Shown piece by piece: positions 1 to 64,000 of a DNA stretch of 64,000 nt. The position numbers and the translations under genes were made by a program. The stretch comes from Streptomyces deccanensis. GTDB taxonomy: Bacteria > Actinomycetota > Actinomycetes > Streptomycetales > Streptomycetaceae. The DNA lies in contig NZ_CP092431.1 in the NCBI RefSeq assembly GCF_022385335.1, positions 8,370,001-8,434,000 on the forward strand. Direction: 5' to 3'. Positions within the stretch are counted from its first letter, which is position 1. Each line of letters begins with the position of its first letter. A model generated the notes under the pieces. The model saw only the letters and a program-made list of their open reading frames with translations. It did no database searches and was not told the DNA's origin.

Positions 1-532
1 CAAGCGCCTGCACTGGCAGGAAGCATACGGAGACCAGATCCCGGACGAGATGCCGGTGCCCGAGCCGCTGACCGGGGACAGCTATTCCCTGGAGGGGCAC
101 GCAGTGGTGTTCGTGGACCTCCCGGTGGCCGAGACGGTGCACGCGACCGCCTTCCACGTGCCCGACGCGCAAGCCGTGATCGCCGGGGACCTGCTCAACC
201 ACCACTCTCACTGCTACATGGCGGACACCAACAACCCCGCGTCCTGGCTCACCGCCCTGGACCAGGTCCAGGCGCTCGGGGAACACCGGATCGTGGTCCC
301 GGGCCATGGCCCGGTGGGCGGGGAAGAGGTGTTCGACGACACCCGTGCCTGGCTGGAGGACTACCAGGAGGTGGCCAGGCCACGGGTACCCGTCGCCGAC
401 ATCGCCCGCGAAATGAGCCGCCGACACCCCGACCGTGCCCTGCCCATGCTGCTCTGGCTCACCCGAGGCCCCTCGTTCGGACTCGTCGGACCCAAGGAAC
501 TCGGAGTGCCGCCGGAGGTGCTCGGAGGCTGA
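1..532 (+). CDS. MBL-fold metallo-hydrolase, C-terminal part (5' truncated by window edge)
   Basis: The reading frame is open from the first bases of the window to the stop at 530-532, so the start lies outside. What remains looks like the second half of a metallo-beta-lactamase-fold hydrolase: an A-G-D-L-L strand with the metal-bridging Asp, followed by a His-rich stretch, and a later V-P-G-H-G motif holding the last metal-binding His. The tail ends in a helical region like that of the intact MBL genes at 1706-2488 and 6910-7758, so the three look paralogous. The substrate cannot be told; the HxHxDH motif would lie upstream of the window. Confidence 0.8.
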   Translation, partial: KRLHWQEAYGDQIPDEMPVPEPLTGDSYSLEGHAVVFVDLPVAETVHATAFHVPDAQAVIAGDLLNHHSHCYMADTNNPASWLTALDQVQALGEHRIVVPGHGPVGGEEVFDDTRAWLEDYQEVARPRVPVADIAREMSRRHPDRALPMLLWLTRGPSFGLVGPKELGVPPEVLGG

Positions 533-587
533 GGCCGAGGCACCCCACCTTGCAGCCCCTCGCCTTGCACAGCAGTGGCGTGAGCGG

Positions 588-1508
588 CTACGCAGGCGGC
601 GACGCACGTTGAGAGGCGCGGAATGCCAGGGGGGTCTGGCCGGTGTGGCGCTGGAAGAACTTGCCGAAGTGGGTGGCGCTGGTGAAGCCGAGGTGGGCTG
701 CGATGGTGGAGGCGGGCTCTGTGCCGTGGGCGAGGAGTCGCTTGGCTTCCAGGACGAGGCGCTGGTCGAGGTAGTCCTTGGCGCTGAGGCCCGCCGCGGC
801 CTGGGTGGCGCGGGTGAGGGTGCGGGTGGAGTAGCCGAGTTCGCGGGCGTAGTCGTCGATGCGATGGGTGCGGGAGAAACCTCGTTCGACAGCGTCGCGA
901 AAGCGCAGGAAGGGCTCGGGGACGGATTCCGCGGCCTGGTCGTGCTGCCGCAGGTGGGCCAGGCGCAGCAGCACGACGTCGAGCAGGCGGTGCAACAGGG
1001 CGGTGTGCACCGGCAGCGGATGGCGGTCCCACTGGGAAAAGTCCGCGGCCAGTTGCTCGGCCGCGGCTGCCAGTACGGGGGCCTCCGAAGGATCGGGGCT
1101 GTACAAGGGCATCGGGGCGGAGCCGGTGCCGAGTCCGGCCAGTTCTGCGGTCTCGGGGGCGACGAACTCCTCCTGGAAGAAGATCAGGACGGCCTCGGCC
1201 TGCTCAGGGTTCTGCCACTGGTGCACCTGGCCGGGCCTGATCCACAGCCAGGAACCAGGCGGCAGTACGTATCCGGTGAAGTCGACGCGGTGGCGCAAGG
1301 TGCCGGCGGTGACCAGCATCAGGGTATGGAAGTCCTGCCGGTGCGGGGTGGCGATGTGCCAGGGCCAGTCACGGATGCGGTCGCGGAAGTCGGCCAGGGT
1401 CATGACCTCGATGCCCGCCGGGGTTCCGGCCGGAGGCTGGAAAGCCACCTTCGGCAGGCCCGTCTCCCGTCGACCGGGTTTCTGCCCCGCTTGTCGCCTG
1501 TGGACCAT
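588..1508 (-). CDS. AraC-family transcriptional regulator with cupin sensor domain
   Basis: A protein of about 306 residues. The N-terminal half (about residues 45-135) reads as an AraC-type cupin, with the G-x-L-x-x-R and P-P-G-S-x-x-x-x-x-P-G-x-x-H strand pattern. The last 90 residues are a double helix-turn-helix of the AraC/XylS type, with the family signature G-F-x-S-x-x-H-F-x-x-x-F-x-x-x-x-G-x-x-P. It is divergent from the MBL gene at 1706, 197 bp away, so control of that gene is the natural inference. The ATG at 1508 was chosen; a GTG lies one codon upstream. No clear ribosome-binding site precedes either. The inducer is unknown. Confidence 0.88.
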   Translation of the reverse strand: MVHRRQAGQKPGRRETGLPKVAFQPPAGTPAGIEVMTLADFRDRIRDWPWHIATPHRQDFHTLMLVTAGTLRHRVDFTGYVLPPGSWLWIRPGQVHQWQNPEQAEAVLIFFQEEFVAPETAELAGLGTGSAPMPLYSPDPSEAPVLAAAAEQLAADFSQWDRHPLPVHTALLHRLLDVVLLRLAHLRQHDQAAESVPEPFLRFRDAVERGFSRTHRIDDYARELGYSTRTLTRATQAAAGLSAKDYLDQRLVLEAKRLLAHGTEPASTIAAHLGFTSATHFGKFFQRHTGQTPLAFRASQRASPPA

Positions 1509-1705
1509 CACGAGACCGCAGCGTACCTCGCACGACCTCCGGTTCCGTCCCAGTATGGAGTTGTTCCAGGGGCGCGGGCCCGTGGGGATGGAAAAGCCGG
1601 CCGTGTCCGTTGCGGCCGATGGTCGGTCGTGAGCCGGCCATCAGCGATCCGCCCTCCCCGCGTCCCCTCATCACCACTCATCCGCAGTCCGACAGGAGCA
1701 CAGTC

Positions 1706-2488
1706 ATGCACGGCACCCTCACGGTCATCGACAAGGGCCAGGTCCGCATCCACAGCTACGTCTCGCCCGAGGACGGCCTGGGCGTCACCACCCAGCTGAT
1801 CGAGACGCCGTCGCGGATCATCGCCGTCGACGCGCAGTTCGTCCTGGCCTACGCCGACGAGGTCGTCGCCTACGCCAAGAGCCTGGGCAAGCCGCTCGAC
1901 CGCCTCGTCATCAGCCACGCGCATCCGGACCACTACCAGGGCGCGGCCCGCTTCGGCGTCCCCGTGCACGCGCTGCCGGAGACCACCGCGGAGATCGTCG
2001 CCATGGGCGCCAAGACGGACCTGCCCACCGGCGCCGCGATCCCGCTCGCCGACATGACTCCGACCGTGGAGATCATCCCGGGCACCGAGGTCGTCGACGG
2101 CATCCCGTTCGTGTTCGAGAAGGTCACCGGCGGCGAGATCCACACCACCCTCGTGATCAAGCTGCCCGAGCAGGGTGTCCTGGTCGCTCAGGACGTCGTC
2201 TACAACCACACCCACCTGTGGTTCCTGGACAAGGACTTCGACGGCTGGCAGGCCAACATCGACCGCTTCGCAGCCGAGACCGAGTACGACACCATCCTGC
2301 CCGGCCACGGCGAGCCGACCACCCCCGCCGTCTGGGCCGAGCTCACCGACTACGTCAACTCCGGCCGGGAACTGCTCGGTGACGACGGCGACGCCTACAA
2401 GAAGGCCATCACCGAGCGCTACCCCGCCTACCAGGGCGCAGCTCTCATCGACGTCGCCAACGCCTACATGTTCGGCCCCAAGAGCTGA
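1706..2488 (+). CDS. MBL-fold metallo-hydrolase
   Basis: A protein of about 260 residues with the complete metallo-beta-lactamase signature: H71-x-H73-x-D75-H76 at the first metal site, an Asp in the Q-D-V-V-Y strand and a later P-G-H-G. No signal peptide is seen, so it is probably cytoplasmic. The start was fixed by an AGGAG ribosome-binding site at 1694-1698; an in-frame start further upstream has none. It is divergent from the AraC regulator and followed 52 bp later by the secreted SnoaL-like gene, perhaps as one transcript ending at the hairpin at 3500. Substrate unknown; lactonase, thioesterase and quinoprotein-relay-like roles are all possible. Confidence 0.88.
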   Translation: MHGTLTVIDKGQVRIHSYVSPEDGLGVTTQLIETPSRIIAVDAQFVLAYADEVVAYAKSLGKPLDRLVISHAHPDHYQGAARFGVPVHALPETTAEIVAMGAKTDLPTGAAIPLADMTPTVEIIPGTEVVDGIPFVFEKVTGGEIHTTLVIKLPEQGVLVAQDVVYNHTHLWFLDKDFDGWQANIDRFAAETEYDTILPGHGEPTTPAVWAELTDYVNSGRELLGDDGDAYKKAITERYPAYQGAALIDVANAYMFGPKS

Positions 2489-2540
2489 AGTCCGCTCCGA
2501 CCTTCCAGCACAGCGCCCACATCCCTGTAGAGAGAACATC

Positions 2541-3485
2541 GTGACTTCCCGCATGTCCGGCCGGCGCACGGCCACCCGTCGCATCCTCCTCGCCACGGTC
2601 GCCACGTCCGCCCTGCTGGGCGCCGCGACCGTGCCCGCCTTCGCCTCGTCGCCCGTCAGCGCGGGTCACGCCTTCGGGCACGTCGACGGCGCCCGGCTCG
2701 ACCACCAGAAGACCGTTGCCGTACGCGTCCTCAAGGAAGCGTTCGAGCGGGGTGACACCACGGTCGTGGACAGGTTCGTGCGGGCCGACTACATCCAGCA
2801 CAACCCCCTCGCGTCCGATGGCCCCGAGGCGTTGAAGAACTTCGCTGCCGGGTTGCATCAGCAGTTCCCCGACACCAAGTACGACGTCAAGCGGGTCATC
2901 TCCGAGAACGACCTCGTCGTGGTGCACTCCAACCTCGTACTGACGCCGGGAAGTCGAGGCTCGGCCGTCATGGACATTTTCCGGTTCCAGGACGGCAAGA
3001 TCGCCGAGCACTGGGACGTGCTTCAGGACGTCCCCGGCAGCAGTGTCAACGGCAACGACATGTTCTCCACCATCAGCCGGCCGCAGACCGGACAACCTGG
3101 TCCGCGCTCGCTCACCGCCTCCAACAGGAAGCTCGTCATCAAGGCATTCGACCGGCTCATCGTCGACAAGGATCTGTCCGCCCTCGACACGTACTGGAGC
3201 GCCGGGTACCACCAGCACAATCCCGGCATCGCGGATGGTGCGGCCGGTGCGCGGGAGGGGCTCGGGGCGTACTTCGGGGCGTTCCCGGAGCTGGCCGTCT
3301 CCCGCAAGCGCGTGGTCGCCGAGGGGGATCTGGTCGCCGTCCACAGTCACTACGTGAACGCGCCCGGCGAGCGCGGGCAGGCCGTCGTGGATCTGTTCCG
3401 GGTACAGGGCGGGAAGATCGTCGAGCACTGGGACGTGCTGCAGGACGTGCCGGCCACCTCCGCCAACGGCAACACGATGTTCTGA
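2541..3485 (+). CDS. Secreted protein with two tandem SnoaL-like domains
   Basis: A protein of about 314 residues. An Arg-rich N terminus (four Arg before a hydrophobic stretch) and an A-F-A-S-S cleavage region near residue 37 indicate export. Two copies of an NTF2/SnoaL-like alpha+beta barrel follow (about residues 55-180 and 195-314); each ends in D-x-F-R-x-Q-x-G-K-I-x-E-H-W-D-V-L-Q-D-V-P, so the gene arose by internal duplication. The tyrosine-histidine pair Y-x-Q-H-N is present in both. GTG 2541 was chosen; an ATG four codons on (2553) is possible. SnoaL folds serve as polyketide cyclases, isomerases or binding proteins; no function can be assigned here. A decayed third copy lies just downstream. 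Confidence 0.85.
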   Translation: MTSRMSGRRTATRRILLATVATSALLGAATVPAFASSPVSAGHAFGHVDGARLDHQKTVAVRVLKEAFERGDTTVVDRFVRADYIQHNPLASDGPEALKNFAAGLHQQFPDTKYDVKRVISENDLVVVHSNLVLTPGSRGSAVMDIFRFQDGKIAEHWDVLQDVPGSSVNGNDMFSTISRPQTGQPGPRSLTASNRKLVIKAFDRLIVDKDLSALDTYWSAGYHQHNPGIADGAAGAREGLGAYFGAFPELAVSRKRVVAEGDLVAVHSHYVNAPGERGQAVVDLFRVQGGKIVEHWDVLQDVPATSANGNTMF

Positions 3486-3499
3486 ATCTGTTGAATCTG

Positions 3500-3526
3500 A
3501 GGGGCGTTCAACGTCCGGACGCCCCT
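3500..3526 (+). terminator. Rho-independent-type terminator after the SnoaL-like gene
   Basis: An 8-bp perfect stem (AGGGGCGT / ACGCCCCT) with an 11-nt loop begins 15 bp after the stop codon and is followed by TTTGTGTT. Confidence 0.7.
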
Positions 3527-3648
3527 TTGTGTTCCAGTAGGTTCCTCGCCGGGCGGCGGGATCCCGCTTCCACCACGCCGGATCACGGCCGCTGCGGCTC
3601 ACGGGTGGGGCCGACGACGGAAAGCAATCCGCCAGGTCGGTGATGTAG

Positions 3649-4176
3649 GTCCGCAGTCGCTGGCCTCATGGGGAGCACCGGCGCCGTGCCCGCCGCGTCG
3701 GCGGCGCCTCCCATCGGCGTGCTCCTGGCCGTCGGGAGCTTTTCGGCGACAGGGACGTCACCGCCGTCGACCGGTGGGTCGCCGCCGACTACCGCCGGCA
3801 CAGCTCGGCCGCGCCCGACGGCCCCGAAGGACTGCGTGGGCTGATCGGGTCACTCACCGACGACGTCCGTCACGAGGTCGCCCGGGTCAGCGCCGAGGGC
3901 GACCTGGTCGCGGTCCACGGCGTCTACTACGGCTTCGGTCCGGACCCGATGGTCGCCTTCGACCTGTTCCGTGTCGCCGACGGCAAGCTCGCCGAGCGCC
4001 GGGACATCGTCCCCGCCATCCCGGACACCCTGCCGCGCGACAACGGCCTGTTCTGGTTTTGGCGTCGACGACGGCGTAGTCCGGCGCAACAGCCAGGGCC
4101 CCAACGGAGACACGCTCACCTACGAGGCGATCGCCGGCTCGGTGCGACCGAAGACGTCGCCATCGGCACGCCGTGA
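3649..4176 (+). pseudogene. Decayed SnoaL-like gene (third copy)
   Basis: The frame that is open between the stop at 3646-3648 and the one at 4174-4176 encodes, from about 3739, a clear relative of the SnoaL domains just upstream. It matches F-G-D-x-D-V-T-A-V-D-R-W-V-A-A-D-Y, then P-D-G-P-E-G-L-R, G-D-L-V-A-V-H and D-L-F-R-V-A-D-G-K-L-A-E. The N-terminal quarter is missing and no ATG or GTG with a ribosome-binding site precedes the homologous part. The Y-x-Q-H-N motif has become Y-R-R-H-S. After the usual domain end (D-N-G-L-F-W, near 4056) the frame runs on into unrelated Arg-rich residues. It is probably a dead remnant of a duplication. Confidence 0.65.
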
Positions 4177-4354
4177 CGATCGGGCCAGCTGGATCTCGTG
4201 CAATAGGCAGAGGTCAAGTCCGTCAGTGGAAACGACGGCTGACGCCGGTTTAGCCGCGGGGTGTCGGCGATGCGGTCAGAGCCTGGAGAAACAGGCCGCC
4301 TCCGAGGCACTCCGCTCGCCAACCGGCTGTCCTGCGGATGCTCGCCGACCGCGT

Positions 4355-4477
4355 GCGTCGCGGGCGCGCCTCAGATGCCGGCGCGAGCACTCCAAACTGC
4401 ACCGTCCCAAGCGCTACAGCCGCCGCCTGCGACGGGTCTTCGGCATGTCCGCGCCGGTACACACACGGCGGCGGTGA
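4355..4477 (+). pseudogene. Transposase fragment, IS110-type C-terminal motif
   Basis: About 40 codons resemble the region of IS110/IS116 transposases that reads A-G-L-x-P-x-x-R-D-S-G-x-x-x-N-L-H-R-P-K-R-Y-x-R-x-L-R-R-V-F-Y-x-S-A. Here the sequence has K-L-H-R-P-K-R-Y-S-R-R-L-R-R-V-F-G-M-S-A and stops soon after. No other part of the transposase and no terminal repeats were found, so this is a fossil. The rest of 4177-4598 holds no recognisable gene. Confidence 0.5.
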
Positions 4478-4561
4478 ACGGGTCAGGTGGAGTGTGAACG
4501 TGGCTGCCACGTTCCGGAAGCGCTCCGCCAGGGAGAGAAGCGGCGGCGGTCACCCGCCTGG

Positions 4562-4595
4562 GGAGGCGGTTCCAGCACCAGCTGGAACCGCCTCC
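4562..4595 (-). terminator. Hairpin terminator of the hydrolase operon
   Basis: A perfect 15-bp stem (GGAGGCGGTTCCAGC and its complement) with the 4-nt loop ACCA lies 3 bp beyond the stop codon of the minus-strand hydrolase that ends at 4599. Confidence 0.8.
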
Positions 4596-4598
4596 GTC

Positions 4599-5522
4599 TC
4601 ACGAGCCGGTTGAGGCCGGGACCGGGTCGAGGTGAGTGTGGAACCACGACAGCGCGGCGCCGCTGGATTCCTCGAAGTGCACCTTGTAGGCGTCGAAGTG
4701 ACCGCCGGGCAGCAGCACCAGTTCCTTCGGGGCGAGGGCTCGCTCGAAGGCGGCCAGCTGGATGTCGGCCGGGACCACCGTCTCGCCGGTCTCGACGATC
4801 ATCATGAGTGGCTTGGGCGAGACCCGGCCGATCCATACGCCCGGCTCGTACAGCCGCGCGGCCCGGCTGGAGCGCAACGTCACCGTGTTGTGCTCGCGGC
4901 CCGGGGGAACCAGGTCGTGGTAGAAGCGCACGGCGTCCGGGCTGTTGTACAGGGCCGGGTCGGTTGGATCGTCGCCGATGGAGGTCTGGTAGCGCAGTTC
5001 ACCGCCGGCGGCCAGGGCGCGTTCGTCGTCGGCCTGGGCGAGCTCGAAGGCGGCGATGCGGTCCGGCGGGACCTTGCGCTGCCACTGCTCGAATCCGCTG
5101 ATGGTGGGCACCTGCGACACCACGGCCTTGATCCGCACGTCGGTCGCGCCGAGAACGATCGCGTGACCGCCTGAGAAGCTCGAGCCCCACACTCCGATGC
5201 GGTCCTCGTCGACCTCCGGCCGGGCCTCCAGGAAGCTGATCGCGCGGCGCCAGTCCGCGATCTGACGCCAGGGGTCGACGTCGTTGCGGGGCTCGCCGTC
5301 GCTGGCGCCGAACGTGCGGTGATCGTGGACGAGCACCACGAACCCGGCGTCGGCGAACTTGCGCGCGTACGGGTCGAGGCCCATCTCCCGGTTGGCGCCG
5401 AATCCGTGCGCCATCGTGATCGCGGGGCGGGGGCCCTCGGCGTCCGGCAGGTAGAGCCAGCCGCGCAGAGTCACGCCCCCGTCCGCCGTGAACTCCACGT
5501 CGATGCGTTCTGTCATGGTCAT
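4599..5522 (-). CDS. Alpha/beta hydrolase (dienelactone-hydrolase/YcjY-like)
   Basis: A protein of 307 residues. The alpha/beta hydrolase fold is shown by A-H-G-F-G-A-N-R-E near residue 39 (oxyanion region), V-H-D-H-R-T-F-G-x-S-D-G-E, the nucleophile elbow G113-S-S115-F-S-G-G with Ser115, and a C-terminal P-G-G-H-F-D-A-Y with the likely catalytic His. The length and motifs fit the family that includes Xaa-Pro-peptidase-like and DUF1100-type hydrolases. Its start overlaps the stop of the upstream hydrolase by four bases (ATGA), so the two are translationally coupled. No signal peptide. Substrate unknown. Confidence 0.85.
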   Translation of the reverse strand: MTMTERIDVEFTADGGVTLRGWLYLPDAEGPRPAITMAHGFGANREMGLDPYARKFADAGFVVLVHDHRTFGASDGEPRNDVDPWRQIADWRRAISFLEARPEVDEDRIGVWGSSFSGGHAIVLGATDVRIKAVVSQVPTISGFEQWQRKVPPDRIAAFELAQADDERALAAGGELRYQTSIGDDPTDPALYNSPDAVRFYHDLVPPGREHNTVTLRSSRAARLYEPGVWIGRVSPKPLMMIVETGETVVPADIQLAAFERALAPKELVLLPGGHFDAYKVHFEESSGAALSWFHTHLDPVPASTGS

Positions 5523-6688
5523 TCGCCTTCCGTGAACTTGAAGTACTCGGCGGGGATGAGGCCGGCCTCGATGAGGGGTCCCCCGACCTTCGCGTTGATC
5601 TGCAGCACGGCGCCGATGGGCCGGTGGTGGATGGCGATCTCGGTGATGAGCCCTTCGTCATCACGCGTGAGGATCGTGATCCCCTTCATCTCGAAGCCGC
5701 CGAACGCGGCGGCCTCCCACTCCAGATACGTCCGCGGGCCGTCCTGCGCCTTCCGGACGAACTCGAGCCGCTCGTACACGGAGCTCACCGCGGTCATGAG
5801 GGCCTCGACGTGCTCCTTGCGCTCGACCGGCTTGGCGAGCGCGCTGGCCTCCATCCGCACGTTCGGCGAGAGCGCCAGCCCGAAGGACTCCTGGGTGCGC
5901 TGCTTGAACGCACTCGTCCAGGCCTCGGCCGGACGGTCGTCGGCGGAGTTCGACGCCTCGATGACCGAGGTGATGGCGGCGGCGACCGCCGCCGGGTTCT
6001 CGACGTGCGCCCAGTGACCCGCGCCGGCGATCGTCTGCGTGGCGGCGCCGGGGAAGCGGGGCGCGACATACGCGGAGACGATCTCTTCCGTGACGAAGGG
6101 GTCGTTCTCGCCGCGCAGGACGGTGACGCTCCCGTGGAACTTGCTGGGCTGCTGTCCGTCCGGGTGGCCGTTGTTCCATGCCGTCGCCGTGTCGGAGATC
6201 GTCGACGGGTCGACGCGCAGCGTCACTTGGGCGAGCCGGTCGTTCTCCTCGGCGGGGAACGCGGTGGCGAGCGCACTGCGGAAGGCGCGTTGCGCGTCGA
6301 GTCCGAGATCCGGTGCCTGGAAGGGGGCGATCTGCTCCGGGGGCAGGTGGGTGCCCGCCAGCGGGATCGGGTTGACCAGGACGAGCGAGCGCACCTGATC
6401 GGCCAGGCGGGCGGCGACGAGCTCGGCGATCTGACTTCCCATGCTGTGGCCGACGAGCACGACGGGGCCCTCCGTCGCGCGCACGACGGACTCGAGGTCG
6501 TCGGCCCAGCGGGCGAGCGTGAACGGCCCCTGATCTGAAGCGCGCGCACCCATGCCGGCGAGCTCGAACGCGATCGAGGGGATCGACTGCTCGTCGAGGA
6601 CGGTGCGGACGCTGTTCCAGATGGGGCCGTCGTCCAGGTATCCGTGGACGAGCACCGCGGTCGGTGCGTGCGTCGCTGGGCTGTTCAT
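5519..6688 (-). CDS. Alpha/beta hydrolase fused to a SnoaL/NTF2-like domain
   Basis: A protein of 389 residues. Residues about 10-250 are an alpha/beta hydrolase with H-G-Y near residue 15, nucleophile elbow G80-H-S82-M-G-S and a terminal G-A-G-H-W-A-H-V-E-N-P. Residues about 260-380 read as an NTF2/SnoaL-type domain, with W-x-x-A-F-x-x-R-T, P-N-V-R-M-E-A-S, an F-G-G-F-E-M-K-G-I-T-I-L strand and a final P-I-G-A-V-L-Q-I-N. Such a fusion in one chain is uncommon, while both parts occur separately in the neighbouring genes. It is first in a two-gene operon reading away from the MBL gene at 6910, with a strong palindrome between them. Substrate unknown. Confidence 0.83.
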   Translation of the reverse strand: MNSPATHAPTAVLVHGYLDDGPIWNSVRTVLDEQSIPSIAFELAGMGARASDQGPFTLARWADDLESVVRATEGPVVLVGHSMGSQIAELVAARLADQVRSLVLVNPIPLAGTHLPPEQIAPFQAPDLGLDAQRAFRSALATAFPAEENDRLAQVTLRVDPSTISDTATAWNNGHPDGQQPSKFHGSVTVLRGENDPFVTEEIVSAYVAPRFPGAATQTIAGAGHWAHVENPAAVAAAITSVIEASNSADDRPAEAWTSAFKQRTQESFGLALSPNVRMEASALAKPVERKEHVEALMTAVSSVYERLEFVRKAQDGPRTYLEWEAAAFGGFEMKGITILTRDDEGLITEIAIHHRPIGAVLQINAKVGGPLIEAGLIPAEYFKFTEGE

Positions 6689-6773
6689 CTCGTGTCTCCT
6701 TTGACGATCGCTCTCTTGCGGCGACGAACCGAAAGTCAGCGGCTCTCGAGATTCTCGGCCGACGCGAGCGCTA

Positions 6774-6804
6774 TGACGTAAGCATAGGGTCTATGCTTAC
6801 GTCA
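6774..6804. promoter_or_regulatory. Perfect 14-bp inverted repeat, probable operator
   Basis: TGACGTAAGCATAG, then GGT, then CTATGCTTACGTCA. It lies between the divergent hydrolase operon (start 6688) and the MBL gene (start 6910). A 13/14 match to one arm occurs at 8545-8558 and an 11/14 match at 8382-8395, the latter over the start of the CGNR regulator gene. The CGNR protein is therefore the best candidate ligand. Confidence 0.75.
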
Positions 6805-6909
6805 ATGTCATCGCTCGGTGAGTGGCGGAATGAGGGCTGGTCCTTCCGGCTCACTCCGCGTTCCGGCCCAGAGCGGAAGCGACCACCCGAGAATCCGAGG
6901 AGTCCACCC

Positions 6910-7758
6910 ATGACGTCGAACGCCTTGACCTACGCCGTGCACGTCGAGGACGGCATGCCGACCACCAACGCCGACGTGCCGCCCGATCAGGGGGAGCGTC
7001 GCTGGTCACCGACGTCGAGCGTCCTGATCTCGAACGGGGGAGAGTCGCTGCTGGTGGATCCGCTCTTCACGGTCGCGCAGTCAAAGGACCTGCTGCGTTG
7101 GCTCGGTGAGCGTGACGCCCCTGTGGCGAGCGTGTACGTCACGCACGGCCACGGCGACCACTGGTTCGGTCTCGGAGCCGTTCTGGAGCAGTACCCCGGC
7201 GCGCGCGCCTTCGCGCTGCCCGAGGTCGTCGAGGACATGGCCCACCAGTCCTCGCCCGAGGTTCTCAAGGCGGTCTGGCGTGCATGGTTCCCCGGCCAGC
7301 TCCCTGAGCACCTGGTGCTCGCCGAACCGCTCGCGGAGGAGGTCCTGACGGTGGGCGGGGCGGAGGTCCGTCCGGTCCGCCTGGGGCACACCGACTGCGA
7401 CAACACGACCTGCCTGCATGTTCCCGACCTGGGGCTGGTCGTCGCGGGCGACGTGATCTACAACAACGTGCACCTCATGCTCGCCCAATCGGACGCGGAC
7501 GGGCGAGCCGAGTGGCTGAGGGCTCTCGACACGGTCGAGGCGCTGGGGCCGACCGCGATCGTCGCGGGGCACAAGGATCCGGCTGCCGATGACGATCCGC
7601 GTCACATCGAGGAGACCCGACGCTACATCCTCGATTTCAACAGCGGGGTGCGTCGCACCGGCAGCACCCTCGAACTCTACGAGTACATGCTGGAGCGTCA
7701 CCCGTCCCGCATCAATCCCGGTGCGCTGTGGGGCTCCTGCCGGGCAGCCAAAGGCTGA
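6910..7758 (+). CDS. MBL-fold metallo-hydrolase
   Basis: A protein of about 282 residues with the metallo-beta-lactamase motif H79-G-H81-G-D83-H84, a G-H-T-D strand, the metal-bridging Asp in V-A-G-D-V-I-Y, and A-G-H-K where family members usually have G-H-G. The start is set by GAGGAG a few bases upstream of ATG 6910. It shares its C-terminal layout with the partial gene at the left edge and with 1706-2488. It is divergent from the hydrolase pair and probably shares the operator at 6774-6804. Substrate unknown. Confidence 0.87.
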   Translation: MTSNALTYAVHVEDGMPTTNADVPPDQGERRWSPTSSVLISNGGESLLVDPLFTVAQSKDLLRWLGERDAPVASVYVTHGHGDHWFGLGAVLEQYPGARAFALPEVVEDMAHQSSPEVLKAVWRAWFPGQLPEHLVLAEPLAEEVLTVGGAEVRPVRLGHTDCDNTTCLHVPDLGLVVAGDVIYNNVHLMLAQSDADGRAEWLRALDTVEALGPTAIVAGHKDPAADDDPRHIEETRRYILDFNSGVRRTGSTLELYEYMLERHPSRINPGALWGSCRAAKG

Positions 7759-7793
7759 GTAGTCGGAGCGACGGTCGGTCGGCCTGCGGCGCG

Positions 7794-8393
7794 CTACGCG
7801 CTCGCGGCCGCCCGACGGGCCCGCGAGGCCCGAAGGTTCACGGCGTTACCGCAGATGCGCACGTCATGCCAGGCGCCGTTGTTGGGGTTCGTGCCATCGT
7901 AGAACGCAACCGAGCAGACCCGGTTACGGCACATCTTCAAACGACGCCACGTCCCCGTCAGTTGGGCGTTCGTGATCTCGTTGAGCACGGCCGCGACGAC
8001 CCACGGGACGTCCTTGCCGCGCGGCGCCACCGAGAAGACACCATCGGCGTCGATCCGCACCTCGAGCGCGCCGCTCACCCCCTTCGGCGCGGATCGGGTC
8101 GGAGTGTCGCGCACCGCACCCGACACGGTCATCTGCAGCGACGCGCGCAGCTGTTGAAGCCGCACCAGCCCCGGTTCATCGACTTCGATCGCCGGCGCCT
8201 CCGCCCCCGTACGTCGACTCCATTCGTCCAGCGCGCCGGCGAGCCAAGACGTCGCGGAATCCGGCGTCGAAAGCAGGTCCTGAAGCGCGGGCTTGCCGGC
8301 GGCGCGGGTGTTCAAGACCTCCTGGACGAGGATGAGCGGTCCGGTGGCGAGGCGGTCGGTGTAGCGCTCGCTCGCGAGTTCAGACATAGGCAT
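7794..8393 (-). CDS. CGNR zinc-finger regulator with ABATE-type domain
   Basis: A protein of 199 residues (or 197 from the ATG at 8387). The first 140 residues fit the ABATE-like sensor domain of this family (D-x-x-L-L-S-T near the start, L-N-E-I-T near 138). The C-terminal zinc finger shows C155-x4-C160, F-Y-D, W-H176 and C181-G-N-A. The usual fourth Cys (W-C) is replaced by His and the C-G-N-R signature by C-G-N-A, so the site would be C3H. Family members act as DNA-binding regulators. A copy of the island's palindromic half-site covers its start codon, suggesting autoregulation. Confidence 0.8.
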   Translation of the reverse strand: MPMSELASERYTDRLATGPLILVQEVLNTRAAGKPALQDLLSTPDSATSWLAGALDEWSRRTGAEAPAIEVDEPGLVRLQQLRASLQMTVSGAVRDTPTRSAPKGVSGALEVRIDADGVFSVAPRGKDVPWVVAAVLNEITNAQLTGTWRRLKMCRNRVCSVAFYDGTNPNNGAWHDVRICGNAVNLRASRARRAAASA

Positions 8394-8395
8394 AG
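8382..8395 (-). promoter_or_regulatory. Half-site of the 6774 palindrome at the CGNR gene start
   Basis: AGACATAGGCATAG matches the left arm TGACGTAAGCATAG at 11 of 14 positions. It overlaps the start codons of the CGNR gene, which would suit a leaderless or autorepressed transcript. The opposite arm is not recognisable. Confidence 0.45.
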
Positions 8396-8544
8396 CTTAT
8401 TAGCTCCAGTCTTCATTGGCGAGGAGAACGGGATCGCCGCCGAGAAGGACCCTAACGGCGACGCCGTGCGTTCGACGCGCTGGCGAGTGCGCGGCACAGT
8501 GCGGTGACCGTAAGAGCGGGGGCGCTGCACTTCACGCTCAGAGG

Positions 8545-8558
8545 CTATGCCTACGTCA
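8545..8558 (+). promoter_or_regulatory. Second half-site match to the 6774 palindrome
   Basis: CTATGCCTACGTCA matches the right arm CTATGCTTACGTCA at 13 of 14 positions. It lies 150 bp upstream of the CGNR gene in otherwise gene-free sequence. No clear opposite arm. Confidence 0.45.
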
Positions 8559-8683
8559 GATGGCGCCGATCGTCGCGCACTGTCACCACGCGGGCCGACC
8601 ATGTGAAATCGCTTGAGACGTCGCGCGATGCCCGAAACGCGTGGCGGCACGCGGCGAGCGCGGTGCCGGGAAGCGCCGACGGC

Positions 8684-8824
8684 GGCCACCCGGGCACCGA
8701 ATTGGTCATCCCGCACCGTCGGCAGCGCGGCCAGACCGAACTCCCGGACTGGAAAGAGGGCCACAGTAGGTCCCACAAGCACGACCGCGCCCGGGTCGAG
8801 CACGTCTGCGCCCGCATGCTCCAA
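8684..8824 (+). pseudogene. IS5-type transposase fragment
   Basis: About 47 codons resemble the C-terminal part of IS5-group DDE transposases: D-G-G-H-P-G-T, then R-R-Q-R-G-Q-T-E-L-P-D-W-K-E-G-H-S and S-H-K-H-D-R-A-R-V-E-H-V-C-A-R-M. In intact members R-x-R-V-E-H-x-F-A-R-M contains the last catalytic Glu of the DDE triad. The frame then runs directly into integrase sequence without the usual K-x-W-x-I-L-R-D, so it is a deletion junction between two mobile-element fragments. Confidence 0.6.
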
Positions 8825-8839
8825 AATGAAAAGGGCGAG

Positions 8840-9148
8840 ATCTGGCGTCCAGCCATCGCCAAGGTCAAGTTCCCCAAGGGTGCCGGGCCCCACGCCCCAC
8901 GGCATGCCTACGCATCTCTGCCAGTAGCCGCAGGGGAGTCCGTTAAGGTCGTGTCGGAGCGGTTGGGGCGCACCAACGCCGCGATGACCCTGAACGTCTA
9001 CAGCCATCTCTTCCCTGAGTCGGAGGAACGAGCCAGGGCGGCTGTGGACCGGGCGTTCAGCGCCCTGACGGGGGAATGTGCCCTGGATGTGCCCTCTTGG
9101 TCGGAGGATCAAGAGAATGTGCAGGTCAGCGACGCCATGGGAGCATAG
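8840..9148 (+). pseudogene. Tyrosine recombinase (integrase) C-terminal fragment
   Basis: About 100 codons match the catalytic end of phage/ICE integrases: H-x-x-R-H-A-Y-A-S-L, A-A-G-E-S-V-K-V-V-x-E-R-L-G, A-A-M-T-L-N-V-Y-S-H-L-F-P-E-S-E. The H-x-x-R box and the catalytic Tyr remain. The residue that is normally His in E-R-L-G-H is Arg, and the first catalytic Arg and the whole N-terminal half are missing. It is fused in frame to the transposase fragment. It marks the right edge of the accessory segment. Confidence 0.65.
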
Positions 9149-9399
9149 TGCGATTGAGAGTGGAGTTCACGACCGAGCCCTTCGATCTCGACGAGGCCCC
9201 GGCGCACGCGCTCGTGGCGCGGGAGGTCGTCGAGGCGGCCGATCTGGACGCGGTCGACGTCGGCCCGTTCGGCAACACGGCGGAGGGGCGGGCCGACGCC
9301 GTGCTCACGGCCGTGGACGCCCTGCTGCGCCGGACCCTGGAGTCCGGCGCCACTCGGATCTCGCTCCAGGTCAACGTGATCGGGGAGGGCGGCGAGTGA
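9148..9399 (+). CDS. Small YkoF/MTH1187 (DUF77)-like protein
   Basis: A protein of 83 residues from GTG 9148, preceded by GGGAG. The pattern V-D-V-G-P-F-G-N-T-A-E-G, then A-V-D-A-L-L and a final G-A-T-R-I-S-L-Q-V-N-V-I-G resembles the small ferredoxin-like-fold family around MTH1187/YkoF, some of whose members bind thiamine. Its stop overlaps the start of the next gene (GTGA), and it opens the run of genes leading to the urate operon. Its role there is not known. The assignment rests on a short motif and is moderate. Confidence 0.65.
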   Translation: MRLRVEFTTEPFDLDEAPAHALVAREVVEAADLDAVDVGPFGNTAEGRADAVLTAVDALLRRTLESGATRISLQVNVIGEGGE

Positions 9400-9764
9400 C
9401 CGGCGCCGGCGACGAGGGCTTCGTCGCGGCCGTCAAGCCGCTGGTCGACGCCATGGGCGGACTCATACTGCCGCCCGGCGAGGCCGGCCCCGACGACGTC
9501 GTCCTGTCCTGGGAGGGCGCCGACGTCGTCGCCGTACGGCTGCCGCAGCTCGCCGAGTCGCTGGATCACATCCTCGCCGCGATGGAGCGCCAGAAGGGCC
9601 GGCCGCTCGCCGACCTCGACCGCAAGGCGAAACAGGAGGTCGTACGCGTCCTGGAGGCGCGCGGGGCCTTCTCCGTGCGCCACGGCGTGGAGACCGTCGC
9701 GACCGCCCTCGGTGTCAGCCGCTTCACCGTCTACAACTACCTCAACCGCGAGAAAGAGGCCTGA
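9396..9764 (+). CDS. Helix-turn-helix protein, DauR/YheO-like C terminus
   Basis: A protein of 122 residues from GTG 9396, overlapping the previous stop. The C-terminal third reads D-R-K-x-K-x-E-V-V-R-V-L-E-x-R-G-A-F-S-V-R-x-x-V-E-x-V-A-x-x-L-G-V-S-R-F-T-V-Y-N-Y-L, which matches the HTH of YheO/DauR-type regulators. The N-terminal 70 residues are not recognised. Its place directly upstream of the urate catabolic genes suggests a regulator of that pathway, but this is inference from position only. Confidence 0.78.
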   Translation: MTGAGDEGFVAAVKPLVDAMGGLILPPGEAGPDDVVLSWEGADVVAVRLPQLAESLDHILAAMERQKGRPLADLDRKAKQEVVRVLEARGAFSVRHGVETVATALGVSRFTVYNYLNREKEA

Positions 9765-9824
9765 GGGGCGACGTCGTCCCGCCGGGCGGTCGCGGTCGCG
9801 GCGCCCTCGCCGTAACCGCGATTT

Positions 9825-9841
9825 TTCAACAAACTGTTGAC
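9825..9841. promoter_or_regulatory. Palindrome in the urate operon promoter
   Basis: TTCAACAAACTGTTGAC contains the perfect inverted repeat TCAACA-AAC-TGTTGA. A possible -35 (TTGACG, 9837-9842) overlaps its right arm and a possible -10 (TTAGCT, 9861-9866) follows 18 bp later, so a bound protein would block the promoter. Elements of the form TTCAA-N7-TTGA also occur at 31552-31568 and 33935-33951 in the allantoin locus. Confidence 0.6.
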
Positions 9842-9905
9842 GCGGTGTCGTCGCGGGGCGTTAGCTTGCCGTAGCCAGTCCAGCACCACGGCGACGGAGG
9901 CTCCC

Positions 9906-10430
9906 GTGACTTCGCGTTCCTCGACACCGGGCCTCGCCCGTTTCAACGCCCTGGAGGAGCACGCGGCCGCCGCCGCGCTCCACGAGGCGTGCGCCTCGGC
10001 GGAATGGGGGCGCAGACTGCTCGCCGGCCGCCCCTACACCGCCGTCGAGGACCTCCTCGCCGCCAGCGACGCCGCCATGGCCGAGCTGGGCGAGGCGGAT
10101 CTGGCGGAGGCGATGGCCGGGCATCCGCCGATCGGCCGCCCGAAGCCGGGCGACCCCACCTCGGCCCGTGAGCAGCGCGGCATGGCCGGCGCCTCCGACG
10201 CGCTCAAGGCCGAGATGCTCGAACTGAACCTGGCCTACCAGGAGAAGTTCGGCCATGTCTTCCTGATCTGCGCCACCGGCCGGACCGGCGAGCAGATGCG
10301 CGACGCCGTCCGGGACCGGATCGGCAACGCGCCGGAGCGGGAACGCGAGATCGTCCGCACCGAACTGGGCAAGATCAACCGCATCCGCCTGGCCCGGCTC
10401 GTCGACGTCGAAGAGGAAGCCCGCTCATGA
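9906..10430 (+). CDS. uraD: 2-oxo-4-hydroxy-4-carboxy-5-ureidoimidazoline (OHCU) decarboxylase
   Basis: A protein of 174 residues, the usual length. OHCU decarboxylase gives S-allantoin in the last step of urate breakdown. Visible signatures are F-N-x-L near the start, the catalytic-His segment H-P-P-I-G, the S-x-x-E-Q motif, and Y-x-x-K-F-G-H-V-F-L-I-C-A-T-G-R-T near residue 115. GTG 9906 follows GGAGG closely. It is first in the operon uraD-uraH-urate oxidase-8-oxoguanine deaminase and its end overlaps uraH by four bases (ATGA). Promoter palindrome at 9825. Confidence 0.93.
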   Translation: MTSRSSTPGLARFNALEEHAAAAALHEACASAEWGRRLLAGRPYTAVEDLLAASDAAMAELGEADLAEAMAGHPPIGRPKPGDPTSAREQRGMAGASDALKAEMLELNLAYQEKFGHVFLICATGRTGEQMRDAVRDRIGNAPEREREIVRTELGKINRIRLARLVDVEEEARS

Positions 10431-10840
10431 GCACCCGTACGACCGCCTCGGTGTCCACGCACATCCTGGACACCTCCGTCGGCCGCCCCGCCGCCGGCGT
10501 CGCCGTCCGCGTCGCCGCCCGCTCCGGACGGGAGGCCGAGTGGCAGGCCCTCGGCGGCTCGGCGACCGACGCCGACGGCCGCTGCAAGGACCTCCCGGCC
10601 CTGCCGGAGGGCACCACCCACGTACGCCTCGACTTCGAGGTCGAGCCGTACCTCGCACAGACCGCCGCACAGCCCGTGCGGACGCAAGCCGATGCGCAGC
10701 AGGACGCCCCCGCGAACCGGGACAGCGGTGCCGTGTTCTTCCCCGAGGTCGTCATCACCTTCGCGGTGACGCCCGGCGAGCACTACCACGTACCGCTGCT
10801 GCTCAACCCGTTCGGCTACTCCGTTTATCGAGGGAGCTAG
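10427..10840 (+). CDS. uraH: 5-Hydroxyisourate hydrolase (transthyretin-like)
   Basis: A protein of 137 residues. HIU hydrolase opens the ring of 5-hydroxyisourate to OHCU. The family marks are present: S-T-H-I-L-D-T-S-x-G-R-P-A-x-G-V near the N terminus with the catalytic His, E-V-V-I-T-F, H-Y-H-V-P-L-L-L and the invariant C-terminal tetrapeptide Y-R-G-S. There is a longer-than-usual loop between about residues 78 and 103, rich in Ala, Gln and Asp. Translationally coupled to uraD and followed two bases later by the urate oxidase start. Confidence 0.93.
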   Translation: MSTRTTASVSTHILDTSVGRPAAGVAVRVAARSGREAEWQALGGSATDADGRCKDLPALPEGTTHVRLDFEVEPYLAQTAAQPVRTQADAQQDAPANRDSGAVFFPEVVITFAVTPGEHYHVPLLLNPFGYSVYRGS

Positions 10841-10842
10841 CT

Positions 10843-11736
10843 ATGCCCATCCTTGGACCGAACCAGTACGGCAAGGCCGAGAACCGCGTCGTACGCATCA
10901 CGCGGGACGGTGCCACCCACCACATCAAGGACCTCAACGTCTCGGTGTCGCTGAGCGGCGACATGGACGAGGTTCACCTCTCGGGCTCGAACGCGAACGT
11001 CCTGCCGACGGACACCACCAAGAACACGGTGTACGCCTTCGCCAAGGAGCACGGCATCGACTCCGCCGAGCAGTTCGGCATCCACCTCGCCCGGCACTTC
11101 GTGACCTCCCAGCCGGCCATCCACCGGGCCCGCATCCGCATCGAGCAGTACGCGTGGGAGCGCGTCGAGCACGGCGGCGAGGGCGCGCACTCCTTCGTCC
11201 GCGCGGGCCAGGAGACCCGGCTGACCCAGGTCACCTACGACGGCTCGGCGTGGGAGGTCGTCTCCGGCCTCAAGGACCTCACGGTCATGAACTCGACCGA
11301 CTCCGAGTTCTGGGGCTACGTCAAGGACAAGTACACGACCCTGCCCGAGGCGCACGACCGCATCCTCGCCACCGACGTCTCCGGCCGCTGGCGCTTCAAC
11401 TGGACCGACGACGAACAGCCGGCCCCCGACTGGGAGGCGTCCTACGCGCAGGTGAAGCAGCACCTGCTCCGGGCCTTCGCCGAGACGTACTCGCTCTCGC
11501 TCCAGCAGACCCTCTACCAGATGGGCGCGCGGATCATCGACCACCGCGAGGAGATAGACGAGGTCCGCTTCTCCCTCCCGAACAAGCACCACTTCCTGGT
11601 GGACCTGGCCCCGTTCGGCCTCAAGAACGACAACGAGGTGTACTTCGCCGCCGACCGCCCCTACGGCCTCATCGAGGCCACCGTCCTGCGGGACGGCTGC
11701 GAGGCGCGGATCCCGGCCGACCTCACCAACCTCTGA
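10843..11736 (+). CDS. Urate oxidase (uricase)
   Basis: A protein of 297 residues, typical for cofactor-free uricase, which oxidises urate to 5-hydroxyisourate. Both T-fold repeats are recognisable: N-Q-Y-G-K near residue 6 with the catalytic Lys, D-T-T-K-N-T-V-Y with the catalytic Thr, then S-T-D-S-E-F-W-G-Y, and P-N-K-H-H-F-L-V-D in the second half with the conserved Asn-Lys-His. Unlike eukaryotic uricases it lacks a C-terminal peroxisomal signal. The ATG at 10843 is two bases after the uraH stop. Confidence 0.95.
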   Translation: MPILGPNQYGKAENRVVRITRDGATHHIKDLNVSVSLSGDMDEVHLSGSNANVLPTDTTKNTVYAFAKEHGIDSAEQFGIHLARHFVTSQPAIHRARIRIEQYAWERVEHGGEGAHSFVRAGQETRLTQVTYDGSAWEVVSGLKDLTVMNSTDSEFWGYVKDKYTTLPEAHDRILATDVSGRWRFNWTDDEQPAPDWEASYAQVKQHLLRAFAETYSLSLQQTLYQMGARIIDHREEIDEVRFSLPNKHHFLVDLAPFGLKNDNEVYFAADRPYGLIEATVLRDGCEARIPADLTNL

Positions 11737-11771
11737 GAGATCCCGAGCGACTTCCGAAGGACGAACCAACC

Positions 11772-13151
11772 ATGGCAGCAACCCAGCGCCTCGTCATCGA
11801 GAACGCGGCGATCGCGACCGTGGACGCGCGGGACACCGAGTACACGTCCGGTCACGTGGTCGTGGCGGACAACGTCATCGAGTCGGTCGGCGAGGGCCGC
11901 GCCCCCGAGGGCCTGACGGACGTCGTACGCCGGATCGACGCCACCGGCCACCTGGTCACCCCCGGCCTGGTCAACACCCACCACCACTTCTACCAGTGGA
12001 TCACCCGGGGCCTCGCCACCGACCACAACCTCTTCGACTGGCTCGTCGCGCTCTACCCGACCTGGGCGCGCATCGACGAGCGCATGACGTACGCGGCGGC
12101 CCAGGGCTCGCTCGCCATGATGGCCCGCGGCGGGGTGACCACGGCCATGGACCACCACTACGTCTTCCCCCGGGGCTCCGGCGACCTGTCGGGCTCGATC
12201 ATCCGGGCGGCCCGCGAGACGGGCGTCCGTTTCACGCTCGCCCGTGGCTCGATGGACCGCAGCGAGAAGGACGGCGGCCTCCCGCCGGACTTCGCGGTCG
12301 AGACCCTGGAGGGTGCGCTCGCCGCCACCGAGGAGACGGTGAAGCGGCACCACGACGCCTCCTTCGGCGCGATGACCCAGGTCGCCGTCGCCCCCTGCTC
12401 GCCCTTCTCGGTCTCCACCGAACTGCTGCGCCAGGGAGCCGAGTTGGCCCGTCGCCTCGGGGTGCGGCTGCACACTCACGGCTCGGAGACGGTGGAGGAG
12501 GAGAAGTTCTGCCACGAGCTGTTCGGCATGGGCCCGACCGACTACTTCGAGTCCACGGGCTGGCTCGGCGAGGACGTGTGGATGGCCCACTGCGTCCACA
12601 TGAACGACTCCGACATCGACGCCTTCGCCCGCACGGGGACGGGTGTCGCCCACTGCCCCTCCTCCAACGCCCGGCTGGCGGCCGGTATCGCCCGCGTCTC
12701 GGACATGCTGGCGGCCGGCGTCCCGGTCGGCCTCGGCGTCGACGGCACCGCGTCCAACGAGTCCGGCGAACTCCACACCGAGCTCCGCAACGCGCTCCTC
12801 GTCAACCGCCTCGGCGCCCACCGCGAAGCCGCCCTCACCGCCCGCCAGGCCCTCCGGCTCGGCACCTTCGGCGGCGCCCAAGTCCTGGGCAGGGCAACGG
12901 AGATCGGCTCCCTGGAGCCCGGCAAGCTCGCCGACCTCGTCCTGTGGAAGCTGGACACCCTCGCGCACGCGTCGATCGCCGACCCGGTGGCCGCCCTGGT
13001 CCTCGGCGCGGCGGCCCCGGTGACGGCGTCGTTCGTGAACGGCCGGCAGATCGTGGAGAACGATCGCCTGCTGCACGTCGACGAGGACGAGATCGCCCGC
13101 TCCACCAGGGAGGAGGCGCGGCGGCTGGCACGGATCGCCGCCGAGGCCTGA
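11772..13151 (+). CDS. 8-Oxoguanine deaminase (amidohydrolase family)
   Basis: A protein of 459 residues of the metal-dependent amidohydrolase superfamily (SsnA/TrzF-like group). Metal-site motifs: N-T-H-H-H-F-Y-Q, H-T-H-G-S-E-T-V-E-E-E, W-M-A-H-C-V-H, and G-V-D-G-T-A-S-N-E-S-G with the catalytic Asp. The H-H-H-F-Y-Q and S-N-E-S-G segments fit characterised 8-oxoguanine deaminases, which release urate from 8-oxoguanine. Position directly behind urate oxidase, 35 bp away, supports this, since the product feeds the enzymes upstream. A general hydroxydechloroatrazine ethylaminohydrolase-type label is the alternative. Confidence 0.9.
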   Translation: MAATQRLVIENAAIATVDARDTEYTSGHVVVADNVIESVGEGRAPEGLTDVVRRIDATGHLVTPGLVNTHHHFYQWITRGLATDHNLFDWLVALYPTWARIDERMTYAAAQGSLAMMARGGVTTAMDHHYVFPRGSGDLSGSIIRAARETGVRFTLARGSMDRSEKDGGLPPDFAVETLEGALAATEETVKRHHDASFGAMTQVAVAPCSPFSVSTELLRQGAELARRLGVRLHTHGSETVEEEKFCHELFGMGPTDYFESTGWLGEDVWMAHCVHMNDSDIDAFARTGTGVAHCPSSNARLAAGIARVSDMLAAGVPVGLGVDGTASNESGELHTELRNALLVNRLGAHREAALTARQALRLGTFGGAQVLGRATEIGSLEPGKLADLVLWKLDTLAHASIADPVAALVLGAAAPVTASFVNGRQIVENDRLLHVDEDEIARSTREEARRLARIAAEA

Positions 13152-13160
13152 CCCGCTGAA

Positions 13161-13257
13161 CTCTGGTCGAGGGGGACGGCCCTCGACCAGAGCCGTGGAC
13201 CTCGGCGAGGTCCACGGCGGCCGTCTCCGGGGCGCGCACGAGAGTTGCGCGCCCCGG
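13161..13257. terminator. Three tandem perfect hairpins between convergent genes
   Basis: Stem 1: 13161-13173 with 13180-13192 (13 bp, 6-nt loop). Stem 2: 13193-13203 with 13207-13217 (11 bp, 3-nt loop). Stem 3: 13227-13238 with 13246-13257 (12 bp, 7-nt loop). All are perfect and adjacent, between the end of the deaminase gene (+) and the end of the GH89 gene (-). A bidirectional terminator block is the simplest reading. Confidence 0.8.
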
Positions 13258-13283
13258 AACGGTCCCAGGACGGCCGAGACCCG

Positions 13284-15482
13284 TCAGGAGAGTGCCGCGA
13301 GCCGGTCCCTGACCTGGGTCGCGACCGTGTACGTGTCCCCGGTCGGCTCGGTCGCGAGCGTCCCCGGGTTCCGCGCCCAGCGGTCCTCCAGGGCGAACCA
13401 GTCGATCTTCGCCGGCGCCCGGCCCGCGGCCAGCGCGGTCCTCAGCTCCGCGAAGTACGTCGACCAGCGCAACCGGTAGAGTCCGCCGACCAGCCCCGCC
13501 CACTCCCGGTTGGCGTAGTCCCGCAGCCCCGCGTCCGCGCCCTCCCGCGTCCCCCACACGGTCAGCAGCGACAGGTTGTCGTACGCCAACTGGTCACGCT
13601 CGGCCGCGTCCGCTCCCCAGGACCGGGCCTGGGCGACCCAACGGCCCAGCAGATGACGGGAGTCGGTGGCCACCAACGCGTCCAGCAGGTCCATCAGCGA
13701 CAGCCAGTCCCCGCTCGACCTCGCGAACGCCGCCGCGTCCCCGGCGTCGTACGCCGCCTTGATCTTCGGCAGCATCACCCGGCTGCGGTTGGCGAGGGCC
13801 TGGCGTGCCACGTCGAGAAGATCACGGCGGTACGCAGCCGAGACGCGCAACTCGGGCCGCACCTTCAACAGTTCGGTCAGCGCGGGCTCGAAGTCCGCCG
13901 CGCTGTAGCGGAGTTGCTTCGGCGACCAGCGGCCGGCCCGTACGACGTTCAGCGCCGGCCGGGCGCCGAACAGGCCGTCCGCGCCCTCGCTCCAGGAGTC
14001 GGCGCGGGTGGTGCCGTACGCGGTGCGGCGCAGGACGTCCCAGGCCGCCTCGGCATGCGGATCGCGGGCGCCGTACCGGGCGTGCGCCCACTCGGCGAAC
14101 CAGCTCTTCAGATCCAACTCACCCTCCCGCCAGGCGAGTTCGGAGAAGAGCGCGAAGGCGGCCGGGTTGTTGTCCGCCGCCTCCGGCATCAGCGCGATCC
14201 CGCGCAGCCTGCTGCCGTCCTTGGTGCGCCACTTCTCGTACAGCGCGGCCCAGTCCGGGGTGTTGGCGCCGAGCGCGGTGTGCCCGCCGAAGTTCCAGAT
14301 CGAACCGAAGGCGTACGGAGTGTCGCCCCAGTCGGCCTCGCGGTCGGTGACGGTGGGGAACCGGTCGGACAGACCGTCGACGACGAGCATGCGCTCCTTG
14401 TCGACGGCGTCGACGATCGCGCGCGGCGGGTTGTGCTGCCAGCCGAGGATCACCCAGGTGGCCCCCGCGTGAGCCCGCTGGAGCGCCCTCTCGACGCCCT
14501 TCGCCGCGTCGGCCACGGGCACGTCCCCCGGGTCGCCGCCCTCGTGCAGCAGATCCATCTTGTACAGCGTCGACGGACCGAACAGCTCGTCCTGGACCCG
14601 GTAGAAGGCCGCCGCCACCCGCGCGAACTCGTCCCCGCGCGGGTCCAGCCAGTCGGGGCGCGCGAAACCCATCCACTCGCCCTGCGGCACGGTCCGCGCC
14701 CCCGGGACCCGCTCCGCGAAGCCCGGCGGGACGGTCCCGAAGTAGCCCGGGAACACCGGTGTCATCCCCAGCTCACGCGCCCGGTCGGCGATACGGCGGC
14801 CGAGCACGGCCCGCGCGTCCAGGAGCTGCCGGGAGACCGGGGAGGGGAAGGCGGACAGGTTCTGCAGCAGCCACCACGGCTGGTGGGCGGGGCCCGGCAC
14901 CCACGCCCGCAGCTCCTCCTCCCCGTACCCGAACTCCTGGAACACGCGGTGGTACAGCGCGTCCGCGCCCGCGTAGACGAGGACCTCGTTGTAGCCGTGC
15001 AGCGCCAGCACGTCCAGCTCGCGCTCCCAGTACGGCCAGTCCAGGTAGGCGCCCGTGTAGCCGTCGTTGGTGTCGTTGAGGGCGAAGCGGTGCACGACGT
15101 TCGCCCGTCGGCTCACCGTCCCGTCGAGGCCGGGGAGCTCGCGCGGCAGGAGGTTCGTCTGCTCGCCCGCCCAGTTGATCTCGGCGTACGCGACATGCCT
15201 CAAGTACCAGTTCAGGCCGGTGAGTTGCGTCGCCGGAGTGTCACCGGCGACGGTGATGCGCCCGGTGCTCCCCGATACGCGGAAGGTGTCCTTCTCCTTG
15301 CCCTCCGTGAAGATGATCTGCCGCCAGTGGTCCGGCAGCAGCCTTCTGGCGGCCACCGAGGCCGTGCGTTGTGCCTTGTCGGTGCGGGGTGCGTCGTCCG
15401 AGTGGACGGCGCGGGCCGAGGTGCAGGCGGCCGCGGAACCGGCGGCGAGCGCGGTGAGCAGGGCACGGCGAGCGAGCGGCAT
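13284..15482 (-). CDS. Secreted alpha-N-acetylglucosaminidase (GH89, NAGLU-like)
   Basis: A protein of about 732 residues. It would cleave terminal alpha-linked N-acetylglucosamine outside the cell. The N terminus has two Arg, a hydrophobic run and a Cys at about residue 20 (S-A-A-A-C), so it may be a lipoprotein, although the lipobox is not canonical. Downstream lie the three NAGLU regions: an N-terminal alpha/beta domain, a barrel with W-x-x-x-L-D-V-L-A-L-H-G-Y-N, and a helical C-terminal domain. Likely catalytic acids are E314 (L-L-H-E-G-G) and E434 (M-P-E-A-A-D-N-N). ATG 15482 follows GGAG; a longer frame upstream has no ribosome-binding site. Confidence 0.88.
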   Translation of the reverse strand: MPLARRALLTALAAGSAAACTSARAVHSDDAPRTDKAQRTASVAARRLLPDHWRQIIFTEGKEKDTFRVSGSTGRITVAGDTPATQLTGLNWYLRHVAYAEINWAGEQTNLLPRELPGLDGTVSRRANVVHRFALNDTNDGYTGAYLDWPYWERELDVLALHGYNEVLVYAGADALYHRVFQEFGYGEEELRAWVPGPAHQPWWLLQNLSAFPSPVSRQLLDARAVLGRRIADRARELGMTPVFPGYFGTVPPGFAERVPGARTVPQGEWMGFARPDWLDPRGDEFARVAAAFYRVQDELFGPSTLYKMDLLHEGGDPGDVPVADAAKGVERALQRAHAGATWVILGWQHNPPRAIVDAVDKERMLVVDGLSDRFPTVTDREADWGDTPYAFGSIWNFGGHTALGANTPDWAALYEKWRTKDGSRLRGIALMPEAADNNPAAFALFSELAWREGELDLKSWFAEWAHARYGARDPHAEAAWDVLRRTAYGTTRADSWSEGADGLFGARPALNVVRAGRWSPKQLRYSAADFEPALTELLKVRPELRVSAAYRRDLLDVARQALANRSRVMLPKIKAAYDAGDAAAFARSSGDWLSLMDLLDALVATDSRHLLGRWVAQARSWGADAAERDQLAYDNLSLLTVWGTREGADAGLRDYANREWAGLVGGLYRLRWSTYFAELRTALAAGRAPAKIDWFALEDRWARNPGTLATEPTGDTYTVATQVRDRLAALS

Positions 15483-15789
15483 GGTGTCTCCGGGGATGCG
15501 GTGGGGGTACGCAGGGGGAGGAATACCCGCCGACACCCCACTTGCGCGCGGACATGCGGCCACATGGGGGAGAACCTGACGTGAACGGCTCCTTCCTACG
15601 TCAATATGAGTAGATTTCTCGGTCCCTGCACCACTTCGGGAACCGCTCCCCGCCTCCGACGCGTTGTCGGGAAACAGGGATTTATCCGAAAGATCGCTTC
15701 GCGTCCGGTGGGGGCCGGTACCGGCGGACAGGAACCGGTAAGTCCGGTTGTGACCGTGCGCGGAGCCGGGGGACAGAACGGGGACACCC
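15483..15789. other. Divergent intergenic region, GH89 / peroxidase
   Basis: About 307 bp without a gene, holding both promoters. An inverted repeat TGACGT (15577-15582) / ACGTCA (15598-15603) with a 15-nt spacer is the only structure seen. No further signal can be supported. Confidence 0.4.
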
Positions 15790-17478
15790 ATGGTGCATCG
15801 ACACCATCGCGAGACCTACTACGTCGTCAACGAGGGCCGGATCCTGGAGTTCGAGAAGGGGGCGGCGGTCGCGCGCGTACCGAGCGCGACCGAGCAGCAG
15901 ATGGCCTTCCGCTTCTCCCGGTTCGGCGAGAAGGGAGTCCAGCTCGACGAGGAACTGCTCGGCAAGCTGGCCGTGGCCATGACCACGGGCACCGGCGGCG
16001 CCGACCCCGACTCGGGGGAGCCCGGGGCGTCGGTCCCGGCGGGGTTCACCTATCTCGGTCAGTTCGTCGACCACGACCTGACCCTGGACCGCACCCAGGT
16101 GGGACTGGGCGAACCGGTCCCGGTCGAGGACCTGGTGCAGGGGCGCAGCCCCGCCCTCGACCTGGACTCGCTCTACGGCATGGGCCCGCGCCACGCGGGC
16201 AGTGCCCGCTTCTACGAGTCCGACGGCCGCCTGCGGATGGGTACCACGCTCGGCGTGCCCTTCCCGCCGGAGTCGACGTCCAACATCGACCACGCGGGCT
16301 TCGACCTGCCGAGGGCCGGCGAGGCGGCCGGGGGCACCCGGGCCGACAGGCGCGCCCCGCTCATCCCGGACGCGCGCAACGACGAGAACCTCGCGGTCGG
16401 CCAGCTCCACCTGGCGTTCATCCGCTTCCACAACCGTGTCGTCGACCTCCTCGCCGAGCGCGGAGTGCCCGAGCACCGGCTGTTCCAGGCGGCCCGGGAC
16501 ATCGTCGTGAAGCACTACCAGTGGGTGCTGCGCACCGACTTCCTGCCGCGCATCGTCGACCCGGACATCGTCGAGCGGGTCTTCACCCGGGGGCGCAAGC
16601 ACTTCGAGCGGCCCGGATACGTGCGCCCCGGCGACTTCCCGACGATGCCCATCGAGTTCTCGGTGGCCGCCTACCGCCTCGGCCACAGCATGGTGCGCGG
16701 GGCCTACCAGTGGAACAGCGTGTTCCGCGCGGGCGGCCCGGGGCCGATCGCCTCGCTCGGCCTGCTGTTCCGCTTCAGCGGCACGGCCGGCAACCTCACA
16801 CCGGGCCCGGACGACCTGAGCGACCTCGACGACCCGAACTCCGGGGAGAACCTGCGGCTGCCGAGCAACTGGATCGTCGACTTCCGTCGGCTGTTCGACT
16901 TCGGCGAGATCGGCCGTGACGACCTGGTCGTGCCCGAGGCCGAGTTCAACGTGGCCAAGCGGCTCGACACGCTCCTCGTCGACCCGTTGTCCACGCTGCC
17001 CACCGGCACCTTCGACGGTCGAGGCCGCCCGGCCCCGCCGCCGATCCAGCGCAACCTCGCGTTCCGCAACCTGGTGCGGGCCTCGATGGTCGAGCTGGCC
17101 ACCGGGCCGCAACTGGCCGCCCAGATGGGTTTCAAGCCGCTGACGGAGGACCAGATCCTGCGCGGCAACGGCGGAGCCGCACTGGAGGGGCTCTCCGACA
17201 CCGAGCGCGCCCAGCTGGTGGAGCACACCCCGCTGTGGTTCTACGTGCTGCGCGAGGCCGAGGTGAACGAAGCACGCCCCGGCAGCCTCACCGGTGTCGG
17301 CGGCACCCTCGTCGCGGAGGTGTTCCACCGGGCGATGGAGGGCAGCCGGAGGTCGATCGTGAAGCACCCTGGCTGGCGCCCGAGCCTCCCGTCCCACCGC
17401 AAGGGCAGGTTCACCATGGCGGACCTGCTGCTCTTCGCCTTCGAGAACGACCCGGAGCTGCTGAACCCGCTGGGATGA
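15790..17478 (+). CDS. Animal-type haem peroxidase
   Basis: A protein of 562 residues of the peroxidase-cyclooxygenase superfamily. The distal haem region reads G-Q-F-V-D94-H95-D96-L-T-L, with the presumed distal His and the calcium/haem-linking Asp residues. The proximal region reads A-Y-R-L-G-H-S-M-V-R, and N-L-T-P and the R-N-D-E-N dimer-type motif are also present. No signal peptide is seen, although most animal relatives are secreted. The ATG follows GGGGAC. It stands alone between the GH89 gene and a hypothetical gene, so its substrate is unknown. Confidence 0.92.
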   Translation: MVHRHHRETYYVVNEGRILEFEKGAAVARVPSATEQQMAFRFSRFGEKGVQLDEELLGKLAVAMTTGTGGADPDSGEPGASVPAGFTYLGQFVDHDLTLDRTQVGLGEPVPVEDLVQGRSPALDLDSLYGMGPRHAGSARFYESDGRLRMGTTLGVPFPPESTSNIDHAGFDLPRAGEAAGGTRADRRAPLIPDARNDENLAVGQLHLAFIRFHNRVVDLLAERGVPEHRLFQAARDIVVKHYQWVLRTDFLPRIVDPDIVERVFTRGRKHFERPGYVRPGDFPTMPIEFSVAAYRLGHSMVRGAYQWNSVFRAGGPGPIASLGLLFRFSGTAGNLTPGPDDLSDLDDPNSGENLRLPSNWIVDFRRLFDFGEIGRDDLVVPEAEFNVAKRLDTLLVDPLSTLPTGTFDGRGRPAPPPIQRNLAFRNLVRASMVELATGPQLAAQMGFKPLTEDQILRGNGGAALEGLSDTERAQLVEHTPLWFYVLREAEVNEARPGSLTGVGGTLVAEVFHRAMEGSRRSIVKHPGWRPSLPSHRKGRFTMADLLLFAFENDPELLNPLG

Positions 17479-17556
17479 GCGGCCACCAGTCGTGAGCCCC
17501 GGCGTCGCGAACCGTGAGCGAGAGCCCATGGTCCGCGACGCCGGGGACCAGGTCGG

Positions 17557-18213
17557 CTACGCCCGTCTCGGTGAGGCCAGCAGATACCGCTCGCGTGTGC
17601 GTGGGTCCGTGTGCTCGCCCACCTGCCAGCCCGCCTCCACCAGCGTCGCCCCGCAGGCCCGCAGCGCCTCCGCGTCGGGCTCCCGCACGGCGACGGCCTC
17701 GGGCTGGGGCGTGGCCCGCACGCGGTAACCCCCGCCCGCCGGGTCCGTTCCGGCGGGCCGGTGGCCCGCGGCCTCCAGTGCCAGTGCGGCGGCCTGCACG
17801 AGATGCGTGCGCTCCCAGCCGCAGGGGCGGTCCGTGGCGCCGTCGGTGTTGGTCATCCGGCGCAGCTCCAGAAGCCCCTGCCAGGCGCTGTGGACCTCAC
17901 GTGCCCGAGCCGGTCCGGTGGCGGCGGCCTCCTCACCGCCGACCCGCGCGGCGAAGACGCCCGTACCGACGGGAGCGGTGTCCGTCCGGGCCGGCTCGCG
18001 GGGGGCCGTCTCCGGGACCGGTGCAGGTGCCGTCTCCCGTATGCGGTGTCCGGCCGGGGTGAGGAAGTGGTCGTGCGGCGGGCGCGGATGCCGGAAGGCC
18101 AGCCCCCGCTTCACCAGGGCCGCGAGCTGGTACTCCGTGCCCGTCAGGCGCCCGGTCACGGGGTCGGCGGCGTCGATGATCCGCCGCTGCGCGGCGGTCG
18201 GCGGTCGTGTCAC
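17557..18213 (-). CDS. Hypothetical protein, Pro/Ala-rich
   Basis: A protein of about 218 residues that I do not recognise. The first 60 residues (R-R-I-I-D-A-A-D-P-V-T-G-R-L-T-G, then L-V-K-R-G-L-A-F and L-T-P-A-G-x-R-I-R) look like a winged-helix fold. A Pro/Ala-rich linker follows, then a segment with W-E-R-x-H-L-V-Q-A-A-A-L-A-L-E-A-A-G-H-R. No membrane segment. GTG 18213 was chosen because GGAGGG precedes it; starting at 18303 would overlap the upstream phosphatase gene. A DNA-binding role is possible but unproven. Confidence 0.65.
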   Translation of the reverse strand: MTRPPTAAQRRIIDAADPVTGRLTGTEYQLAALVKRGLAFRHPRPPHDHFLTPAGHRIRETAPAPVPETAPREPARTDTAPVGTGVFAARVGGEEAAATGPARAREVHSAWQGLLELRRMTNTDGATDRPCGWERTHLVQAAALALEAAGHRPAGTDPAGGGYRVRATPQPEAVAVREPDAEALRACGATLVEAGWQVGEHTDPRTRERYLLASPRRA

Positions 18214-18283
18214 GGCACCCTCCCTCACCTCGCCCGGCCGTGGGCCCCCGCCCGAACCGGTTGTGGTCCGACCCTTCTGAAGG

Positions 18284-18883
18284 CTACGAGGGGGGTCTGA
18301 CATTCCACCCCGCGACGACCGGCCGCCCGTGCTCCGTGCCGAGTCGGCAGACCGTGCCCGTGGCCAGCTGGAACAGCGCGCCCCCGGAGGCGGGCAGTCC
18401 GAGATAGCGGGCGGTGAGGACCCGCAGGAAGTGCCCGTGGGCCACGAGCACCACGCTCCCCTCGTTGTTCCCCAGTGCCGCGTGCGCCTTCGCCAGCATG
18501 CGGTCGGCCCGCGCGCCGACCTCCTCCGGGCTCTCGCCGGGGTGCTCCGGCGGTCCCGGTGCGACCCCGTCCGTGAACAGGAACCAGTCCGGCCGGGTGC
18601 GGTGGATCTCCACGGTCGTGACGCCCTCGTACCCGCCGTAGTCCCACTCGACGAGGTCGGCGTCGACGCGCGCCCCGCTGAGCCCGGCCAGGTCGGCCGT
18701 CTCCCGGGCCCGCTTCAGCGGACTCACGAACACGGCCCCGACGCGGTGCGAACCGAGCAGCGGGGCGAGGCCGCGTGCCTGCTCGCGGCCCCGGTCCGTC
18801 AGTGAGATGTCGGTCCAACTGGTGTGCTGCCCGGACAACGACCACTCGGTCTCACCGTGCCGCACAAGAAGAAGATCACCCAT
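18284..18883 (-). CDS. Histidine phosphatase family protein
   Basis: A protein of 199 residues of the phosphoglycerate mutase-like superfamily. The catalytic R8-H9-G10-E11-T motif is near the N terminus; S-P-L-K-R-A-R-E-T-A, the E-W-D-Y-G acid loop and the second catalytic His in V-A-H-G-H follow. The length fits small bacterial broad-range phosphatases rather than glycolytic mutases. Cytoplasmic; substrate unknown. Transcribed toward the hypothetical gene at 17557. Confidence 0.9.
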   Translation of the reverse strand: MGDLLLVRHGETEWSLSGQHTSWTDISLTDRGREQARGLAPLLGSHRVGAVFVSPLKRARETADLAGLSGARVDADLVEWDYGGYEGVTTVEIHRTRPDWFLFTDGVAPGPPEHPGESPEEVGARADRMLAKAHAALGNNEGSVVLVAHGHFLRVLTARYLGLPASGGALFQLATGTVCRLGTEHGRPVVAGWNVRPPS

Positions 18884-18926
18884 GCCCCCAGGCTACGAGC
18901 CCCCGGCGGCCGACGGCGTCCGTCTC

Positions 18927-19460
18927 TCACAGGGCACGGGCCCACCGCTCCAACTCCGCGAACTCCGCCTCCCGCAGCCCCCGGCGCGGATCGATGCGCA
19001 GCAGCAGCGCGGCGGTGTCGTGGTGCTCGGCCACATGGCGTGCGTCGAGATCGGTGATCATGTCGTCCACCCAGACGAACGGTCGTCCCGCCGCCCACCG
19101 CAGGACCTGCCGGGTCTTCCAGTACAGCCCGTCGGGGTCCTCGGTGAAGAGGTCGGTGAACTCGATGACCGGCAGATCGCGGGGCAGCCCGATCACGGGG
19201 CCGATCATCGCGTTGGCCTCGTGCATCCAGGTCGTCGCCCACGCCAACTCGTAGGGCAGCGCGAGGAGTCGCTCGCCGTGCGCCGGATTGAGGCGGACGC
19301 GCAGGCCCCGGCGCAGCCGCCGGGAGCCCGGTTTCTGCCGGGCGGACCAGTTGGCGGGGCGCATCCGGTGGGTCACATAGCCGTCAGGACGCCACCACCG
19401 GGCGCCGAAGGGGTTGAGGGGGCCGTCTACGTCGAGGAGGAGCAGCGGGCGATCGGTCAT
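18927..19460 (-). CDS. HAD-like protein
   Basis: A protein of 177 residues. It opens with L-L-L-L-D-V-D-G-P-L-N-P, the HAD motif I with two Asp. A W-A-T-T-W segment fits motif II, and V-D-D-x-x-T-D-L-D fits motif IV. Motif III is not obvious. Actinobacteria carry many such small HAD-domain proteins of unknown substrate. It lies 43 bp upstream of the histidine phosphatase, so the two phosphatase-type genes may be co-transcribed. Confidence 0.82.
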   Translation of the reverse strand: MTDRPLLLLDVDGPLNPFGARWWRPDGYVTHRMRPANWSARQKPGSRRLRRGLRVRLNPAHGERLLALPYELAWATTWMHEANAMIGPVIGLPRDLPVIEFTDLFTEDPDGLYWKTRQVLRWAAGRPFVWVDDMITDLDARHVAEHHDTAALLLRIDPRRGLREAEFAELERWARAL

Positions 19461-19626
19461 GGGGAAGGGCTACCCATGCCGGGTGGGCACCGATGCCCGC
19501 ACACCCGCGTACGCCGACGCCCCGGTCCACGTACGCGACGGTGCCGTACCGCCGCCGACGGCCACCGGTACGGGTCGTCGAGGACCGTGGGTACCGGCCG
19601 TCGGCGACCGCGGATTCGGCAGTCGG

Positions 19627-20835
19627 CTACTGTCGGTATCCGCTCAGGAAGCGGCCGATCCGGCTGATCGCCGCGTCCAGGTCGTCGGCGTGGGGGAGGG
19701 TGAGGATGCGGAAGTGGTCGGGGGTCGGCCAGTTGAAGCCGGTGCCCTGGACGACCTGGATCTTCTCGCGGAGGAGGAGGTCCAGGACGAACTTCTCGTC
19801 GTCGTGGATCCGGTGGACCTTGGGGTCGAGCCGGGGGAAGGCGTAGAGGGCTCCCTTGGGCTTCACACAGGAGACGCCGGGGATCTCGTTGAGCTTCTCC
19901 CACACCACGTTGCGCTGCTCGTGCAGGCGGCCGCCCGGTGTGGTGAGGTCGGTGATCGACTGGCGGCCCCCGAGCGCGGCCTGGATGGCGTACTGGGCGG
20001 GCGCGTTGGCGCACAGCCGCATGGAGGCCAGCATCGTCAGGCCCTCCAGGTAGTTGCGGGCGTGCTGCTTGGGGCCGGTGACGACCAGCCAGCCGGAGCG
20101 GAAACCCGCGACGCGGTACGTCTTGGAGAGCCCGCAGAAGGTGAGGACGACCAGGTCGGGGGCGAGCGCGGCGGCCGAGTGGTGGACGGCGTCGTCGTAC
20201 AGGATCTGGTCGTAGATCTCGTCGGCGAAGACCATCAGGCCGTGGCGGCGGGCGAGGTCGAGGATGCCCTCGATGATCTCCTTGGGGTAGACCGCGCCGG
20301 TGGGGTTGTTCGGGTTGATGATGACGACGGCCCTGGTGCGGTCGGTGATCTTCGACGCCATGTCGTCGAGGTCCGGGTACCAGTCGGCCTGTTCGTCGCA
20401 GAGGTAGTGGACCGCCTTGCCGCCGGCGAGGGTGGTCACCGCCGTCCAGAGGGGGAAGTCGGGGGCGGGGATCAGGATCTCGTCGCCGTCCTCGATCAAC
20501 GCCTGTACGGCCATGGAGACCAGCTCGGAGACGCCGTTGCCGAGGAAGACGTCGTCCACGTCGACGTCGAGGCCGCGCTCCTGGTAGCGCTGGGCGACCG
20601 CGCGGCGGGCCGAGAGGATGCCGCGCGAGTCCGTGTAGCCGTGGGCCTGCGGGAGCATCCGGATCATGTCCTGGATGATCTCCTCCGGCGCCTCGAAGCC
20701 GAAGAGCGCGGGGTTGCCGGTGTTGAGGCGCAGGACGCTGTGGCCCGCCTCCTCCAACGCGTTGGCGTGCTCGATCACGGGGCCGCGGATCTCGTAACAG
20801 ACCTCGCTGAGCTTGCTCGACTGCCGGAACTCCAT
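19627..20835 (-). CDS. Pyridoxal-phosphate aminotransferase (alanine aminotransferase AlaA-like)
   Basis: A protein of 402 residues, fold type I. Motifs: N-T-G-N-P near the N terminus, G-N-G-V-S-E-L-V-S-M (phosphate loop), I-N-P-N-N-P-T-G-A-V-Y, A-D-E-I-Y-D and the PLP lysine in F-C-G-L-S-K-T-Y-R-V-A-G-F-R-S-G-W. These fit AlaA/AlaT-type enzymes that make alanine from pyruvate and glutamate. Start at ATG 20835 with GAGGG upstream. Divergent from the HxlR regulator; an inverted repeat CTTGG-N5-CCAAG lies between them. Confidence 0.9.
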   Translation of the reverse strand: MEFRQSSKLSEVCYEIRGPVIEHANALEEAGHSVLRLNTGNPALFGFEAPEEIIQDMIRMLPQAHGYTDSRGILSARRAVAQRYQERGLDVDVDDVFLGNGVSELVSMAVQALIEDGDEILIPAPDFPLWTAVTTLAGGKAVHYLCDEQADWYPDLDDMASKITDRTRAVVIINPNNPTGAVYPKEIIEGILDLARRHGLMVFADEIYDQILYDDAVHHSAAALAPDLVVLTFCGLSKTYRVAGFRSGWLVVTGPKQHARNYLEGLTMLASMRLCANAPAQYAIQAALGGRQSITDLTTPGGRLHEQRNVVWEKLNEIPGVSCVKPKGALYAFPRLDPKVHRIHDDEKFVLDLLLREKIQVVQGTGFNWPTPDHFRILTLPHADDLDAAISRIGRFLSGYRQ

Positions 20836-20863
20836 GCGCCCTCGCCCTCCGGTTGTTGTGTTG

Positions 20864-20878
20864 CTTGGTTTTACCAAG
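20864..20878. promoter_or_regulatory. Inverted repeat between aminotransferase and HxlR genes
   Basis: CTTGG-TTTTA-CCAAG, with another GCTTGG at 20884. It lies in the 85-bp gap between the two divergent starts, as expected for an operator of the adjacent HxlR regulator. Confidence 0.5.
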
Positions 20879-20920
20879 TAGGTGCTTGGAAAGTCCAACG
20901 ACATGTCTAGACTGCGTCCC

Positions 20921-21553
20921 ATGTCACCTCGCCGAAGCTACGACCAGTACTGTTCCGCCGCGCGGGCGCTCGACCTCGTCGGTGACCGCTGGACCCTGCT
21001 GATCGTGCGCGAACTGCTGGCCGGGCCGCGCCGCTACACGGATCTGCACGCGGACCTGCCGGGCGTCAGCACGGACGTGCTGGCGTCGCGGCTGAAGGAC
21101 ATGGAGCGGGACGGTCTGTCGACGCGGCGTCGGCTGCCGCCGCCGGGGGCCGCGTATGTGTACGAACTCACCGACCGGGGGCGCCAGTTGCTGCCGGTGC
21201 TGCAGGCGCTGGGGGCGTGGGGGGAGTCGGCGCTCGGGGAGCGCCGGGCCACGGACGCGGTACGGGCGCACTGGTTCGCGCTGCCGCTGCTGCGGGCGCT
21301 GCGCGGTGCGGGCGCCGGGCTGGTCGAAGTCCGGCTGGAGGAGGGGGCGTTCCATGTGTGGGCCGGTGCGGAGGAGGGGCCGGTGTACGGGGACGGGCCC
21401 GCGCCCGGGGAGGCGGACGTACGACTGACCCTCGACGCCGACACCTGCGGTGTGCTCGGGCGGGGGGAGTTGGGGTTGCGGGAGGCGGTTCGGGTGGGGC
21501 GGGTGGAGGTGCGTGGGGAGGGGGCGTTGGCCAAGGAGTTGCGGGAGGGGTAG
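20921..21553 (+). CDS. HxlR-family winged-helix regulator
   Basis: A protein of about 210 residues. The first 100 residues are an HxlR domain: Y-C-S-A-A-R-A-L-D-L-V-G-D-R-W-T-L-L-I-V-R-E-L-L, R-R-Y-T-D-L, G-V-S-T-D-V-L-A-S-R-L-K-D-M, and Y-E-L-T-D-R-G. The remaining 110 residues resemble an SCP2/alkyl-sulfatase-C-like domain often attached in actinobacterial HxlR proteins; this part is less certain. ATG 20921 was chosen for homology; ATG 20903 and GTG 20882 are in frame. No strong ribosome-binding site is seen. Probably controls the divergent aminotransferase. Confidence 0.88.
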   Translation: MSPRRSYDQYCSAARALDLVGDRWTLLIVRELLAGPRRYTDLHADLPGVSTDVLASRLKDMERDGLSTRRRLPPPGAAYVYELTDRGRQLLPVLQALGAWGESALGERRATDAVRAHWFALPLLRALRGAGAGLVEVRLEEGAFHVWAGAEEGPVYGDGPAPGEADVRLTLDADTCGVLGRGELGLREAVRVGRVEVRGEGALAKELREG

Positions 21554-21580
21554 GGGTGGGGGCCGTTTGCGCGCCGTCGC

Positions 21581-21800
21581 CGGGTGCGGGTGCGTGGGGC
21601 TTCTCGCGCAGTTCCCCGCGCCCCTGAAAAGCAGGGGCTGCGCCCCGTGCTTTTCAGGCCCGCAGTCCGGTTGCTTTTCAGGCCCGCGGGGCCGTGGTCT
21701 TTCCGGCGCAGGCGGCCGTTGCCTTTCAGGCCTCGGACGCCTGGTGCTTTTAGGGGCGCGGGGAACTGCGCGACCAGCCCCCACGCACCCGCACCCGACA
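21581..21800. repeat. Dispersed palindromic repeat, copy A
   Basis: A roughly 217-bp palindromic block. Its outer 19 bp (21581-21599 and 21779-21797) are perfect inverted repeats. Inside lie CGCGCAGTTCCCCGCGCCCC with its complement, and AAAAGCAGGGG / GCTTTT modules. Relatives are at 32828, 44261 and 46298. It sits between convergent genes and may act as a terminator. Confidence 0.8.
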
Positions 21801-21830
21801 GCGGCGCTCAACGGCCCGTGGCGGCAGCCG

Positions 21831-22646
21831 TTACGCGCCCGGTGGCGGTGGGACGTGCCGTGGTCGGCCCGACCCGCGCGTCAGCGTGTACCCGCCGATC
21901 CCCGCCAGCGCGGCCAGCGCCGCCCCCAGGGCCGTCCACACCCAGCGGTCGCTCCACCAGCCGGAGGCCCACCCGTCGTCGGGTTCGAGGGAGGAGAGGA
22001 CGGCCCCGGCCGAGGAGTCCTCCTCGTCCTCCTGCTCCGACGTGACGGCGATCCCCGGCACCAACGGCTCCGCCAGCGCCCCGTCGACCGCCGCCGACCC
22101 GCCGACGTCCTTGGAGTCGACCTCGACCTCCGCCCCGACCGGCAGTCCCAGGTCCGCCGTGGCCAGCCGGGTCGTGGTCAGCCGGAGGTAGTACGTGCCC
22201 GGCAGGGGGTCGTCGGCCCACTCCTCCGACCAGGCGCGGACCGTACGCAGGGTGCACGACAGCTCCACGGTGCCGGCCCCCGCCCCGGCGGTCCGCGTCT
22301 GCGCGCCGTACTGGCAGGCCTGGCGGCGCCGCAGCCCGTCGTACACGTCGATCTGCCAGGTCGAGGAGGACGCGGCCCCCTCGGGCAGCTTCACGCTCGC
22401 CCGCACGTTGGGCCGCTGCCCCGCGTCGGCCGGGAACGACCAGTACAGGTAGTCCCCGGTCGAGGCGCTCGCCGTCGCGGTCTGCCCCTGCTCGAACTCC
22501 GTGGCCGTACGGAAGGAGGTGCCCGCCTCGGTGGGCGCGTCACCGCCGTCCGAGGGGCTCGCGGAGGGCGTGGAGTCCGCGACGGCCGGGGAGACCGCCA
22601 GGCCCAGCGCCAGCAGAGCCGCGCTCAACACACGTGTGATCCGCAT
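21831..22646 (-). CDS. Secreted/membrane-anchored protein, partner of VWA protein
   Basis: A protein of 271 residues. It starts with a signal peptide (M-R-I-T-R-V, hydrophobic run, A-V-A-D cleavage region near residue 25). A Ser/Ala-rich stretch follows, then a beta-rich domain with Y-L-Y-W-S-F-P-A-D-A-G-Q-R-P and T-Y-Y-L-R-L-T. Near the C terminus one membrane helix (W-T-A-L-G-A-A-L-A-A-L-A-G) is followed by a short basic tail. Its ATG overlaps the stop of the VWA gene (ATGA), so the two are made together. Function unknown; the domain resembles lectin/adhesin-type beta sandwiches only in a general way. Confidence 0.8.
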   Translation of the reverse strand: MRITRVLSAALLALGLAVSPAVADSTPSASPSDGGDAPTEAGTSFRTATEFEQGQTATASASTGDYLYWSFPADAGQRPNVRASVKLPEGAASSSTWQIDVYDGLRRRQACQYGAQTRTAGAGAGTVELSCTLRTVRAWSEEWADDPLPGTYYLRLTTTRLATADLGLPVGAEVEVDSKDVGGSAAVDGALAEPLVPGIAVTSEQEDEEDSSAGAVLSSLEPDDGWASGWWSDRWVWTALGAALAALAGIGGYTLTRGSGRPRHVPPPPGA

Positions 22647-23914
22647 CAGTTGGTCCTCCAGACCGCGACCCGCCAGCGTGACAGCCAGCCCCACAGCACA
22701 CCCGCCAGGAACCCGACGAGCACCAGCACTCCGAGCAGCCACCAGCCACGGCCGAGGCCGAAGGAGGCCACGTCGGCGGCCTGGTCGGGACCGTCCACGA
22801 CGTCGACGGTGATCTCCAGCGGCAGTCCGGGCGTGGTCTTCACACCGCTCGCGGGCGAGTAGGAGTGGGTCACCTGGAGGCAGACCGTCTCGGCGGTGTC
22901 CTCGTCCTCCTCGTCCTCGGCCTCCGGCTTCGGGTGGCGCAGACCCGTGGAGATGACATCGGTACGGCCCGTGCCGGCCGCCTCGCCGCGTACGATCTCG
23001 CGGTTCTTGGTGGTCACCGCGCGCAGCAGGACCCCGTAGTCCGGGTTGACGTCACGGTCCGCCGCGACGCTCACCGAGGCCCGCAGCTCCTGGCCCGGCT
23101 TCACGTCCACGCGGTACCAGCGCTCCTTGCCGAACTCCTCGCGGTCCGTGTAGAGACCGGACGTGAGCGTCGGCGCCTGCGCGCACGCCTCGGCGCCCTC
23201 CACGGCCTTCGGCACGACCACGGGGTCGGCGGCCCGGTCGACCAACTGGTTGACCCGGTCGGTGAGTTCGTCGCGGTGCTCGATCGAGGTGTACGTGCCG
23301 CCGGTCGCCTCGGCGATACAGCTCAGCTGCAGCCGCATCTTGGCGTTGGGGACCAGGCCGAGCGTGTCGATGGTCAGGCCGATGCCCTTCGCCGCGATCT
23401 CGCGGGCCACCTCGCACGGGTCGAGCGGGGCGCACGTGTCCTCGCCGTCGCTGATCAGCACGATGCGCTTGGTGCCCTCGCCGCCCTCCAGGTCGTCCGC
23501 CGCCTTCAGCAGCGCGGGGCCGATCGGGGTCCAGCCGGTCGGCGCGAGCGTCGCCACCGCCGTCTTCGCCTCGGTGCGGTCCAGCGGCCCCACCGGGTAG
23601 AGCTGCGCGGTGTCCTTGCAGCCCGTCTTCCGGTCGTCGCCCGGGTAGTTGGCGCCCAGCGTGCGGATGCCGAGCTGAACCTCCTCGGGCGTGGCGTCCA
23701 GCACCTCGTTGAACGCCTGCTTCGCCGCGGCCATGCGGGACTGGCCGTCGATGTCCTTCGCCCGCATCGAACCGCTCACGTCCAGCAGGAGGTTGACCTT
23801 GGGCGCGGTGGCCGTGGTCTCGTCGGCGACGGCCGTGGACGGGACCGCGATCCCGGCCGTCAGGGCGGCGAGCAGGGCGAACACCCCTGCTGCCAGCCGT
23901 TGTCTTGTGATCAT
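22646..23914 (-). CDS. Secreted von Willebrand factor A-domain protein, C-terminal membrane anchor
   Basis: A protein of 422 residues. A signal peptide ends near residue 30 (T-A-V-A-D). The VWA domain (about 38-220) has an intact metal-ion-dependent adhesion site: D45-V-S47-G-S49, a Thr in T-G-W-T-P-I-G and the acidic loop I-S-D-G-E-D-T. A beta-rich region follows, with a 10-residue acidic run (E/D) near residue 335. One membrane helix lies at about 395-415 with a basic tail. It probably displays a metal-dependent binding domain on the cell surface. Coupled to the downstream membrane protein. Confidence 0.9.
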   Translation of the reverse strand: MITRQRLAAGVFALLAALTAGIAVPSTAVADETTATAPKVNLLLDVSGSMRAKDIDGQSRMAAAKQAFNEVLDATPEEVQLGIRTLGANYPGDDRKTGCKDTAQLYPVGPLDRTEAKTAVATLAPTGWTPIGPALLKAADDLEGGEGTKRIVLISDGEDTCAPLDPCEVAREIAAKGIGLTIDTLGLVPNAKMRLQLSCIAEATGGTYTSIEHRDELTDRVNQLVDRAADPVVVPKAVEGAEACAQAPTLTSGLYTDREEFGKERWYRVDVKPGQELRASVSVAADRDVNPDYGVLLRAVTTKNREIVRGEAAGTGRTDVISTGLRHPKPEAEDEEDEDTAETVCLQVTHSYSPASGVKTTPGLPLEITVDVVDGPDQAADVASFGLGRGWWLLGVLVLVGFLAGVLWGWLSRWRVAVWRTN

Positions 23915-24020
23915 CGGCGGATCCTATTGATCCGGAGGGCCGCGCTTCAAAACGAGACCCGCTGTTGACGGGCCGTTCACCGGACCGACCTGGGCGGCCC
24001 GGTCCCTCCGTCGACACCGC

Positions 24021-25580
24021 TCACCGCAGCGGGCTCGGCACCTCCGCCCAGATGTCGCCGGGTCGCTCCGGCGAAAGTCGCATCAGCGTCAACGCCTTCG
24101 TCGGTACCGGCCCCTCCAGCAACGTGCCCAGATCGGCGGTGCGCGGCATATCCCGTACGGCGGTGGCGAGCGCCTCGCGCAGGACGGGCGTCGAACCGGC
24201 CGTCGCGCCGAGCGTGCCCGTGATCAGGGCGCCGAACAGCTTGCGGCGCAGGGTGCGTTCGTCGTCCGTGATGATGCGGCCGGACATCGCCGGGGCCGCG
24301 ATGCCGTGCCGGGCGAGGCGCGCCGGGCTGACCCGGATGTCCGCGAGGTCGCGGTAGACGAGGCGGCGGGGGGCACCCGACGGTGACAGGACCACCAGGA
24401 GGTTCTGACCGTGCGCCTCCAGGGCCACGCCCAGATCGAGCAGCCGGAGGGAGACCGTGAGTGCGAGACGGGTGAAGTCCGCCAGCCAGGACGGCGTCCG
24501 CGGCAGCTCGGTCGTGGCCAACGCGGCCACCGGCAGGACCCGTTCACCGGCAGCCGTGTCCGCGTACGTGTCCGGTGACTCGCGCAACACCGCCGCGAGA
24601 TCCGGCGAACCGGCGGTGACCGCGCCGAGCGTCCGGGTCACGTGCAGCAGGCCGTCGGTGCGGGCCGCGACCTCGGCCATGAAGTCCGACACGGTCGCCG
24701 AGGTCTCGATCGAGTAGACGGAGATGTCCCGCACGGAGGAGGTCAGCCGGGCGCTCAGCGCCGTCTTGACGTGCGGCCCGCCGTCCGCGAGGGCGAGCGT
24801 GCGCAGGGACATCAGCGGATGCGCCTCGATCACCTCCCCCAGGGGGCACTTGAGCACATGGGCCGCCTGCCACGGATGCACCGGGACCAGCACCCGACCC
24901 CCGTCCCGCAGCTCCTTCGGCCACTCCCCGACGACCAGCGCGTCCTCGACGGGCGCCAGCCCCAGCCGTACCACCTGCCGGTGCTCCGGCCCGTAGGCGA
25001 GCTGGTCGCCCGCCGAGAAACCGGGCCGAGAACGGCAGTTGGGGTGGAAGGGATGCCCGTCGACGATCGCCTGCTCCCACTCCCAGCCCGTCCTTGCGGA
25101 GTCGTCGACCAACGAGGCGTCGGACAGCCCCTGGTTGGCGCGGGACAGCGCCAACGAGGCCACGCTGTGGTCGAGTTCGGCGGCGAAGGCGGCGCTGTGC
25201 GGCACGGCCAGGGCGGTCATCAGCCGCGCCGGGCGACGGTGGGACCGCTCGTCGAACCACACCTCCTCGACCTGCGCGGTGGTGCCGTACGGATCCACGG
25301 CCGGGCCGTGCAGCCGGCGGCCGTCGGCGAGGTGGAGCGTGACCCCGTCCCCTCCGGCCATGTCCCGCCGGACCACCCAGGGCAACGGTTCGTGGACGAG
25401 GCCCCGCCACAGCCGGGACAGCACGGCCGCCCGGGCGCCGGGCAGCGCGGCCGTGTACGGCAGCGTCAGATCAGGGCGTACGGCGCCCAACTCGGCGCCG
25501 AGCGCGGCCTCGGCGTCGGAGCCGGCGTCGGAGCCGGGGTCCGGGTCGGCATCGGCGTCGGTCAAGGGGTGACGGGCCAC
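24021..25580 (-). CDS. IucA/IucC-family (NIS) siderophore synthetase
   Basis: A protein of about 519 residues. NIS synthetases use ATP to condense a carboxylate with an amine or alcohol. Family motifs: G-H-P-F-H-P-N-C-R-S-R-P-G-F, V-P-V-H-P-W-Q, K-T-A-L-S-A-R-L-T-S-S-V-R and E-A-H-G-Q-N-L-L-V-V, plus the C-terminal FhuF-like region R-D-L-A-D-I-R. The usual Lys in H-P-x-x-K-x-R-x-G is not evident here. GTG 25580 was chosen for the GAGGAG upstream. Divergent from a second synthetase; no transporter or iron box is seen nearby. Confidence 0.88.
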   Translation of the reverse strand: MARHPLTDADADPDPGSDAGSDAEAALGAELGAVRPDLTLPYTAALPGARAAVLSRLWRGLVHEPLPWVVRRDMAGGDGVTLHLADGRRLHGPAVDPYGTTAQVEEVWFDERSHRRPARLMTALAVPHSAAFAAELDHSVASLALSRANQGLSDASLVDDSARTGWEWEQAIVDGHPFHPNCRSRPGFSAGDQLAYGPEHRQVVRLGLAPVEDALVVGEWPKELRDGGRVLVPVHPWQAAHVLKCPLGEVIEAHPLMSLRTLALADGGPHVKTALSARLTSSVRDISVYSIETSATVSDFMAEVAARTDGLLHVTRTLGAVTAGSPDLAAVLRESPDTYADTAAGERVLPVAALATTELPRTPSWLADFTRLALTVSLRLLDLGVALEAHGQNLLVVLSPSGAPRRLVYRDLADIRVSPARLARHGIAAPAMSGRIITDDERTLRRKLFGALITGTLGATAGSTPVLREALATAVRDMPRTADLGTLLEGPVPTKALTLMRLSPERPGDIWAEVPSPLR

Positions 25581-25820
25581 GGAGGGGCTCCTCGGGTGCG
25601 GGACGGGTGCGGGGCAGGGGCGGTGCGGGGGCGGGTGCGGGTGCGCTGTCGGGCGGGTACGGGTGACGGCAGGGATGTCGGTGCGAACGTCGGCGTACGA
25701 CCACTGCCCGTCCGCCTCCGCCGTGACGCATGTGGGCCTCGCGGCGGGACGCCTCATGGCTGCTTCGCGACGAGGCGTGAGGGGCAGACATACTGATCAC
25801 GAGTGCACCGTAAGGAACGA

Positions 25821-27470
25821 ATGGACCCCGTGGACGCCAACCCGCCCCGCGACAGCATCGGCGCCGCCGCCGACGCCCACGCCGCCGCACCGCTGCTCAA
25901 CTGTCTTCTGCGGGAGGCGGGAGAGCCGGTCGAGTCGCCGGACGCGGAGGCGGACGGGGTGCACCGCCTCAAGGGCAGCGGCCGCCTCCTTCGGGTGCGC
26001 GGCACCCGCCGTCCCACCCACCCCGAAGTGCGCACGGCGGGCGTCTGGCACGCCCTCACCCACACCGACCTGGTCAAACTCGTCGCCGAGGAACTGCGCG
26101 CCCTGACCGGCCTGGCCAACTCCGAACTGCCCGCCGAGATGCTGGACAGCCGCGAGGCCGTGGCCGCCCTCCTCGCCGAGCGCGCCCGCACCCCGGTGCC
26201 CGAGGACCCGTACCGGCGCTCCGAGCAGTCACTGATCACCGGCCATCCGTACCACCCCGCCCCCAAGGCCCGCGGCGGCGGCCCGGTCGCCGCCTGGTTG
26301 CCGTACGCGCCGGAGGCGTACGTCCGGTTCCCGTTGGTCCTCCTCGGGGTCCGCGAGGACACGGTGGTCGAGGAGGGCGACACCACCGCCCTCGACTCGC
26401 TGGGCTCGGCCCCGCCCGGTTATCGCCTCCTTCCGGCCCACCCCTGGCAACTCGACCTCCTGCAAGGCGAGTTGACCGAGGCGTTCGCGGACGGCCGCCT
26501 CGTACGGCTGGGCCGGACGGAGGGCACGGTGTGGCCGACGGCGGCGATCCGCACGGTGTACGTCCCCGAGGGCGGGCGCGCGGCAGCGGCCGAAGCCGAG
26601 CCGGTGACCGGAAACGCCCATGACGCCGCCTCGTCCGGGACGAAGCCGGTGGCCGGCGGCGCCCCCGCCCCCGGAGACGCCGCCACCCCCGACCTCTTCC
26701 TGAAGTTCAGCCTCGACGTGCGGATCACCAACGACATCCGTCGGCTGTGGCGGCACGACCTGCTCAAGCTGCGCCGCACCGACCGGGCGGTCACGGAGGC
26801 CTTCGCCGGGTCATCGGGGGCGTCATCGGGGGCCTGGCTGAGCGACCGCGGCTACCGCACGGCCGCGTTCGCGTTCGAGGAGCTGGCGGTCCTGGTGCGG
26901 GACGGTCTGGGCGGCCATGTGCCACCCGGCACGACACCCTTCCTCGCCGCCGCCCTCACCGAGAGCGCCGAGGCCTTCCCGGACAACCCGACGGCCCACG
27001 CCACCGACCCCGAGGCCTGGTGGGAGGCGTACCTGCGCGCGGTCGTCCCCCCGGCCCTCGCAGCCTTCCACGACCACGGCGTGGTGCTGGAGGCCCACCT
27101 GCAGAACACCGTCGTCGCCTGCGACGCCGCCGGCACCCCCGTCCGGGCGGTCTACCGCGACGCCGAGGGCGTCAAGCTCCTGCCGGACGTCACGCGCGCG
27201 GCCGGCTGGGAACGGCTGGTCTACTGCCTGTTCGTCAACAACCTCCTGGAGGTCGCGGCGGCCCTGACCGAACACCACCCGACGGTCGACCCCTGGCCCG
27301 CCGTCCGACGCGAGCTGCAACGCCACGCCGACGTACCGGAGGTCACCGACCTGCTCGACTCACCCACGCTGCCGGGCAAGACGAACCTGCTGCTCAGATG
27401 GACCGGAGCGGACGGCGCGGCCGCCCGCTACCTCCCCCTGCCCAACCCCTTCCGCCGTTCCGGCGGATGA
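25821..27470 (+). CDS. IucA/IucC-family (NIS) siderophore synthetase
   Basis: A protein of about 549 residues. Motifs: G-H-P-Y-H-P-A-P-K-A-R, L-P-A-H-P-W-Q, F-L-K-F-S-L-D-V-R-I-T-N-D-I-R and E-A-H-L-Q-N-T-V-V-A, followed by Y-R-D-A-E-G-V-K. The conserved Lys missing from the divergent partner is present. A low-complexity Ala/Gly/Pro insert lies at about residues 254-290. ATG 25821 was chosen because AAGGA precedes it; GTG 25803 is also in frame. The pair probably acts on two ends or two steps of one siderophore, but the product cannot be named. Confidence 0.88.
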   Translation: MDPVDANPPRDSIGAAADAHAAAPLLNCLLREAGEPVESPDAEADGVHRLKGSGRLLRVRGTRRPTHPEVRTAGVWHALTHTDLVKLVAEELRALTGLANSELPAEMLDSREAVAALLAERARTPVPEDPYRRSEQSLITGHPYHPAPKARGGGPVAAWLPYAPEAYVRFPLVLLGVREDTVVEEGDTTALDSLGSAPPGYRLLPAHPWQLDLLQGELTEAFADGRLVRLGRTEGTVWPTAAIRTVYVPEGGRAAAAEAEPVTGNAHDAASSGTKPVAGGAPAPGDAATPDLFLKFSLDVRITNDIRRLWRHDLLKLRRTDRAVTEAFAGSSGASSGAWLSDRGYRTAAFAFEELAVLVRDGLGGHVPPGTTPFLAAALTESAEAFPDNPTAHATDPEAWWEAYLRAVVPPALAAFHDHGVVLEAHLQNTVVACDAAGTPVRAVYRDAEGVKLLPDVTRAAGWERLVYCLFVNNLLEVAAALTEHHPTVDPWPAVRRELQRHADVPEVTDLLDSPTLPGKTNLLLRWTGADGAAARYLPLPNPFRRSGG

Positions 27471-27566
27471 CGCGGGCGCGGTTCGCTGAGCTTGTGGTCC
27501 CGGGTGCCGACGGACTCCCGCGCGGAACGCCTCCGGCAGTCCAGCGACCGGGGCGGCCGGGAGCGG

Positions 27567-28184
27567 TCAGCCGGGCAGTGACCCCGCGATGAGGACCCTG
27601 GCCATCTGCTCGGCACGGTCGACGGCGCGGTCCAGCGACCCCATGGAATCGACGACGCAGGCACCCTCGTGCAGGATCAGGATCTGGGCGGCCAGCCCGG
27701 CGGGGTCCTCGGCGCCCGCTACCGAGGCGAGCCCCTCCAGGTAGGAGAGCAGCCAGGCCTTCTGGTCGTGCGCGACCTCCCGGCCCGCGTGACCCGCCGG
27801 CAGTTCCACGGACGCGTTGATGAAGGCGCAGCCCCGCAGGTTGCGCTCGCGCATCCATGCGCGCAGGGCGCCGAACGTGGCCAGAAGCTTCTCTTCCGGC
27901 GGGCCGTCATGACTGTTGACGTACTTCACCAGCGTGGAACGCCACAGGCCGTCGCGGGCGCGCAGATAGGCGACGACCAGCTCCTCCTTCGAACCGAAGC
28001 GGTCGTAGAGGGTCTTCTTGGTGACGCCCGCTTCCTCAGCGATCGCCTCGACGCCGACGGCGCGGATCCCCTGGTCGTAGAAGAGCCGCGAGGCAGTCTC
28101 AAGGATCTTCACACCGGCCGGAGTGAGGTGCTGCACGCCGGTGCGCCTGCTGTTTCGGCCCACGCTGTTGCTGTTGCCAGTCAC
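27567..28184 (-). CDS. TetR/AcrR-family regulator
   Basis: A protein of about 205 residues. The N-terminal HTH is clear: I-L-E-T-A-S-R-L-F-Y-D-Q-G-I-R-A-V-G-V, I-A-E-E-A-G-V-T-K-K-T-L-Y-D-R-F-G-S-K-E-E-L. The C-terminal ligand domain (W-M-R-E-R-N-L-R-G-C-A-F-I-N-A) resembles TetR regulators of oxidoreductase or efflux genes. GTG 28184 is chosen; GTG 28199 is possible. It overlaps or borders a TACACC-N4-GGTATA element, so autoregulation is likely. It reads toward the siderophore synthetase gene and away from a tiny gene at 28315. Confidence 0.87.
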   Translation of the reverse strand: MTGNSNSVGRNSRRTGVQHLTPAGVKILETASRLFYDQGIRAVGVEAIAEEAGVTKKTLYDRFGSKEELVVAYLRARDGLWRSTLVKYVNSHDGPPEEKLLATFGALRAWMRERNLRGCAFINASVELPAGHAGREVAHDQKAWLLSYLEGLASVAGAEDPAGLAAQILILHEGACVVDSMGSLDRAVDRAEQMARVLIAGSLPG

Positions 28185-28194
28185 AGTCCAAAGG

Positions 28195-28210
28195 TACACC
28201 CAGCGGTATA
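28195..28210. promoter_or_regulatory. Probable TetR operator 1
   Basis: TACACC-CAGC-GGTATA, an inverted repeat with one mismatch, just upstream of the TetR gene. The right half, CGGTATA, recurs at 28287-28293. Confidence 0.5.
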
Positions 28211-28277
28211 GCTACAACAGTCGTGCGCAGGTGGGGAACCGTCCGGGCAAATATCTTCGCTGTCCGGAGGCAGTAAC

Positions 28278-28293
28278 CATACAGGTCGGTATA
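28278..28293. promoter_or_regulatory. Probable TetR operator 2
   Basis: CATACAGGTCGGTATA shares TACA and CGGTATA with the site at 28195-28210. It lies 22 bp before the small gene at 28315. Confidence 0.4.
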
Positions 28294-28314
28294 CTCAATC
28301 CCGAGAGGCCTTTC

Positions 28315-28470
28315 ATGTTCTGCTCGGCGATCGAGACTGCTTGGAGAGCCGCGATGAGGATGTTGCTTCACCATGTGTGGAATCTCGTGCGAGACGTCGC
28401 GTACGGCGTCCATGCCGGACATGCCATCCGGCACGGCGTGCCGGTGCCGGTGCGCAAACCCCCGAGCTGA
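28315..28470 (+). CDS. Small protein of 51 residues, divergent from TetR gene
   Basis: Not recognised. ATG 28315 is preceded by GAGAGG at good spacing. The product begins M-F-C-S-A-I-E-T-A-W and has an amphipathic, His/Arg-containing middle (L-L-H-H-V-W-N-L-V-R-D-V-A-Y) and a C terminus ending V-P-V-R-K-P-P-S. No signal peptide. The two possible TetR operators upstream suggest that it may be the regulator's target. It could also be chance reading in an untranslated region. Confidence 0.4.
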   Translation: MFCSAIETAWRAAMRMLLHHVWNLVRDVAYGVHAGHAIRHGVPVPVRKPPS

Positions 28471-28579
28471 CGACGGCTGGCAAACTCCTCGCCGGTGATC
28501 ACCCCCCGGTTACTATGCTCTGCGTGCCGGTCCAGACCCACCGGATCCTCTTCGGGGCTGAGAAGGTGGCCTGAGAAAC

Positions 28580-29494
28580 ATGCTGAGAGAAGTCCGAGCG
28601 ACCCGTTACGTCGAACCCCTCAGGGCAGGCGGCTCCGTTCCCGGCGTCGTCGAGGCCGACGACCTGGGCATGTACGTCGTGAAGTTCACCGGCTCCGCGC
28701 AGGGCCGCAAGGCGTTGGTCGCCGAGGTGATCGTCGGGGAGCTGGCGCGGGCGCTCGGGCTGCGGTTCCCGGAGCTGGTCCTCGCGCACTTCGACCCGTC
28801 GATCGCCGGGAGCGAGCCGCACCAGGAGGTGCGGGAACTGCACGCCGCGAGCGCCGGTCTCAACCTCGGCATGGACTATCTGCCGGGCGCCGCGGACTTC
28901 ACCCCGGACGTCGCGAAGGAGTTCCGCGTCGACCCGCTCGAAGCCGGGCGGATCGTCTGGCTCGACGCCCTCACCGTCAACGTCGACCGCACCGTGCACA
29001 GTTCGAACCTCATGATCTGGCCCACGTTCGGCATCGCGCCCCCGCGCCTGTGGCTGATCGACCACGGCGCGGCCCTCGTCTTCCACCACCGGTGGGACGC
29101 CTCGGACCCCACGAAGGCGTACGACTTCCGCCACCACGCACTCGGCCACTACGCCCCCGACGTGCGCGCGGCCGACGCCGAGCTCGCGCCGAAGGTGACC
29201 GAGGAGCTGCTGCGGCGGATCCTCGCGGAGGTCCCGGACGGCTGGCTGCCCGTCGAGGACGGCTTCGCCTCGCCCGAGGAGGTCCGCGACGCCTATGTGC
29301 GGTACCTCCACGCGCGCGTGCGCGCCTCCGCCGTCTGGCTCCCCACCGACTTCCCCACCCGGGAGGAACTCGCCGCCGAGGAGGCCCTCCGCGCGGCGAG
29401 GACACAGCGAGGCCGCCCGGACTGGCTGAAGCGGGTCCCCGACCTGCACGGCAAGCCGGCGGCGGAACAGGATTGGTCGGTGCACCTGGGATGA
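28580..29494 (+). CDS. HipA-like kinase-fold protein
   Basis: A protein of 304 residues. The kinase-like features are a G-x-Y-V-V-K-F strand with the ATP-binding Lys, a helix after it, D-A-L-T-V-N-V-D-R-T-V-H-S-S-N-L-M (catalytic-loop-like, D and N), and L-W-L-I-D-H-G-A-A-L-V-F with the metal-binding Asp. This fits the HipA-type group. It lacks the N-terminal HipA domain and no HipB-type antitoxin lies beside it. Its stop overlaps the next gene's start. Some databases wrongly label such genes as aminotransferases. A possible -10 (TACTAT) is at 28511. Confidence 0.78.
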   Translation: MLREVRATRYVEPLRAGGSVPGVVEADDLGMYVVKFTGSAQGRKALVAEVIVGELARALGLRFPELVLAHFDPSIAGSEPHQEVRELHAASAGLNLGMDYLPGAADFTPDVAKEFRVDPLEAGRIVWLDALTVNVDRTVHSSNLMIWPTFGIAPPRLWLIDHGAALVFHHRWDASDPTKAYDFRHHALGHYAPDVRAADAELAPKVTEELLRRILAEVPDGWLPVEDGFASPEEVRDAYVRYLHARVRASAVWLPTDFPTREELAAEEALRAARTQRGRPDWLKRVPDLHGKPAAEQDWSVHLG

Positions 29495-29778
29495 CGCGGA
29501 CACAGCGAGTCGAGATCGAGTACTGCACCCAGTGCCGCTGGCTGCCCCGCGCCGCATGGCTGGCGCAGGAGCTGCTGACGACCTTCGAGACCGAACTGAC
29601 CGAGCTGTCCCTGAAGCCCGGCACGGGTGGCGTCTTCGTCGTCCGCGTCGGCGACGAGGTCGTCTGGGACCGCCGTGAGCAGGGCTTCCCGGAGCCGGTC
29701 GCCGTCAAGCAGGCCGTACGCGACCGAGTGGCCCCGGGAAAGTCCCTGGGCCACTCGGACAGGATCGGCGGGTCCTAG
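29491..29778 (+). CDS. SelT/SelW/SelH (Rdx)-like thioredoxin-fold protein
   Basis: A protein of 95 residues. It has the family's C12-T-Q-C15 redox motif in I-E-Y-C-T-Q-C-R-W, followed by A-A-W-L-A-Q-E-L-L, and G-G-V-F-V-V and V-W-D-R motifs. The selenocysteine of animal members is Cys here, as is usual in bacteria. Its ATG overlaps the kinase-like gene's stop (ATGA), suggesting coupled synthesis. Biological role unknown; a redox partner function is inferred from the motif. Confidence 0.88.
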   Translation: MTRTQRVEIEYCTQCRWLPRAAWLAQELLTTFETELTELSLKPGTGGVFVVRVGDEVVWDRREQGFPEPVAVKQAVRDRVAPGKSLGHSDRIGGS

Positions 29779-29794
29779 GGGTGTTTCCCCTGGT

Positions 29795-31429
29795 TCAGCC
29801 CCGCAGCTGCTCGTACGCCGGCAGCGTCAGGAAGTCGACGTAGTCCTCGTCGAGGGAGACCTCCAGCAGCAGGTCGTGGGCCCGCTGCCAGTGCCCGGCG
29901 GCGAACGCCTCCTCGCCCAACTCCGCCCGCAGGTTGGCGAGTTCCTGGGCGGCGACCTCGCGGGCCAGCTCCGGCGTCGCCTTCACGGTGGTGCCGTCGT
30001 GCTCGAACTCGACGCCCGCGTTGATCCACTGCCAGATCTGCGAGCGGGAGATCTCGGCGGTGGCCGCGTCCTCCATCAGGTTGAAGATGGCGACGGCGCC
30101 GAGGCCGCGCAGCCAGGCCTCGATGTAACGGATGCCGACCTGGACGGCGTTGACGAGTCCGGCGTACGTCGGCCGGGCGTCGAGGGAGTCGACGGCGATC
30201 AGGTCGGCGGCCTTGACGTCGACGTCCTCGCGGAGGCGGTCCTTCTGGTTCGGCTTGTCGCCGAGGACGGCGTCGAAGGAGGCCATGGCGATCGGGACCA
30301 GGTCGGGGTGGGCGACCCAGGAGCCGTCGAAGCCGTCGTTCGCCTCGCGGTCCTTGTCGGCCTTGACCTTCTCGAACGCGACCTTGTTGACCTCCTCGTC
30401 GCGCCGCGAGGGGATGAACGCGGCCATGCCGCCGATCGCGTGCGCGCCCCGCTTGTGGCAGGTGCGGACGAGGAGTTCGGTGTACGCCCGCATGAACGGG
30501 GCCGTCATCGTGACCGCGTTGCGGTCCGGGAGGACGAACTTGGCTCCGCCGTCACGGAAGTTCTTCACGATGGAGAAGAGATAGTCCCAGCGGCCCGCGT
30601 TCAACCCCGAGGCGTGGTCGCGGAGTTCGTAGAGGATCTCCTCCATCTCGTACGCGGCCGTGATCGTCTCGATGAGCACGGTGGCGCGGACGGTGCCCTG
30701 CGGGATGCCGACGTGGTCCTGGGCGAAGACGAACACGTCGTTCCAGAGGCGGGCCTCCAGGTGCGACTCGGTCTTCGGGAGGTAGAAGTACGGGCCCTTG
30801 CCGAGGTCCAGCAGCCGCTGGGCGTTGTGGAAGAAGTACAGGCCGAAGTCGACGAGCGCGCCGGGCACCGCGTGGCCGTCGGCGTCCACCAGGTGGCGCT
30901 CGTCGAGGTGCCAGCCGCGCGGGCGCATGACGACCGTCGCCAGCTCCTCGTTCGGGCGCAGCGCGTAGGACTTGCCGGTGCGCTCGTCGGTGAAGTCGAT
31001 GTTCCGCGTGTAGGCGTCGGCCATGTTCACCTGGCCGAGAATCACGTTCTCCCAGGTGGGCGCGGAGGCGTCCTCGAAGTCCGCGAGCCAGATCTTCGCG
31101 CCGGAGTTCAGCGCGTTGATCGTCATCTTGCGGTCGGTGGGGCCGGTGATCTCGACGCGGCGGTCGTCCAGGGCGGCCGGGGCGGGGGCCACCTTCCAGG
31201 AGTCGTCGGCGCGGATCGCGGCGGTCTCCGGGAGGAAGTCGAGCGTGGAGGTGCGGGCGATCTCGGCGCGCCGCTCCGCGCGGCGGGCCAGCAGCTCGTT
31301 CCGCCGGGGGGTGAAGCGGCGGTGCAGCTCGGCCACGAAAGCGAGTGCGGCGGGGGTGAGGACCTCGTCCTGGCGGGGCAGGGGCTCGGCGTCGACGATG
31401 GCCAGCGGGGACGGCGCTGGTGCGGACAT
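29795..31429 (-). CDS. aceB: Malate synthase A
   Basis: A protein of 544 residues, the normal length for isoform A. It condenses glyoxylate with acetyl-CoA to malate. Signatures: [16 protein letters not shown], the catalytic [15 protein letters not shown], the A-F-I-P-S-R-R-D segment and D-G-S-W-V-A-H-P-D. It lies beside allantoin genes rather than isocitrate lyase, so it probably removes glyoxylate formed from allantoin. Two TTCC/GGAA-type boxes and a TTCAA-N7-TTGAT element in its promoter match those around allR-allB. Confidence 0.95.
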
Positions 31430-31514
31430 GAGCTGTCACTTCCTTCAGCGGGCGTGGCACCGGGTGTCAGTCGACCCGGGTCGGGCTGGGGGCGCCCCCG
31501 GCTGAGGGGAACGC

Positions 31515-31568
31515 TTCTGAACAGTGGATAGTAGTTTCCTCATGGTGGAAGTTCAATGTTTTGTTGAT
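31515..31568. promoter_or_regulatory. AllR-type boxes upstream of aceB
   Basis: TTCT-GAACAGT-GGAT (31515-31529), TTCC-TCATGGT-GGAA (31536-31550) and TTCAA-N7-TTGAT (31552-31568). The TTCC-N7-GGAA form is the same as that of the boxes at 33825, 33846 and 33952 around allR and allB. Confidence 0.65.
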
Positions 31569-31616
31569 GTCGAGATTCTTCGAGTCGAGGCAGCGTGGCG
31601 CTGAGTGTCACCCCGT

Positions 31617-32258
31617 TCACTCAAGGTGGACGAGGTCGGCCTCGGTGTCGATGTCGTACGGCCGGGCCACGTCCCCGCACTCGACGAGCGTGAGCGTGTC
31701 GCCGTGCGCCTTCAGGTAGGCACGGGCGCCCCGGTCGCCGGTGGCGGTCGCGGCGATGCCGGGCCAGTGGTCGGAGCCGAAGAGCACGGGATGGCCCCGC
31801 ACACCGTCGTACGCGGCCGCCACGAGCGATCCGCTCGAACCGTGCGCGGCGAGGACGCGGGCCACGGCCTGCGGCCCGATGCCCGGCTGGTCCACCAGCG
31901 ACACCAGGGCGGCGTCCGCGCCCGTCCCCGTCAGCGACTCCAGTCCGGCCCGCAGCGACGCACCCATGCCCTCGGCCCAGTCGGGGTTGTCGACCAGGAC
32001 GCAGTCGGCCAGTTCGGCGCGGGCGCGGACGGCCGCCGACTCGGCGCCGAGGACCACATGGATCCGGGCGCAGCCGCCCGCCCGCAGCACGCCGACCGCG
32101 TGTTCGACCAACGGGCGGCCGCGGTGGGTGAGCAGGGCCTTGGGGCGGCCGCCGAGGCGCCGCCCGCCGCCGGCCGCCAGCAGCAGTCCGACGACCTCGC
32201 TCTCGCGGGTCGGGTGGGTCGCGTCCTGGGCCCTGTTCCGGGACTGGTGGTGCGTCAT
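31617..32258 (-). CDS. Nucleotidyltransferase (MobA/MocA-like)
   Basis: A protein of about 213 residues. The NTP-transferase signature L-L-L-A-A-G-G-G-R-R-L-G-G-R-P-K is near residue 25; L-V-D-Q-P-G-I and G-V-R-G-H-P-V-L-F fit the MocA/MobA group that attaches CMP or GMP to molybdopterin. In a purine-breakdown locus this could serve a molybdenum enzyme such as xanthine dehydrogenase, which is not in this window. ATG 32258 is preceded by AGGGGG at a short distance; ATG 32270 is an alternative. Confidence 0.82.
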   Translation of the reverse strand: MTHHQSRNRAQDATHPTRESEVVGLLLAAGGGRRLGGRPKALLTHRGRPLVEHAVGVLRAGGCARIHVVLGAESAAVRARAELADCVLVDNPDWAEGMGASLRAGLESLTGTGADAALVSLVDQPGIGPQAVARVLAAHGSSGSLVAAAYDGVRGHPVLFGSDHWPGIAATATGDRGARAYLKAHGDTLTLVECGDVARPYDIDTEADLVHLE

Positions 32259-32494
32259 GTCCCCCTGCATACCCGACCGGGCGGAGGTGTCGCGTGAAGC
32301 CCCACGGGCCGGGTGCCGTCTTTGCGATGCCCGGGGACTGAATTTCGGTCCCCGTGGTGGCGCTCGCCGCACCGATTGGCGTTTACTGGCCCGCGCCACC
32401 CCCGGCGCCCGACCGACGCCACGGGGTGGACGGCCGTGCTCGGGTGCGCGGCCACGGCTCGTGCACAAGGGCGTGGGCGAGGGGGGAGAGGGCT

Positions 32495-32809
32495 GTGTTG
32501 CGGAGCTTGGGGCAGAGGCCAGTGACCGGCAGTGACAGGGATCCGAGAGTGGCGGAGCTGAGCTCGGCCGTGTCCCGGCTGCGTCGTGAACTGGCCGCAC
32601 ATCCCGCGGAGTTCCCCGACCGGGGCATAGCGGAGGACGAGCTGGCGGCACTCGCGGCGATGGCCGTCACCGGAATGCCGGAGGTGCCGCGCCTGAGGCG
32701 GTCACTGTTGCTGATCGCGGGGTCGATCGGGTCGGTGAGCGCATTGGCGAAAGGGCTGGCGGACGTGCGTACGGCGGTGGAGCTGTTCGGGGAGCCGCCT
32801 CGTCGCTGA
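32495..32809 (+). CDS. Small helical protein (DUF5955-like)
   Basis: A protein of about 104 residues, alpha-helical by sequence: V-A-E-L-S-S-A-V-S-R-L-R-R-E-L-A, then D-E-L-A-A-L-A-A-M-A and L-R-R-S-L-L-L-I-A-G-S-I-G-S-V-S-A-L-A. A conserved actinobacterial protein of unknown function occupies this position in related allantoin loci. GTG 32495 follows a GAGAGGG; GTG 32522 is also possible. No signal peptide. Confidence 0.7.
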   Translation: MLRSLGQRPVTGSDRDPRVAELSSAVSRLRRELAAHPAEFPDRGIAEDELAALAAMAVTGMPEVPRLRRSLLLIAGSIGSVSALAKGLADVRTAVELFGEPPRR

Positions 32810-32827
32810 CCGCACGGTGGGCCGGCA

Positions 32828-32902
32828 CTGAAAAGCAGGGGCGCAGCCCCGCTTTTCAGGGGCGCGGGGAACTGCGCGAGAAGCCCCACTCACCCGCACC
32901 CG
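32828..32902. repeat. Dispersed palindromic repeat, copy B
   Basis: CTGAAAAGC (32828-32836) pairs with GCTTTTCAG (32851-32859) around an inner GGGGC-GCA-GCCCC, followed by the shared GGGGCGCGGGGAACTGCGCG segment. It lies between convergent genes (+ ending 32809, - ending 32941) and probably terminates both. Confidence 0.8.
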
Positions 32903-32940
32903 ACGACACGCCCCTCAGCAACGCGCACCCAACGCGCCGC

Positions 32941-33744
32941 TCAGCCACTCGTCCCCGAGTTCGCCAGGGCCTCCGACAGTTCCACCGCCACCTGCTGCAG
33001 CACCGGCACGATCCGCTCGGTCGCCGCCTCGGTGACGCGCCCGGCCGGGCCGGAGATCGAAATGGCCGCGGCGGTGGGGGAGTTGGGGACGGAGACGGCG
33101 AGGCAGCGGACGCCGATCTCCTGCTCGTTGTCGTCGACGGCGTAGCCGAGGCGCCGGACGTCCTCCAGGGCGCTCAGGAAGCCCTCGGGCGTGGTGATCG
33201 TCTTGTCCGTCGCGGCCGGCATGCCCGTACGGGCCAGCAGTGCGCGCACCTCGTCGGCCGGGAAACCGGCGAGGAGCGCCTTGCCGACGCCCGTGGAGTG
33301 GGGGAGCACCCGTCGGCCCACCTCGGTGAACATCCGCATCGAGTGCTTGGACGGCACCTGGGCGACGTAGACGATCTCGTCCCCGTCCAGCAGTGCCATG
33401 TTCGCCGTCTCGCCGGTCTCCTCGACGAGTCGCGCGAGGTAGGGGCGCGCCCAGGTGCCGAGCAGTCGGGAGGCGGACTCGCCGAGGCGGATCAGGCGCG
33501 GGCCGAGGGCGTAGCGCCGGTTGGACTGCTGGCGTACGTAGCCGCAGACGACCAGCGTCCGCATCAGCCGGTGGATGGTCGGCAGGGGCAGCCCGCTGCT
33601 CGCGGACAGCTCGCTGAGGCCCACCTCGCCGCCCGCGTCCGCCATCCGCTCCAGCAGATCGAAGGCGCGCTCGAGGGACTGGACACCACCGGAGGACGAC
33701 TTGGCGGAGTCGGTCGTGTGGGCGCTGGCGCTGGACGTCGGCAC
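32941..33744 (-). CDS. allR: IclR-family regulator of allantoin genes (AllR-type)
   Basis: A protein of 267 residues. An N-terminal winged helix (G-G-V-Q-S-L-E-R-A-F-D-L-L-E, L-S-E-L-S-A-S-S-G-L-P-L-P-T-I-H-R-L-M-R-T-L) is followed by the IclR effector domain (M-A-L-L-D-G-D-E-I-V-Y-V-A-Q, H-S-T-G-V-G-K-A-L-L-A, D-N-E-Q-E-I-G-V-R-C-L-A). It is divergent from allB. Streptomyces AllR is a known repressor relieved by allantoin-pathway intermediates; the gene order here matches that locus. Three TTCC-N7-GGAA-type boxes lie between it and allB. Confidence 0.92.
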   Translation of the reverse strand: MPTSSASAHTTDSAKSSSGGVQSLERAFDLLERMADAGGEVGLSELSASSGLPLPTIHRLMRTLVVCGYVRQQSNRRYALGPRLIRLGESASRLLGTWARPYLARLVEETGETANMALLDGDEIVYVAQVPSKHSMRMFTEVGRRVLPHSTGVGKALLAGFPADEVRALLARTGMPAATDKTITTPEGFLSALEDVRRLGYAVDDNEQEIGVRCLAVSVPNSPTAAAISISGPAGRVTEAATERIVPVLQQVAVELSEALANSGTSG

Positions 33745-33824
33745 GGGCGCGGTCCTTTCGAGATGGCGGGCGAGGTCGCAGCCTACCGGGCGGTTCGTTG
33801 ACTACTCGCTCGTACGTCATTACG

Positions 33825-33860
33825 TTCTGTTCAGTGGAATCGTAATTCCGTCTTGTGGAA
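33825..33860. promoter_or_regulatory. AllR-type boxes in the allR promoter
   Basis: TTCT-GTTCAGT-GGAA (33825-33839) and TTCC-GTCTTGT-GGAA (33846-33860). They are spaced two helical turns apart, centre to centre, as expected for cooperative binding of dimers. Confidence 0.65.
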
Positions 33861-33934
33861 ACATCCAGTGTGGGCGCGCTGGAGGCAGAGTGGAGGGGTG
33901 GCCTTGACGGGGGCGGGGGAGGGGTGAAAACTCC

Positions 33935-33966
33935 TTCAACAGAAAGTTGAATTCCGTTACGTGGAA
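33935..33966. promoter_or_regulatory. AllR-type boxes upstream of allB
   Basis: TTCAAC-AGAAA-GTTGAA (33935-33951), directly followed by TTCC-GTTACGT-GGAA (33952-33966), 50 bp before the allB start. Confidence 0.65.
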
Positions 33967-34015
33967 GTAAACCTGTCGCTCGGAAGTGAAGAGCGGTACG
34001 TCGAGAGGGGTCCCG

Positions 34016-35356
34016 GTGTCCGAGGCTGAACTGGTGTTGCGCTCGACGCGCGTCATCACCCCCGACGGATCGCGCCCCGCCGCGGTCGCCGTCACCGACG
34101 GCAGGATCACGGCCGTCCTCCCGTACGACGCCGAGCTGCCGTCCGGCGCGCGTCTGGAGGACCTCGGCGACGACGTCCTGCTGCCCGGCCTCGTCGACAC
34201 CCACGTCCACGTGAACGACCCCGGGCGCACCCACTGGGAGGGCTTCTGGACCGCCACGCGCGCGGCGGCCGCCGGCGGCATCACCACCCTCGTCGACATG
34301 CCCCTCAACTCCCTCCCGCCGACCACCACCGTCGACCACCTCCGTATCAAGCGCGAGGTCGCCGCCGACAAGGCCCACATCGACGTCGGCTTCTGGGGCG
34401 GCGCCCTGCCCGACAACGTCAAGGACCTGCGGCCGCTGCACGACAGCGGGGTCTTCGGCTTCAAGGCGTTCCTGTCGCCGTCCGGCGTGGACGAGTTCCC
34501 GCACCTCGACCAGGACGGGCTCGCCCGCTCCCTGGCCGAGATCGCGGGCTTCGGCGGACTGCTGATCGTGCACGCCGAGGACCCGCACCACCTCGACGCG
34601 GCACCGCAGCAGGGCGGCCCCCGGTACGTCGACTTCCTCGCCTCCCGCCCCCGGGACGCCGAGGACACCGCCATCGCGGCCCTCGTCGCCCAGGCCCGGC
34701 GGCTCGACGCACGCGTCCACGTGCTCCACCTCTCCTCCAGCGACGCGCTCCCCCTGATCGCCGAGGCCAAGCGGGAGGGCGTACGGATCACCGTGGAGAC
34801 CTGCCCGCACTACCTCACCCTCACCGCCGAGGAAGTCCCGGACGGGGCCAGCGAGTTCAAGTGCTGCCCGCCCATCCGGGAGTCCGCCAACCAGGACCTC
34901 CTGTGGCAGGCCCTCGCGGACGGCACGATCGACTGCGTGGTCACCGACCACTCCCCGTCGACCGCCGACCTCAAGACCGACGACTTCGCCACCGCCTGGG
35001 GCGGCATCTCCGGCCTGCAGCTGAGCCTCGCGGCGGTCTGGACGGAGGCCCGCAGGCGCGGCCACGGTCTGGAGGACGTCGTCCGCTGGATGTCCACCCG
35101 CACGGCGGCCCTCGTCGGTCTCGACGACCGCAAGGGCGCCATCGAGCCCGGCCGCGACGCCGACTTCGCCGTCCTCGCCCCCGACACGACCTTCACCGTC
35201 GACCCGGCCGCACTCCAGCACCGCAACCGCGTCACCGCGTACGCCGGCAAGACCCTGTACGGCGTGGTCAAGTCGACCTGGCTGCGCGGCCAACGCATCG
35301 TCGCGGACGGCGAGTTCACCGCACCGAAGGGACAACTCCTCACCCGAACCCCCTGA
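34016..35356 (+). CDS. allB: Allantoinase
   Basis: A protein of about 446 residues of the cyclic amidohydrolase family. It opens the hydantoin ring of allantoin to allantoate. Metal site: D61-T-H63-V-H65-V-N-D-P-G-R, the Lys in [10 protein letters not shown] that is carboxylated in the family, I-V-H-A-E-D, V-L-H-L-S-S and V-T-D-H-S-P. GTG 34016 was chosen because GAGAGGGG precedes it; ATG 33986 is in frame without one. Divergent from allR, followed 52 bp later by allantoicase. Confidence 0.95.
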
Positions 35357-35408
35357 TCCACCCCGCGCCCGCGCGGCGGACGACCACCGAAAGGCAGACC
35401 TGATCATC

Positions 35409-36539
35409 GTGACGGCGCAGCACCACACCCCGCCCGCGGGTTTCACCGGCGACGCGAACCCCTACGTCGGCGGCGACCCGTACGCGGACTACCGCACCGC
35501 CGACTTCCCCTTCACCCAGTACGCCGACCTCGCCGACCGCAGGCTCGGCGCCGGTGTGATCGCCGCCAACGACGAGTTCTTCGCCCACCGGGAGAACCTG
35601 CTGGTGCCCGAGCGCGCCGAGTTCGACCCCGAGCACTTCGGGCACAAGGGCAAGGTCATGGACGGCTGGGAGACGCGCCGCCGCCGGGGAGCCTCGGCCG
35701 AGCACCCCTGGCCGACGGCCGACGACCACGACTGGGCGTTGATCCGCCTCGGCGCGCCCGGGGTGATCCGGGGGATCGTCGTCGACACGGCCCACTTCCG
35801 CGGCAACTACCCGCAGGCGGTGTCCGTCGAGGGCGCCTGCGTGGCCGGTTCCCCGTCCCCGGAGGAACTGCTCGCCGACGACGTGAAGTGGACGACCCTG
35901 GTCCCGCGCACCCCCGTCGGCGGCCACGCCGCCAACGGCTTCGCGGTCTCCGTCGAGCAGCGCTTCACCCACCTCCGGCTGAACCAGCACCCCGACGGCG
36001 GGATCGCCCGCCTCCGCGTGCACGGCGAGGTCGTGCCGGACCCCGCCTGGCTGGCCGCCCTCGGCACCTTCGACGTGGTCGCCCTGGAGAACGGCGGCCG
36101 GGCCGAGGACGCCTCCAACCTCTTCTACTCGCCCGCCACCAACACCATCCAGCCCGGCCGCGCCCGGGTGATGCACGAGTGCTGGGAGACACGGCGCCGC
36201 CGCGACCAGGGCAACGACTGGATCCGCTACCGTCTCGCCGCCCAGTCCGAGATCCGCGCCCTGGAGATCGACACGGCCTACCTCAAGGGCAACGCGGCCG
36301 GCTGGGCCACGGTCTCGGTGAAGGACGGAGAGGACGGCGAGTGGACGGAGATCCTCCCCCGCACCCGCCTCCAGCCCGACACCAACCACCGCTTCGTCCT
36401 CCCGGCGCCGGTCCGGGCCACCCACGCCCGCGTCGACATCTACCCCGACGGCGGCATCTCCCGCCTCCGCCTCTTCGGCTCCCTGACGGAACAGGGCAGC
36501 ACCCACCTGACGACCCGCCACCAGGAACTGGGCGGCTAG
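35409..36539 (+). CDS. alc: Allantoicase
   Basis: A protein of 376 residues. It splits allantoate into ureidoglycolate and urea. The family's two homologous beta-sandwich halves are both visible: G-K-V-M-D-G-W-E-T-R-R-R-R-G with D-T-A-H-F-R-G-N-Y-P in the first, and H-E-C-W-E-T-R-R-R-R-D with D-T-A-Y-L-K-G-N in the second; each ends in a Y/H-P-D-G-G-I-x-R-L-R motif. GTG 35409 is the start. Probably one transcript with allB. Confidence 0.95.
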   Translation: MTAQHHTPPAGFTGDANPYVGGDPYADYRTADFPFTQYADLADRRLGAGVIAANDEFFAHRENLLVPERAEFDPEHFGHKGKVMDGWETRRRRGASAEHPWPTADDHDWALIRLGAPGVIRGIVVDTAHFRGNYPQAVSVEGACVAGSPSPEELLADDVKWTTLVPRTPVGGHAANGFAVSVEQRFTHLRLNQHPDGGIARLRVHGEVVPDPAWLAALGTFDVVALENGGRAEDASNLFYSPATNTIQPGRARVMHECWETRRRRDQGNDWIRYRLAAQSEIRALEIDTAYLKGNAAGWATVSVKDGEDGEWTEILPRTRLQPDTNHRFVLPAPVRATHARVDIYPDGGISRLRLFGSLTEQGSTHLTTRHQELGG

Positions 36540-36570
36540 GGAGGGCTCTTGAGGGGGCGCGGAGGATCAC

Positions 36571-36865
36571 GCCGGGCCCCCTACGGCGCCGACCGGACCC
36601 GCCCGCGTCGCCCCGAGGCGCCGTCCCGACGGTCCGGGCCCCTGCGGCGTCAACCGGACCGCGCGTCGCCCCGAGGCGCCGTCCCGACGGTCTGGGCCCC
36701 TGCGGCGCCGACCGGACCGCGCGTCGCCCTGAGGCGCCGTGCCGACGGTCTGGGCCCCTGCGGCGTCAACCGGACCGCGCGTCGCCCTGAGGCGCCGTCC
36801 CGACGGTCCGGGCCCCTACGGCGTCAACCGGACCGCGCGTCGCCCCCGAGGCGCCGTTCGACGTG
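36571..36865. repeat. 58-bp tandem repeat, about five copies
   Basis: The landmark GTCCCGACGG or a close variant starts at 36623, 36681, 36739, 36797 and 36856, giving a period of 58 bp (59 in the last). Each unit holds GGGCCCCT, CGGCGTCAACCGGACCGCGC and CCGAGGCGCC. The period is not a multiple of three, so it does not encode a repeated peptide. The rest of 36540-36971 has no gene. Confidence 0.9.
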
Positions 36866-36971
36866 CTGTCGCCGTGTGCGTCGCCCCGATGTGCCGTCCC
36901 ACCGATGAGTTGCGGCCCCCGGCGCGGTCTGCCCTGATGACAGGAGACCCGCACCGAAAGCAGGTACCGCC

Positions 36972-37598
36972 ATGGGCAAGCTCACCCTCACCTCCTTCGT
37001 CACCCTCGACGGCGTCCACCAGGCCCCCGGCGGCCCCGACGAGGACCGCCGCGACGGCTTCGAGCACGGCGGCTGGAGCGTCCCGTACGGGGACGAGGAC
37101 TTCGGACGGTTCATCGACGGTGTCTTCGGCCGCGTCGGCGCCTTCCTGCTGGGCCGCAGGACGTACGAGATCTTCGCCGCCCACTGGCCGAAGGTCACCG
37201 ACCCGGGCGACCCGGTCGCGGCGAAGCTCAACTCCCTGCCGAAGTACCTGGTTTCGCACACCGTCACCCACCCGGAGTGGCGCGGCACGACTGTGCTCTC
37301 CGGCGACCTCGCCAAGGAGGTCACCGCCCTCAAGGAGGCCACCGACGGCGAGGTCCAGGTGCACGGCAGCGGCCGCCTCGCCCAGTCGTTGTTCGCCCTC
37401 GACCTGGTCGACACCGTGCACCTGCTGACGTTCCCCGTCGTCCTCGGCACCGGCCGCCGCCTGTTCGCCGAGGGCGCCCTGCCGACCGCGTTCCGCCACG
37501 CCGGGGGCAGCATCACGAGCACCGGCGTCTCGATCCAGAGCTACGACCGGGTGGGGCGCCCCGAGTACGGCTCGTACGCGCTCCCGGAGAACGCCTGA
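36972..37598 (+). CDS. Dihydrofolate-reductase-fold protein (RibD C-terminal family)
   Basis: A protein of 208 residues. The family layout is clear: K-L-T-L-T-S-F-V-T-L-D-G-V at the start, F-L-L-G-R-R-T-Y-E-I-F-A-A-H-W with the NADPH-site helix, K-Y-L-V-S-H-T, V-Q-V-H-G-S-G-R-L-A-Q-S-L and F-P-V-V-L-G-T-G-R-R-L-F. These are NADPH-dependent reductases of uncertain substrate, related to riboflavin deaminase-reductase RibD and to YyaP/YwjB-type proteins. It stands alone after the tandem repeat. Confidence 0.9.
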   Translation: MGKLTLTSFVTLDGVHQAPGGPDEDRRDGFEHGGWSVPYGDEDFGRFIDGVFGRVGAFLLGRRTYEIFAAHWPKVTDPGDPVAAKLNSLPKYLVSHTVTHPEWRGTTVLSGDLAKEVTALKEATDGEVQVHGSGRLAQSLFALDLVDTVHLLTFPVVLGTGRRLFAEGALPTAFRHAGGSITSTGVSIQSYDRVGRPEYGSYALPENA

Positions 37599-37610
37599 CC
37601 TGCGGCGGAC

Positions 37611-37645
37611 CTGCCCGCGGTCGAGGCTGTGAAGATCGCGGGCAG
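37611..37645 (+). terminator. Hairpin after the reductase gene
   Basis: CTGCCCGCG (37611-37619) pairs with CGCGGGCAG (37637-37645), 9 bp with a 17-nt loop, 12 bp after the stop codon. Confidence 0.5.
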
Positions 37646-37712
37646 CCCCGCCGACTCCGGTTAACTCCCGGAAAACTTACTGGACGTGCCGGGAAAATCA
37701 TGGAACTTGTCA

Positions 37713-37749
37713 TTGACATGTCACTGTCTACGCGCGTCATCATGAGGCC
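37713..37749 (+). promoter_or_regulatory. Promoter region of the secreted RNase gene
   Basis: TTGACA (37713-37718) lies inside the perfect palindrome TGACATGTCA (37714-37723), followed by CTGTCTACGCGCGTCATCAT and a GAGG just before ATG 37750. Similar ATTGACATGTCA...CTACGCGCGT strings, as I recall, precede genes for secreted proteins in other Streptomyces; that recollection is unverified. Confidence 0.5.
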
Positions 37750-38136
37750 ATGAGATTCCCCCCACGAGCACCACGCATCGGAGTGGCGGCCGCCCTCCTG
37801 TCCGCTCTCCTCGTCGGCGGCACCGTCACCGCCACCCCGGCTGCCGCGGCGGTCGGCAGCATCTGCTACAGCGACCTGCCGTCGCAGGCGCACACCACGC
37901 TCGACCTGATCGCGCGAGGCGGCCCCTACCCGTACGCGCAGGACGGCAGCGTCTTCCAGAACCGGGAGCGCATCCTGCCGTCGCGGTCCACCGGCTACTA
38001 CCACGAGTACACGGTGAAGACCCCCGGCTCCTCCACCCGCGGGGCCCGCCGCATCGTCACCGGCCAGCAGAACGAGGAGGACTACTACACCGCCGACCAC
38101 TACGCGTCCTTCGACCTGGTCGACTACGACTGCTGA
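37750..38136 (+). CDS. Secreted guanyl-specific ribonuclease (RNase Sa/T1-type)
   Basis: A protein of 128 residues. A signal peptide (about 33 residues, ending A-A-A-A-V-G) precedes a mature domain of about 95 residues close to RNase Sa: C-Y-S-D-L-P, T-L-D-L-I, G-P-Y-P-Y-x-Q-D-G-x-V-F-Q-N-R-E, then Y-Y-H-E-Y-T-V with the catalytic Glu, R-G-A-R-R-I-V-T-G, E-D-Y-Y-T-A-D-H-Y-A-S-F with the catalytic His, and a C-terminal Cys that pairs with the first. It cleaves RNA 3' of guanosine outside the cell. No barstar-type inhibitor gene is adjacent. Confidence 0.95.
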   Translation: MRFPPRAPRIGVAAALLSALLVGGTVTATPAAAAVGSICYSDLPSQAHTTLDLIARGGPYPYAQDGSVFQNRERILPSRSTGYYHEYTVKTPGSSTRGARRIVTGQQNEEDYYTADHYASFDLVDYDC

Positions 38137-38156
38137 CCAGGTCGGGCCGGTCCCAG

Positions 38157-38202
38157 CCGCCCGGCCGTCCGTCCTCCCCCCACCGGACGGACGGCCGGGC
38201 GG
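38157..38202. terminator. Perfect 18-bp hairpin between convergent genes
   Basis: Positions 38157-38174 pair perfectly with 38185-38202, loop of 10 nt. It lies between the RNase gene (+) and a small membrane-protein gene (-), and should stop both transcripts. Confidence 0.85.
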
Positions 38203-38232
38203 CCGCCGGTCACCCGGACGCCGCCAGGACAC

Positions 38233-38436
38233 TCACCCGGACCTACGGCTCTCCGCCGCCGCGAACAGGGCGATCGCCAGGACGATCAGCGCGATGCTCA
38301 CATAGATCTCGTAGCCGTCCAGGGCGCTCCACCGCTGAGTCACCCCCCACCTCAGCTTGCCGGTGAGTTCGTACACCAGGCCGCCGGTGCCCTGCAGCAG
38401 GGCGATGAACCCGAGAAACTCCAACAACTGCTTCAT
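38233..38436 (-). CDS. Small membrane protein, two transmembrane helices
   Basis: A protein of 67 residues. Helix 1 is about residues 4-22 (L-L-E-F-L-G-F-I-A-L-L-Q-G-T-G-G-L-V-Y) and helix 2 about residues 42-61 (I-Y-V-S-I-A-L-I-V-L-A-I-A-L-F-A-A-A); between them a basic loop with K-L-R-W-G-V-T-Q-R-W. The pattern is hydrophobic and coding-like, but the family is not recognised. Confidence 0.65.
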   Translation of the reverse strand: MKQLLEFLGFIALLQGTGGLVYELTGKLRWGVTQRWSALDGYEIYVSIALIVLAIALFAAAESRRSG

Positions 38437-38615
38437 GTCCAGGATCCTCGCCCCGCGGTCCCCCCACCTTCATCGGCCGCGGGGCGAGGATCCCGCGCCA
38501 CGAGTACCGGTCCGTGGCGCGGCGGACAGCCGAAGGTCGACGACGCCGCGACTTTGGTCGCGATCACCGCCGGAGGGGAGGTGGCAGAGGCCGGCTGTGC
38601 ATAGATTTGTCGACC

Positions 38616-39869
38616 GTGAGTGGTGACGAGCCGGTACCCGAGCCCCCGACCTTCCCGGGGCGGAGCTGGCTGTTGCCGTCGGCCCTCCTCGACTCCGACG
38701 ACGCCCCCGGCGACGGCCGCCCCGCCCGGCCGCCCAGGCGCACCGCACGGGACTGGGCCGTCGACTTCACCTGCTTCCTGCTGGCCGTGCTCCTCGGTCT
38801 CCTGGGCGCGGACACCGTCAGGAACGAGCCCGACCTGCCGCAGGCCTTCGCCGTGTTCGACCAGGTGCTGGGCGCGCTCGCCTGCGCCGCCGTCTGGCTG
38901 CGCAGACGCCGGCCGGTCGGCCTCGCCGTGGCGATGGTCCCGGTCTGCTTCGTGTCGAACACCGCGGGCGGCGCCGGCCTGGTCGCGTTCTTCACCCTCA
39001 CCGTGCACCGGCCCTTCCGGTACGTGGCCTGGATCGGCGGAGTATCCCTCCTGCTGACCCCGCTGTTCTTCTGGCTGCGCCCCGACCCCGATGTCCCCTA
39101 CCCCTGGGCGGTCTTCCTCGCCGTACTCCTCACCGCCGCGATCGTCGGCTGGGGCATGTTCGTGCGCTCCAAACGGCAGCTCATGCTGAGCTTCCGGGAC
39201 CGCGCCCGACGCGCCGAGACGGAGGCGGCGCTCCGGGCCGAACAGGCGCAACGGCTCGCCAGAGAGGCCATCGCGCGCGAGATGCACGACGTCCTGGCGC
39301 ACCGTCTGACCCTGCTGAGCGTGCACGCGGGCGCGCTGGAGTTCCGGCCCGACGCGCCACGGGCCGAGATCGTCCGCGCGGCGGGCGTCATCCGGGAGAG
39401 CGCCCACGAGGCGCTGCAGGACCTGCGGGAGATCATCGGGGTGCTCCGCGCGGGCGAGCCCGAGGACGCGGGGCGCCCCCAGCCGACGCTGACCGCGCTC
39501 GACACCCTCGTCTCCGAGTGCCGAGAGGCCGGGACGAAGGTCGTGCTCGACCAGCACGTCACCGACCGCGCCGCCGTCCCCACCTCCGTCGGCCGCACCG
39601 CCTACCGCATCGCCCAGGAGTGCCTGACCAACGCCCGCAAGCACGCCCCCGGCGCCGAGGTCACCGTCACCGTCACGGGCGCCCCGGGCGACGGACTCAC
39701 CATCCTCGTACGCAACACCGCGCCCCCGGGTGAGGTCCCGCCGGTGCCCGGCTCCGGCCAGGGCCTCATCGGCCTCACCGAACGCGCCACACTGGCCGGG
39801 GGCCGCCTGGACCACGGCCCCGAGGAGGACGGCGGCTTCGCGGTGCGGGCCTGGCTGCCCTGGGACTGA
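38616..39869 (+). CDS. Sensor histidine kinase (HisKA_3 type)
   Basis: A protein of about 417 residues. Membrane helices fill about residues 45-195; then comes the dimerisation box with the phospho-accepting His in E-M-H-D-V-L-A-H-R-L-T-L-L, an ATPase domain with A-Y-R-I-A-Q-E-C-L-T-N-A-R-K-H-A-P (N box) and G-Q-G-L-I-G-L-T-E-R (G box). This is the NarL-partner class. A possible -10 (TAGATT, 38602-38607) sits 8 bp before GTG 38616, so the transcript may be leaderless. The NarL-type regulator at 42241 is the likely partner, separated by two genes. Confidence 0.9.
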   Translation: MSGDEPVPEPPTFPGRSWLLPSALLDSDDAPGDGRPARPPRRTARDWAVDFTCFLLAVLLGLLGADTVRNEPDLPQAFAVFDQVLGALACAAVWLRRRRPVGLAVAMVPVCFVSNTAGGAGLVAFFTLTVHRPFRYVAWIGGVSLLLTPLFFWLRPDPDVPYPWAVFLAVLLTAAIVGWGMFVRSKRQLMLSFRDRARRAETEAALRAEQAQRLAREAIAREMHDVLAHRLTLLSVHAGALEFRPDAPRAEIVRAAGVIRESAHEALQDLREIIGVLRAGEPEDAGRPQPTLTALDTLVSECREAGTKVVLDQHVTDRAAVPTSVGRTAYRIAQECLTNARKHAPGAEVTVTVTGAPGDGLTILVRNTAPPGEVPPVPGSGQGLIGLTERATLAGGRLDHGPEEDGGFAVRAWLPWD

Positions 39870-39870
39870 C

Positions 39871-39982
39871 CCCGGGCACCGCGTGCGACCGGAACACCCT
39901 TGCCCGGGCACCGCGTTCGATCGGAAGCCCCCTGCCGGGGTACCCCGGCACCGCCTTCGAACGGAACTCCCTTATCGGGGTG
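39871..39982. repeat. Short tandem repeat, three imperfect units
   Basis: Units of 32, 40 and 40 bp start at 39871, 39903 and 39943, each with CCGGCACCGC, then TTCGATCGGAA-like and CCCT. They follow the kinase stop directly. Function unknown. Confidence 0.6.
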
Positions 39983-40053
39983 CGCCCCGCCATCCCGTCC
40001 CCCATGATGGCCAGTTGAGGAACGCCAGGTGCGTCTGTGGAGGGGACAGCGGA

Positions 40054-41040
40054 GTGAGTTTCGGGGGACGCGATCCATACCAGCCACCCTGGCCGCCGCC
40101 GGACGGAGGACCGTACGCGCCGCCTCACCCGCACCTGCCGCCCTATCCTCCGCAGGGTCCGCCGTATCCCCCTTACGGCCCGCCGCCCACCCTCGTGCGG
40201 CGGCTGCGGGAGGACGAGTGGCCGCCGCTCGGGGAGTTCCTCAAGGGGCTCCGGGTGCACGGCTGCATCTGGGCGATGGCCGCGATGTGCGCGTGGCCGT
40301 TGGTGGTCGGTCTGCTGGTGGGCTACCCGCTGGCCCGCTCGGCCCGCCGCCCCGCCCGGCGCGTCTTCCCCTCCCGCTCCCGCCACCGTGCCCCGGACGA
40401 CGACGTGACGCGGGTGCAGCGCAGACGCGCCTGGACGGCCACCCTCATGTCGCTGCTGATCCTCGCGGTGTACGGCAAGCCCGAGGACGTCGACCAGGCG
40501 CAGCAGCAGTTCATGATGCGGCTGACCGTCAGCCCCTGGCTGCTGCTCCTGAGCGCGCCCGTGGTCGTCGCGGCCCTGTTCCGCTGGTCCTCACCCGGCG
40601 CCCGCCGGGCCATGCGCGCCCCGCTGCGCACCGCCGGGAAATCCGCCTTGTGGTACGTCGGCGCCTTCACGGCGGTCCCGCTCCTCGGCGGGGCGATCTA
40701 CTACGCACGCACCCGTCTGGAGCCGGACATGAACCTGTGGGCGCCCCTCGCCCTCCTCGTCCCGCTGCTCTGGGTGCTGCTCTTCATCGTCTTCGCCACC
40801 GGACCCGCCGTGCGCAGCGCCTTCAACACCGTCGATGTGCACCCCGCACTTCCCGCGCTGCTCACCGGCGCCCTGGTGTGGGAGTTCTCCGCCATCAACC
40901 TGGCCGTCGGCGGACTGCCGCCGGGCCCGCCCCTGGTCCAGCTCGCCGCCCTCGTCGGCGGCCCGGCCTCGGTCACGGCCGTCGCGTGGTGGGAGATCCA
41001 CCGGCTGCGCGTGCGCCACGGCGTACGGCTGCGCGCCTGA
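40054..41040 (+). CDS. Proline-rich multi-pass membrane protein
   Basis: A protein of about 328 residues. The first 45 residues are Pro/Tyr-rich (P-P-Y-P-P-Y-G-P-P repeats) and probably disordered in the cytoplasm. Then about six membrane helices follow, including A-M-A-A-M-C-A-W-P-L-V-V-G-L-L-V-G-Y, W-L-L-L-L-S-A-P-V-V-V-A-A-L and L-V-P-L-L-W-V-L-L-F-I-V-F. GTG 40054 has GGAGGGG upstream. No family recognised. It lies between the kinase and the aldo/keto reductase, and Pro-rich membrane proteins of this sort are common in Streptomyces. Confidence 0.75.
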   Translation: MSFGGRDPYQPPWPPPDGGPYAPPHPHLPPYPPQGPPYPPYGPPPTLVRRLREDEWPPLGEFLKGLRVHGCIWAMAAMCAWPLVVGLLVGYPLARSARRPARRVFPSRSRHRAPDDDVTRVQRRRAWTATLMSLLILAVYGKPEDVDQAQQQFMMRLTVSPWLLLLSAPVVVAALFRWSSPGARRAMRAPLRTAGKSALWYVGAFTAVPLLGGAIYYARTRLEPDMNLWAPLALLVPLLWVLLFIVFATGPAVRSAFNTVDVHPALPALLTGALVWEFSAINLAVGGLPPGPPLVQLAALVGGPASVTAVAWWEIHRLRVRHGVRLRA

Positions 41041-41087
41041 CGGACGCCCCCGGCCTGGCACCCGGCCCGGCCTGGGCCCGGCCCCGG

Positions 41088-42116
41088 TCAGGCCGTGCGC
41101 GGCACCACGCGCTGCCCCACCGACCCGTACACCCACGCCGACGCCTCGTCGATGAAGTCCCCGGGGAACCCCAGGCGGAAGTCGGTGGTCTCCTCCAGCC
41201 GGGCCAGGATCTCCTCCGGGAGGACCAGCCGGGCGGCGCCCAGGTTGTCCATCAGCTGTTCGACGCGGCGGGCACCCAACACGGGGTGCACGGCGGGGGA
41301 GTGGGCCATGGTCCACGCGATGGCGACCTGCGCCGGGGTGGCGCCGAGTTCGTCCGCCGCGCTCTGCACCGCCTCCGCCACCGCGCGTTCGCGCGCGCCG
41401 ACCGCCTCGGCGGACAGCCGGGTCGCGGTGCCCGGCGCCACCCCGCCCGGGCGGGTGTACTTGCCGGACAGCACACCGTTCTGCAGCGGGCTCCACGCCG
41501 CGACCGACATGCCGAACGCCTCCGCCATCGGCAGCAGCTCCCGCTCGATGTCCCGGTTGAGCAGGCTGTACGGCACCTGCAGCGCCGACAGCGGCGACCA
41601 ACCCCGCCATTCGGCAAGGGTGTTGGCGCGCGCCACCACCCAGGCCGGGGCGTCCGAGATGCCGACGTACAGCACCTTCCCGGACCGTACGGCGTCGTCG
41701 AGGGCGCGCATCGTCTCCTCGACCGGGGTGTTGCGGTCCCAGATGTGCACCCAGTAGAGGTCGATGTAGTCCGTCCCGAGCCGCCGCAGGCTCGTCTCCA
41801 GGGAGAGCGCGAGGTTCTTGCGGTGGTTGCCCGCGGCGTTGGGGTCGGCGCCGTCCCGGGACACGGTGTACTTGGTGGACAGCACGAACCGGTCGCGCCG
41901 GCCCTTGAGCAGTTCGCCGACGATCCGCTCGCTCTCCCCGCCCCGGTAGTTGACCGCCGTGTCGATCACATTGCCGCCGGCCTCCGCGTACACGTCGAGG
42001 ATCCGCGCGCACTCCTGCGGCGGCGCCCCCACCCCGCCCTGCTCCCCGAACGTCATGGCGCCCAGGAACAGCTCGGAGACCCGCAGCCCCGACCGGCCCA
42101 GGAGTCGGTAACGCAC
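41088..42116 (-). CDS. Aldo/keto reductase
   Basis: A protein of 342 residues. The NADPH-dependent (beta/alpha)8 reductase is shown by G-R-S-G-L-R-V-S-E-L-F-L-G-A-M-T-F-G, the catalytic D-T-A-V-N-Y with Tyr, K-Y, H-I-W-D (in place of V-H-x-P-D) and the C-terminal nucleotide-binding V-L-G-A-R-x-x-E-Q-L-x-D-N-L. It belongs to the Tas/AKR11-12-like bacterial group. Divergent from the response regulator, 124 bp away. Substrate unknown. Confidence 0.9.
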   Translation of the reverse strand: MRYRLLGRSGLRVSELFLGAMTFGEQGGVGAPPQECARILDVYAEAGGNVIDTAVNYRGGESERIVGELLKGRRDRFVLSTKYTVSRDGADPNAAGNHRKNLALSLETSLRRLGTDYIDLYWVHIWDRNTPVEETMRALDDAVRSGKVLYVGISDAPAWVVARANTLAEWRGWSPLSALQVPYSLLNRDIERELLPMAEAFGMSVAAWSPLQNGVLSGKYTRPGGVAPGTATRLSAEAVGARERAVAEAVQSAADELGATPAQVAIAWTMAHSPAVHPVLGARRVEQLMDNLGAARLVLPEEILARLEETTDFRLGFPGDFIDEASAWVYGSVGQRVVPRTA

Positions 42117-42240
42117 CCAAAACCTCCGTCAGTTGAATGCCGTACCGGCCGACACTAACGGGTCCGACCGCGCCGACGCGGCCGTCGGGGCGAAGCGTCC
42201 TACGGTGGTGCTCCACGACCGACATCCGAACGGTGGGCCG

Positions 42241-42915
42241 ATGACCGCGATCCGACTGCTCCTCGTCGACGACGACCCCCTCGTGCGTACCGGCCTCTCC
42301 CTCATGCTGGGCGGCGCCGACGACATCGAGATCGTCGGCGAGGGCGCCGACGGCCACGAGGTGGAGGCCCTCGTCGACCGTACGCGCCCCGACGTCGTCC
42401 TCATGGACATCCGGATGCCGACCGTCGACGGTCTCTCGGCCACCGAGCGGCTGCGCGCCCGCCCGGACGCGCCCGAGGTCGTCGTCCTCACCACCTTCCA
42501 CGCCGACGACCAGGTCCTGCGCGCCCTGCGGGCCGGCGCCGCCGGGTTCGTCCTCAAGGACACCGCGCCCGCCGAGATCGTCGACGCGGTACGGCGGGTC
42601 GCGGCCGGCGACCCCGTGCTCTCGCCCGCCGTCACCCGCCAGCTCATGGTCCACGCCGCGGGCGGCGCCCCCGACACGCGCCGCAGCACCGCTCGTTCCC
42701 GGGTCGCCCTCCTCAACGACCGGGAGCGCGAGGTCGCCGTCGCCGTCGGCCGCGGCGCCTCCAACGCCGAGATCGCCGCCGAGCTCTTCCTGAGCGTCGC
42801 CACGGTCAAGACCCATGTCTCCCGCGTCCTCGCCAAGCTCGGCCTCAACAACCGAGTGCAGATCGCCCTGTTGACCTACGACGCCGGGCTGCTGGAGGAC
42901 GACGGGCGGCCTTGA
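42241..42915 (+). CDS. NarL/FixJ-type response regulator
   Basis: A protein of 224 residues. The receiver domain has L-V-D10-D-D and phospho-acceptor D56 in D-V-V-L-M-D-I-R-M-P, T/S in V-V-L-T-T-F and K in V-L-K-D. The C-terminal LuxR-type HTH reads L-N-D-R-E-R-E-V-A-V-A-V-G-R-G-A-S-N-A-E-I-A-A-E-L-F-L-S-V-A-T-V-K-T-H-V-S-R. No kinase is adjacent; the kinase at 38616 is the best candidate, with a membrane-protein gene and the reductase between. ATG 42241 chosen. Confidence 0.92.
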   Translation: MTAIRLLLVDDDPLVRTGLSLMLGGADDIEIVGEGADGHEVEALVDRTRPDVVLMDIRMPTVDGLSATERLRARPDAPEVVVLTTFHADDQVLRALRAGAAGFVLKDTAPAEIVDAVRRVAAGDPVLSPAVTRQLMVHAAGGAPDTRRSTARSRVALLNDREREVAVAVGRGASNAEIAAELFLSVATVKTHVSRVLAKLGLNNRVQIALLTYDAGLLEDDGRP

Positions 42916-42989
42916 CGGACGGTGCGCACTCCTGACCGAGGCGGGCACTCATGAGCGACCACGGGCGTTGGAGGGGTGAAGGGGGAACC

Positions 42990-44180
42990 ATGGGGCATGA
43001 GCACGTGATCGATCTCGCGGAGTACGGACCGGGGTTCACCGAGAACCCCCATCCCGTCTACGCCGAACTGCGGGCGCGCGGCCCCGTCCACCGGGTCAGG
43101 CTGCCCAAGCCCGACGCGCACCACGAGGTCTGGCTGATCGTCGGGTACGAGGAGGCGCGGGCGGCGCTCGCCGATCCCCGACTGTCGAAGGACGGCTCGA
43201 AGATCGGGGTGACCTTCCTCGACGAGGAGCTGATCGGCAAGTATCTGCTGGTCGCCGACCCGCCCCAGCACACCCGGCTGCGGAGACTGATCGCCCGGGA
43301 GTTCACCGGACGCCGGGTCGAGCGGCTGCGGCCGAGAATTCAGGAGATCACCGACGCCCTGCTGGACGAGATGGTGCCGCGCGGCCGCGCCGACCTGGTC
43401 GAGTCGTTCGCCTACCCGCTGCCCCTCACCGTCATCTGTGAACTGCTCGGCGTGCCCGAGATGGACCGGGCGGCCTTCCGCAAGCTCTCCACCGAGGCGG
43501 TGGCACCCACCAGCGGGGAGAGCGAGTACCAGGCCTTCGCCCAACTCGCCGCCTACCTGGAGGAGTTGGTCGAGGACAAGCGATGCTCGCCGCCCGCCGA
43601 CGATCTGCTCAGCGCGCTGATCCGGACGACCGACGAGGACGGGGACCGCCTGTCACCCGCCGAGCTGCGCGGCATGGCCTTCATCCTTCTGATCGCCGGC
43701 CACGAGACCACGGTCAACCTCATCACCGGCGCCGTCCACGCGCTCCTCACCCACCCCGGGCAACTCGCCGAGGTACGGGCCGACATGAGTCTCGTGGACG
43801 CGGTCGTGGAGGAGACCCTGCGCTATGAGGGGCCGGTGGAGAACGCGACGTTCCGTTTCGCCGCCGAGCCGTTGGAGATAGGCGGGACGGTCGTCCCGGC
43901 GGGGGACGCGGTGCTGATCGGGCTGGCCGCGGCCGATCGTGACGGCGCCCGGTACGCCGATGCCGACCGCTTTGACATCCACCGTGACACTCGGGGGCAC
44001 CTCGCGTTCGGGCATGGCATCCACTTCTGTCTGGGGGCGGCTCTGGCGCGGCTGGAGGCAGGGGTGGCGCTTCGGGCTCTGCTGCGGCGGTGTCCGGATC
44101 TCGCGACGGACGGTCCGGCGGGGGAGTGGCTGCCGGGGATGTTGATACGGGGGGTGCGGAGTCTGCCGGTGCGGTGGTGA
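42990..44180 (+). CDS. Cytochrome P450 (bacterial class I, CYP105/107-like)
   Basis: A protein of about 396 residues. Haem-binding loop F-G-H-G-I-H-F-C-L-G with the axial Cys, I-helix oxygen-activation motif L-L-I-A-G-H-E-T-T, and K-helix E-E-T-L-R-Y with the E-x-x-R pair. Length and lack of a membrane anchor fit soluble actinobacterial P450s needing ferredoxin partners; no ferredoxin or reductase is near. ATG 42990 is preceded by AAGGGGGA; ATG 42951 is in frame. It lies 74 bp after the response regulator, perhaps in one transcript. Substrate unknown. Confidence 0.93.
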   Translation: MGHEHVIDLAEYGPGFTENPHPVYAELRARGPVHRVRLPKPDAHHEVWLIVGYEEARAALADPRLSKDGSKIGVTFLDEELIGKYLLVADPPQHTRLRRLIAREFTGRRVERLRPRIQEITDALLDEMVPRGRADLVESFAYPLPLTVICELLGVPEMDRAAFRKLSTEAVAPTSGESEYQAFAQLAAYLEELVEDKRCSPPADDLLSALIRTTDEDGDRLSPAELRGMAFILLIAGHETTVNLITGAVHALLTHPGQLAEVRADMSLVDAVVEETLRYEGPVENATFRFAAEPLEIGGTVVPAGDAVLIGLAAADRDGARYADADRFDIHRDTRGHLAFGHGIHFCLGAALARLEAGVALRALLRRCPDLATDGPAGEWLPGMLIRGVRSLPVRW

Positions 44181-44260
44181 GGCGTTCTCTCGCCCCCGCC
44201 GCCCCTACCCGTCCCATCCCCAGGGGCTGCGCCCCTTCGACCCCCAAGCGTCCGTCCGGT

Positions 44261-44391
44261 GGGGGCTGGTCGCGCAGTTCCCCGCGCCCCTGAAAAGCAG
44301 GGGCTGCGCCCCGTGCTTTTCAGGCCCGAAAGGCCGGAGGCCTTTCAGGGGCGCGGGGAACTGCGCGAGAAGCCCCACTCACCCGCACCCG
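44261..44391. repeat. Dispersed palindromic repeat, copy C
   Basis: GGGGCTGGTCGCGCAGTTCC at one end and GGAACTGCGCGAGAAGCCCC at the other enclose AAAAGCAGGGGC / GCTTTT and a second small hairpin GGCCGGAGGCC. It lies between convergent P450 and dehydrogenase genes. Confidence 0.8.
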
Positions 44392-44414
44392 TCGACTCAC
44401 CCCCGGCCGTGTGC

Positions 44415-45425
44415 CTACTCCCGACCCCCCGGGATCTCGCCCAGGTTGACCGGGCGGTGCTCCCGGCGGGACAGTTCGCACGCCTCGGCCACCCGCAGGG
44501 CCTGCAGCGCCTCTCGCCCGTCGCACGGGTTCGCCCGCTCGCCGCGTACCACTTCCACGAACGCGGCGATCTCGGCCTCGTACGCGGCGGCGAACCGCTC
44601 CAGGAACCCGGTCCACGGCTTGTCCGCCGGCGGCGGCCCGCTCGGCTCCGTGGACGCGACCGGCGTACGGTCGTCCAGTCCGACCACGACCGTGTCCAGC
44701 TCCCCGGCCAGCTCCAGCCGTACGTCGTACCCGGCCCCGTTCACCCGCGCCGCCGTGGCCGTGACGAGCGTGCCGTCCTCCAGTGTGAGCACGGAGGCGG
44801 CCGTATCGAGGTCGTGCGCCTCCCGGAACATCGGGTGCCCGACGTCGGACCCGGTCGCGTAGACGGTGGCGACCTCGCGCCCCGTCACCCACCGCACGAT
44901 GTCGAAGTCATGGATCAGGGTGTCCCGGTAGATCCCGCCGGAGACCGGCAGATACTCCGGAGGCGGCGGCGTCTGATCGGCCGTCAGCGCCCGTACGGTG
45001 TGCAGCCGACCGAGCCGGCCCGCCCGCACCGCCTCGCGGGCCGTGACATAGCCCGAGTCGAAACGCCGCTGGAATCCCATCTGCAGCACCGTCCCGGCCG
45101 CGTCGACCTCGGCCAGCGCGCTTAAGGTGCCCGGCAGGTCCACGGCGACGGGTTTCTCGCAGAAGACCGGCAGTCCGGAGCGTGCTGCCCGACCGATCAG
45201 TTCGCCGTGGGCCGACGTCGCGGCCGTTATCACCACGGCGTCCACACCCCAGGTGAAGATCTCGTCCACGCCCGGCGCCACCGTCTCGCCGAGGCGATCC
45301 GCGAGGTCATGGGCCCGAGCCGTATCGACGTCAGTGATGATCAGGGAGCCGACATCACGGTGGCGGCTGAGGGTGGTCGCGTGAAACGTCCCGATGCGAC
45401 CCGCCCCGATGAGTCCGATGCGCAT
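44415..45425 (-). CDS. Gfo/Idh/MocA oxidoreductase, probable inositol 2-dehydrogenase
   Basis: A protein of about 336 residues. It opens with the NAD-binding I-G-L-I-G-A-G-R-I-G; the catalytic C-E-K-P-V-A-V-D-L and G-G-I-Y-R-D-T-L-I-H-D-F-D-I-V-R-W segments with conserved Lys, Asp and His follow. The motif M-G-F-Q-R-R-F-D matches myo-inositol 2-dehydrogenases, which make scyllo-inosose. Divergent from a HutC-type GntR regulator with a perfect palindrome between. ATG 45425 chosen; no clear ribosome-binding site. Confidence 0.88.
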   Translation of the reverse strand: MRIGLIGAGRIGTFHATTLSRHRDVGSLIITDVDTARAHDLADRLGETVAPGVDEIFTWGVDAVVITAATSAHGELIGRAARSGLPVFCEKPVAVDLPGTLSALAEVDAAGTVLQMGFQRRFDSGYVTAREAVRAGRLGRLHTVRALTADQTPPPPEYLPVSGGIYRDTLIHDFDIVRWVTGREVATVYATGSDVGHPMFREAHDLDTAASVLTLEDGTLVTATAARVNGAGYDVRLELAGELDTVVVGLDDRTPVASTEPSGPPPADKPWTGFLERFAAAYEAEIAAFVEVVRGERANPCDGREALQALRVAEACELSRREHRPVNLGEIPGGRE

Positions 45426-45466
45426 GGGAAACAAAGTGGGGTCGTACCTGCCGCTCTGTCAATGGT

Positions 45467-45478
45467 TTGTCCGGACAA
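45467..45478. promoter_or_regulatory. Perfect palindrome, probable GntR operator
   Basis: TTGTCCGGACAA, 42 bp from the dehydrogenase start and 50 bp from the GntR start. The form GT-N-C-x-x-G-N-AC fits GntR-family operators. A possible -10 (TACGCT, 45516-45521) lies close to GTG 45528, so the regulator mRNA may be leaderless. Confidence 0.65.
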
Positions 45479-45527
45479 CCGAACTACGCAACTTCCCGTC
45501 AACCAGCACCGGGGCTACGCTCGGCCC

Positions 45528-46292
45528 GTGCCGAAACCAGAAGTGGATCCGACCGTGTCGCTCCAGCTCAGCGTCGACCGCAGCAGCCCGGTCCCGCTCT
45601 ACTTCCAGCTGTCCCAGCAGTTGGAGGCCGCGATCGAGCACGGCGAGCTGACCCCCGGCAGTCTGCTGGGCAACGAGATCGAGCTGGCCGCACGCCTCGG
45701 CCTGTCCCGCCCCACCGTTCGCCAGGCCATCCAGTCCCTGGTCGACAAGGGCCTGCTCGTACGCCGCCGAGGTGTGGGCACCCAGGTCGTCCACAGCCAG
45801 GTCAAGCGCCCCCTGGAACTGAGCAGCCTCTACGACGACCTGGAGGCCGCGGGCCAGCGTCCGGCCACCCGCGTCCTGGTCAACATCACCGTCACCGCCA
45901 CCGCCGAGGTCGCCGCCGCCCTGGCCGTCGCCGAGGGCAGCGAAGTCCACCGCATCGAGCGACTCCGTCTGGCCCACGGCGAACCCATGGCCTACCTCTG
46001 CAACTACCTCCCCACCGACCTCCTCGACCTCGATTCCCCCCAGCTCGAGGCCACCGGTCTCTACCGCCTCATGCGCACCGCCGGCATCACCCTCCACAGC
46101 GCCCGCCAGACCATCGGCGCGAGATCGGCGACCCCGGACGAGGCCGACCGCCTCGGAGAACCGGAGAACGCCCCCTTGCTCACCATGCAGCGCACCACGT
46201 TCGACGACACGGGCCGAGCCGTCGAATACGGCACCCACATCTACCGGGCCTCCCGCTACTCGTTCGACTTCCAACTGCTGGTGAGGACGTAG
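45528..46292 (+). CDS. GntR-family regulator, HutC/UTRA type
   Basis: A protein of about 254 residues. The N-terminal winged helix reads P-L-Y-F-Q-L-S-Q-Q-L-E-A-A-I-E, G-S-L-L-G-N-E-I-E-L-A-A-R-L-G-L-S-R-P-T-V-R-Q-A-I-Q. The C-terminal UTRA domain holds V-H-R-I-E-R-L-R, Y-L-P and the late E-x-x-x-H-x-Y-R-A-S-R-Y-x-F. It probably controls the divergent inositol dehydrogenase gene in response to a sugar-type ligand. GTG 45528 is the start chosen. Confidence 0.9.
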   Translation: MPKPEVDPTVSLQLSVDRSSPVPLYFQLSQQLEAAIEHGELTPGSLLGNEIELAARLGLSRPTVRQAIQSLVDKGLLVRRRGVGTQVVHSQVKRPLELSSLYDDLEAAGQRPATRVLVNITVTATAEVAAALAVAEGSEVHRIERLRLAHGEPMAYLCNYLPTDLLDLDSPQLEATGLYRLMRTAGITLHSARQTIGARSATPDEADRLGEPENAPLLTMQRTTFDDTGRAVEYGTHIYRASRYSFDFQLLVRT

Positions 46293-46297
46293 GACCT

Positions 46298-46398
46298 GTG
46301 AAAGCACGGGGCTAGGACCCGTGAAAGCACGGGGCGCAGCCCCTGCTTTCACAGGGGCGCGGGGAACTGCGCGAGAAGCCCCACCGGCCCCGCACCCG
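46298..46398. repeat. Dispersed palindromic repeat, copy D (variant)
   Basis: GTGAAAGCACGGGGC occurs twice (46298 and 46321). The second pairs with GCCCCTGCTTTCAC, followed by the shared GGGGCGCGGGGAACTGCGCG. It uses TTTCAC in place of the TTTTCAG seen in copies A-C. It lies after the GntR gene and before the ROK gene, both on the plus strand. Confidence 0.75.
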
Positions 46399-46466
46399 AA
46401 AAACAACCGATGGCACCCCCCGCCCCCACGCCGCACCGAGCGGAGCGCTAAGGCAGAATCGGCCCG

Positions 46467-47612
46467 ATGAGCACTTACCGCGACTTCACCCACCGCGGCT
46501 CCGCGCGGGCCACCGTCCTGCGGACCGTGGGAACGCGCGAGCGCCGCTCCCACCTGACGGCCCCCCGCGTCCCCACCGTCGGCATCGACATCGGCGGCAC
46601 GAAGGTGATGGCGGGCGTCGTGGACGCCGACGGCAACATCCTGGAGAAGCTCCGCACGGAGACCCCGGACAAGTCGAAGAGCCCCCAGGTCGTCGAGGAC
46701 ACCATCACGGAACTGGTCCTGGACCTCTCGGACCGGCACGACGTGCACGCCGTCGGCATCGGCGCCGCCGGCTGGGTGGACGCGGACCGCAACCGCGTGC
46801 TGTTCGCCCCCCACCTGTCCTGGCGCAACGAACCCCTGCGTGACCGCCTCGCCGGCCGCCTGGCCGTGCCGGTCCTGGTCGACAACGACGCCAACGCCGC
46901 CGCCTGGGCCGAGTGGCGCTTCGGCGCCGGCCGCGACGAGGACCACCTCGTCATGATCACGCTCGGCACCGGCATCGGCGGCGCGATCCTGGAGGACGGC
47001 CAGGTCAAGCGCGGCAAGTTCGGCGTCGCGGGCGAGTTCGGCCATATGCAGGTCGTGCCCGGCGGCCACCGCTGCCCGTGCGGCAACCGCGGCTGCTGGG
47101 AGCAGTACAGCTCGGGGAACGCCCTGGTCAGAGAGGCCCGCGAACTCGCGGCGGCCGACTCCCCGGTGGCGTACGGGATCATCGAGCACGTCAAGGGGAA
47201 CATCGGCGACATCACCGGCCCGATGATCACCGAGCTGGCCCGCGAGGGCGACGCGATGTGCATCGAGCTGCTCCAGGACATCGGCCAGTGGCTCGGCGTC
47301 GGCATCGCCAACCTCGCCGCAGCCCTCGACCCGTCCTGCTTCGTCATCGGCGGCGGTGTCTCGGCCGCCGACGACCTGCTCATCGGCCCGGCCCGGGACG
47401 CCTTCCGCCGCCACCTCACCGGCCGCGGCTACCGCCCCGAGGCCCGGATCGCCCGCGCCCAGCTCGGGCCCGAGGCCGGCATGGTGGGCGCCGCCGACCT
47501 CGCCAGACTCGTCGCCCGCCGCTTCCGCCGCGCCAACCGGCGCAGAGTCGAGCGGTACGAGCGCTACGCGCGGTACGTGGAGGCCCGTCGCACCACCCAG
47601 GACTCCGCGTGA
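46467..47612 (+). CDS. ROK-family glucokinase/sugar kinase
   Basis: A protein of 381 residues. The phosphate-binding G-I-D-I-G-G-T-K is near residue 40, after a basic N-terminal extension. V-D-N-D-A-N-A-A-A-W-A-E-W has the catalytic Asp; G-T-G-I-G-G-A-I is next, and the ROK zinc motif E-F-G-H-M-Q-V, C-P-C-G-N-R-G-C-W-E is complete. A basic Tyr-rich C-terminal tail (about 35 residues) extends past the usual end. No N-terminal HTH, so it is a kinase and not a ROK repressor. The next gene overlaps it by four bases. Confidence 0.93.
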   Translation: MSTYRDFTHRGSARATVLRTVGTRERRSHLTAPRVPTVGIDIGGTKVMAGVVDADGNILEKLRTETPDKSKSPQVVEDTITELVLDLSDRHDVHAVGIGAAGWVDADRNRVLFAPHLSWRNEPLRDRLAGRLAVPVLVDNDANAAAWAEWRFGAGRDEDHLVMITLGTGIGGAILEDGQVKRGKFGVAGEFGHMQVVPGGHRCPCGNRGCWEQYSSGNALVREARELAAADSPVAYGIIEHVKGNIGDITGPMITELAREGDAMCIELLQDIGQWLGVGIANLAAALDPSCFVIGGGVSAADDLLIGPARDAFRRHLTGRGYRPEARIARAQLGPEAGMVGAADLARLVARRFRRANRRRVERYERYARYVEARRTTQDSA

Positions 47613-48190
47613 GCGGCTCGGTGCCCCACCAGGGCTCCTCCCCGGAGGAACCGGAGCGGCCCGCCGAGGGCCGCCGCCACAAGATCCGCCGCCGGGCCCT
47701 CACCCTGGCGATCATCGTGGTGCTCATCGGTGTACCGGCCGGCTATCTGGTGATCTCCGCCAACCAGAGCCGCGACAGCGGCAAGGACAAGGAGAAGAAG
47801 TACTCGGCGACCGGCCTCACCGCGCACTGGCCCTCCCGGGTCCAACAGCGCCTCTACCAGGTGCCGATCCCGCCGTACTCCAAGCACGTCGCGTACTACG
47901 AGACGAACAACTGGAAGACCAGCCGCCTCTACGTGCAGTTCTATACGAGCAACGAGGGCCTGGAGAGCTTCCTCAACCAGATCGGCGCCGGCACCGGTGA
48001 CCTGGTCGAGGACAAGGCCGCGATCAACGCGCGCGACCGGGGGATCGTCGGCTGGGACTTCACCGGCACCGGCCCCTGGTACGGCCTCGTCAACGACCAG
48101 AAGAACCCCGCGCCCACGCACGACATCGTCGTGAACCGGTCCAACCCGGACCATCCGATGGTGTACGTGGTGTCGCGAACCGTGCCCTGA
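47609..48190 (+). CDS. Single-pass membrane protein with extracytoplasmic domain
   Basis: A protein of 193 residues from GTG 47609, overlapping the kinase stop (GTGA). A Pro/Glu/Arg-rich start leads to a membrane helix at about residues 32-50 (L-T-L-A-I-I-V-V-L-I-G-V-P-A-G-Y-L-V-I) and an outside domain of about 135 residues with W-P-S-R-V-Q-Q-R-L-Y-Q and Y-V-Q-F-Y-T-S. Family not recognised. Coupling to the ROK kinase is noteworthy, but no link in function can be drawn from sequence. Confidence 0.8.
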   Translation: MSGSVPHQGSSPEEPERPAEGRRHKIRRRALTLAIIVVLIGVPAGYLVISANQSRDSGKDKEKKYSATGLTAHWPSRVQQRLYQVPIPPYSKHVAYYETNNWKTSRLYVQFYTSNEGLESFLNQIGAGTGDLVEDKAAINARDRGIVGWDFTGTGPWYGLVNDQKNPAPTHDIVVNRSNPDHPMVYVVSRTVP

Positions 48191-48202
48191 CCTGCCCGGA
48201 CA

Positions 48203-48237
48203 CCGCCGCGGGCGGGCTCCCCGCCCGCTCGCGGCGG
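48203..48237 (+). terminator. GC-rich hairpin after the membrane-protein gene
   Basis: CCGCCGCG (48203-48210) pairs with CGCGGCGG (48230-48237); inside, GGCGGG (48211-48216) pairs with CCCGCC (48220-48225), with a 4-nt bulge on the right. It begins 12 bp after the stop. Confidence 0.65.
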
Positions 48238-48339
48238 CCCATTGTCAGACCCCGCCCGTAGAGTCGGAGGCAGCTGATCGAGTCGAAGGCGGCCGATCGG
48301 AGCCGGACCGGAGACGGCGCATCGGAGGAGGGGCGGGAG

Positions 48340-51306
48340 GTGACCGGAGGCATGCGGGACATGGCTGTCCCCGAGACGGACACGTCCGCTGCCGCGCGTA
48401 TGCCCGCGAGCGGGCGTACACCCGTGCCGGAGGAGACGTCCGCGCATGCTCCTGCGCGTGCGGGGGCGCCAGCGCGTGCGTCCGTGGCTGAGGGGGCGTC
48501 CGTGTTGCCTGCGGGGCGGTCCGTGCCCGTCCGGCTGGCCGCCGTGTTCCTTCCCGCCCCGCTTCCCCGGCACAGCCGGTTCGCGTTCTGGGATCCGGCG
48601 GGCGCGGAGCCGCCACCGGGTGCCGACGAGGACCTCACCGTCGTACGACCCCACGGCTCGGGCGCCCGCAGGGGCACCGTCCCCGCCCTGTCCCTGCCGG
48701 TCGGCGAGGCGCTTCCCCTGCTCACCCGCGCTCGTCGCGACCCCGCCGCCCATCCCGCCACGGCCTGCTGGGGCGCGGCCGCGCTGCACGCGCTGCGGCT
48801 CGTCGTCCGGGGTCGGCTGCTGCCCGGACTGACCGCCGAGGGGTACGACGCGTGGCGGGCGGGCCCCCTTGACCCGGACGACATCGCCCACCTCAGGGCC
48901 GTCGCCGCGGCCCTGCCGTACGAGGGCCACGCCGTGCCGCTGCCCGGCAAGGGCCCGCTCCGGCTGCCCGAGCCGGAGGCCCTGATGCGGTCCTTCCTGG
49001 ACGCGGTCGCCGACACGCTCCCGCGCGGCCCGGCGGCGCCGTACGTCTCCGGGAAACCGTTCGCGGCGCACACCGCACAGCGCCTGCCGCACGCGCGCGA
49101 CTGGGCCGCCGAGGTCGCCGCCGGCATGGACGCGGGCGTACGGATCTCCCTGCGCCTGGACCTGTCGGCGTACGACCTCTTCGACGACGCCGAACGGGCC
49201 CCGCGGGCGGGCGCGGCCGTCGTCCAGGTGCACAGCCTCGCCGACCCCACCCTCGTCGTCGACGCGGCGGCGCTCTGGGCGGGCGACGCGGACGCGGCCT
49301 TCGGGCCCCGCGCCCGCGTGGACGCCGCCCTCGCCGTCCGCCGCGCCGCACGCGTCTGGCCGCCCCTGGACCGCCTCGGCGAACAGGACGTCCCCGACGT
49401 CCTCGCCCTCTCCGAGGACGAACTGTCCGACCTGCTGGGCGTCGCCGCGACCCGGCTCGGCGCGGCCGGCGTCGCGGTGCACTGGCCCCGGGACCTGGCC
49501 CACGACCTCAGCGCCCGCGCCGAGGTGCGCCCCGCGCCGGGCTCCGCCACGGACGGCACCGGGTTCTTCGAGAGCGAGGAACTGCTGCGGTTCCGCTGGC
49601 AGTTGGCGCTCGGCGGCGACCCGCTCACCGAATCCGAGATGGACACCCTCGCCGAGGCCCACCGCCCGATCGTCCGCCTCCGCGACCAGTGGGTCCTCGT
49701 CGACCCGGCCCTCGTCCGCAAGGCCCGTAAACGCGAACTGGGCCTCCTCGATCCGGTGGACGCCCTGTCCGTGGCCCTCACCGGCCAGGCCGAGGTCGAC
49801 GGCGAGACGGTGGAAGCGGTGCCGGTCGGGGCCCTCGCGGCCCTCCGCGACCGTCTGACGGCCGGCGTCGCCCCGGTCGAACCGCCGCCCGGCCTCGCGG
49901 CCACCCTCCGCGACTACCAACTCCGGGGCCTGGCCTGGCTCGACCTCATGACCTCCCTCGGCCTCGGCGGCTGCCTCGCCGACGACATGGGCCTCGGCAA
50001 GACGATCACCGTCATCGCCCTGCATCTGCGCCGGGCCCGCCCCGAGCCCACCCTGGTCGTCTGCCCCGCCTCGCTGCTGGGCAACTGGCAGCGGGAGATC
50101 ACCCGCTTCGCCCCCGGCGTCCCCGTCCGCCGCTTCCACGGCACCGACCGCTCTCTGGACGCCCTCGACGGCGGTTTCGTCCTCACCACCTACGGCACCA
50201 TGCGCGCGGCCGCCCCGCACCTGGCCGACCAGCGCTGGGGCATGGTCGTCGCCGACGAGGCCCAGCACGTCAAGAACCCCTACTCGGCGACGGCGAAGGC
50301 GCTGCGCACGATCCCGACGCCCGCGCGCGTGGCGCTCACCGGCACCCCGGTCGAGAACAACCTCTCCGAGCTCTGGGCCCTCCTCGACTGGACGACCCCG
50401 GGACTCCTCGGCCCGCTCAAGTCCTTCCGGGCCCGGCACGCCCGCGCCGTGGAGAACGGCGAGGACCAGGAGGCGGTCACCCGTCTCGCCCGTCTGGTCC
50501 GCCCCTTCCTCCTGCGCCGCAAGAAGTCGGACCCGGGCATCGTGCCCGAACTCCCGCCCAAGACCGAGACGGACCACCCCGTCCCCCTCACCCGCGAACA
50601 GGCCGCGCTGTACGAGGCCGTCGTCCGTGAGTCGTTGCTCGCCATCGAGACGGCGGAGGGCATCGCCCGCCGGGGCCTCGTCCTGAAGCTCCTGGGGGCC
50701 CTGAAGCAGATCTGCGACCACCCGGCGCTGTATCTGAAGGAGGAGCCCGGCGCCGCCACCGGCGACCGCTTCGCCGCGCGCTCCGGCAAACTGGCCCTGC
50801 TGGACGAGCTGTTGGACACGCTGCTCGCCGAGGACGGCTCGGCGCTGGTCTTCACCCAGTACGTCGGCATGGCCCGGCTGATCACCGCGCACCTCGCCGA
50901 CCGAGCGGTCCCGGTCGAACTGCTCCATGGCGGTACGCCGGTCAAGGACCGCGAACACATGGTGGACCGTTTCCAGAGCGGGGCGACACCGGTCCTCGTC
51001 CTGTCCCTGAAAGCGGCGGGCACCGGCCTGAACCTCACTCGCGCCGGCCATGTCGTCCACTTCGACCGCTGGTGGAACCCGGCCGTCGAGGAGCAGGCCA
51101 CCGACCGCGCCTACCGCATCGGCCAGACCCAGCCCGTCCAGGTCCATCGCCTCATCACCGAGGGCACCGTCGAGGACCGCATCGCCGAGATGCTGGAGTC
51201 CAAGCGTGCCCTGTCCGACGCCATCCTCGGCTCGGGCGAGGCGGCCCTCACGGAGCTGACCGACCGGGAGCTGACGGACCTGGTGTCGTTGCGGAGGTCG
51301 TCGTGA
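48340..51306 (+). CDS. SNF2/SWI2-family DEAD/DEAH-box ATPase
   Basis: A protein of 988 residues. The N-terminal half (to about 500) is the helicase-associated region found in bacterial SNF2 proteins. The ATPase motor follows: D548-D-M-G-L-G-K-T-I (Walker A), V-A-D639-E-A-Q-H (motif II, DEAQ), L-T-G-T-P-V-E-N (motif III), and, in the second RecA-like lobe, L-S-L-K-A-A-G-T-G-L-N-L and W-W-N-P-A-V-E-E-Q-A-T-D-R-A-Y-R-I-G-Q. It probably translocates on double-stranded DNA. GTG 48340 is chosen; ATG 48352 and 48361 are in frame. Coupled to the SWIM gene. Confidence 0.9.
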   Translation: MTGGMRDMAVPETDTSAAARMPASGRTPVPEETSAHAPARAGAPARASVAEGASVLPAGRSVPVRLAAVFLPAPLPRHSRFAFWDPAGAEPPPGADEDLTVVRPHGSGARRGTVPALSLPVGEALPLLTRARRDPAAHPATACWGAAALHALRLVVRGRLLPGLTAEGYDAWRAGPLDPDDIAHLRAVAAALPYEGHAVPLPGKGPLRLPEPEALMRSFLDAVADTLPRGPAAPYVSGKPFAAHTAQRLPHARDWAAEVAAGMDAGVRISLRLDLSAYDLFDDAERAPRAGAAVVQVHSLADPTLVVDAAALWAGDADAAFGPRARVDAALAVRRAARVWPPLDRLGEQDVPDVLALSEDELSDLLGVAATRLGAAGVAVHWPRDLAHDLSARAEVRPAPGSATDGTGFFESEELLRFRWQLALGGDPLTESEMDTLAEAHRPIVRLRDQWVLVDPALVRKARKRELGLLDPVDALSVALTGQAEVDGETVEAVPVGALAALRDRLTAGVAPVEPPPGLAATLRDYQLRGLAWLDLMTSLGLGGCLADDMGLGKTITVIALHLRRARPEPTLVVCPASLLGNWQREITRFAPGVPVRRFHGTDRSLDALDGGFVLTTYGTMRAAAPHLADQRWGMVVADEAQHVKNPYSATAKALRTIPTPARVALTGTPVENNLSELWALLDWTTPGLLGPLKSFRARHARAVENGEDQEAVTRLARLVRPFLLRRKKSDPGIVPELPPKTETDHPVPLTREQAALYEAVVRESLLAIETAEGIARRGLVLKLLGALKQICDHPALYLKEEPGAATGDRFAARSGKLALLDELLDTLLAEDGSALVFTQYVGMARLITAHLADRAVPVELLHGGTPVKDREHMVDRFQSGATPVLVLSLKAAGTGLNLTRAGHVVHFDRWWNPAVEEQATDRAYRIGQTQPVQVHRLITEGTVEDRIAEMLESKRALSDAILGSGEAALTELTDRELTDLVSLRRSS

Positions 51307-53687
51307 GCGGGGCGGACGTGAGTGGGGCGGACGTCAGCGGGGCAGCGGGGACACCCGAGGGTACGGAGGGCGCCCGCCCCGCCGACGCGGCCCGCCGCGC
51401 GCTGCGCGCCGCGCGGGATGCGGGGGCGGACGCGGACGGACGTGCGCTTCCGGAAACCGGGCCCGGCACCGACCCCGGTGCGGTGAAGCGTCGGCCGACC
51501 GGGGAGGCCGGAGGTGCGCGCCCGGGGGACGCTGCCCGGGAGGCGCTGCGGAGGGCGTCGGAGTCCAGGACGGCAACTCCTGACGCTGGGCGTACCGCCC
51601 CGGGTGACGAGAGCGAGGAGCAGGCGAAGTGGGCGGAGCCGGCGAAGCGGGAGCAGAGCGCGGGACGGGAGTCGAGTGGGAGGCAGTCGGCGAGCGAACC
51701 CCGGGAGAGGGACGACCGGCAGGAGACGACTGACCCGCGTGAGACAAGTGATCGGCGTGAGACGAGTGACCCGCGTGGGACGGGTGAGAGGCGCGCGCCC
51801 GGTGCCCGTCCCGGTGACATTGCCCGGGAGGCCCTGAGGGCCGCACGGGACGCGGCCGAGGGTGCCCGCCTGGCGGCGGAGGAGGCTTCTGCCGAGCGGG
51901 TGGGCCGGGGGAGCGGCCGGGGCTCACGGCCGGCCGTCGGCCAGTCCGGTCGCCTGCGGGAGGCGCGGGGCGGGATCGGCGACGGGGCTCCGGCGGGGGA
52001 CCGCGCGGGGCGTGGCCCTGGAGCCTTTTCGGAGGGCCGGAGGCCCGGAGCGCCCCGCCGGGACCGCGTGGCCGCCGATCGTGCCCGCGCTGTGCGGGAA
52101 CTGCTCGCCGACGCCTTCAAGATGCCCGCCGACGACGTCCAGGAGGCGGGCGGCGCGGAGACGACGGGCCCGGTGGCGGTGGCGGCCTGGGGACCGGATC
52201 ACCGACCTGGTGTCACGGAGGGCGAAGCGGCACGGACGAGCACGCCCGGTCTCGCGGCCGACGGCACGGCGGACGAGGACGCCACGGGAGCCGCGAGAGC
52301 CACGGACGGGGCGGCCGCATGGGTGAGCGGCGGGGTGACCACGACAAGAGCGTCCGGCGACGGGGCGGACGTCCCTCAGGCCGCCCCGCGTGTCCCGCGA
52401 TCCATGGCCGCGCCCTCGCGGGACGGCGAACTGCGGCGCACCTTCCGCCCGTTCCCGCCGCGCGCCTCCGCCGGGGAGGCGTTCGCGGAGAGCTGGTGGG
52501 GCAACGCGTGGGTGGCGGCGCTGGAAGAGGGCGCGTTGGACGCGGCACGGCTGGCGCGCGGACGGGCGTACGCCGACAAGGGGAACGTCGACGCGATCAC
52601 CGTGACGCCCGGGCTTGTGCTGGCCTACGTGCACGGCAGCAGGCCCCGGCCGTACCGGGTGCAGCTCCGCCTGCGGACGCTGGACGACACCGAATGGGAC
52701 CGCTTCCTGGACGCGGCGGCGGAACAGCCCGCCCACATCGCCGCGCTGCTGGACAAGGAACTGCCCCCCGGCCTGGCCGACCCCGGAGCCGGACCCGCAC
52801 CTGACCGGGGCGTGCGTCTCCTGCCCGGCCCTCGGGAGCTCGACCCCCGTTGCAGCTGCCCCGACTTCGGGCACCCCTGCAAGCACGCGGCTGCGCTCTG
52901 CTACCAGACGGCGCGGCTGCTGGACGAGGACCCGTTCGTGCTGTTGCTGCTGCGGGGCCGGGGCGAGCGGGAGTTGCTCGACGCGTTGTCACGGCGGAAC
53001 GCGGCCCGTGCGGCGCGCGCCGCGCAGGAGCAGGAGCCCGCACCGCTCCCGGGTGTGCGGGCCCGTGACGCCCTCGCCCCGCGCACCCTCCCGCCGCTGC
53101 CCGCCCCGTTGCCCCCGCCACCGCACCCGGAGCAGCCGCCGGTGTATCCGGGCGCGCCCGGCGGCCCGGATCCGTTCGCGCTGGACCAGTTGGCGACCGA
53201 CGCGGCGGCCCGCGCGCACGCGTTGCTCACCACGGGACGTGACCCGGTGGCCGAACTGACGCTGTGGCAGGACGCGGTACGGCTCGCCGCCGCCCGCCCC
53301 GGCTCCGGTCTCACCGCCACCACCCGCGCCCTCTACTCCTCACTCGCCGCGGCCACCGGTCGCACCCCGGCCGACCTGGCCCGCGCGGTCGCCGCCTGGC
53401 GCCAGGGCGGCCTCGAAGGGCTGGCCGTCCTGGAGGAGCCCTGGGACCCGCCGGCGGGCCGCTTCGACCGCGCCCGCCCCCTGCTCCTGGCCGCGGACCT
53501 CCCGGCCTTCCGCCCCTGGCGCAACCACCTCACCCACCCCCACGGCCACCTCCAGCTCCGCCTCGGCCACGACGGCCTCTGGTACGCGTACGAGTCCGAC
53601 CCGGGCCACGACGACTGGTGGCCGAGAGGCACCCCGGACCTCGACCCGGTGGGCGCCCTGACCGGCCTGGGAGCGGCCGACGACTGA
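51303..53687 (+). CDS. SWIM zinc-finger protein with long disordered N terminus
   Basis: A protein of about 794 residues from GTG 51303, overlapping the SNF2 stop (GTGA). The SWIM zinc motif is C517-S-C519-P-D-F-G-H-P-C525-K-H527, preceded by a conserved domain (F-A-E-S-W-W-G-N-A-W near 400). Residues 1-380 are low-complexity and charged; they hold three copies of A-R-P-x-D-x-A-R-x-A-L-R-x-A (about residues 24, 72 and 168) and a T-D-P-R-E-T-S-D-R-R-E-T-S repeat near 143-160. Such SWIM genes commonly follow SNF2 genes in actinobacteria; a shared DNA-handling role is inferred. Confidence 0.85.
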   Translation: MSGADVSGADVSGAAGTPEGTEGARPADAARRALRAARDAGADADGRALPETGPGTDPGAVKRRPTGEAGGARPGDAAREALRRASESRTATPDAGRTAPGDESEEQAKWAEPAKREQSAGRESSGRQSASEPRERDDRQETTDPRETSDRRETSDPRGTGERRAPGARPGDIAREALRAARDAAEGARLAAEEASAERVGRGSGRGSRPAVGQSGRLREARGGIGDGAPAGDRAGRGPGAFSEGRRPGAPRRDRVAADRARAVRELLADAFKMPADDVQEAGGAETTGPVAVAAWGPDHRPGVTEGEAARTSTPGLAADGTADEDATGAARATDGAAAWVSGGVTTTRASGDGADVPQAAPRVPRSMAAPSRDGELRRTFRPFPPRASAGEAFAESWWGNAWVAALEEGALDAARLARGRAYADKGNVDAITVTPGLVLAYVHGSRPRPYRVQLRLRTLDDTEWDRFLDAAAEQPAHIAALLDKELPPGLADPGAGPAPDRGVRLLPGPRELDPRCSCPDFGHPCKHAAALCYQTARLLDEDPFVLLLLRGRGERELLDALSRRNAARAARAAQEQEPAPLPGVRARDALAPRTLPPLPAPLPPPPHPEQPPVYPGAPGGPDPFALDQLATDAAARAHALLTTGRDPVAELTLWQDAVRLAAARPGSGLTATTRALYSSLAAATGRTPADLARAVAAWRQGGLEGLAVLEEPWDPPAGRFDRARPLLLAADLPAFRPWRNHLTHPHGHLQLRLGHDGLWYAYESDPGHDDWWPRGTPDLDPVGALTGLGAADD

Positions 53688-53745
53688 CGGCACGCGCGAC
53701 GCCCCGCCGACGGAGACGCGTGGAGCCGTGATCCCGAGCGCGCTG

Positions 53746-54459
53746 TCAGGTAGCCGCGGGGGAGGCCGGCTGGAGGCGGACGCAGCAGTGCCCGGGGCCG
53801 GGCGCCAGGAGCGCGCGCAGGTCGTCCTCGCCCAGTCCGCGCAGGAGGCCGCGGAGCAGGTGCAGGTTCATGCCGCACACCGTTTCGGTGTGCTCCCGCG
53901 CGAGCGCGTGGAACGGGCAGTTGCCCAGCACGACGGCATCACCCTCGTGCCGTGGCTCGAACCCGTACCGCTCCAGCAGTTCGGTCACGTCCCCGTCGCC
54001 CTGGCCGGCGATGCGCGCGCCGACGTCGTCGGCGGTGCGGTGCAGCACCGCGCGCACGGGCTCGCCGGTGGCCTCGGACTCCTCCAGGGCTTGGGCGAGG
54101 AGCCGTCCGGCGAGTTCGTAGTGCCGCTCGGGCAGGCTGACGCTGACCTGCCTGGAGGAGCGTTTGTAGAGCTTGGCCGGCCGTCCCGCACCCGGGCCGG
54201 AGCGCCCGCTGCGGCGCTCGTAGACGACGTCGAGCAGTCCTTCCTCGGCGAGGCGGTCCAGATGGAAGGCCGCGGTCTGCCGGGCCAGGCCGAGGTCCGC
54301 CGCCGCGTCGTCCCGGCCGACCGGGTCCGAGCGGCGGCAGACGTGGTCGTAGAGCCTCCTGCGCGTCGGCTCGTCGAGCGCGGCGACGGCGGAGACGTCG
54401 GGGCGGGGCCGTACTTCTTCCGAGTGGTCCACGAACACCAGTGTAAAACCCACAGCCAT
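53746..54459 (-). CDS. ArsR/COG2345-type regulator with C-terminal cysteine cluster
   Basis: A protein of 237 residues. An N-terminal winged helix (R-R-R-L-Y-D-H-V, V-G-R-D-D-A-A-A-D-L-G-L-A-R-Q-T-A-A-F-H-L-D-R-L) is followed by a wing with R-P-A-K-L-Y. The C-terminal part has Cys in G-N-C-P-F-H-A-L-A, V-C-G-M-N and G-H-C-C-V-R-L, the arrangement seen in iron-sulfur or thiol-sensing relatives (SufR-like group). Divergent from DoxX; an inverted repeat TTCTATCG...CGATAGAA lies between. A redox-responsive repressor of doxX is the likely role. Confidence 0.87.
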   Translation of the reverse strand: MAVGFTLVFVDHSEEVRPRPDVSAVAALDEPTRRRLYDHVCRRSDPVGRDDAAADLGLARQTAAFHLDRLAEEGLLDVVYERRSGRSGPGAGRPAKLYKRSSRQVSVSLPERHYELAGRLLAQALEESEATGEPVRAVLHRTADDVGARIAGQGDGDVTELLERYGFEPRHEGDAVVLGNCPFHALAREHTETVCGMNLHLLRGLLRGLGEDDLRALLAPGPGHCCVRLQPASPAAT

Positions 54460-54481
54460 TGACTAAAGAGAATCCGCGCGC

Positions 54482-54511
54482 TTCTATCGATAGTGAAAGT
54501 TGTCGATAGAA
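54482..54511. promoter_or_regulatory. Inverted repeat between regulator and doxX genes
   Basis: TTCTATCG (54482-54489) and CGATAGAA (54504-54511) with a 14-nt spacer; the left arm itself contains the palindrome CTATCGATAG (54484-54493). It is 12 bp before the DoxX start and 23 bp from the regulator start. Confidence 0.65.
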
Positions 54512-54522
54512 AGAAGGGCGTC

Positions 54523-54960
54523 ATGTCGTCCGCGACCACAACCACCACGTCCGCCGCTCCCCGGCGGGCAACCCTCACCGACCCCGGCTACCAGGCGTTC
54601 GTCGTCCTGCGGGTCGGGTTCACCGTCGCGCCGATCCTGTTCGGGCTGGACAAGTTCGCCAACCTGCTCGTGGACTGGCCCGTCTACCTCGCCCCGTGGA
54701 TCGACGACCTCGTTCCCGGCAGCGCCCAGGCCGCGATGTACGCCGTCGGCGTCGTCGAGATCGTCGCCGGTCTCGTCGTCGCCCTCGCACCGAGGTTCGG
54801 GGGCTGGCTGGTGGCCGGCTGGCTGGCCGGCATCATCGTCAACCTGCTGACCATCCCCGGCCACTACGACATCGCCCTGCGCGACTTCGGCCTCCTGCTC
54901 GCGGCCGTCGCCCTCGCCCGGCTCGCACAGCGCTACCACGGGGCGCGCCCCACCCGCTGA
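54523..54960 (+). CDS. DoxX-family membrane protein
   Basis: A protein of 145 residues with four membrane helices, the usual DoxX layout: A-F-V-V-L-R-V-G-F-T-V-A-P-I-L-F-G-L-D-K-F at the start, G-V-V-E-I-V-A-G-L-V-V-A-L in the middle and D-F-G-L-L-L-A-A-V-A-L-A-R-L at the end. ATG 54523 has AAGGG upstream; a GTG at 54493 lies inside the operator. DoxX proteins are linked to redox or thiosulfate metabolism in other organisms; the role here is inferred from the redox-type regulator beside it. Confidence 0.88.
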   Translation: MSSATTTTTSAAPRRATLTDPGYQAFVVLRVGFTVAPILFGLDKFANLLVDWPVYLAPWIDDLVPGSAQAAMYAVGVVEIVAGLVVALAPRFGGWLVAGWLAGIIVNLLTIPGHYDIALRDFGLLLAAVALARLAQRYHGARPTR

Positions 54961-55163
54961 CGACGGCCGGCGCGCGACGTGAACGCGGCACGGCGGAACC
55001 CACACGGGCGGAACACGGCGCGGCGGAACACGGCACGGCGGGTGGGCCCGCACCGGCTCACCCGCCCGCGCATCCGATTGCGGCGGACAGTGGGCTGCGG
55101 CAGCCTGAAGCGGACGCTTTCCGGGACGGCAGGACACGACGACACGGCTTGGAGGCCTCCCTC

Positions 55164-55627
55164 ATGACCCACGTCGCCCCTCCCGCACCGATCGTGGTCG
55201 GCACCGACGGCTCCGCCGCCTCGGAGCCGGCCGTACGCTTCGCCCTCCAGGAGGCGCGACTGCGCGGCACCGGCCTGCGCGCCGTCTGCGCGTACGACTT
55301 CACCGCCCGGCACCGAGGGATCGAGTGGCCCACCGCTTCCGGCGTCCGCGACGCGGACGCCCAACTCCGCGACCTCACCCTGGACGCGGTCACCACGTCC
55401 CTGGCGGAGGCCCAGGAGCAGCTGGGCGGCGCACCCGTGGAGGTGGAGGTCAGGGCGGAGCAGGGCCGCCCCTCGCAGGTCCTGCTGGACGCGAGCGAGG
55501 ACGCCTGCCTCCTCGTGGTCGGCACCCGGGGATCAGGCGCGTGGGGGCGCCTCACCCTGGGGTCCACCAGTACCGAGGTCGTCCACCACGCCCGGCTCCC
55601 CGTCGTCGTCGTACCGGCCGGTCCGGA

Positions 55628-55646
<19 letters not shown>
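55164..55646 (+). CDS. Universal stress protein, single UspA domain
   Basis: A protein of 160 residues. The ATP-binding signature G-T-R-G-S-G-A-W-G-R-L-T-L-G-S-T-S (G-x2-G-x9-G-S/T) is complete, and the N terminus I-V-V-G-T-D-G-S-A-A-S has the nucleotide-site Asp. ATG 55164 follows GGAGG. Its 3' end overlaps the 3' end of the convergent secDF gene by 19 bp. Actinobacterial Usp proteins are often under DevR/OsdR-type control, and such a regulator lies at 58407. Confidence 0.92.
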
Positions 55647-57889
<2,243 letters not shown>

Positions 57890-57971
57890 CGGAGCCTCCG
57901 GCAGGCACACCACGGCCACGACGCCGAGAGACTCGGCCCGGCCGGGTGGAGGTGAACGAGGAGAAGGGGTT

Positions 57972-58358
57972 TCAGGTGCCGGAGAGCACCGGGGGTGCCC
58001 GACCACGGTCCTGGGTCGGGTCAGGATCCGGGAAGGGGACGTCCCCCGTCGGTGCCGCGAGCCGTCCGAGCCGGGGCAGGACGACGACGGGCGTGCCCTG
58101 GTCGCGGAGGGCGAGGTGTTCGCGCGGGGTGGGGTGTTCGCCGTGCCGCTGGTGGCGGACGGACGCCCGTAGGACGTGGTCGAGGCCCTGTCCCGCATCG
58201 GCGCGCGGCGGGCCGTCCCCGTGGTGGCCGACCGCCGTCGCCACGCCGGCCGACGGACCGCCCGTCGCGCCGGGTCCGGCGACGCCGAGCGTCGCCAGCA
58301 GCGCCAGGACGACAGCCGCCAGCACCGCGAGGGGGGCGGTACGCGAGCCGTGGCGCAT
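57972..58358 (-). CDS. Hypothetical exported protein
   Basis: A protein of 128 residues. An N-terminal hydrophobic run (A-P-L-A-V-L-A-A-V-V-L-A-L-L-A-T-L-G-V-A-G) after basic residues suggests export. The rest is His/Pro-rich, with R-H-Q-R-H-G-E-H-P-T-P-R-E-H and L-A-L-R-D-Q-G-T-P-V-V-V-L-P-R. A purine-rich ribosome-binding site precedes ATG 58358. It lies between the response regulator and secDF on the same strand. Family not recognised. Confidence 0.55.
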   Translation of the reverse strand: MRHGSRTAPLAVLAAVVLALLATLGVAGPGATGGPSAGVATAVGHHGDGPPRADAGQGLDHVLRASVRHQRHGEHPTPREHLALRDQGTPVVVLPRLGRLAAPTGDVPFPDPDPTQDRGRAPPVLSGT

Positions 58359-58406
58359 GCCCCGTCCCCCCTTCGTCTTCGTCGTGATGTGTGCCGGCTT
58401 CGGGTA

Positions 58407-59072
58407 TCAGGGTTCGATCAGGCCGACGCGGATCGCGTAGCGGGTCAGTTCCAGGCGGTCCCGCAGGCCGAGCTTCTGCAGCAGGTTGGCGCGGTGCCGC
58501 TGGACGGTCTTGACGCTGATGAAGAGCAGATCGGCGATCTCCTTGGACGAATGGCCCTCGGCGACGAGCTTGAGGACCTCCTCCTCGCGCGGGGTGACGA
58601 TCTGGTCGGGGGCCTCCTCGCCGCGACGGGCCCGGTCGACGTAGTTGCGGATCAGGGCGGTGACCGCGCCCGGATACAGGAAGGGCTCGTCCCGCATCGC
58701 GGCCCGGCAGGCGGCGACGAGGTCACGGTCGGCGACGGACTTCAGCACGTACCCGCTCGCGCCGGCCTTCAGGGCCTGGAAGAAGTACTGCTCGTTGTCG
58801 TGCATGGTGAGCATCAGGATCCGCAGCCCCGGCTTGACGACGGCCAGTTCACGGGCGGCCTGGAGGCCGGTCAGCCGGGGCATCGCGATGTCGAGCACGG
58901 CCAGGTCGACGTCGTGGGCGCGGGCCTGCGCGATGGCCTCCGCGCCGTCCCCGGCCTCGGCGACCACCTCCAGGTCCGGTTCCTGGTCGAGGATGAGCCG
59001 CACGCCGCGGCGGACGAGAGCGTGGTCGTCGGCCAGGAGGATACGGATCGTGGATGTCTCGGGCATGTTCAC
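58407..59072 (-). CDS. NarL/DevR-type response regulator
   Basis: A protein of 221 residues. Receiver: L-L-A-D-D-H-A-L-V-R-R-G, phospho-acceptor D61 in L-A-V-L-D-I-A-M-P, T in M-L-T-M-H and K in Y-V-L-K-S. LuxR-type HTH: L-T/V-P-R-E-E-E-V-L-K-L-V-A-E-G-H-S-S-K-E-I-A-D-L-L-F-I-S-V-K-T-V-Q-R-H-R. Its ATG overlaps the kinase stop (ATGA), so the pair is coupled. The surrounding stress genes resemble the dormancy/hypoxia-type regulon of DevR/OsdR systems. Confidence 0.93.
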   Translation of the reverse strand: MNMPETSTIRILLADDHALVRRGVRLILDQEPDLEVVAEAGDGAEAIAQARAHDVDLAVLDIAMPRLTGLQAARELAVVKPGLRILMLTMHDNEQYFFQALKAGASGYVLKSVADRDLVAACRAAMRDEPFLYPGAVTALIRNYVDRARRGEEAPDQIVTPREEEVLKLVAEGHSSKEIADLLFISVKTVQRHRANLLQKLGLRDRLELTRYAIRVGLIEP

Positions 59073-60022
59073 GGCTGCTTCCTGGGCAGGGGCGCGGTGA
59101 GTCTCACCTGGGTGCCCGCGCGAGGCGCGGGGGCGATGTCCAGGGTGGCGCCGATGAGCAGGGCACGCTCGCGCATGCCCCGGATGCCGGCGCCTTCGCG
59201 GGGGGCCTGGACGCCGCTGCCGTCGTCGGTGACCTCCAGGACCACCCGGTCGTCGGCGTGGCGCAGGGCGACGGTGACCTCTTCGGCCTCCGCGTGACGG
59301 GCGACGTTGGTCAGGGACTCCTGGGCGACGCGGTAGACGACCAGTTCCGTCTCCGGCGCGAGGCCGGGCAGGTCGGTGTCGAAGCGGCGGTCGACCCGCA
59401 GTCCGGTGTGCGTGGCGAAGTCCTCGGTGAGCGAGGTCAGCGCGCTGACGAGACCCAGGTCGTCCAACACACCGGGACGCAGCCGCCGCGCCAGCCGGCG
59501 TACCTCGTCCAGACCGGCCCGGGTCATCTCCCGCACCTCGTGCAGCTCAGCGCGCAGCGGCGCGGGCGCGTCGTCCGCGGCCCGCTTGAGTGCCAGCAGG
59601 ATCGCGGTCATGCTCTGGCCCACCTCGTCGTGCAGCTCCTGTGCGATACGGCGGCGTTCGGCCTCCTGGGCCAGCAGGGCCCGGGCGCTGCTGGTGGCCC
59701 GCTCGTGCTCCAGCCGCTCCAGCATGGCGTTGAACGTGCGGATCACCTCGGCGACCTCGCCGCCGCCGTCGGCGGGCAGCCGCTGGCCGGGGCGGAGCAG
59801 GTCCACGGTGGTCATCAGCTTGGTGAGCCGGTCCAGCGGCGCCAGCCCGAACCGCAGCAGCGCGGCGTTGGCGACCAGCATCACCACCAGGCCGCCCACC
59901 AGGATGATCGCCTCGGTGAGCAGAACCGGTACGGATACGGTCACCGGTGCCCACAGCAGCAGGGCCGTCGCCGTGCCCAGCACCACGGCGTTGAGGGCGA
60001 AGATCCGCCAGAACAAGGACAC
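59069..60022 (-). CDS. Sensor histidine kinase (HisKA_3 type with HAMP)
   Basis: A protein of about 317 residues from GTG 60022. Two N-terminal membrane helices (about 5-25 and 30-52) are followed at once by a HAMP domain (L-D-R-L-T-K-L-M-T-T-V-D, with A-E-V-I-R-T-F-N-A-M-L-E-R-L), the phospho-accepting His in Q-E-L-H-D-E-V-G-Q-S-M, and an ATPase domain with V-Y-R-V-A-Q-E-S-L-T-N-V-A-R-H-A and G-I-R-G-M-R-E-R-A. There is almost no outside loop, so the signal is probably membrane-derived or internal. A longer form from 60160 is possible. Confidence 0.9.
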   Translation of the reverse strand: MSLFWRIFALNAVVLGTATALLLWAPVTVSVPVLLTEAIILVGGLVVMLVANAALLRFGLAPLDRLTKLMTTVDLLRPGQRLPADGGGEVAEVIRTFNAMLERLEHERATSSARALLAQEAERRRIAQELHDEVGQSMTAILLALKRAADDAPAPLRAELHEVREMTRAGLDEVRRLARRLRPGVLDDLGLVSALTSLTEDFATHTGLRVDRRFDTDLPGLAPETELVVYRVAQESLTNVARHAEAEEVTVALRHADDRVVLEVTDDGSGVQAPREGAGIRGMRERALLIGATLDIAPAPRAGTQVRLTAPLPRKQP

Positions 60023-60119
60023 CGGACCGCACGCCTCGCCTTCCACATCCGTTGCTCGCCGCCCCGGGGGTGCCTGCGAGGTACTGCTGCCAGCTTGCCC
60101 CTCGCGAGGTGCCCCGTCG

Positions 60120-60212
60120 ATGGGACCCGGTGCCCATTTCCGGGGGCGCGCACCACCCATGACCCGCCGCGTGGAGCCCTCGACCCGGTGCGAAATGGGT
60201 ACCGCGCCCGAT
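60120..60212. promoter_or_regulatory. Paired ATGGG-type boxes between kinase and DksA-like genes
   Basis: Box 1 ATGGGACCCGGTGCCCAT (60120-60137) is an 18-bp near-palindrome (14 of 18 positions). Box 2 ATGGGTACCGCGCCCGAT (60195-60212) has the same form. A direct repeat GACCCGGTGC (60124, 60182) is followed by CCATTTC in one copy and GAAATGG in the other. Likely sites for the adjacent DevR-type regulator. Confidence 0.5.
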
Positions 60213-60247
60213 GGGCGTCCGCCGCGGACCCGGCCAGAGTGGACACC

Positions 60248-60568
60248 ATGTCAACGCATGTACCCCACACCGACCCCCACCTGGACGAGGCCCGGCAACG
60301 CCTGGAGAGCGCCCGCTCCTCCCGGCTGGCACAGCTTCAGGCGCTCGACGAGCTCGACGAGGCCGGACGGACCACGGACGATCACCTGCTGTCCGCGCAG
60401 AGGACCGCGCTGCGGGGCGTCCTCCGAGAGATCGAGGAAGCCTTCGCCCGGATCGAGAACGGCACCTACGGCGCCTGCCTGAGCTGTGCCAGGCCCGTCC
60501 CGGCGGAACGGCTGGAGATCCTCCCCTACACCCGCCACTGCGTCGCCTGCCGCCGCCGCGCCACCTGA
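60248..60568 (+). CDS. TraR/DksA-type zinc-finger protein
   Basis: A protein of 106 residues. A coiled-coil N terminus (A-R-Q-R-L-E-S-A-R, L-R-G-V-L-R-E-I-E-E-A-F-A-R-I) leads to I-E-N-G-T-Y-G-A-C-L-S-C and, later, R-H-C-V-A-C, a four-Cys zinc site. DksA-type proteins bind RNA polymerase through its secondary channel; the coiled-coil tip here lacks the Asp pair in an obvious place, so the effect is uncertain. It is divergent from the two-component system and followed by a second such gene. Confidence 0.9.
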   Translation: MSTHVPHTDPHLDEARQRLESARSSRLAQLQALDELDEAGRTTDDHLLSAQRTALRGVLREIEEAFARIENGTYGACLSCARPVPAERLEILPYTRHCVACRRRAT

Positions 60569-60674
60569 AGCACCGCCCGCACCACTTCCCGACCCACCTC
60601 TCCTACCGCCTCCCGACCCATCTCCCGAACCGCCTCCGTACCGACCTCCTACGGCCTGCCTCACAAGGGGTGAC

Positions 60675-61049
60675 GTGGTGAACCAACAGACCATCGGCGA
60701 CAGCACCTCCCATCTGTCGGCCGACGACCTCGCCGCACTGCGCGAGAACCTGCACGAGCAGCGTCTGTTCCGCCAGGAGCAGCTGCGCCGGCTCACCGGC
60801 CCCGTCACCTCGCGCGCCGAGAGCCGGCTGCGGGAACGGGCCGCCTCGCAGACCGAAGTGCAGGTCCAGCTCGCGGCCTCCGCCCGCATGGTCCTCACCG
60901 ACGTCGAAGCGGCCCTCGCCCGGATGAACGAGGGCGGCTACGGCACCTGCCGGTTGTGCCGTCGCCCCATCGAGCGGGAACGGCTGATGATCGTGCCGCA
61001 GGCCCGCTACTGCGCCCGCTGCCAACAGGTGAAGGAGGCGGTCCCGTGA
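60675..61049 (+). CDS. TraR/DksA-type zinc-finger protein, second copy
   Basis: A protein of 124 residues with a coiled-coil N terminus (D-D-L-A-A-L-R-E-N-L-H-E-Q-R-L-F-R-Q-E-Q-L) and the zinc site G-G-Y-G-T-C-R-L-C-R-R-P-I and Y-C-A-R-C. The section M-N-E-G-G-Y-G-T-C matches the first copy. GTG 60675 follows AAGGGG; GTG 60678 is equally possible. Its stop overlaps the start of the MreB-like gene (GTGA). Confidence 0.9.
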   Translation: MVNQQTIGDSTSHLSADDLAALRENLHEQRLFRQEQLRRLTGPVTSRAESRLRERAASQTEVQVQLAASARMVLTDVEAALARMNEGGYGTCRLCRRPIERERLMIVPQARYCARCQQVKEAVP

Positions 61050-61906
61050 CCGGCGCCCCCGACCCGCGCACCGTCGAGGACCGGCACCGGCACCGGCCCT
61101 GGCCGAGGTGCCCCCTCTGCTGCGGCCTCGCCCTGGACCTGGGCAGCGCCCGCACCCGCGCCTGGATATCGGGCAGGGGCGTGGTCGTCGACCTGCCGAG
61201 TGCGTCCCGCCGCGATGCCGGGGCGCCGTACCCCGCCGGGCCCGGCATCCGCGCAGAGCCCCCGGGGAGCGCCGGGACCCTGCGGCAGCTGCTCGGCCCC
61301 CACCTGCCCCGCTCCACCCGCCCCCTGGTCATCGTCACCGCGCCCGTCCTGGACGGCCCCGCCCACCGCACCCGGGCACGCGCGGTGGTCGACGTGCTGC
61401 GACCGTGCGGTGTCCTGACCGTGTCCAGCGCCCGGAGCATCGCCGTGGCCGCCGACGCCGACCTGGCCGGGCCGCTGCTCGTGGTGGACATCGGCGCCCA
61501 CTTCACCGAGGTGGTCCTGCTGTGCGACGGCGCCGTCGCCGACGCCCGCCGCGCCACCCTCGGCACCGCTGACCTGGACGGGACGACCATGCCCGGGCAG
61601 ATCGCCGAGGCGGTGTCCTCGATGCTGACGGCGATGCTCCGCGAGGACCACACCTCCCTGACCGTCGACGCCCTGCACCGGGGCGTCCTCCTGGCCGGCG
61701 GAGGCGCCCTCCGCCCCGAGATCACCCACCACCTCACCGGCCCGCTGCCGACGCCGCCGCGAGTGGTCCCGTCTCCTCACACCGCGGCCGTCCGGGGCGC
61801 CGCGACGCTCCTGCGCTCCGCCCACACCCACCCCTCGTCCACACCGTCGCCGTCGTCCCTCCCGGCCGGCCGTCCACGGCTGCGGCCCCGTCCGTCCGCC
61901 GAGTGA
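61046..61906 (+). CDS. MreB-like actin-fold ATPase
   Basis: A protein of 286 residues, shorter than MreB (about 340). Actin-fold ATP-site motifs are in order: G-L-A-L-D-L-G-S-A-R-T-R-A-W (phosphate 1), P-L-L-V-V-D-I-G-A-H-F-T-E-V-V-L (phosphate 2) and G-V-L-L-A-G-G-G-A-L (adenosine). A C-P-L-C-C cluster precedes the first motif. The subdomain between phosphate 1 and 2 is reduced, and the C terminus is Pro/Ser-rich. It overlaps the DksA-like gene. A shape or envelope role like MreB is only inferred. Confidence 0.8.
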   Translation: MTGAPDPRTVEDRHRHRPWPRCPLCCGLALDLGSARTRAWISGRGVVVDLPSASRRDAGAPYPAGPGIRAEPPGSAGTLRQLLGPHLPRSTRPLVIVTAPVLDGPAHRTRARAVVDVLRPCGVLTVSSARSIAVAADADLAGPLLVVDIGAHFTEVVLLCDGAVADARRATLGTADLDGTTMPGQIAEAVSSMLTAMLREDHTSLTVDALHRGVLLAGGGALRPEITHHLTGPLPTPPRVVPSPHTAAVRGAATLLRSAHTHPSSTPSPSSLPAGRPRLRPRPSAE

Positions 61907-62159
61907 GGACGGAACGCGTTCACCGTGTGGAGTTCGGGCGGCCGGTTGGGGAGGTTCCGGAAGACTTTCGGGCCCGTCGTGCGGGCCGCGGGCGCCGCAC
62001 CCACGCCGGGCGGCGCGACGCTCGTCGCCGATGAGCCGCGAACACCTGCGCGATCGTGGGATCGCGGGCAGTGCCGGACCTTGCCCGGGCAGCGTGCCGG
62101 GAGCCGCTAGTTTGGGACCGGCCATATGAGAACCCGTGAGAGATGAGAGGGTCTGACGG

Positions 62160-63458
62160 GTGAGCGAGACACCACCGAACACCCTGCAATACCGTTTCGA
62201 CGGCCCGGAAGACGCCCCTGTTCTGATCCTGGGCCCCTCCCTGGGCACCACCTGGCACATGTGGGACCGTCAGATCCCCGAACTGACCAAGCAGTGGCGG
62301 ATCTTCCGCTTCGACCTGCCGGGGCACGGTGGCGCGCCGGCGTACCCCGGTGGCTCGGTCACCGAACTGGCCTCCCGCCTGCTGGCCACGCTCGACGCCG
62401 TCGGTGTGCAGCGCTTCGGCTACGCGGGCTGCGCGTTCGGCGGCGCCATCGGCGTCGAACTCGCCCTGCGCCACCCCGAACGGCTCGCCTCGCTCGCGCT
62501 GATCGCCGCCTCGCCCCGCTTCGGCACGGCCGACGAGTTCCGCCAGCGCGGGGTGATCGTGCGGACCAACGGCCTCGACCCCATCGCCCGGACGTCCCCG
62601 GACCGCTGGTTCACCGCCGGGTTCGCGGCGGCGCAGCCCGCGATCACCGAGTGGGCCGTGCAGATGGTCCGCACCACCGACCCCGGCTGCTACATCGCCG
62701 CCTGCGAGGCACTCGCCTCGTTCGACGTCCGCGCCGAACTCGGCCGGATCGGCGTCCCCACCCTCGTCCTCGTCGGCTCCGACGACCAGGTCACCGGCCC
62801 CGCCGAGGCCCGGACGCTCGTCGCGGGCATCCCGGACGCCCGGCTCGCGGTCGTCCCGGGCGCCTCCCACCTCGTCCCGGTCGAGCAGCCCGCCGCCGTC
62901 ACCGACCTGCTCGTCCGCCACTTCTCCACCGCCTGGCAGCCCGCCTACGACTCCACCACCGGCCAGGTCGCCATCCCGGCGGCCCCGGTCAAGCCGGCCC
63001 TCGCGGCCGTCCCGCCGCAAACCGGACCGGTCGCCGAGATCGCCCCGGCCGCCGTCCAGCCGGAGGCCATGGGCAGACCGGACCCGTACGACGCCGGGCT
63101 GAAGGTCCGCCGCGAGGTGCTCGGCGACGCACATGTGGACCGGGCGCTGGCGTCGGCGGACGACTTCTCCGGCGACTTCCAGGAGTTCATCACCCGCTAC
63201 GCCTGGGGCGAGATCTGGGACCGGCCCGGCCTCGACCGCCGTTCCCGCAGCTGTGTCACCCTGACCGCGCTCGTCGCCGGCGGGCACCTGGACGAACTCG
63301 CCTTCCACACCCGCGCCGCCCTCCGCAACGGCCTCACGCCGGACGAGATCAAGGAAGTCCTCCTCCAGGCGGCCGTCTACTGCGGGGTGCCGGCCGCGAA
63401 CAGCGCGTTCCGCGTGGCCCAGCAGGTCATCCGCGAGGAGACCACCCCGCAGGAGTGA
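62160..63458 (+). CDS. pcaL: PcaD-PcaC fusion: 3-oxoadipate enol-lactonase / 4-carboxymuconolactone decarboxylase
   Basis: A protein of 432 residues. Residues 1-265 are an alpha/beta hydrolase like PcaD (enol-lactone to 3-oxoadipate). About 305-425 is the PcaC decarboxylase domain (G-L-K-V-R-R-E-V-L-G, D-F-Q-E-F-I-T-R-Y-A-W-G, T-A-L-V-A-G-G, H-T-R-A-A-L-R-N-G-L, A-V-Y-C-G-V-P-A-A-N). An Ala/Pro linker joins them. The nucleophile elbow reads G90-C-A92-F-G94-G, with Ala where Ser is expected, while the Asp (G-S-D-D-Q) and His (G-A-S-H-L) are kept. Beta-ketoadipate pathway; other pca genes are not in the window. Confidence 0.9.
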   Translation: MSETPPNTLQYRFDGPEDAPVLILGPSLGTTWHMWDRQIPELTKQWRIFRFDLPGHGGAPAYPGGSVTELASRLLATLDAVGVQRFGYAGCAFGGAIGVELALRHPERLASLALIAASPRFGTADEFRQRGVIVRTNGLDPIARTSPDRWFTAGFAAAQPAITEWAVQMVRTTDPGCYIAACEALASFDVRAELGRIGVPTLVLVGSDDQVTGPAEARTLVAGIPDARLAVVPGASHLVPVEQPAAVTDLLVRHFSTAWQPAYDSTTGQVAIPAAPVKPALAAVPPQTGPVAEIAPAAVQPEAMGRPDPYDAGLKVRREVLGDAHVDRALASADDFSGDFQEFITRYAWGEIWDRPGLDRRSRSCVTLTALVAGGHLDELAFHTRAALRNGLTPDEIKEVLLQAAVYCGVPAANSAFRVAQQVIREETTPQE

Positions 63459-63518
63459 GCGCGGTCGGGGTGCCGGCCACGGTGGGCCCGGCACCTCCCG
63501 CCCGGGCAGGATGGATCC

Positions 63519-64000
63519 ATGACCATGAAGCTCACGAAGAAGTCGCACGCCTGCGTCCGGCTGGAGAAGGACGGGCGCACGCTCGTCATCGACCCGGGCG
63601 GGTTCAGCGAGGAGGACGCCGCGCTCGGCGCGGACGCGGTGCTGGTCACGCACGAGCATCCCGACCACTTCGACGAGGGACGGCTGCGGGCGGCCCTGGA
63701 GGGCAACCCGGCCGCCGAGATCTGGACCCTGCGCTCGGTTGCCGAGAAGATCTCCGCCGCCTTCCCGGGCCGGGTGCACACGGTCGGCCACGGCGACACG
63801 TTCACCGCCGCCGGCTTCGACGTGCAGGTCCACGGCGAACTCCACGCCGTGATCCACCCGGACATCCCGCGCATCACCAACGTTGGCTACCTCGTCGACG
63901 GCGGCCGCGTCTTCCACCCCGGCGACGCCCTCACCGTCCCCGACCTCCCCGTCGAGACGCTGATGCTCCCCGTCATGGCCCCCTGGAGCAAGATCTCCGA
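63519..64000 (+). CDS. MBL-fold metallo-hydrolase, UlaG-like (3' truncated by window edge)
   Basis: 161 codons remain. A short N terminus (K-L-T-K-K-S-H-A-C-V-R-L) runs into V-I-D-P-G-G and the metal motif T-H45-E-H47-P-D49-H50. Later N-V-G-Y-L-V-D-G-G-R-V-F-H-P-G-D has the next metal ligands. This layout fits the small UlaG/YtkL-type MBL proteins of about 210 residues. ATG 63519 or 63525 is the start. No signal peptide. Distinct in type from the three MBL genes at the left end. Confidence 0.87.
   Translation, partial: MTMKLTKKSHACVRLEKDGRTLVIDPGGFSEEDAALGADAVLVTHEHPDHFDEGRLRAALEGNPAAEIWTLRSVAEKISAAFPGRVHTVGHGDTFTAAGFDVQVHGELHAVIHPDIPRITNVGYLVDGGRVFHPGDALTVPDLPVETLMLPVMAPWSKIS

Follow-up and report, generated by a model that had tools for sequence, protein, structure and literature searches.

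Which protein reads the palindrome that separates two divergent operons in this region, and to what effect? The window, meaning the whole 64,000-nucleotide stretch of DNA that was analysed, carries TGACGTAAGCATAG-GGT-CTATGCTTACGTCA at 6774-6804, an exact 14-3-14 inverted repeat of 31 bp. The letters agree with the first-pass annotation, which had described a perfect 14-bp inverted repeat between divergent hydrolase-type operons and proposed a local circuit of a CGNR protein, its own gene and both operons. The gene layout bears out the placement: two hydrolase genes run leftwards from the site (6688 to 5519 and 5522 to 4599) and an MBL-fold gene runs rightwards (6910 to 7758). From sequence comparison and one predicted model, we conclude that, very probably, regulators of a poorly understood bacterial zinc-finger family dock on the DNA at this palindrome. 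The features concerned are the following.

4599..5522, minus strand: second alpha/beta hydrolase, AXE1/S15-like, predicted target; its start overlaps the stop of the 5519..6688 gene, in the same presumed operon
5519..6688, minus strand: alpha/beta hydrolase (Pfam Abhydrolase_6), predicted target, starting 86 bp away from the palindrome
6774..6804, no strand: predicted 31-bp dyad operator (14-3-14), an exact palindrome between the divergent hydrolase and MBL genes
6910..7758, plus strand: MBL-fold hydrolase (Pfam Lactamase_B), predicted target, starting 106 bp away from the palindrome
7794..8387, minus strand: CGNR/ABATE regulator gene, with ATG 8387 preferred over 8393
8382..8412, minus strand: start-proximal dyad AGACTGGAGCTAAT-AAG-CTATGCCTATGTCT, covering the putative -10 box and start codon of the CGNR gene
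8394..8399, minus strand: putative -10 box TAAGCT (dyad positions 14-19) of a predicted leaderless CGNR transcript
8545..8558, minus strand: probable surviving arm of a decayed operator, its partner arm gone via a 45-bp deletion at 8540/8541

Both of the arm copies reported earlier are present, TGACGTAGGCATAG (13/14) at 8545-8558 on the minus strand and AGACATAGGCATAG (11/14) at 8382-8395 on the plus strand. Arm matches with up to three mismatches number four in the window against 0.84 expected, and none of 100 shuffles reached four. The suggested genome search for the 14-bp arm returned, across all 10.1 Mb and at up to one mismatch, only the two palindrome arms and the 8545 copy. Seven further places match with two mismatches, and a reversed control pattern gave four genome matches at up to two. 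The palindrome is the same or has one base changed in four orthologous loci (L051-L054), whose CGNR proteins are 89-96% identical to that of the window, and its flanks drift. The 8382 copy supplies the stronger of the two arms of a 31-bp dyad at 8382-8412; the copy that had been placed over the CGNR gene start thus belongs to a dyad spanning the putative -10 box and the start codon.

The 8545 copy has a different history. In L053 and L054 a full dyad occupies the matching place, upstream of a divergent CoA-transferase/thiolase operon that the window lacks here, and pairwise alignment with either locus opens a gap of 45 bp at 8540/8541. Homology of the window to L052-L054 stops near 8650 and to L051 at 8540. 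Since the operon is absent and the second arm was lost to the gap, the 13/14 copy probably survives as a remnant of the operator that once served a divergent operon, now lost. At this right border of the hydrolase–CGNR block, which holds the CoA-transferase/thiolase operon in some relatives, an open reading frame (8504-9148) resembles the C-terminus of a tyrosine recombinase of the integron integrase type (TIGR02249, E 1e-6, under the cut-off). Elsewhere in the window lie an AraC-type regulator gene (588-1511) and a further MBL-fold gene (1706-2488), and stretches of this AraC/MBL region are found near the CGNR block in L051, L053 or L054 too.

The candidate reader of these sites is the CGNR protein. 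Its zinc-finger domain scores 40.6 bits with PF11706, above the cut-off of 24, and its ABATE domain scores 22.8 bits with PF07336 (E 1.6e-4), slightly under the cut-off of 24.4. The profile of A1 matched no solved structure at E<=0.01; the window protein is predicted to have the two-domain fold of Jann_2411 (3h0n). Four candidate zinc ligands, C155, C160, H176 and C181, are invariant in 41/41 rows of the subfamily, their roles in zinc binding being predicted. The subfamily thus has His at the usual third zinc Cys, a CCHC variant; in the classical rows this place is mostly Cys, with one His (L168). The letters CGNR are themselves replaced, by CGNA in the window and CGN[APV] and similar in the subfamily, whose helix reads CGN[APV]..NLRA in place of CGNR.K. 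In a phylogenetic tree, the subfamily branch splits from 13 classical members with support of 100/99. The window subfamily therefore differs from the ABATE/CGNR type represented by Jann_2411 in its zinc His and in CGN[APV] for CGNR. Jann_2411 itself has CQNR (PMC2954205), so that the letters CGNR are not strict.

ABATE/CGNR proteins (PF07336/PF11706) were proposed in 2009, from one structure, to be transcription regulators (PMC2954205). That report of the Jann_2411 structure (3H0N) predicts a probable dimer, DNA binding and an ABATE domain that senses a ligand, and names LacI and TetR as analogies; the words operator and palindrom are absent from its main text. Among the papers listed by our search of the open-licence literature there was no operator study of CGNR/ABATE regulators, and the earlier remark that no operator has been defined for them holds within those papers.

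We compared the promoters beside CGNR homologues. A search of 394 genomes of the window's class gave 111 matches at E<=1e-5. Among ten close homologues outside the window's own genome (L002-L011), six have 31-bp 14-3-14 dyads upstream (L002, L006, L007, L008, L010 and L011), and two dyads per promoter were often seen in this set. A symmetric weight matrix was built from 17 sites in the window and eight loci (L032, L036-L042) and applied to 80 test loci (L051-L130), the best 80 of 278 relatives from one genome scan with the CGNR alignment, which were chosen by CGNR homology and are mutually related. Two of them, L077 and L118, were judged to be the contigs of L033 and L034, neither of which had given a training site. 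At 12 bits the matrix found 136 sites in 75/80 loci, leaving five loci without a site at that threshold; in 59 of the 80 a site lies within -450 to +5 of the CGNR start. The profile sites share the consensus TGACATAAGCAAA-N5-TTTGCTTATGTCA, symmetric and 31 bp long. Shuffled loci gave 5 matches in 950 kb, the highest at 23.7 bits, and shuffled upstream regions a mean of 0.455 loci with a maximum of three. Matrices with symmetrically permuted columns hit a mean of 7.8/80 loci (maximum 21), or 1.35 (maximum 12) when restricted to upstream regions. Over 20-64 kb of the window the matrix peaked at just 8.4 bits, and loci of other CGNR subfamilies (L012-L030, 64 kb in total) held three sites of at least 12 bits. 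After dereplication at 60% protein identity, 26 of the 29 groups have a site and 20 have one at the CGNR gene. The promoter comparison that had been suggested thus shows the dyad recurring in 75/80 loci of the subfamily, and by the same count the description of the palindrome as island-specific has to be given up.

The position of the dyad at the CGNR gene is constrained. A start-proximal set, defined as dyads of at least 12 bits starting -26 to -15 from the matched CGNR start, comprises 41 members: 40 of the 80 loci, plus the window, added by hand. All 41 carry TANNNT at positions 14-19 and ATG or GTG at positions 26-28. In 46 dyads lying -500 to -27 upstream, TANNNT at positions 14-19 occurs in three, on either strand. 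Where an upstream and a start-proximal dyad form a pair, the spacing is 50 bp in 13/24. Carried over to the window, the 41/41 geometry gives ATG 8387 as the CGNR start, more likely than ATG 8393 on the sequence, and TAAGCT at 8399-8394 as the putative -10 box. We read this as a leaderless CGNR promoter with its predicted -10 box and start codon both under the operator, and, because both elements lie within the dyad throughout the set, as autorepression. A scan of two window regions (hydrolase/MBL and CGNR) found no consensus sigma-70 promoter.

We consider it highly likely that the neighbouring CGNR protein uses the palindrome as its operator and is an autorepressed repressor of catabolic operons; binding, dimer, repression, leaderless start and ligand are all predictions from sequence. 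Dimeric, sequence-specific DNA binding is suggested by the dyad symmetry of the sites alone. A dimer of the two-domain regulator, composed of ABATE and a CCHC-variant CGNR zinc finger, would grip the two 14-bp arms. Bound to the dyad that covers the -10 box and start codon of its own leaderless transcript, the protein would shut off its own promoter, and the dyad between the divergent hydrolase and MBL genes would keep both operons off. Release of the CGNR protein would then come from a ligand, probably a pathway substrate or intermediate.

The same protein might instead own the dyad yet activate the target operons, for example when ligand-bound, and repress only itself, which we think improbable. 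The centres of many target dyads lie some 20-135 bp before the called target starts (others range from overlap to about 290 bp), and the hydrolase and MBL promoters lack a consensus, as activator-dependent promoters often do. The dyad over the -10 box and ATG in 41/41 start-proximal cases nevertheless occupies a repressor position, and the targets carry the same motif.

Because L051-L130 had been gathered by CGNR homology, a reverse test in whole genomes serves as a guard against that bias. The profile used was sequence-only, made from 45 sites hand-chosen out of 70 dereplicated ones, in both orientations. At E<=5 the window's own genome has three profile sites, all within 1 kb of its two subfamily CGNR genes. 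The palindrome, which had been a training site, is the top match (E 0.004), and the start-proximal dyad, outside the training set, is matched at 8383-8406 with E 3.4. The third site, 8357035-8357060, is no training site and lies beside the second CGNR gene. This gene (L031, G000:C1:8356342-8356920), 42% identical and of the same subfamily, is located about 13 kb left of the window; its neighbours encode an enoyl-CoA hydratase, a flavin-reductase-like protein and an aldehyde dehydrogenase, and it has operator-like sites of its own.

Across 392 Streptomyces genomes, the profile gave 28 sites in 22 genomes at E<=0.5. The E-values are rough and seem conservative: over 392 genomes this threshold would let through about 196 matches by chance, and the list, made under stricter filters, has 28. 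The CGNR subfamily (E<=1e-22) occurs in 26/392 of these genomes, including all 22 that have a site, an overlap with a hypergeometric probability of 2.7e-32 when relatedness is ignored. Within 3.3 kb of a CGNR gene lie 25 of the 28 sites; the other three, two in G674 and one in G742, are megabases away. The G674 pair (L276) stands in front of a homologue of the window MBL gene (37% identity), 5.75 Mb away from the CGNR gene, which suggests a regulon acting in trans. Four of the 26 genomes with the gene have no profile match (G225, G526, G633 and G641); in G225 (L034) a weaker site of 17.3 bits stands before an MBL gene, as scored by a matrix trained on all loci. In the 394 genomes of the class, seven sites in five genomes were found at E<=0.1, and six of the seven, some of them training sites, adjoin genes of the CGNR subfamily. 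The remaining match, in G226 (L133, near bases 1501-1531), has neighbours that look, on inspection by eye, like genes for a ROK repressor and a sugar ABC system, and its palindrome is apparently the site of another regulator. A crude consensus with up to two mismatches was not specific, matching in 8/394 genomes, only two of these at CGNR genes, and its reversed control matched in 10/394. The concern that the palindrome might be widespread in genomes lacking this CGNR gene was thus searched for directly and not borne out: 22/22 Streptomyces site genomes carry the subfamily, and G226 is the one exception elsewhere.

Other CGNR subfamilies have a related but shorter site. We took 60 genes, a part of the class list, picked by hand with a query start of at most 60. 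The exact 27-bp dyad TNACC-N17-GGTNA occurs in 30/60 of their upstream regions, with 46 sites, and in 25/54 after removal of six loci inspected earlier; shuffles gave 0.24 loci, at most two. No other spacing of TNACC and GGTNA from 3 to 29 gave more than six exact sites (range 0 to 6). In 46/46 sites the two arms have complementary letters at the free second base (A/T 25, T/A 13, G/C 8), and this base follows the helix: CGNKLKN goes with G in 6/6 loci, CGNRAKQ[QR] with A in 13/13, and CG[AS]RxKMR with T in 10/10 readable loci, one more T locus being unreadable. Since most members of each helix class come from one lineage, common ancestry alone could give this match. The other 30 of the 60 loci have no exact dyad, including CG[AS]RxKMR and CGNKLKN genes with one-mismatch dyads. 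Genes of the CGNRTKTRAYRAR type (L149, L150 and L157) may use another dyad, ACACC..GGTGT, which weak matches in L029 and L030 show on inspection by eye. Among five proteobacterial loci tried, a Pantoea plasmid (L258, 271-401) has three exact TGTAAC-N21-GTTACA dyads and a Sphingomonas plasmid (L261, 196-369) four AACC-N9-GGTT dyads before an ABATE gene, and three from Rhizobiaceae have none. We incline to the view that all ABATE/CGNR members recognise long dyads through one simple code. Under such a code, classical actinobacterial members would read TNACC-N17-GGTNA with the second base set by the helix (CGNKLKN to G, CGNRAKQ to A, CG[AS]RxKMR to T), proteobacterial members would use AACC/GGTT half-sites at other spacings, and the CCHC branch would have shifted to the 31-bp dyad.

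The helix-to-base match also bears on ownership. Since L051-L130 were picked by CGNR, co-occurrence in these loci alone would not decide whether a nearby TetR, HxlR or AraC regulator owns the dyad with CGNR a mere passenger. TetR or HxlR genes do lie near the site in L055, L079 and L068, and the window has the AraC gene at 588-1511; single-linkage clustering, however, places an HxlR cluster in 6/80 loci and two TetR clusters in 3/80 each. Ownership by such a neighbour is very unlikely, given that all 22 Streptomyces genomes with a site have the CGNR subfamily, that matches in the window's genome fall only at its two CGNR genes, and that the operator base tracks the CGNR helix in other subfamilies. 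Action in RNA (as hairpin, attenuator or terminator) or as an island recombination site, which a perfect inverted repeat and the integrase-like fragment at 8504-9148 might suggest, is scarcely credible when 4500-9200 has no Rfam match, the two scanned promoter regions have no terminator-like site, a leaderless start would leave the left arm of the start-proximal dyad untranscribed, and the site recurs at promoters in several genera.

With the CGNR protein as the favoured owner, the proposed circuit stands on comparative grounds for the protein, its own gene and both operons (a dyad in 75/80 subfamily loci, the subfamily in 22/22 dyad genomes), and the 8545 copy drops out as a decayed site. Comparison establishes the sites, their positions and the two-way association with the CGNR subfamily.

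The genes behind the dyads vary by lineage (SDR, Zn-ADH, hydrolase, MBL, thiolase), and the dyad persists. In an Arthrobacter locus (L055, CGNR 56%), the units are scattered, and dyads sit at the CGNR start as well as upstream of the hydrolase pair and of an MBL-homologous stretch; a dyad upstream of MBL homologues is also found in Micromonospora L078, L079 and L082. In other loci, the genes downstream of dyads encode an SDR, a Zn-dependent alcohol dehydrogenase, an MBL protein or a thiolase, as assigned with Pfam for representatives only. The operon in L053/L054 encodes PcaI/PcaJ-family CoA-transferase subunits, above cut-off for TIGR02429 and TIGR02428, and a thiolase matched best by 3-oxoadipyl-CoA thiolase (PcaF) models, with a score under the PcaF cut-off. 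The window hydrolase gives 44.1 bits with TIGR02427 (PcaD enol-lactonase; cut-off 255.85), the PcaD models being among many alpha/beta hydrolase models that it matches, and the window MBL protein 93 bits with NF040580 (Vmh MBL hydrolase; cut-off 430). The genes pcaD, pcaI/J and pcaF belong to the 3-oxoadipate (beta-ketoadipate) pathway. The L053/L054 operon, with its PcaI/PcaJ-family subunits and PcaF-like thiolase, resembles that pathway, whereas the hydrolase and thiolase fall below the PcaD and PcaF cut-offs and the operon is missing at this place in the window. As a guess, the pathway may run from ester or lactone hydrolysis to a 3-oxo acid, CoA transfer and thiolysis.

Local autorepressors of the TetR, MarR and LacI style are one-component regulators encoded beside their targets, with dyads at their own and target promoters. 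The CGNR protein is likewise a one-component regulator beside its predicted targets, with dyads at its own and target promoters and a presumed release by ligand; it differs in its DNA-binding fold, in the long dyad (31 or 27 bp) and in having the start codon inside the operator. An operator of fixed geometry, an embedded start codon and the match of helix to base would lead to direct assignment of targets, binding tests and a search for the ligand, and the compact repressor/operator pair may be usable in reporters. Because other actinobacteria have related sites, the family can be put to the test. If the family-wide code is true, operators and target genes would become predictable for many uncharacterised regulators.
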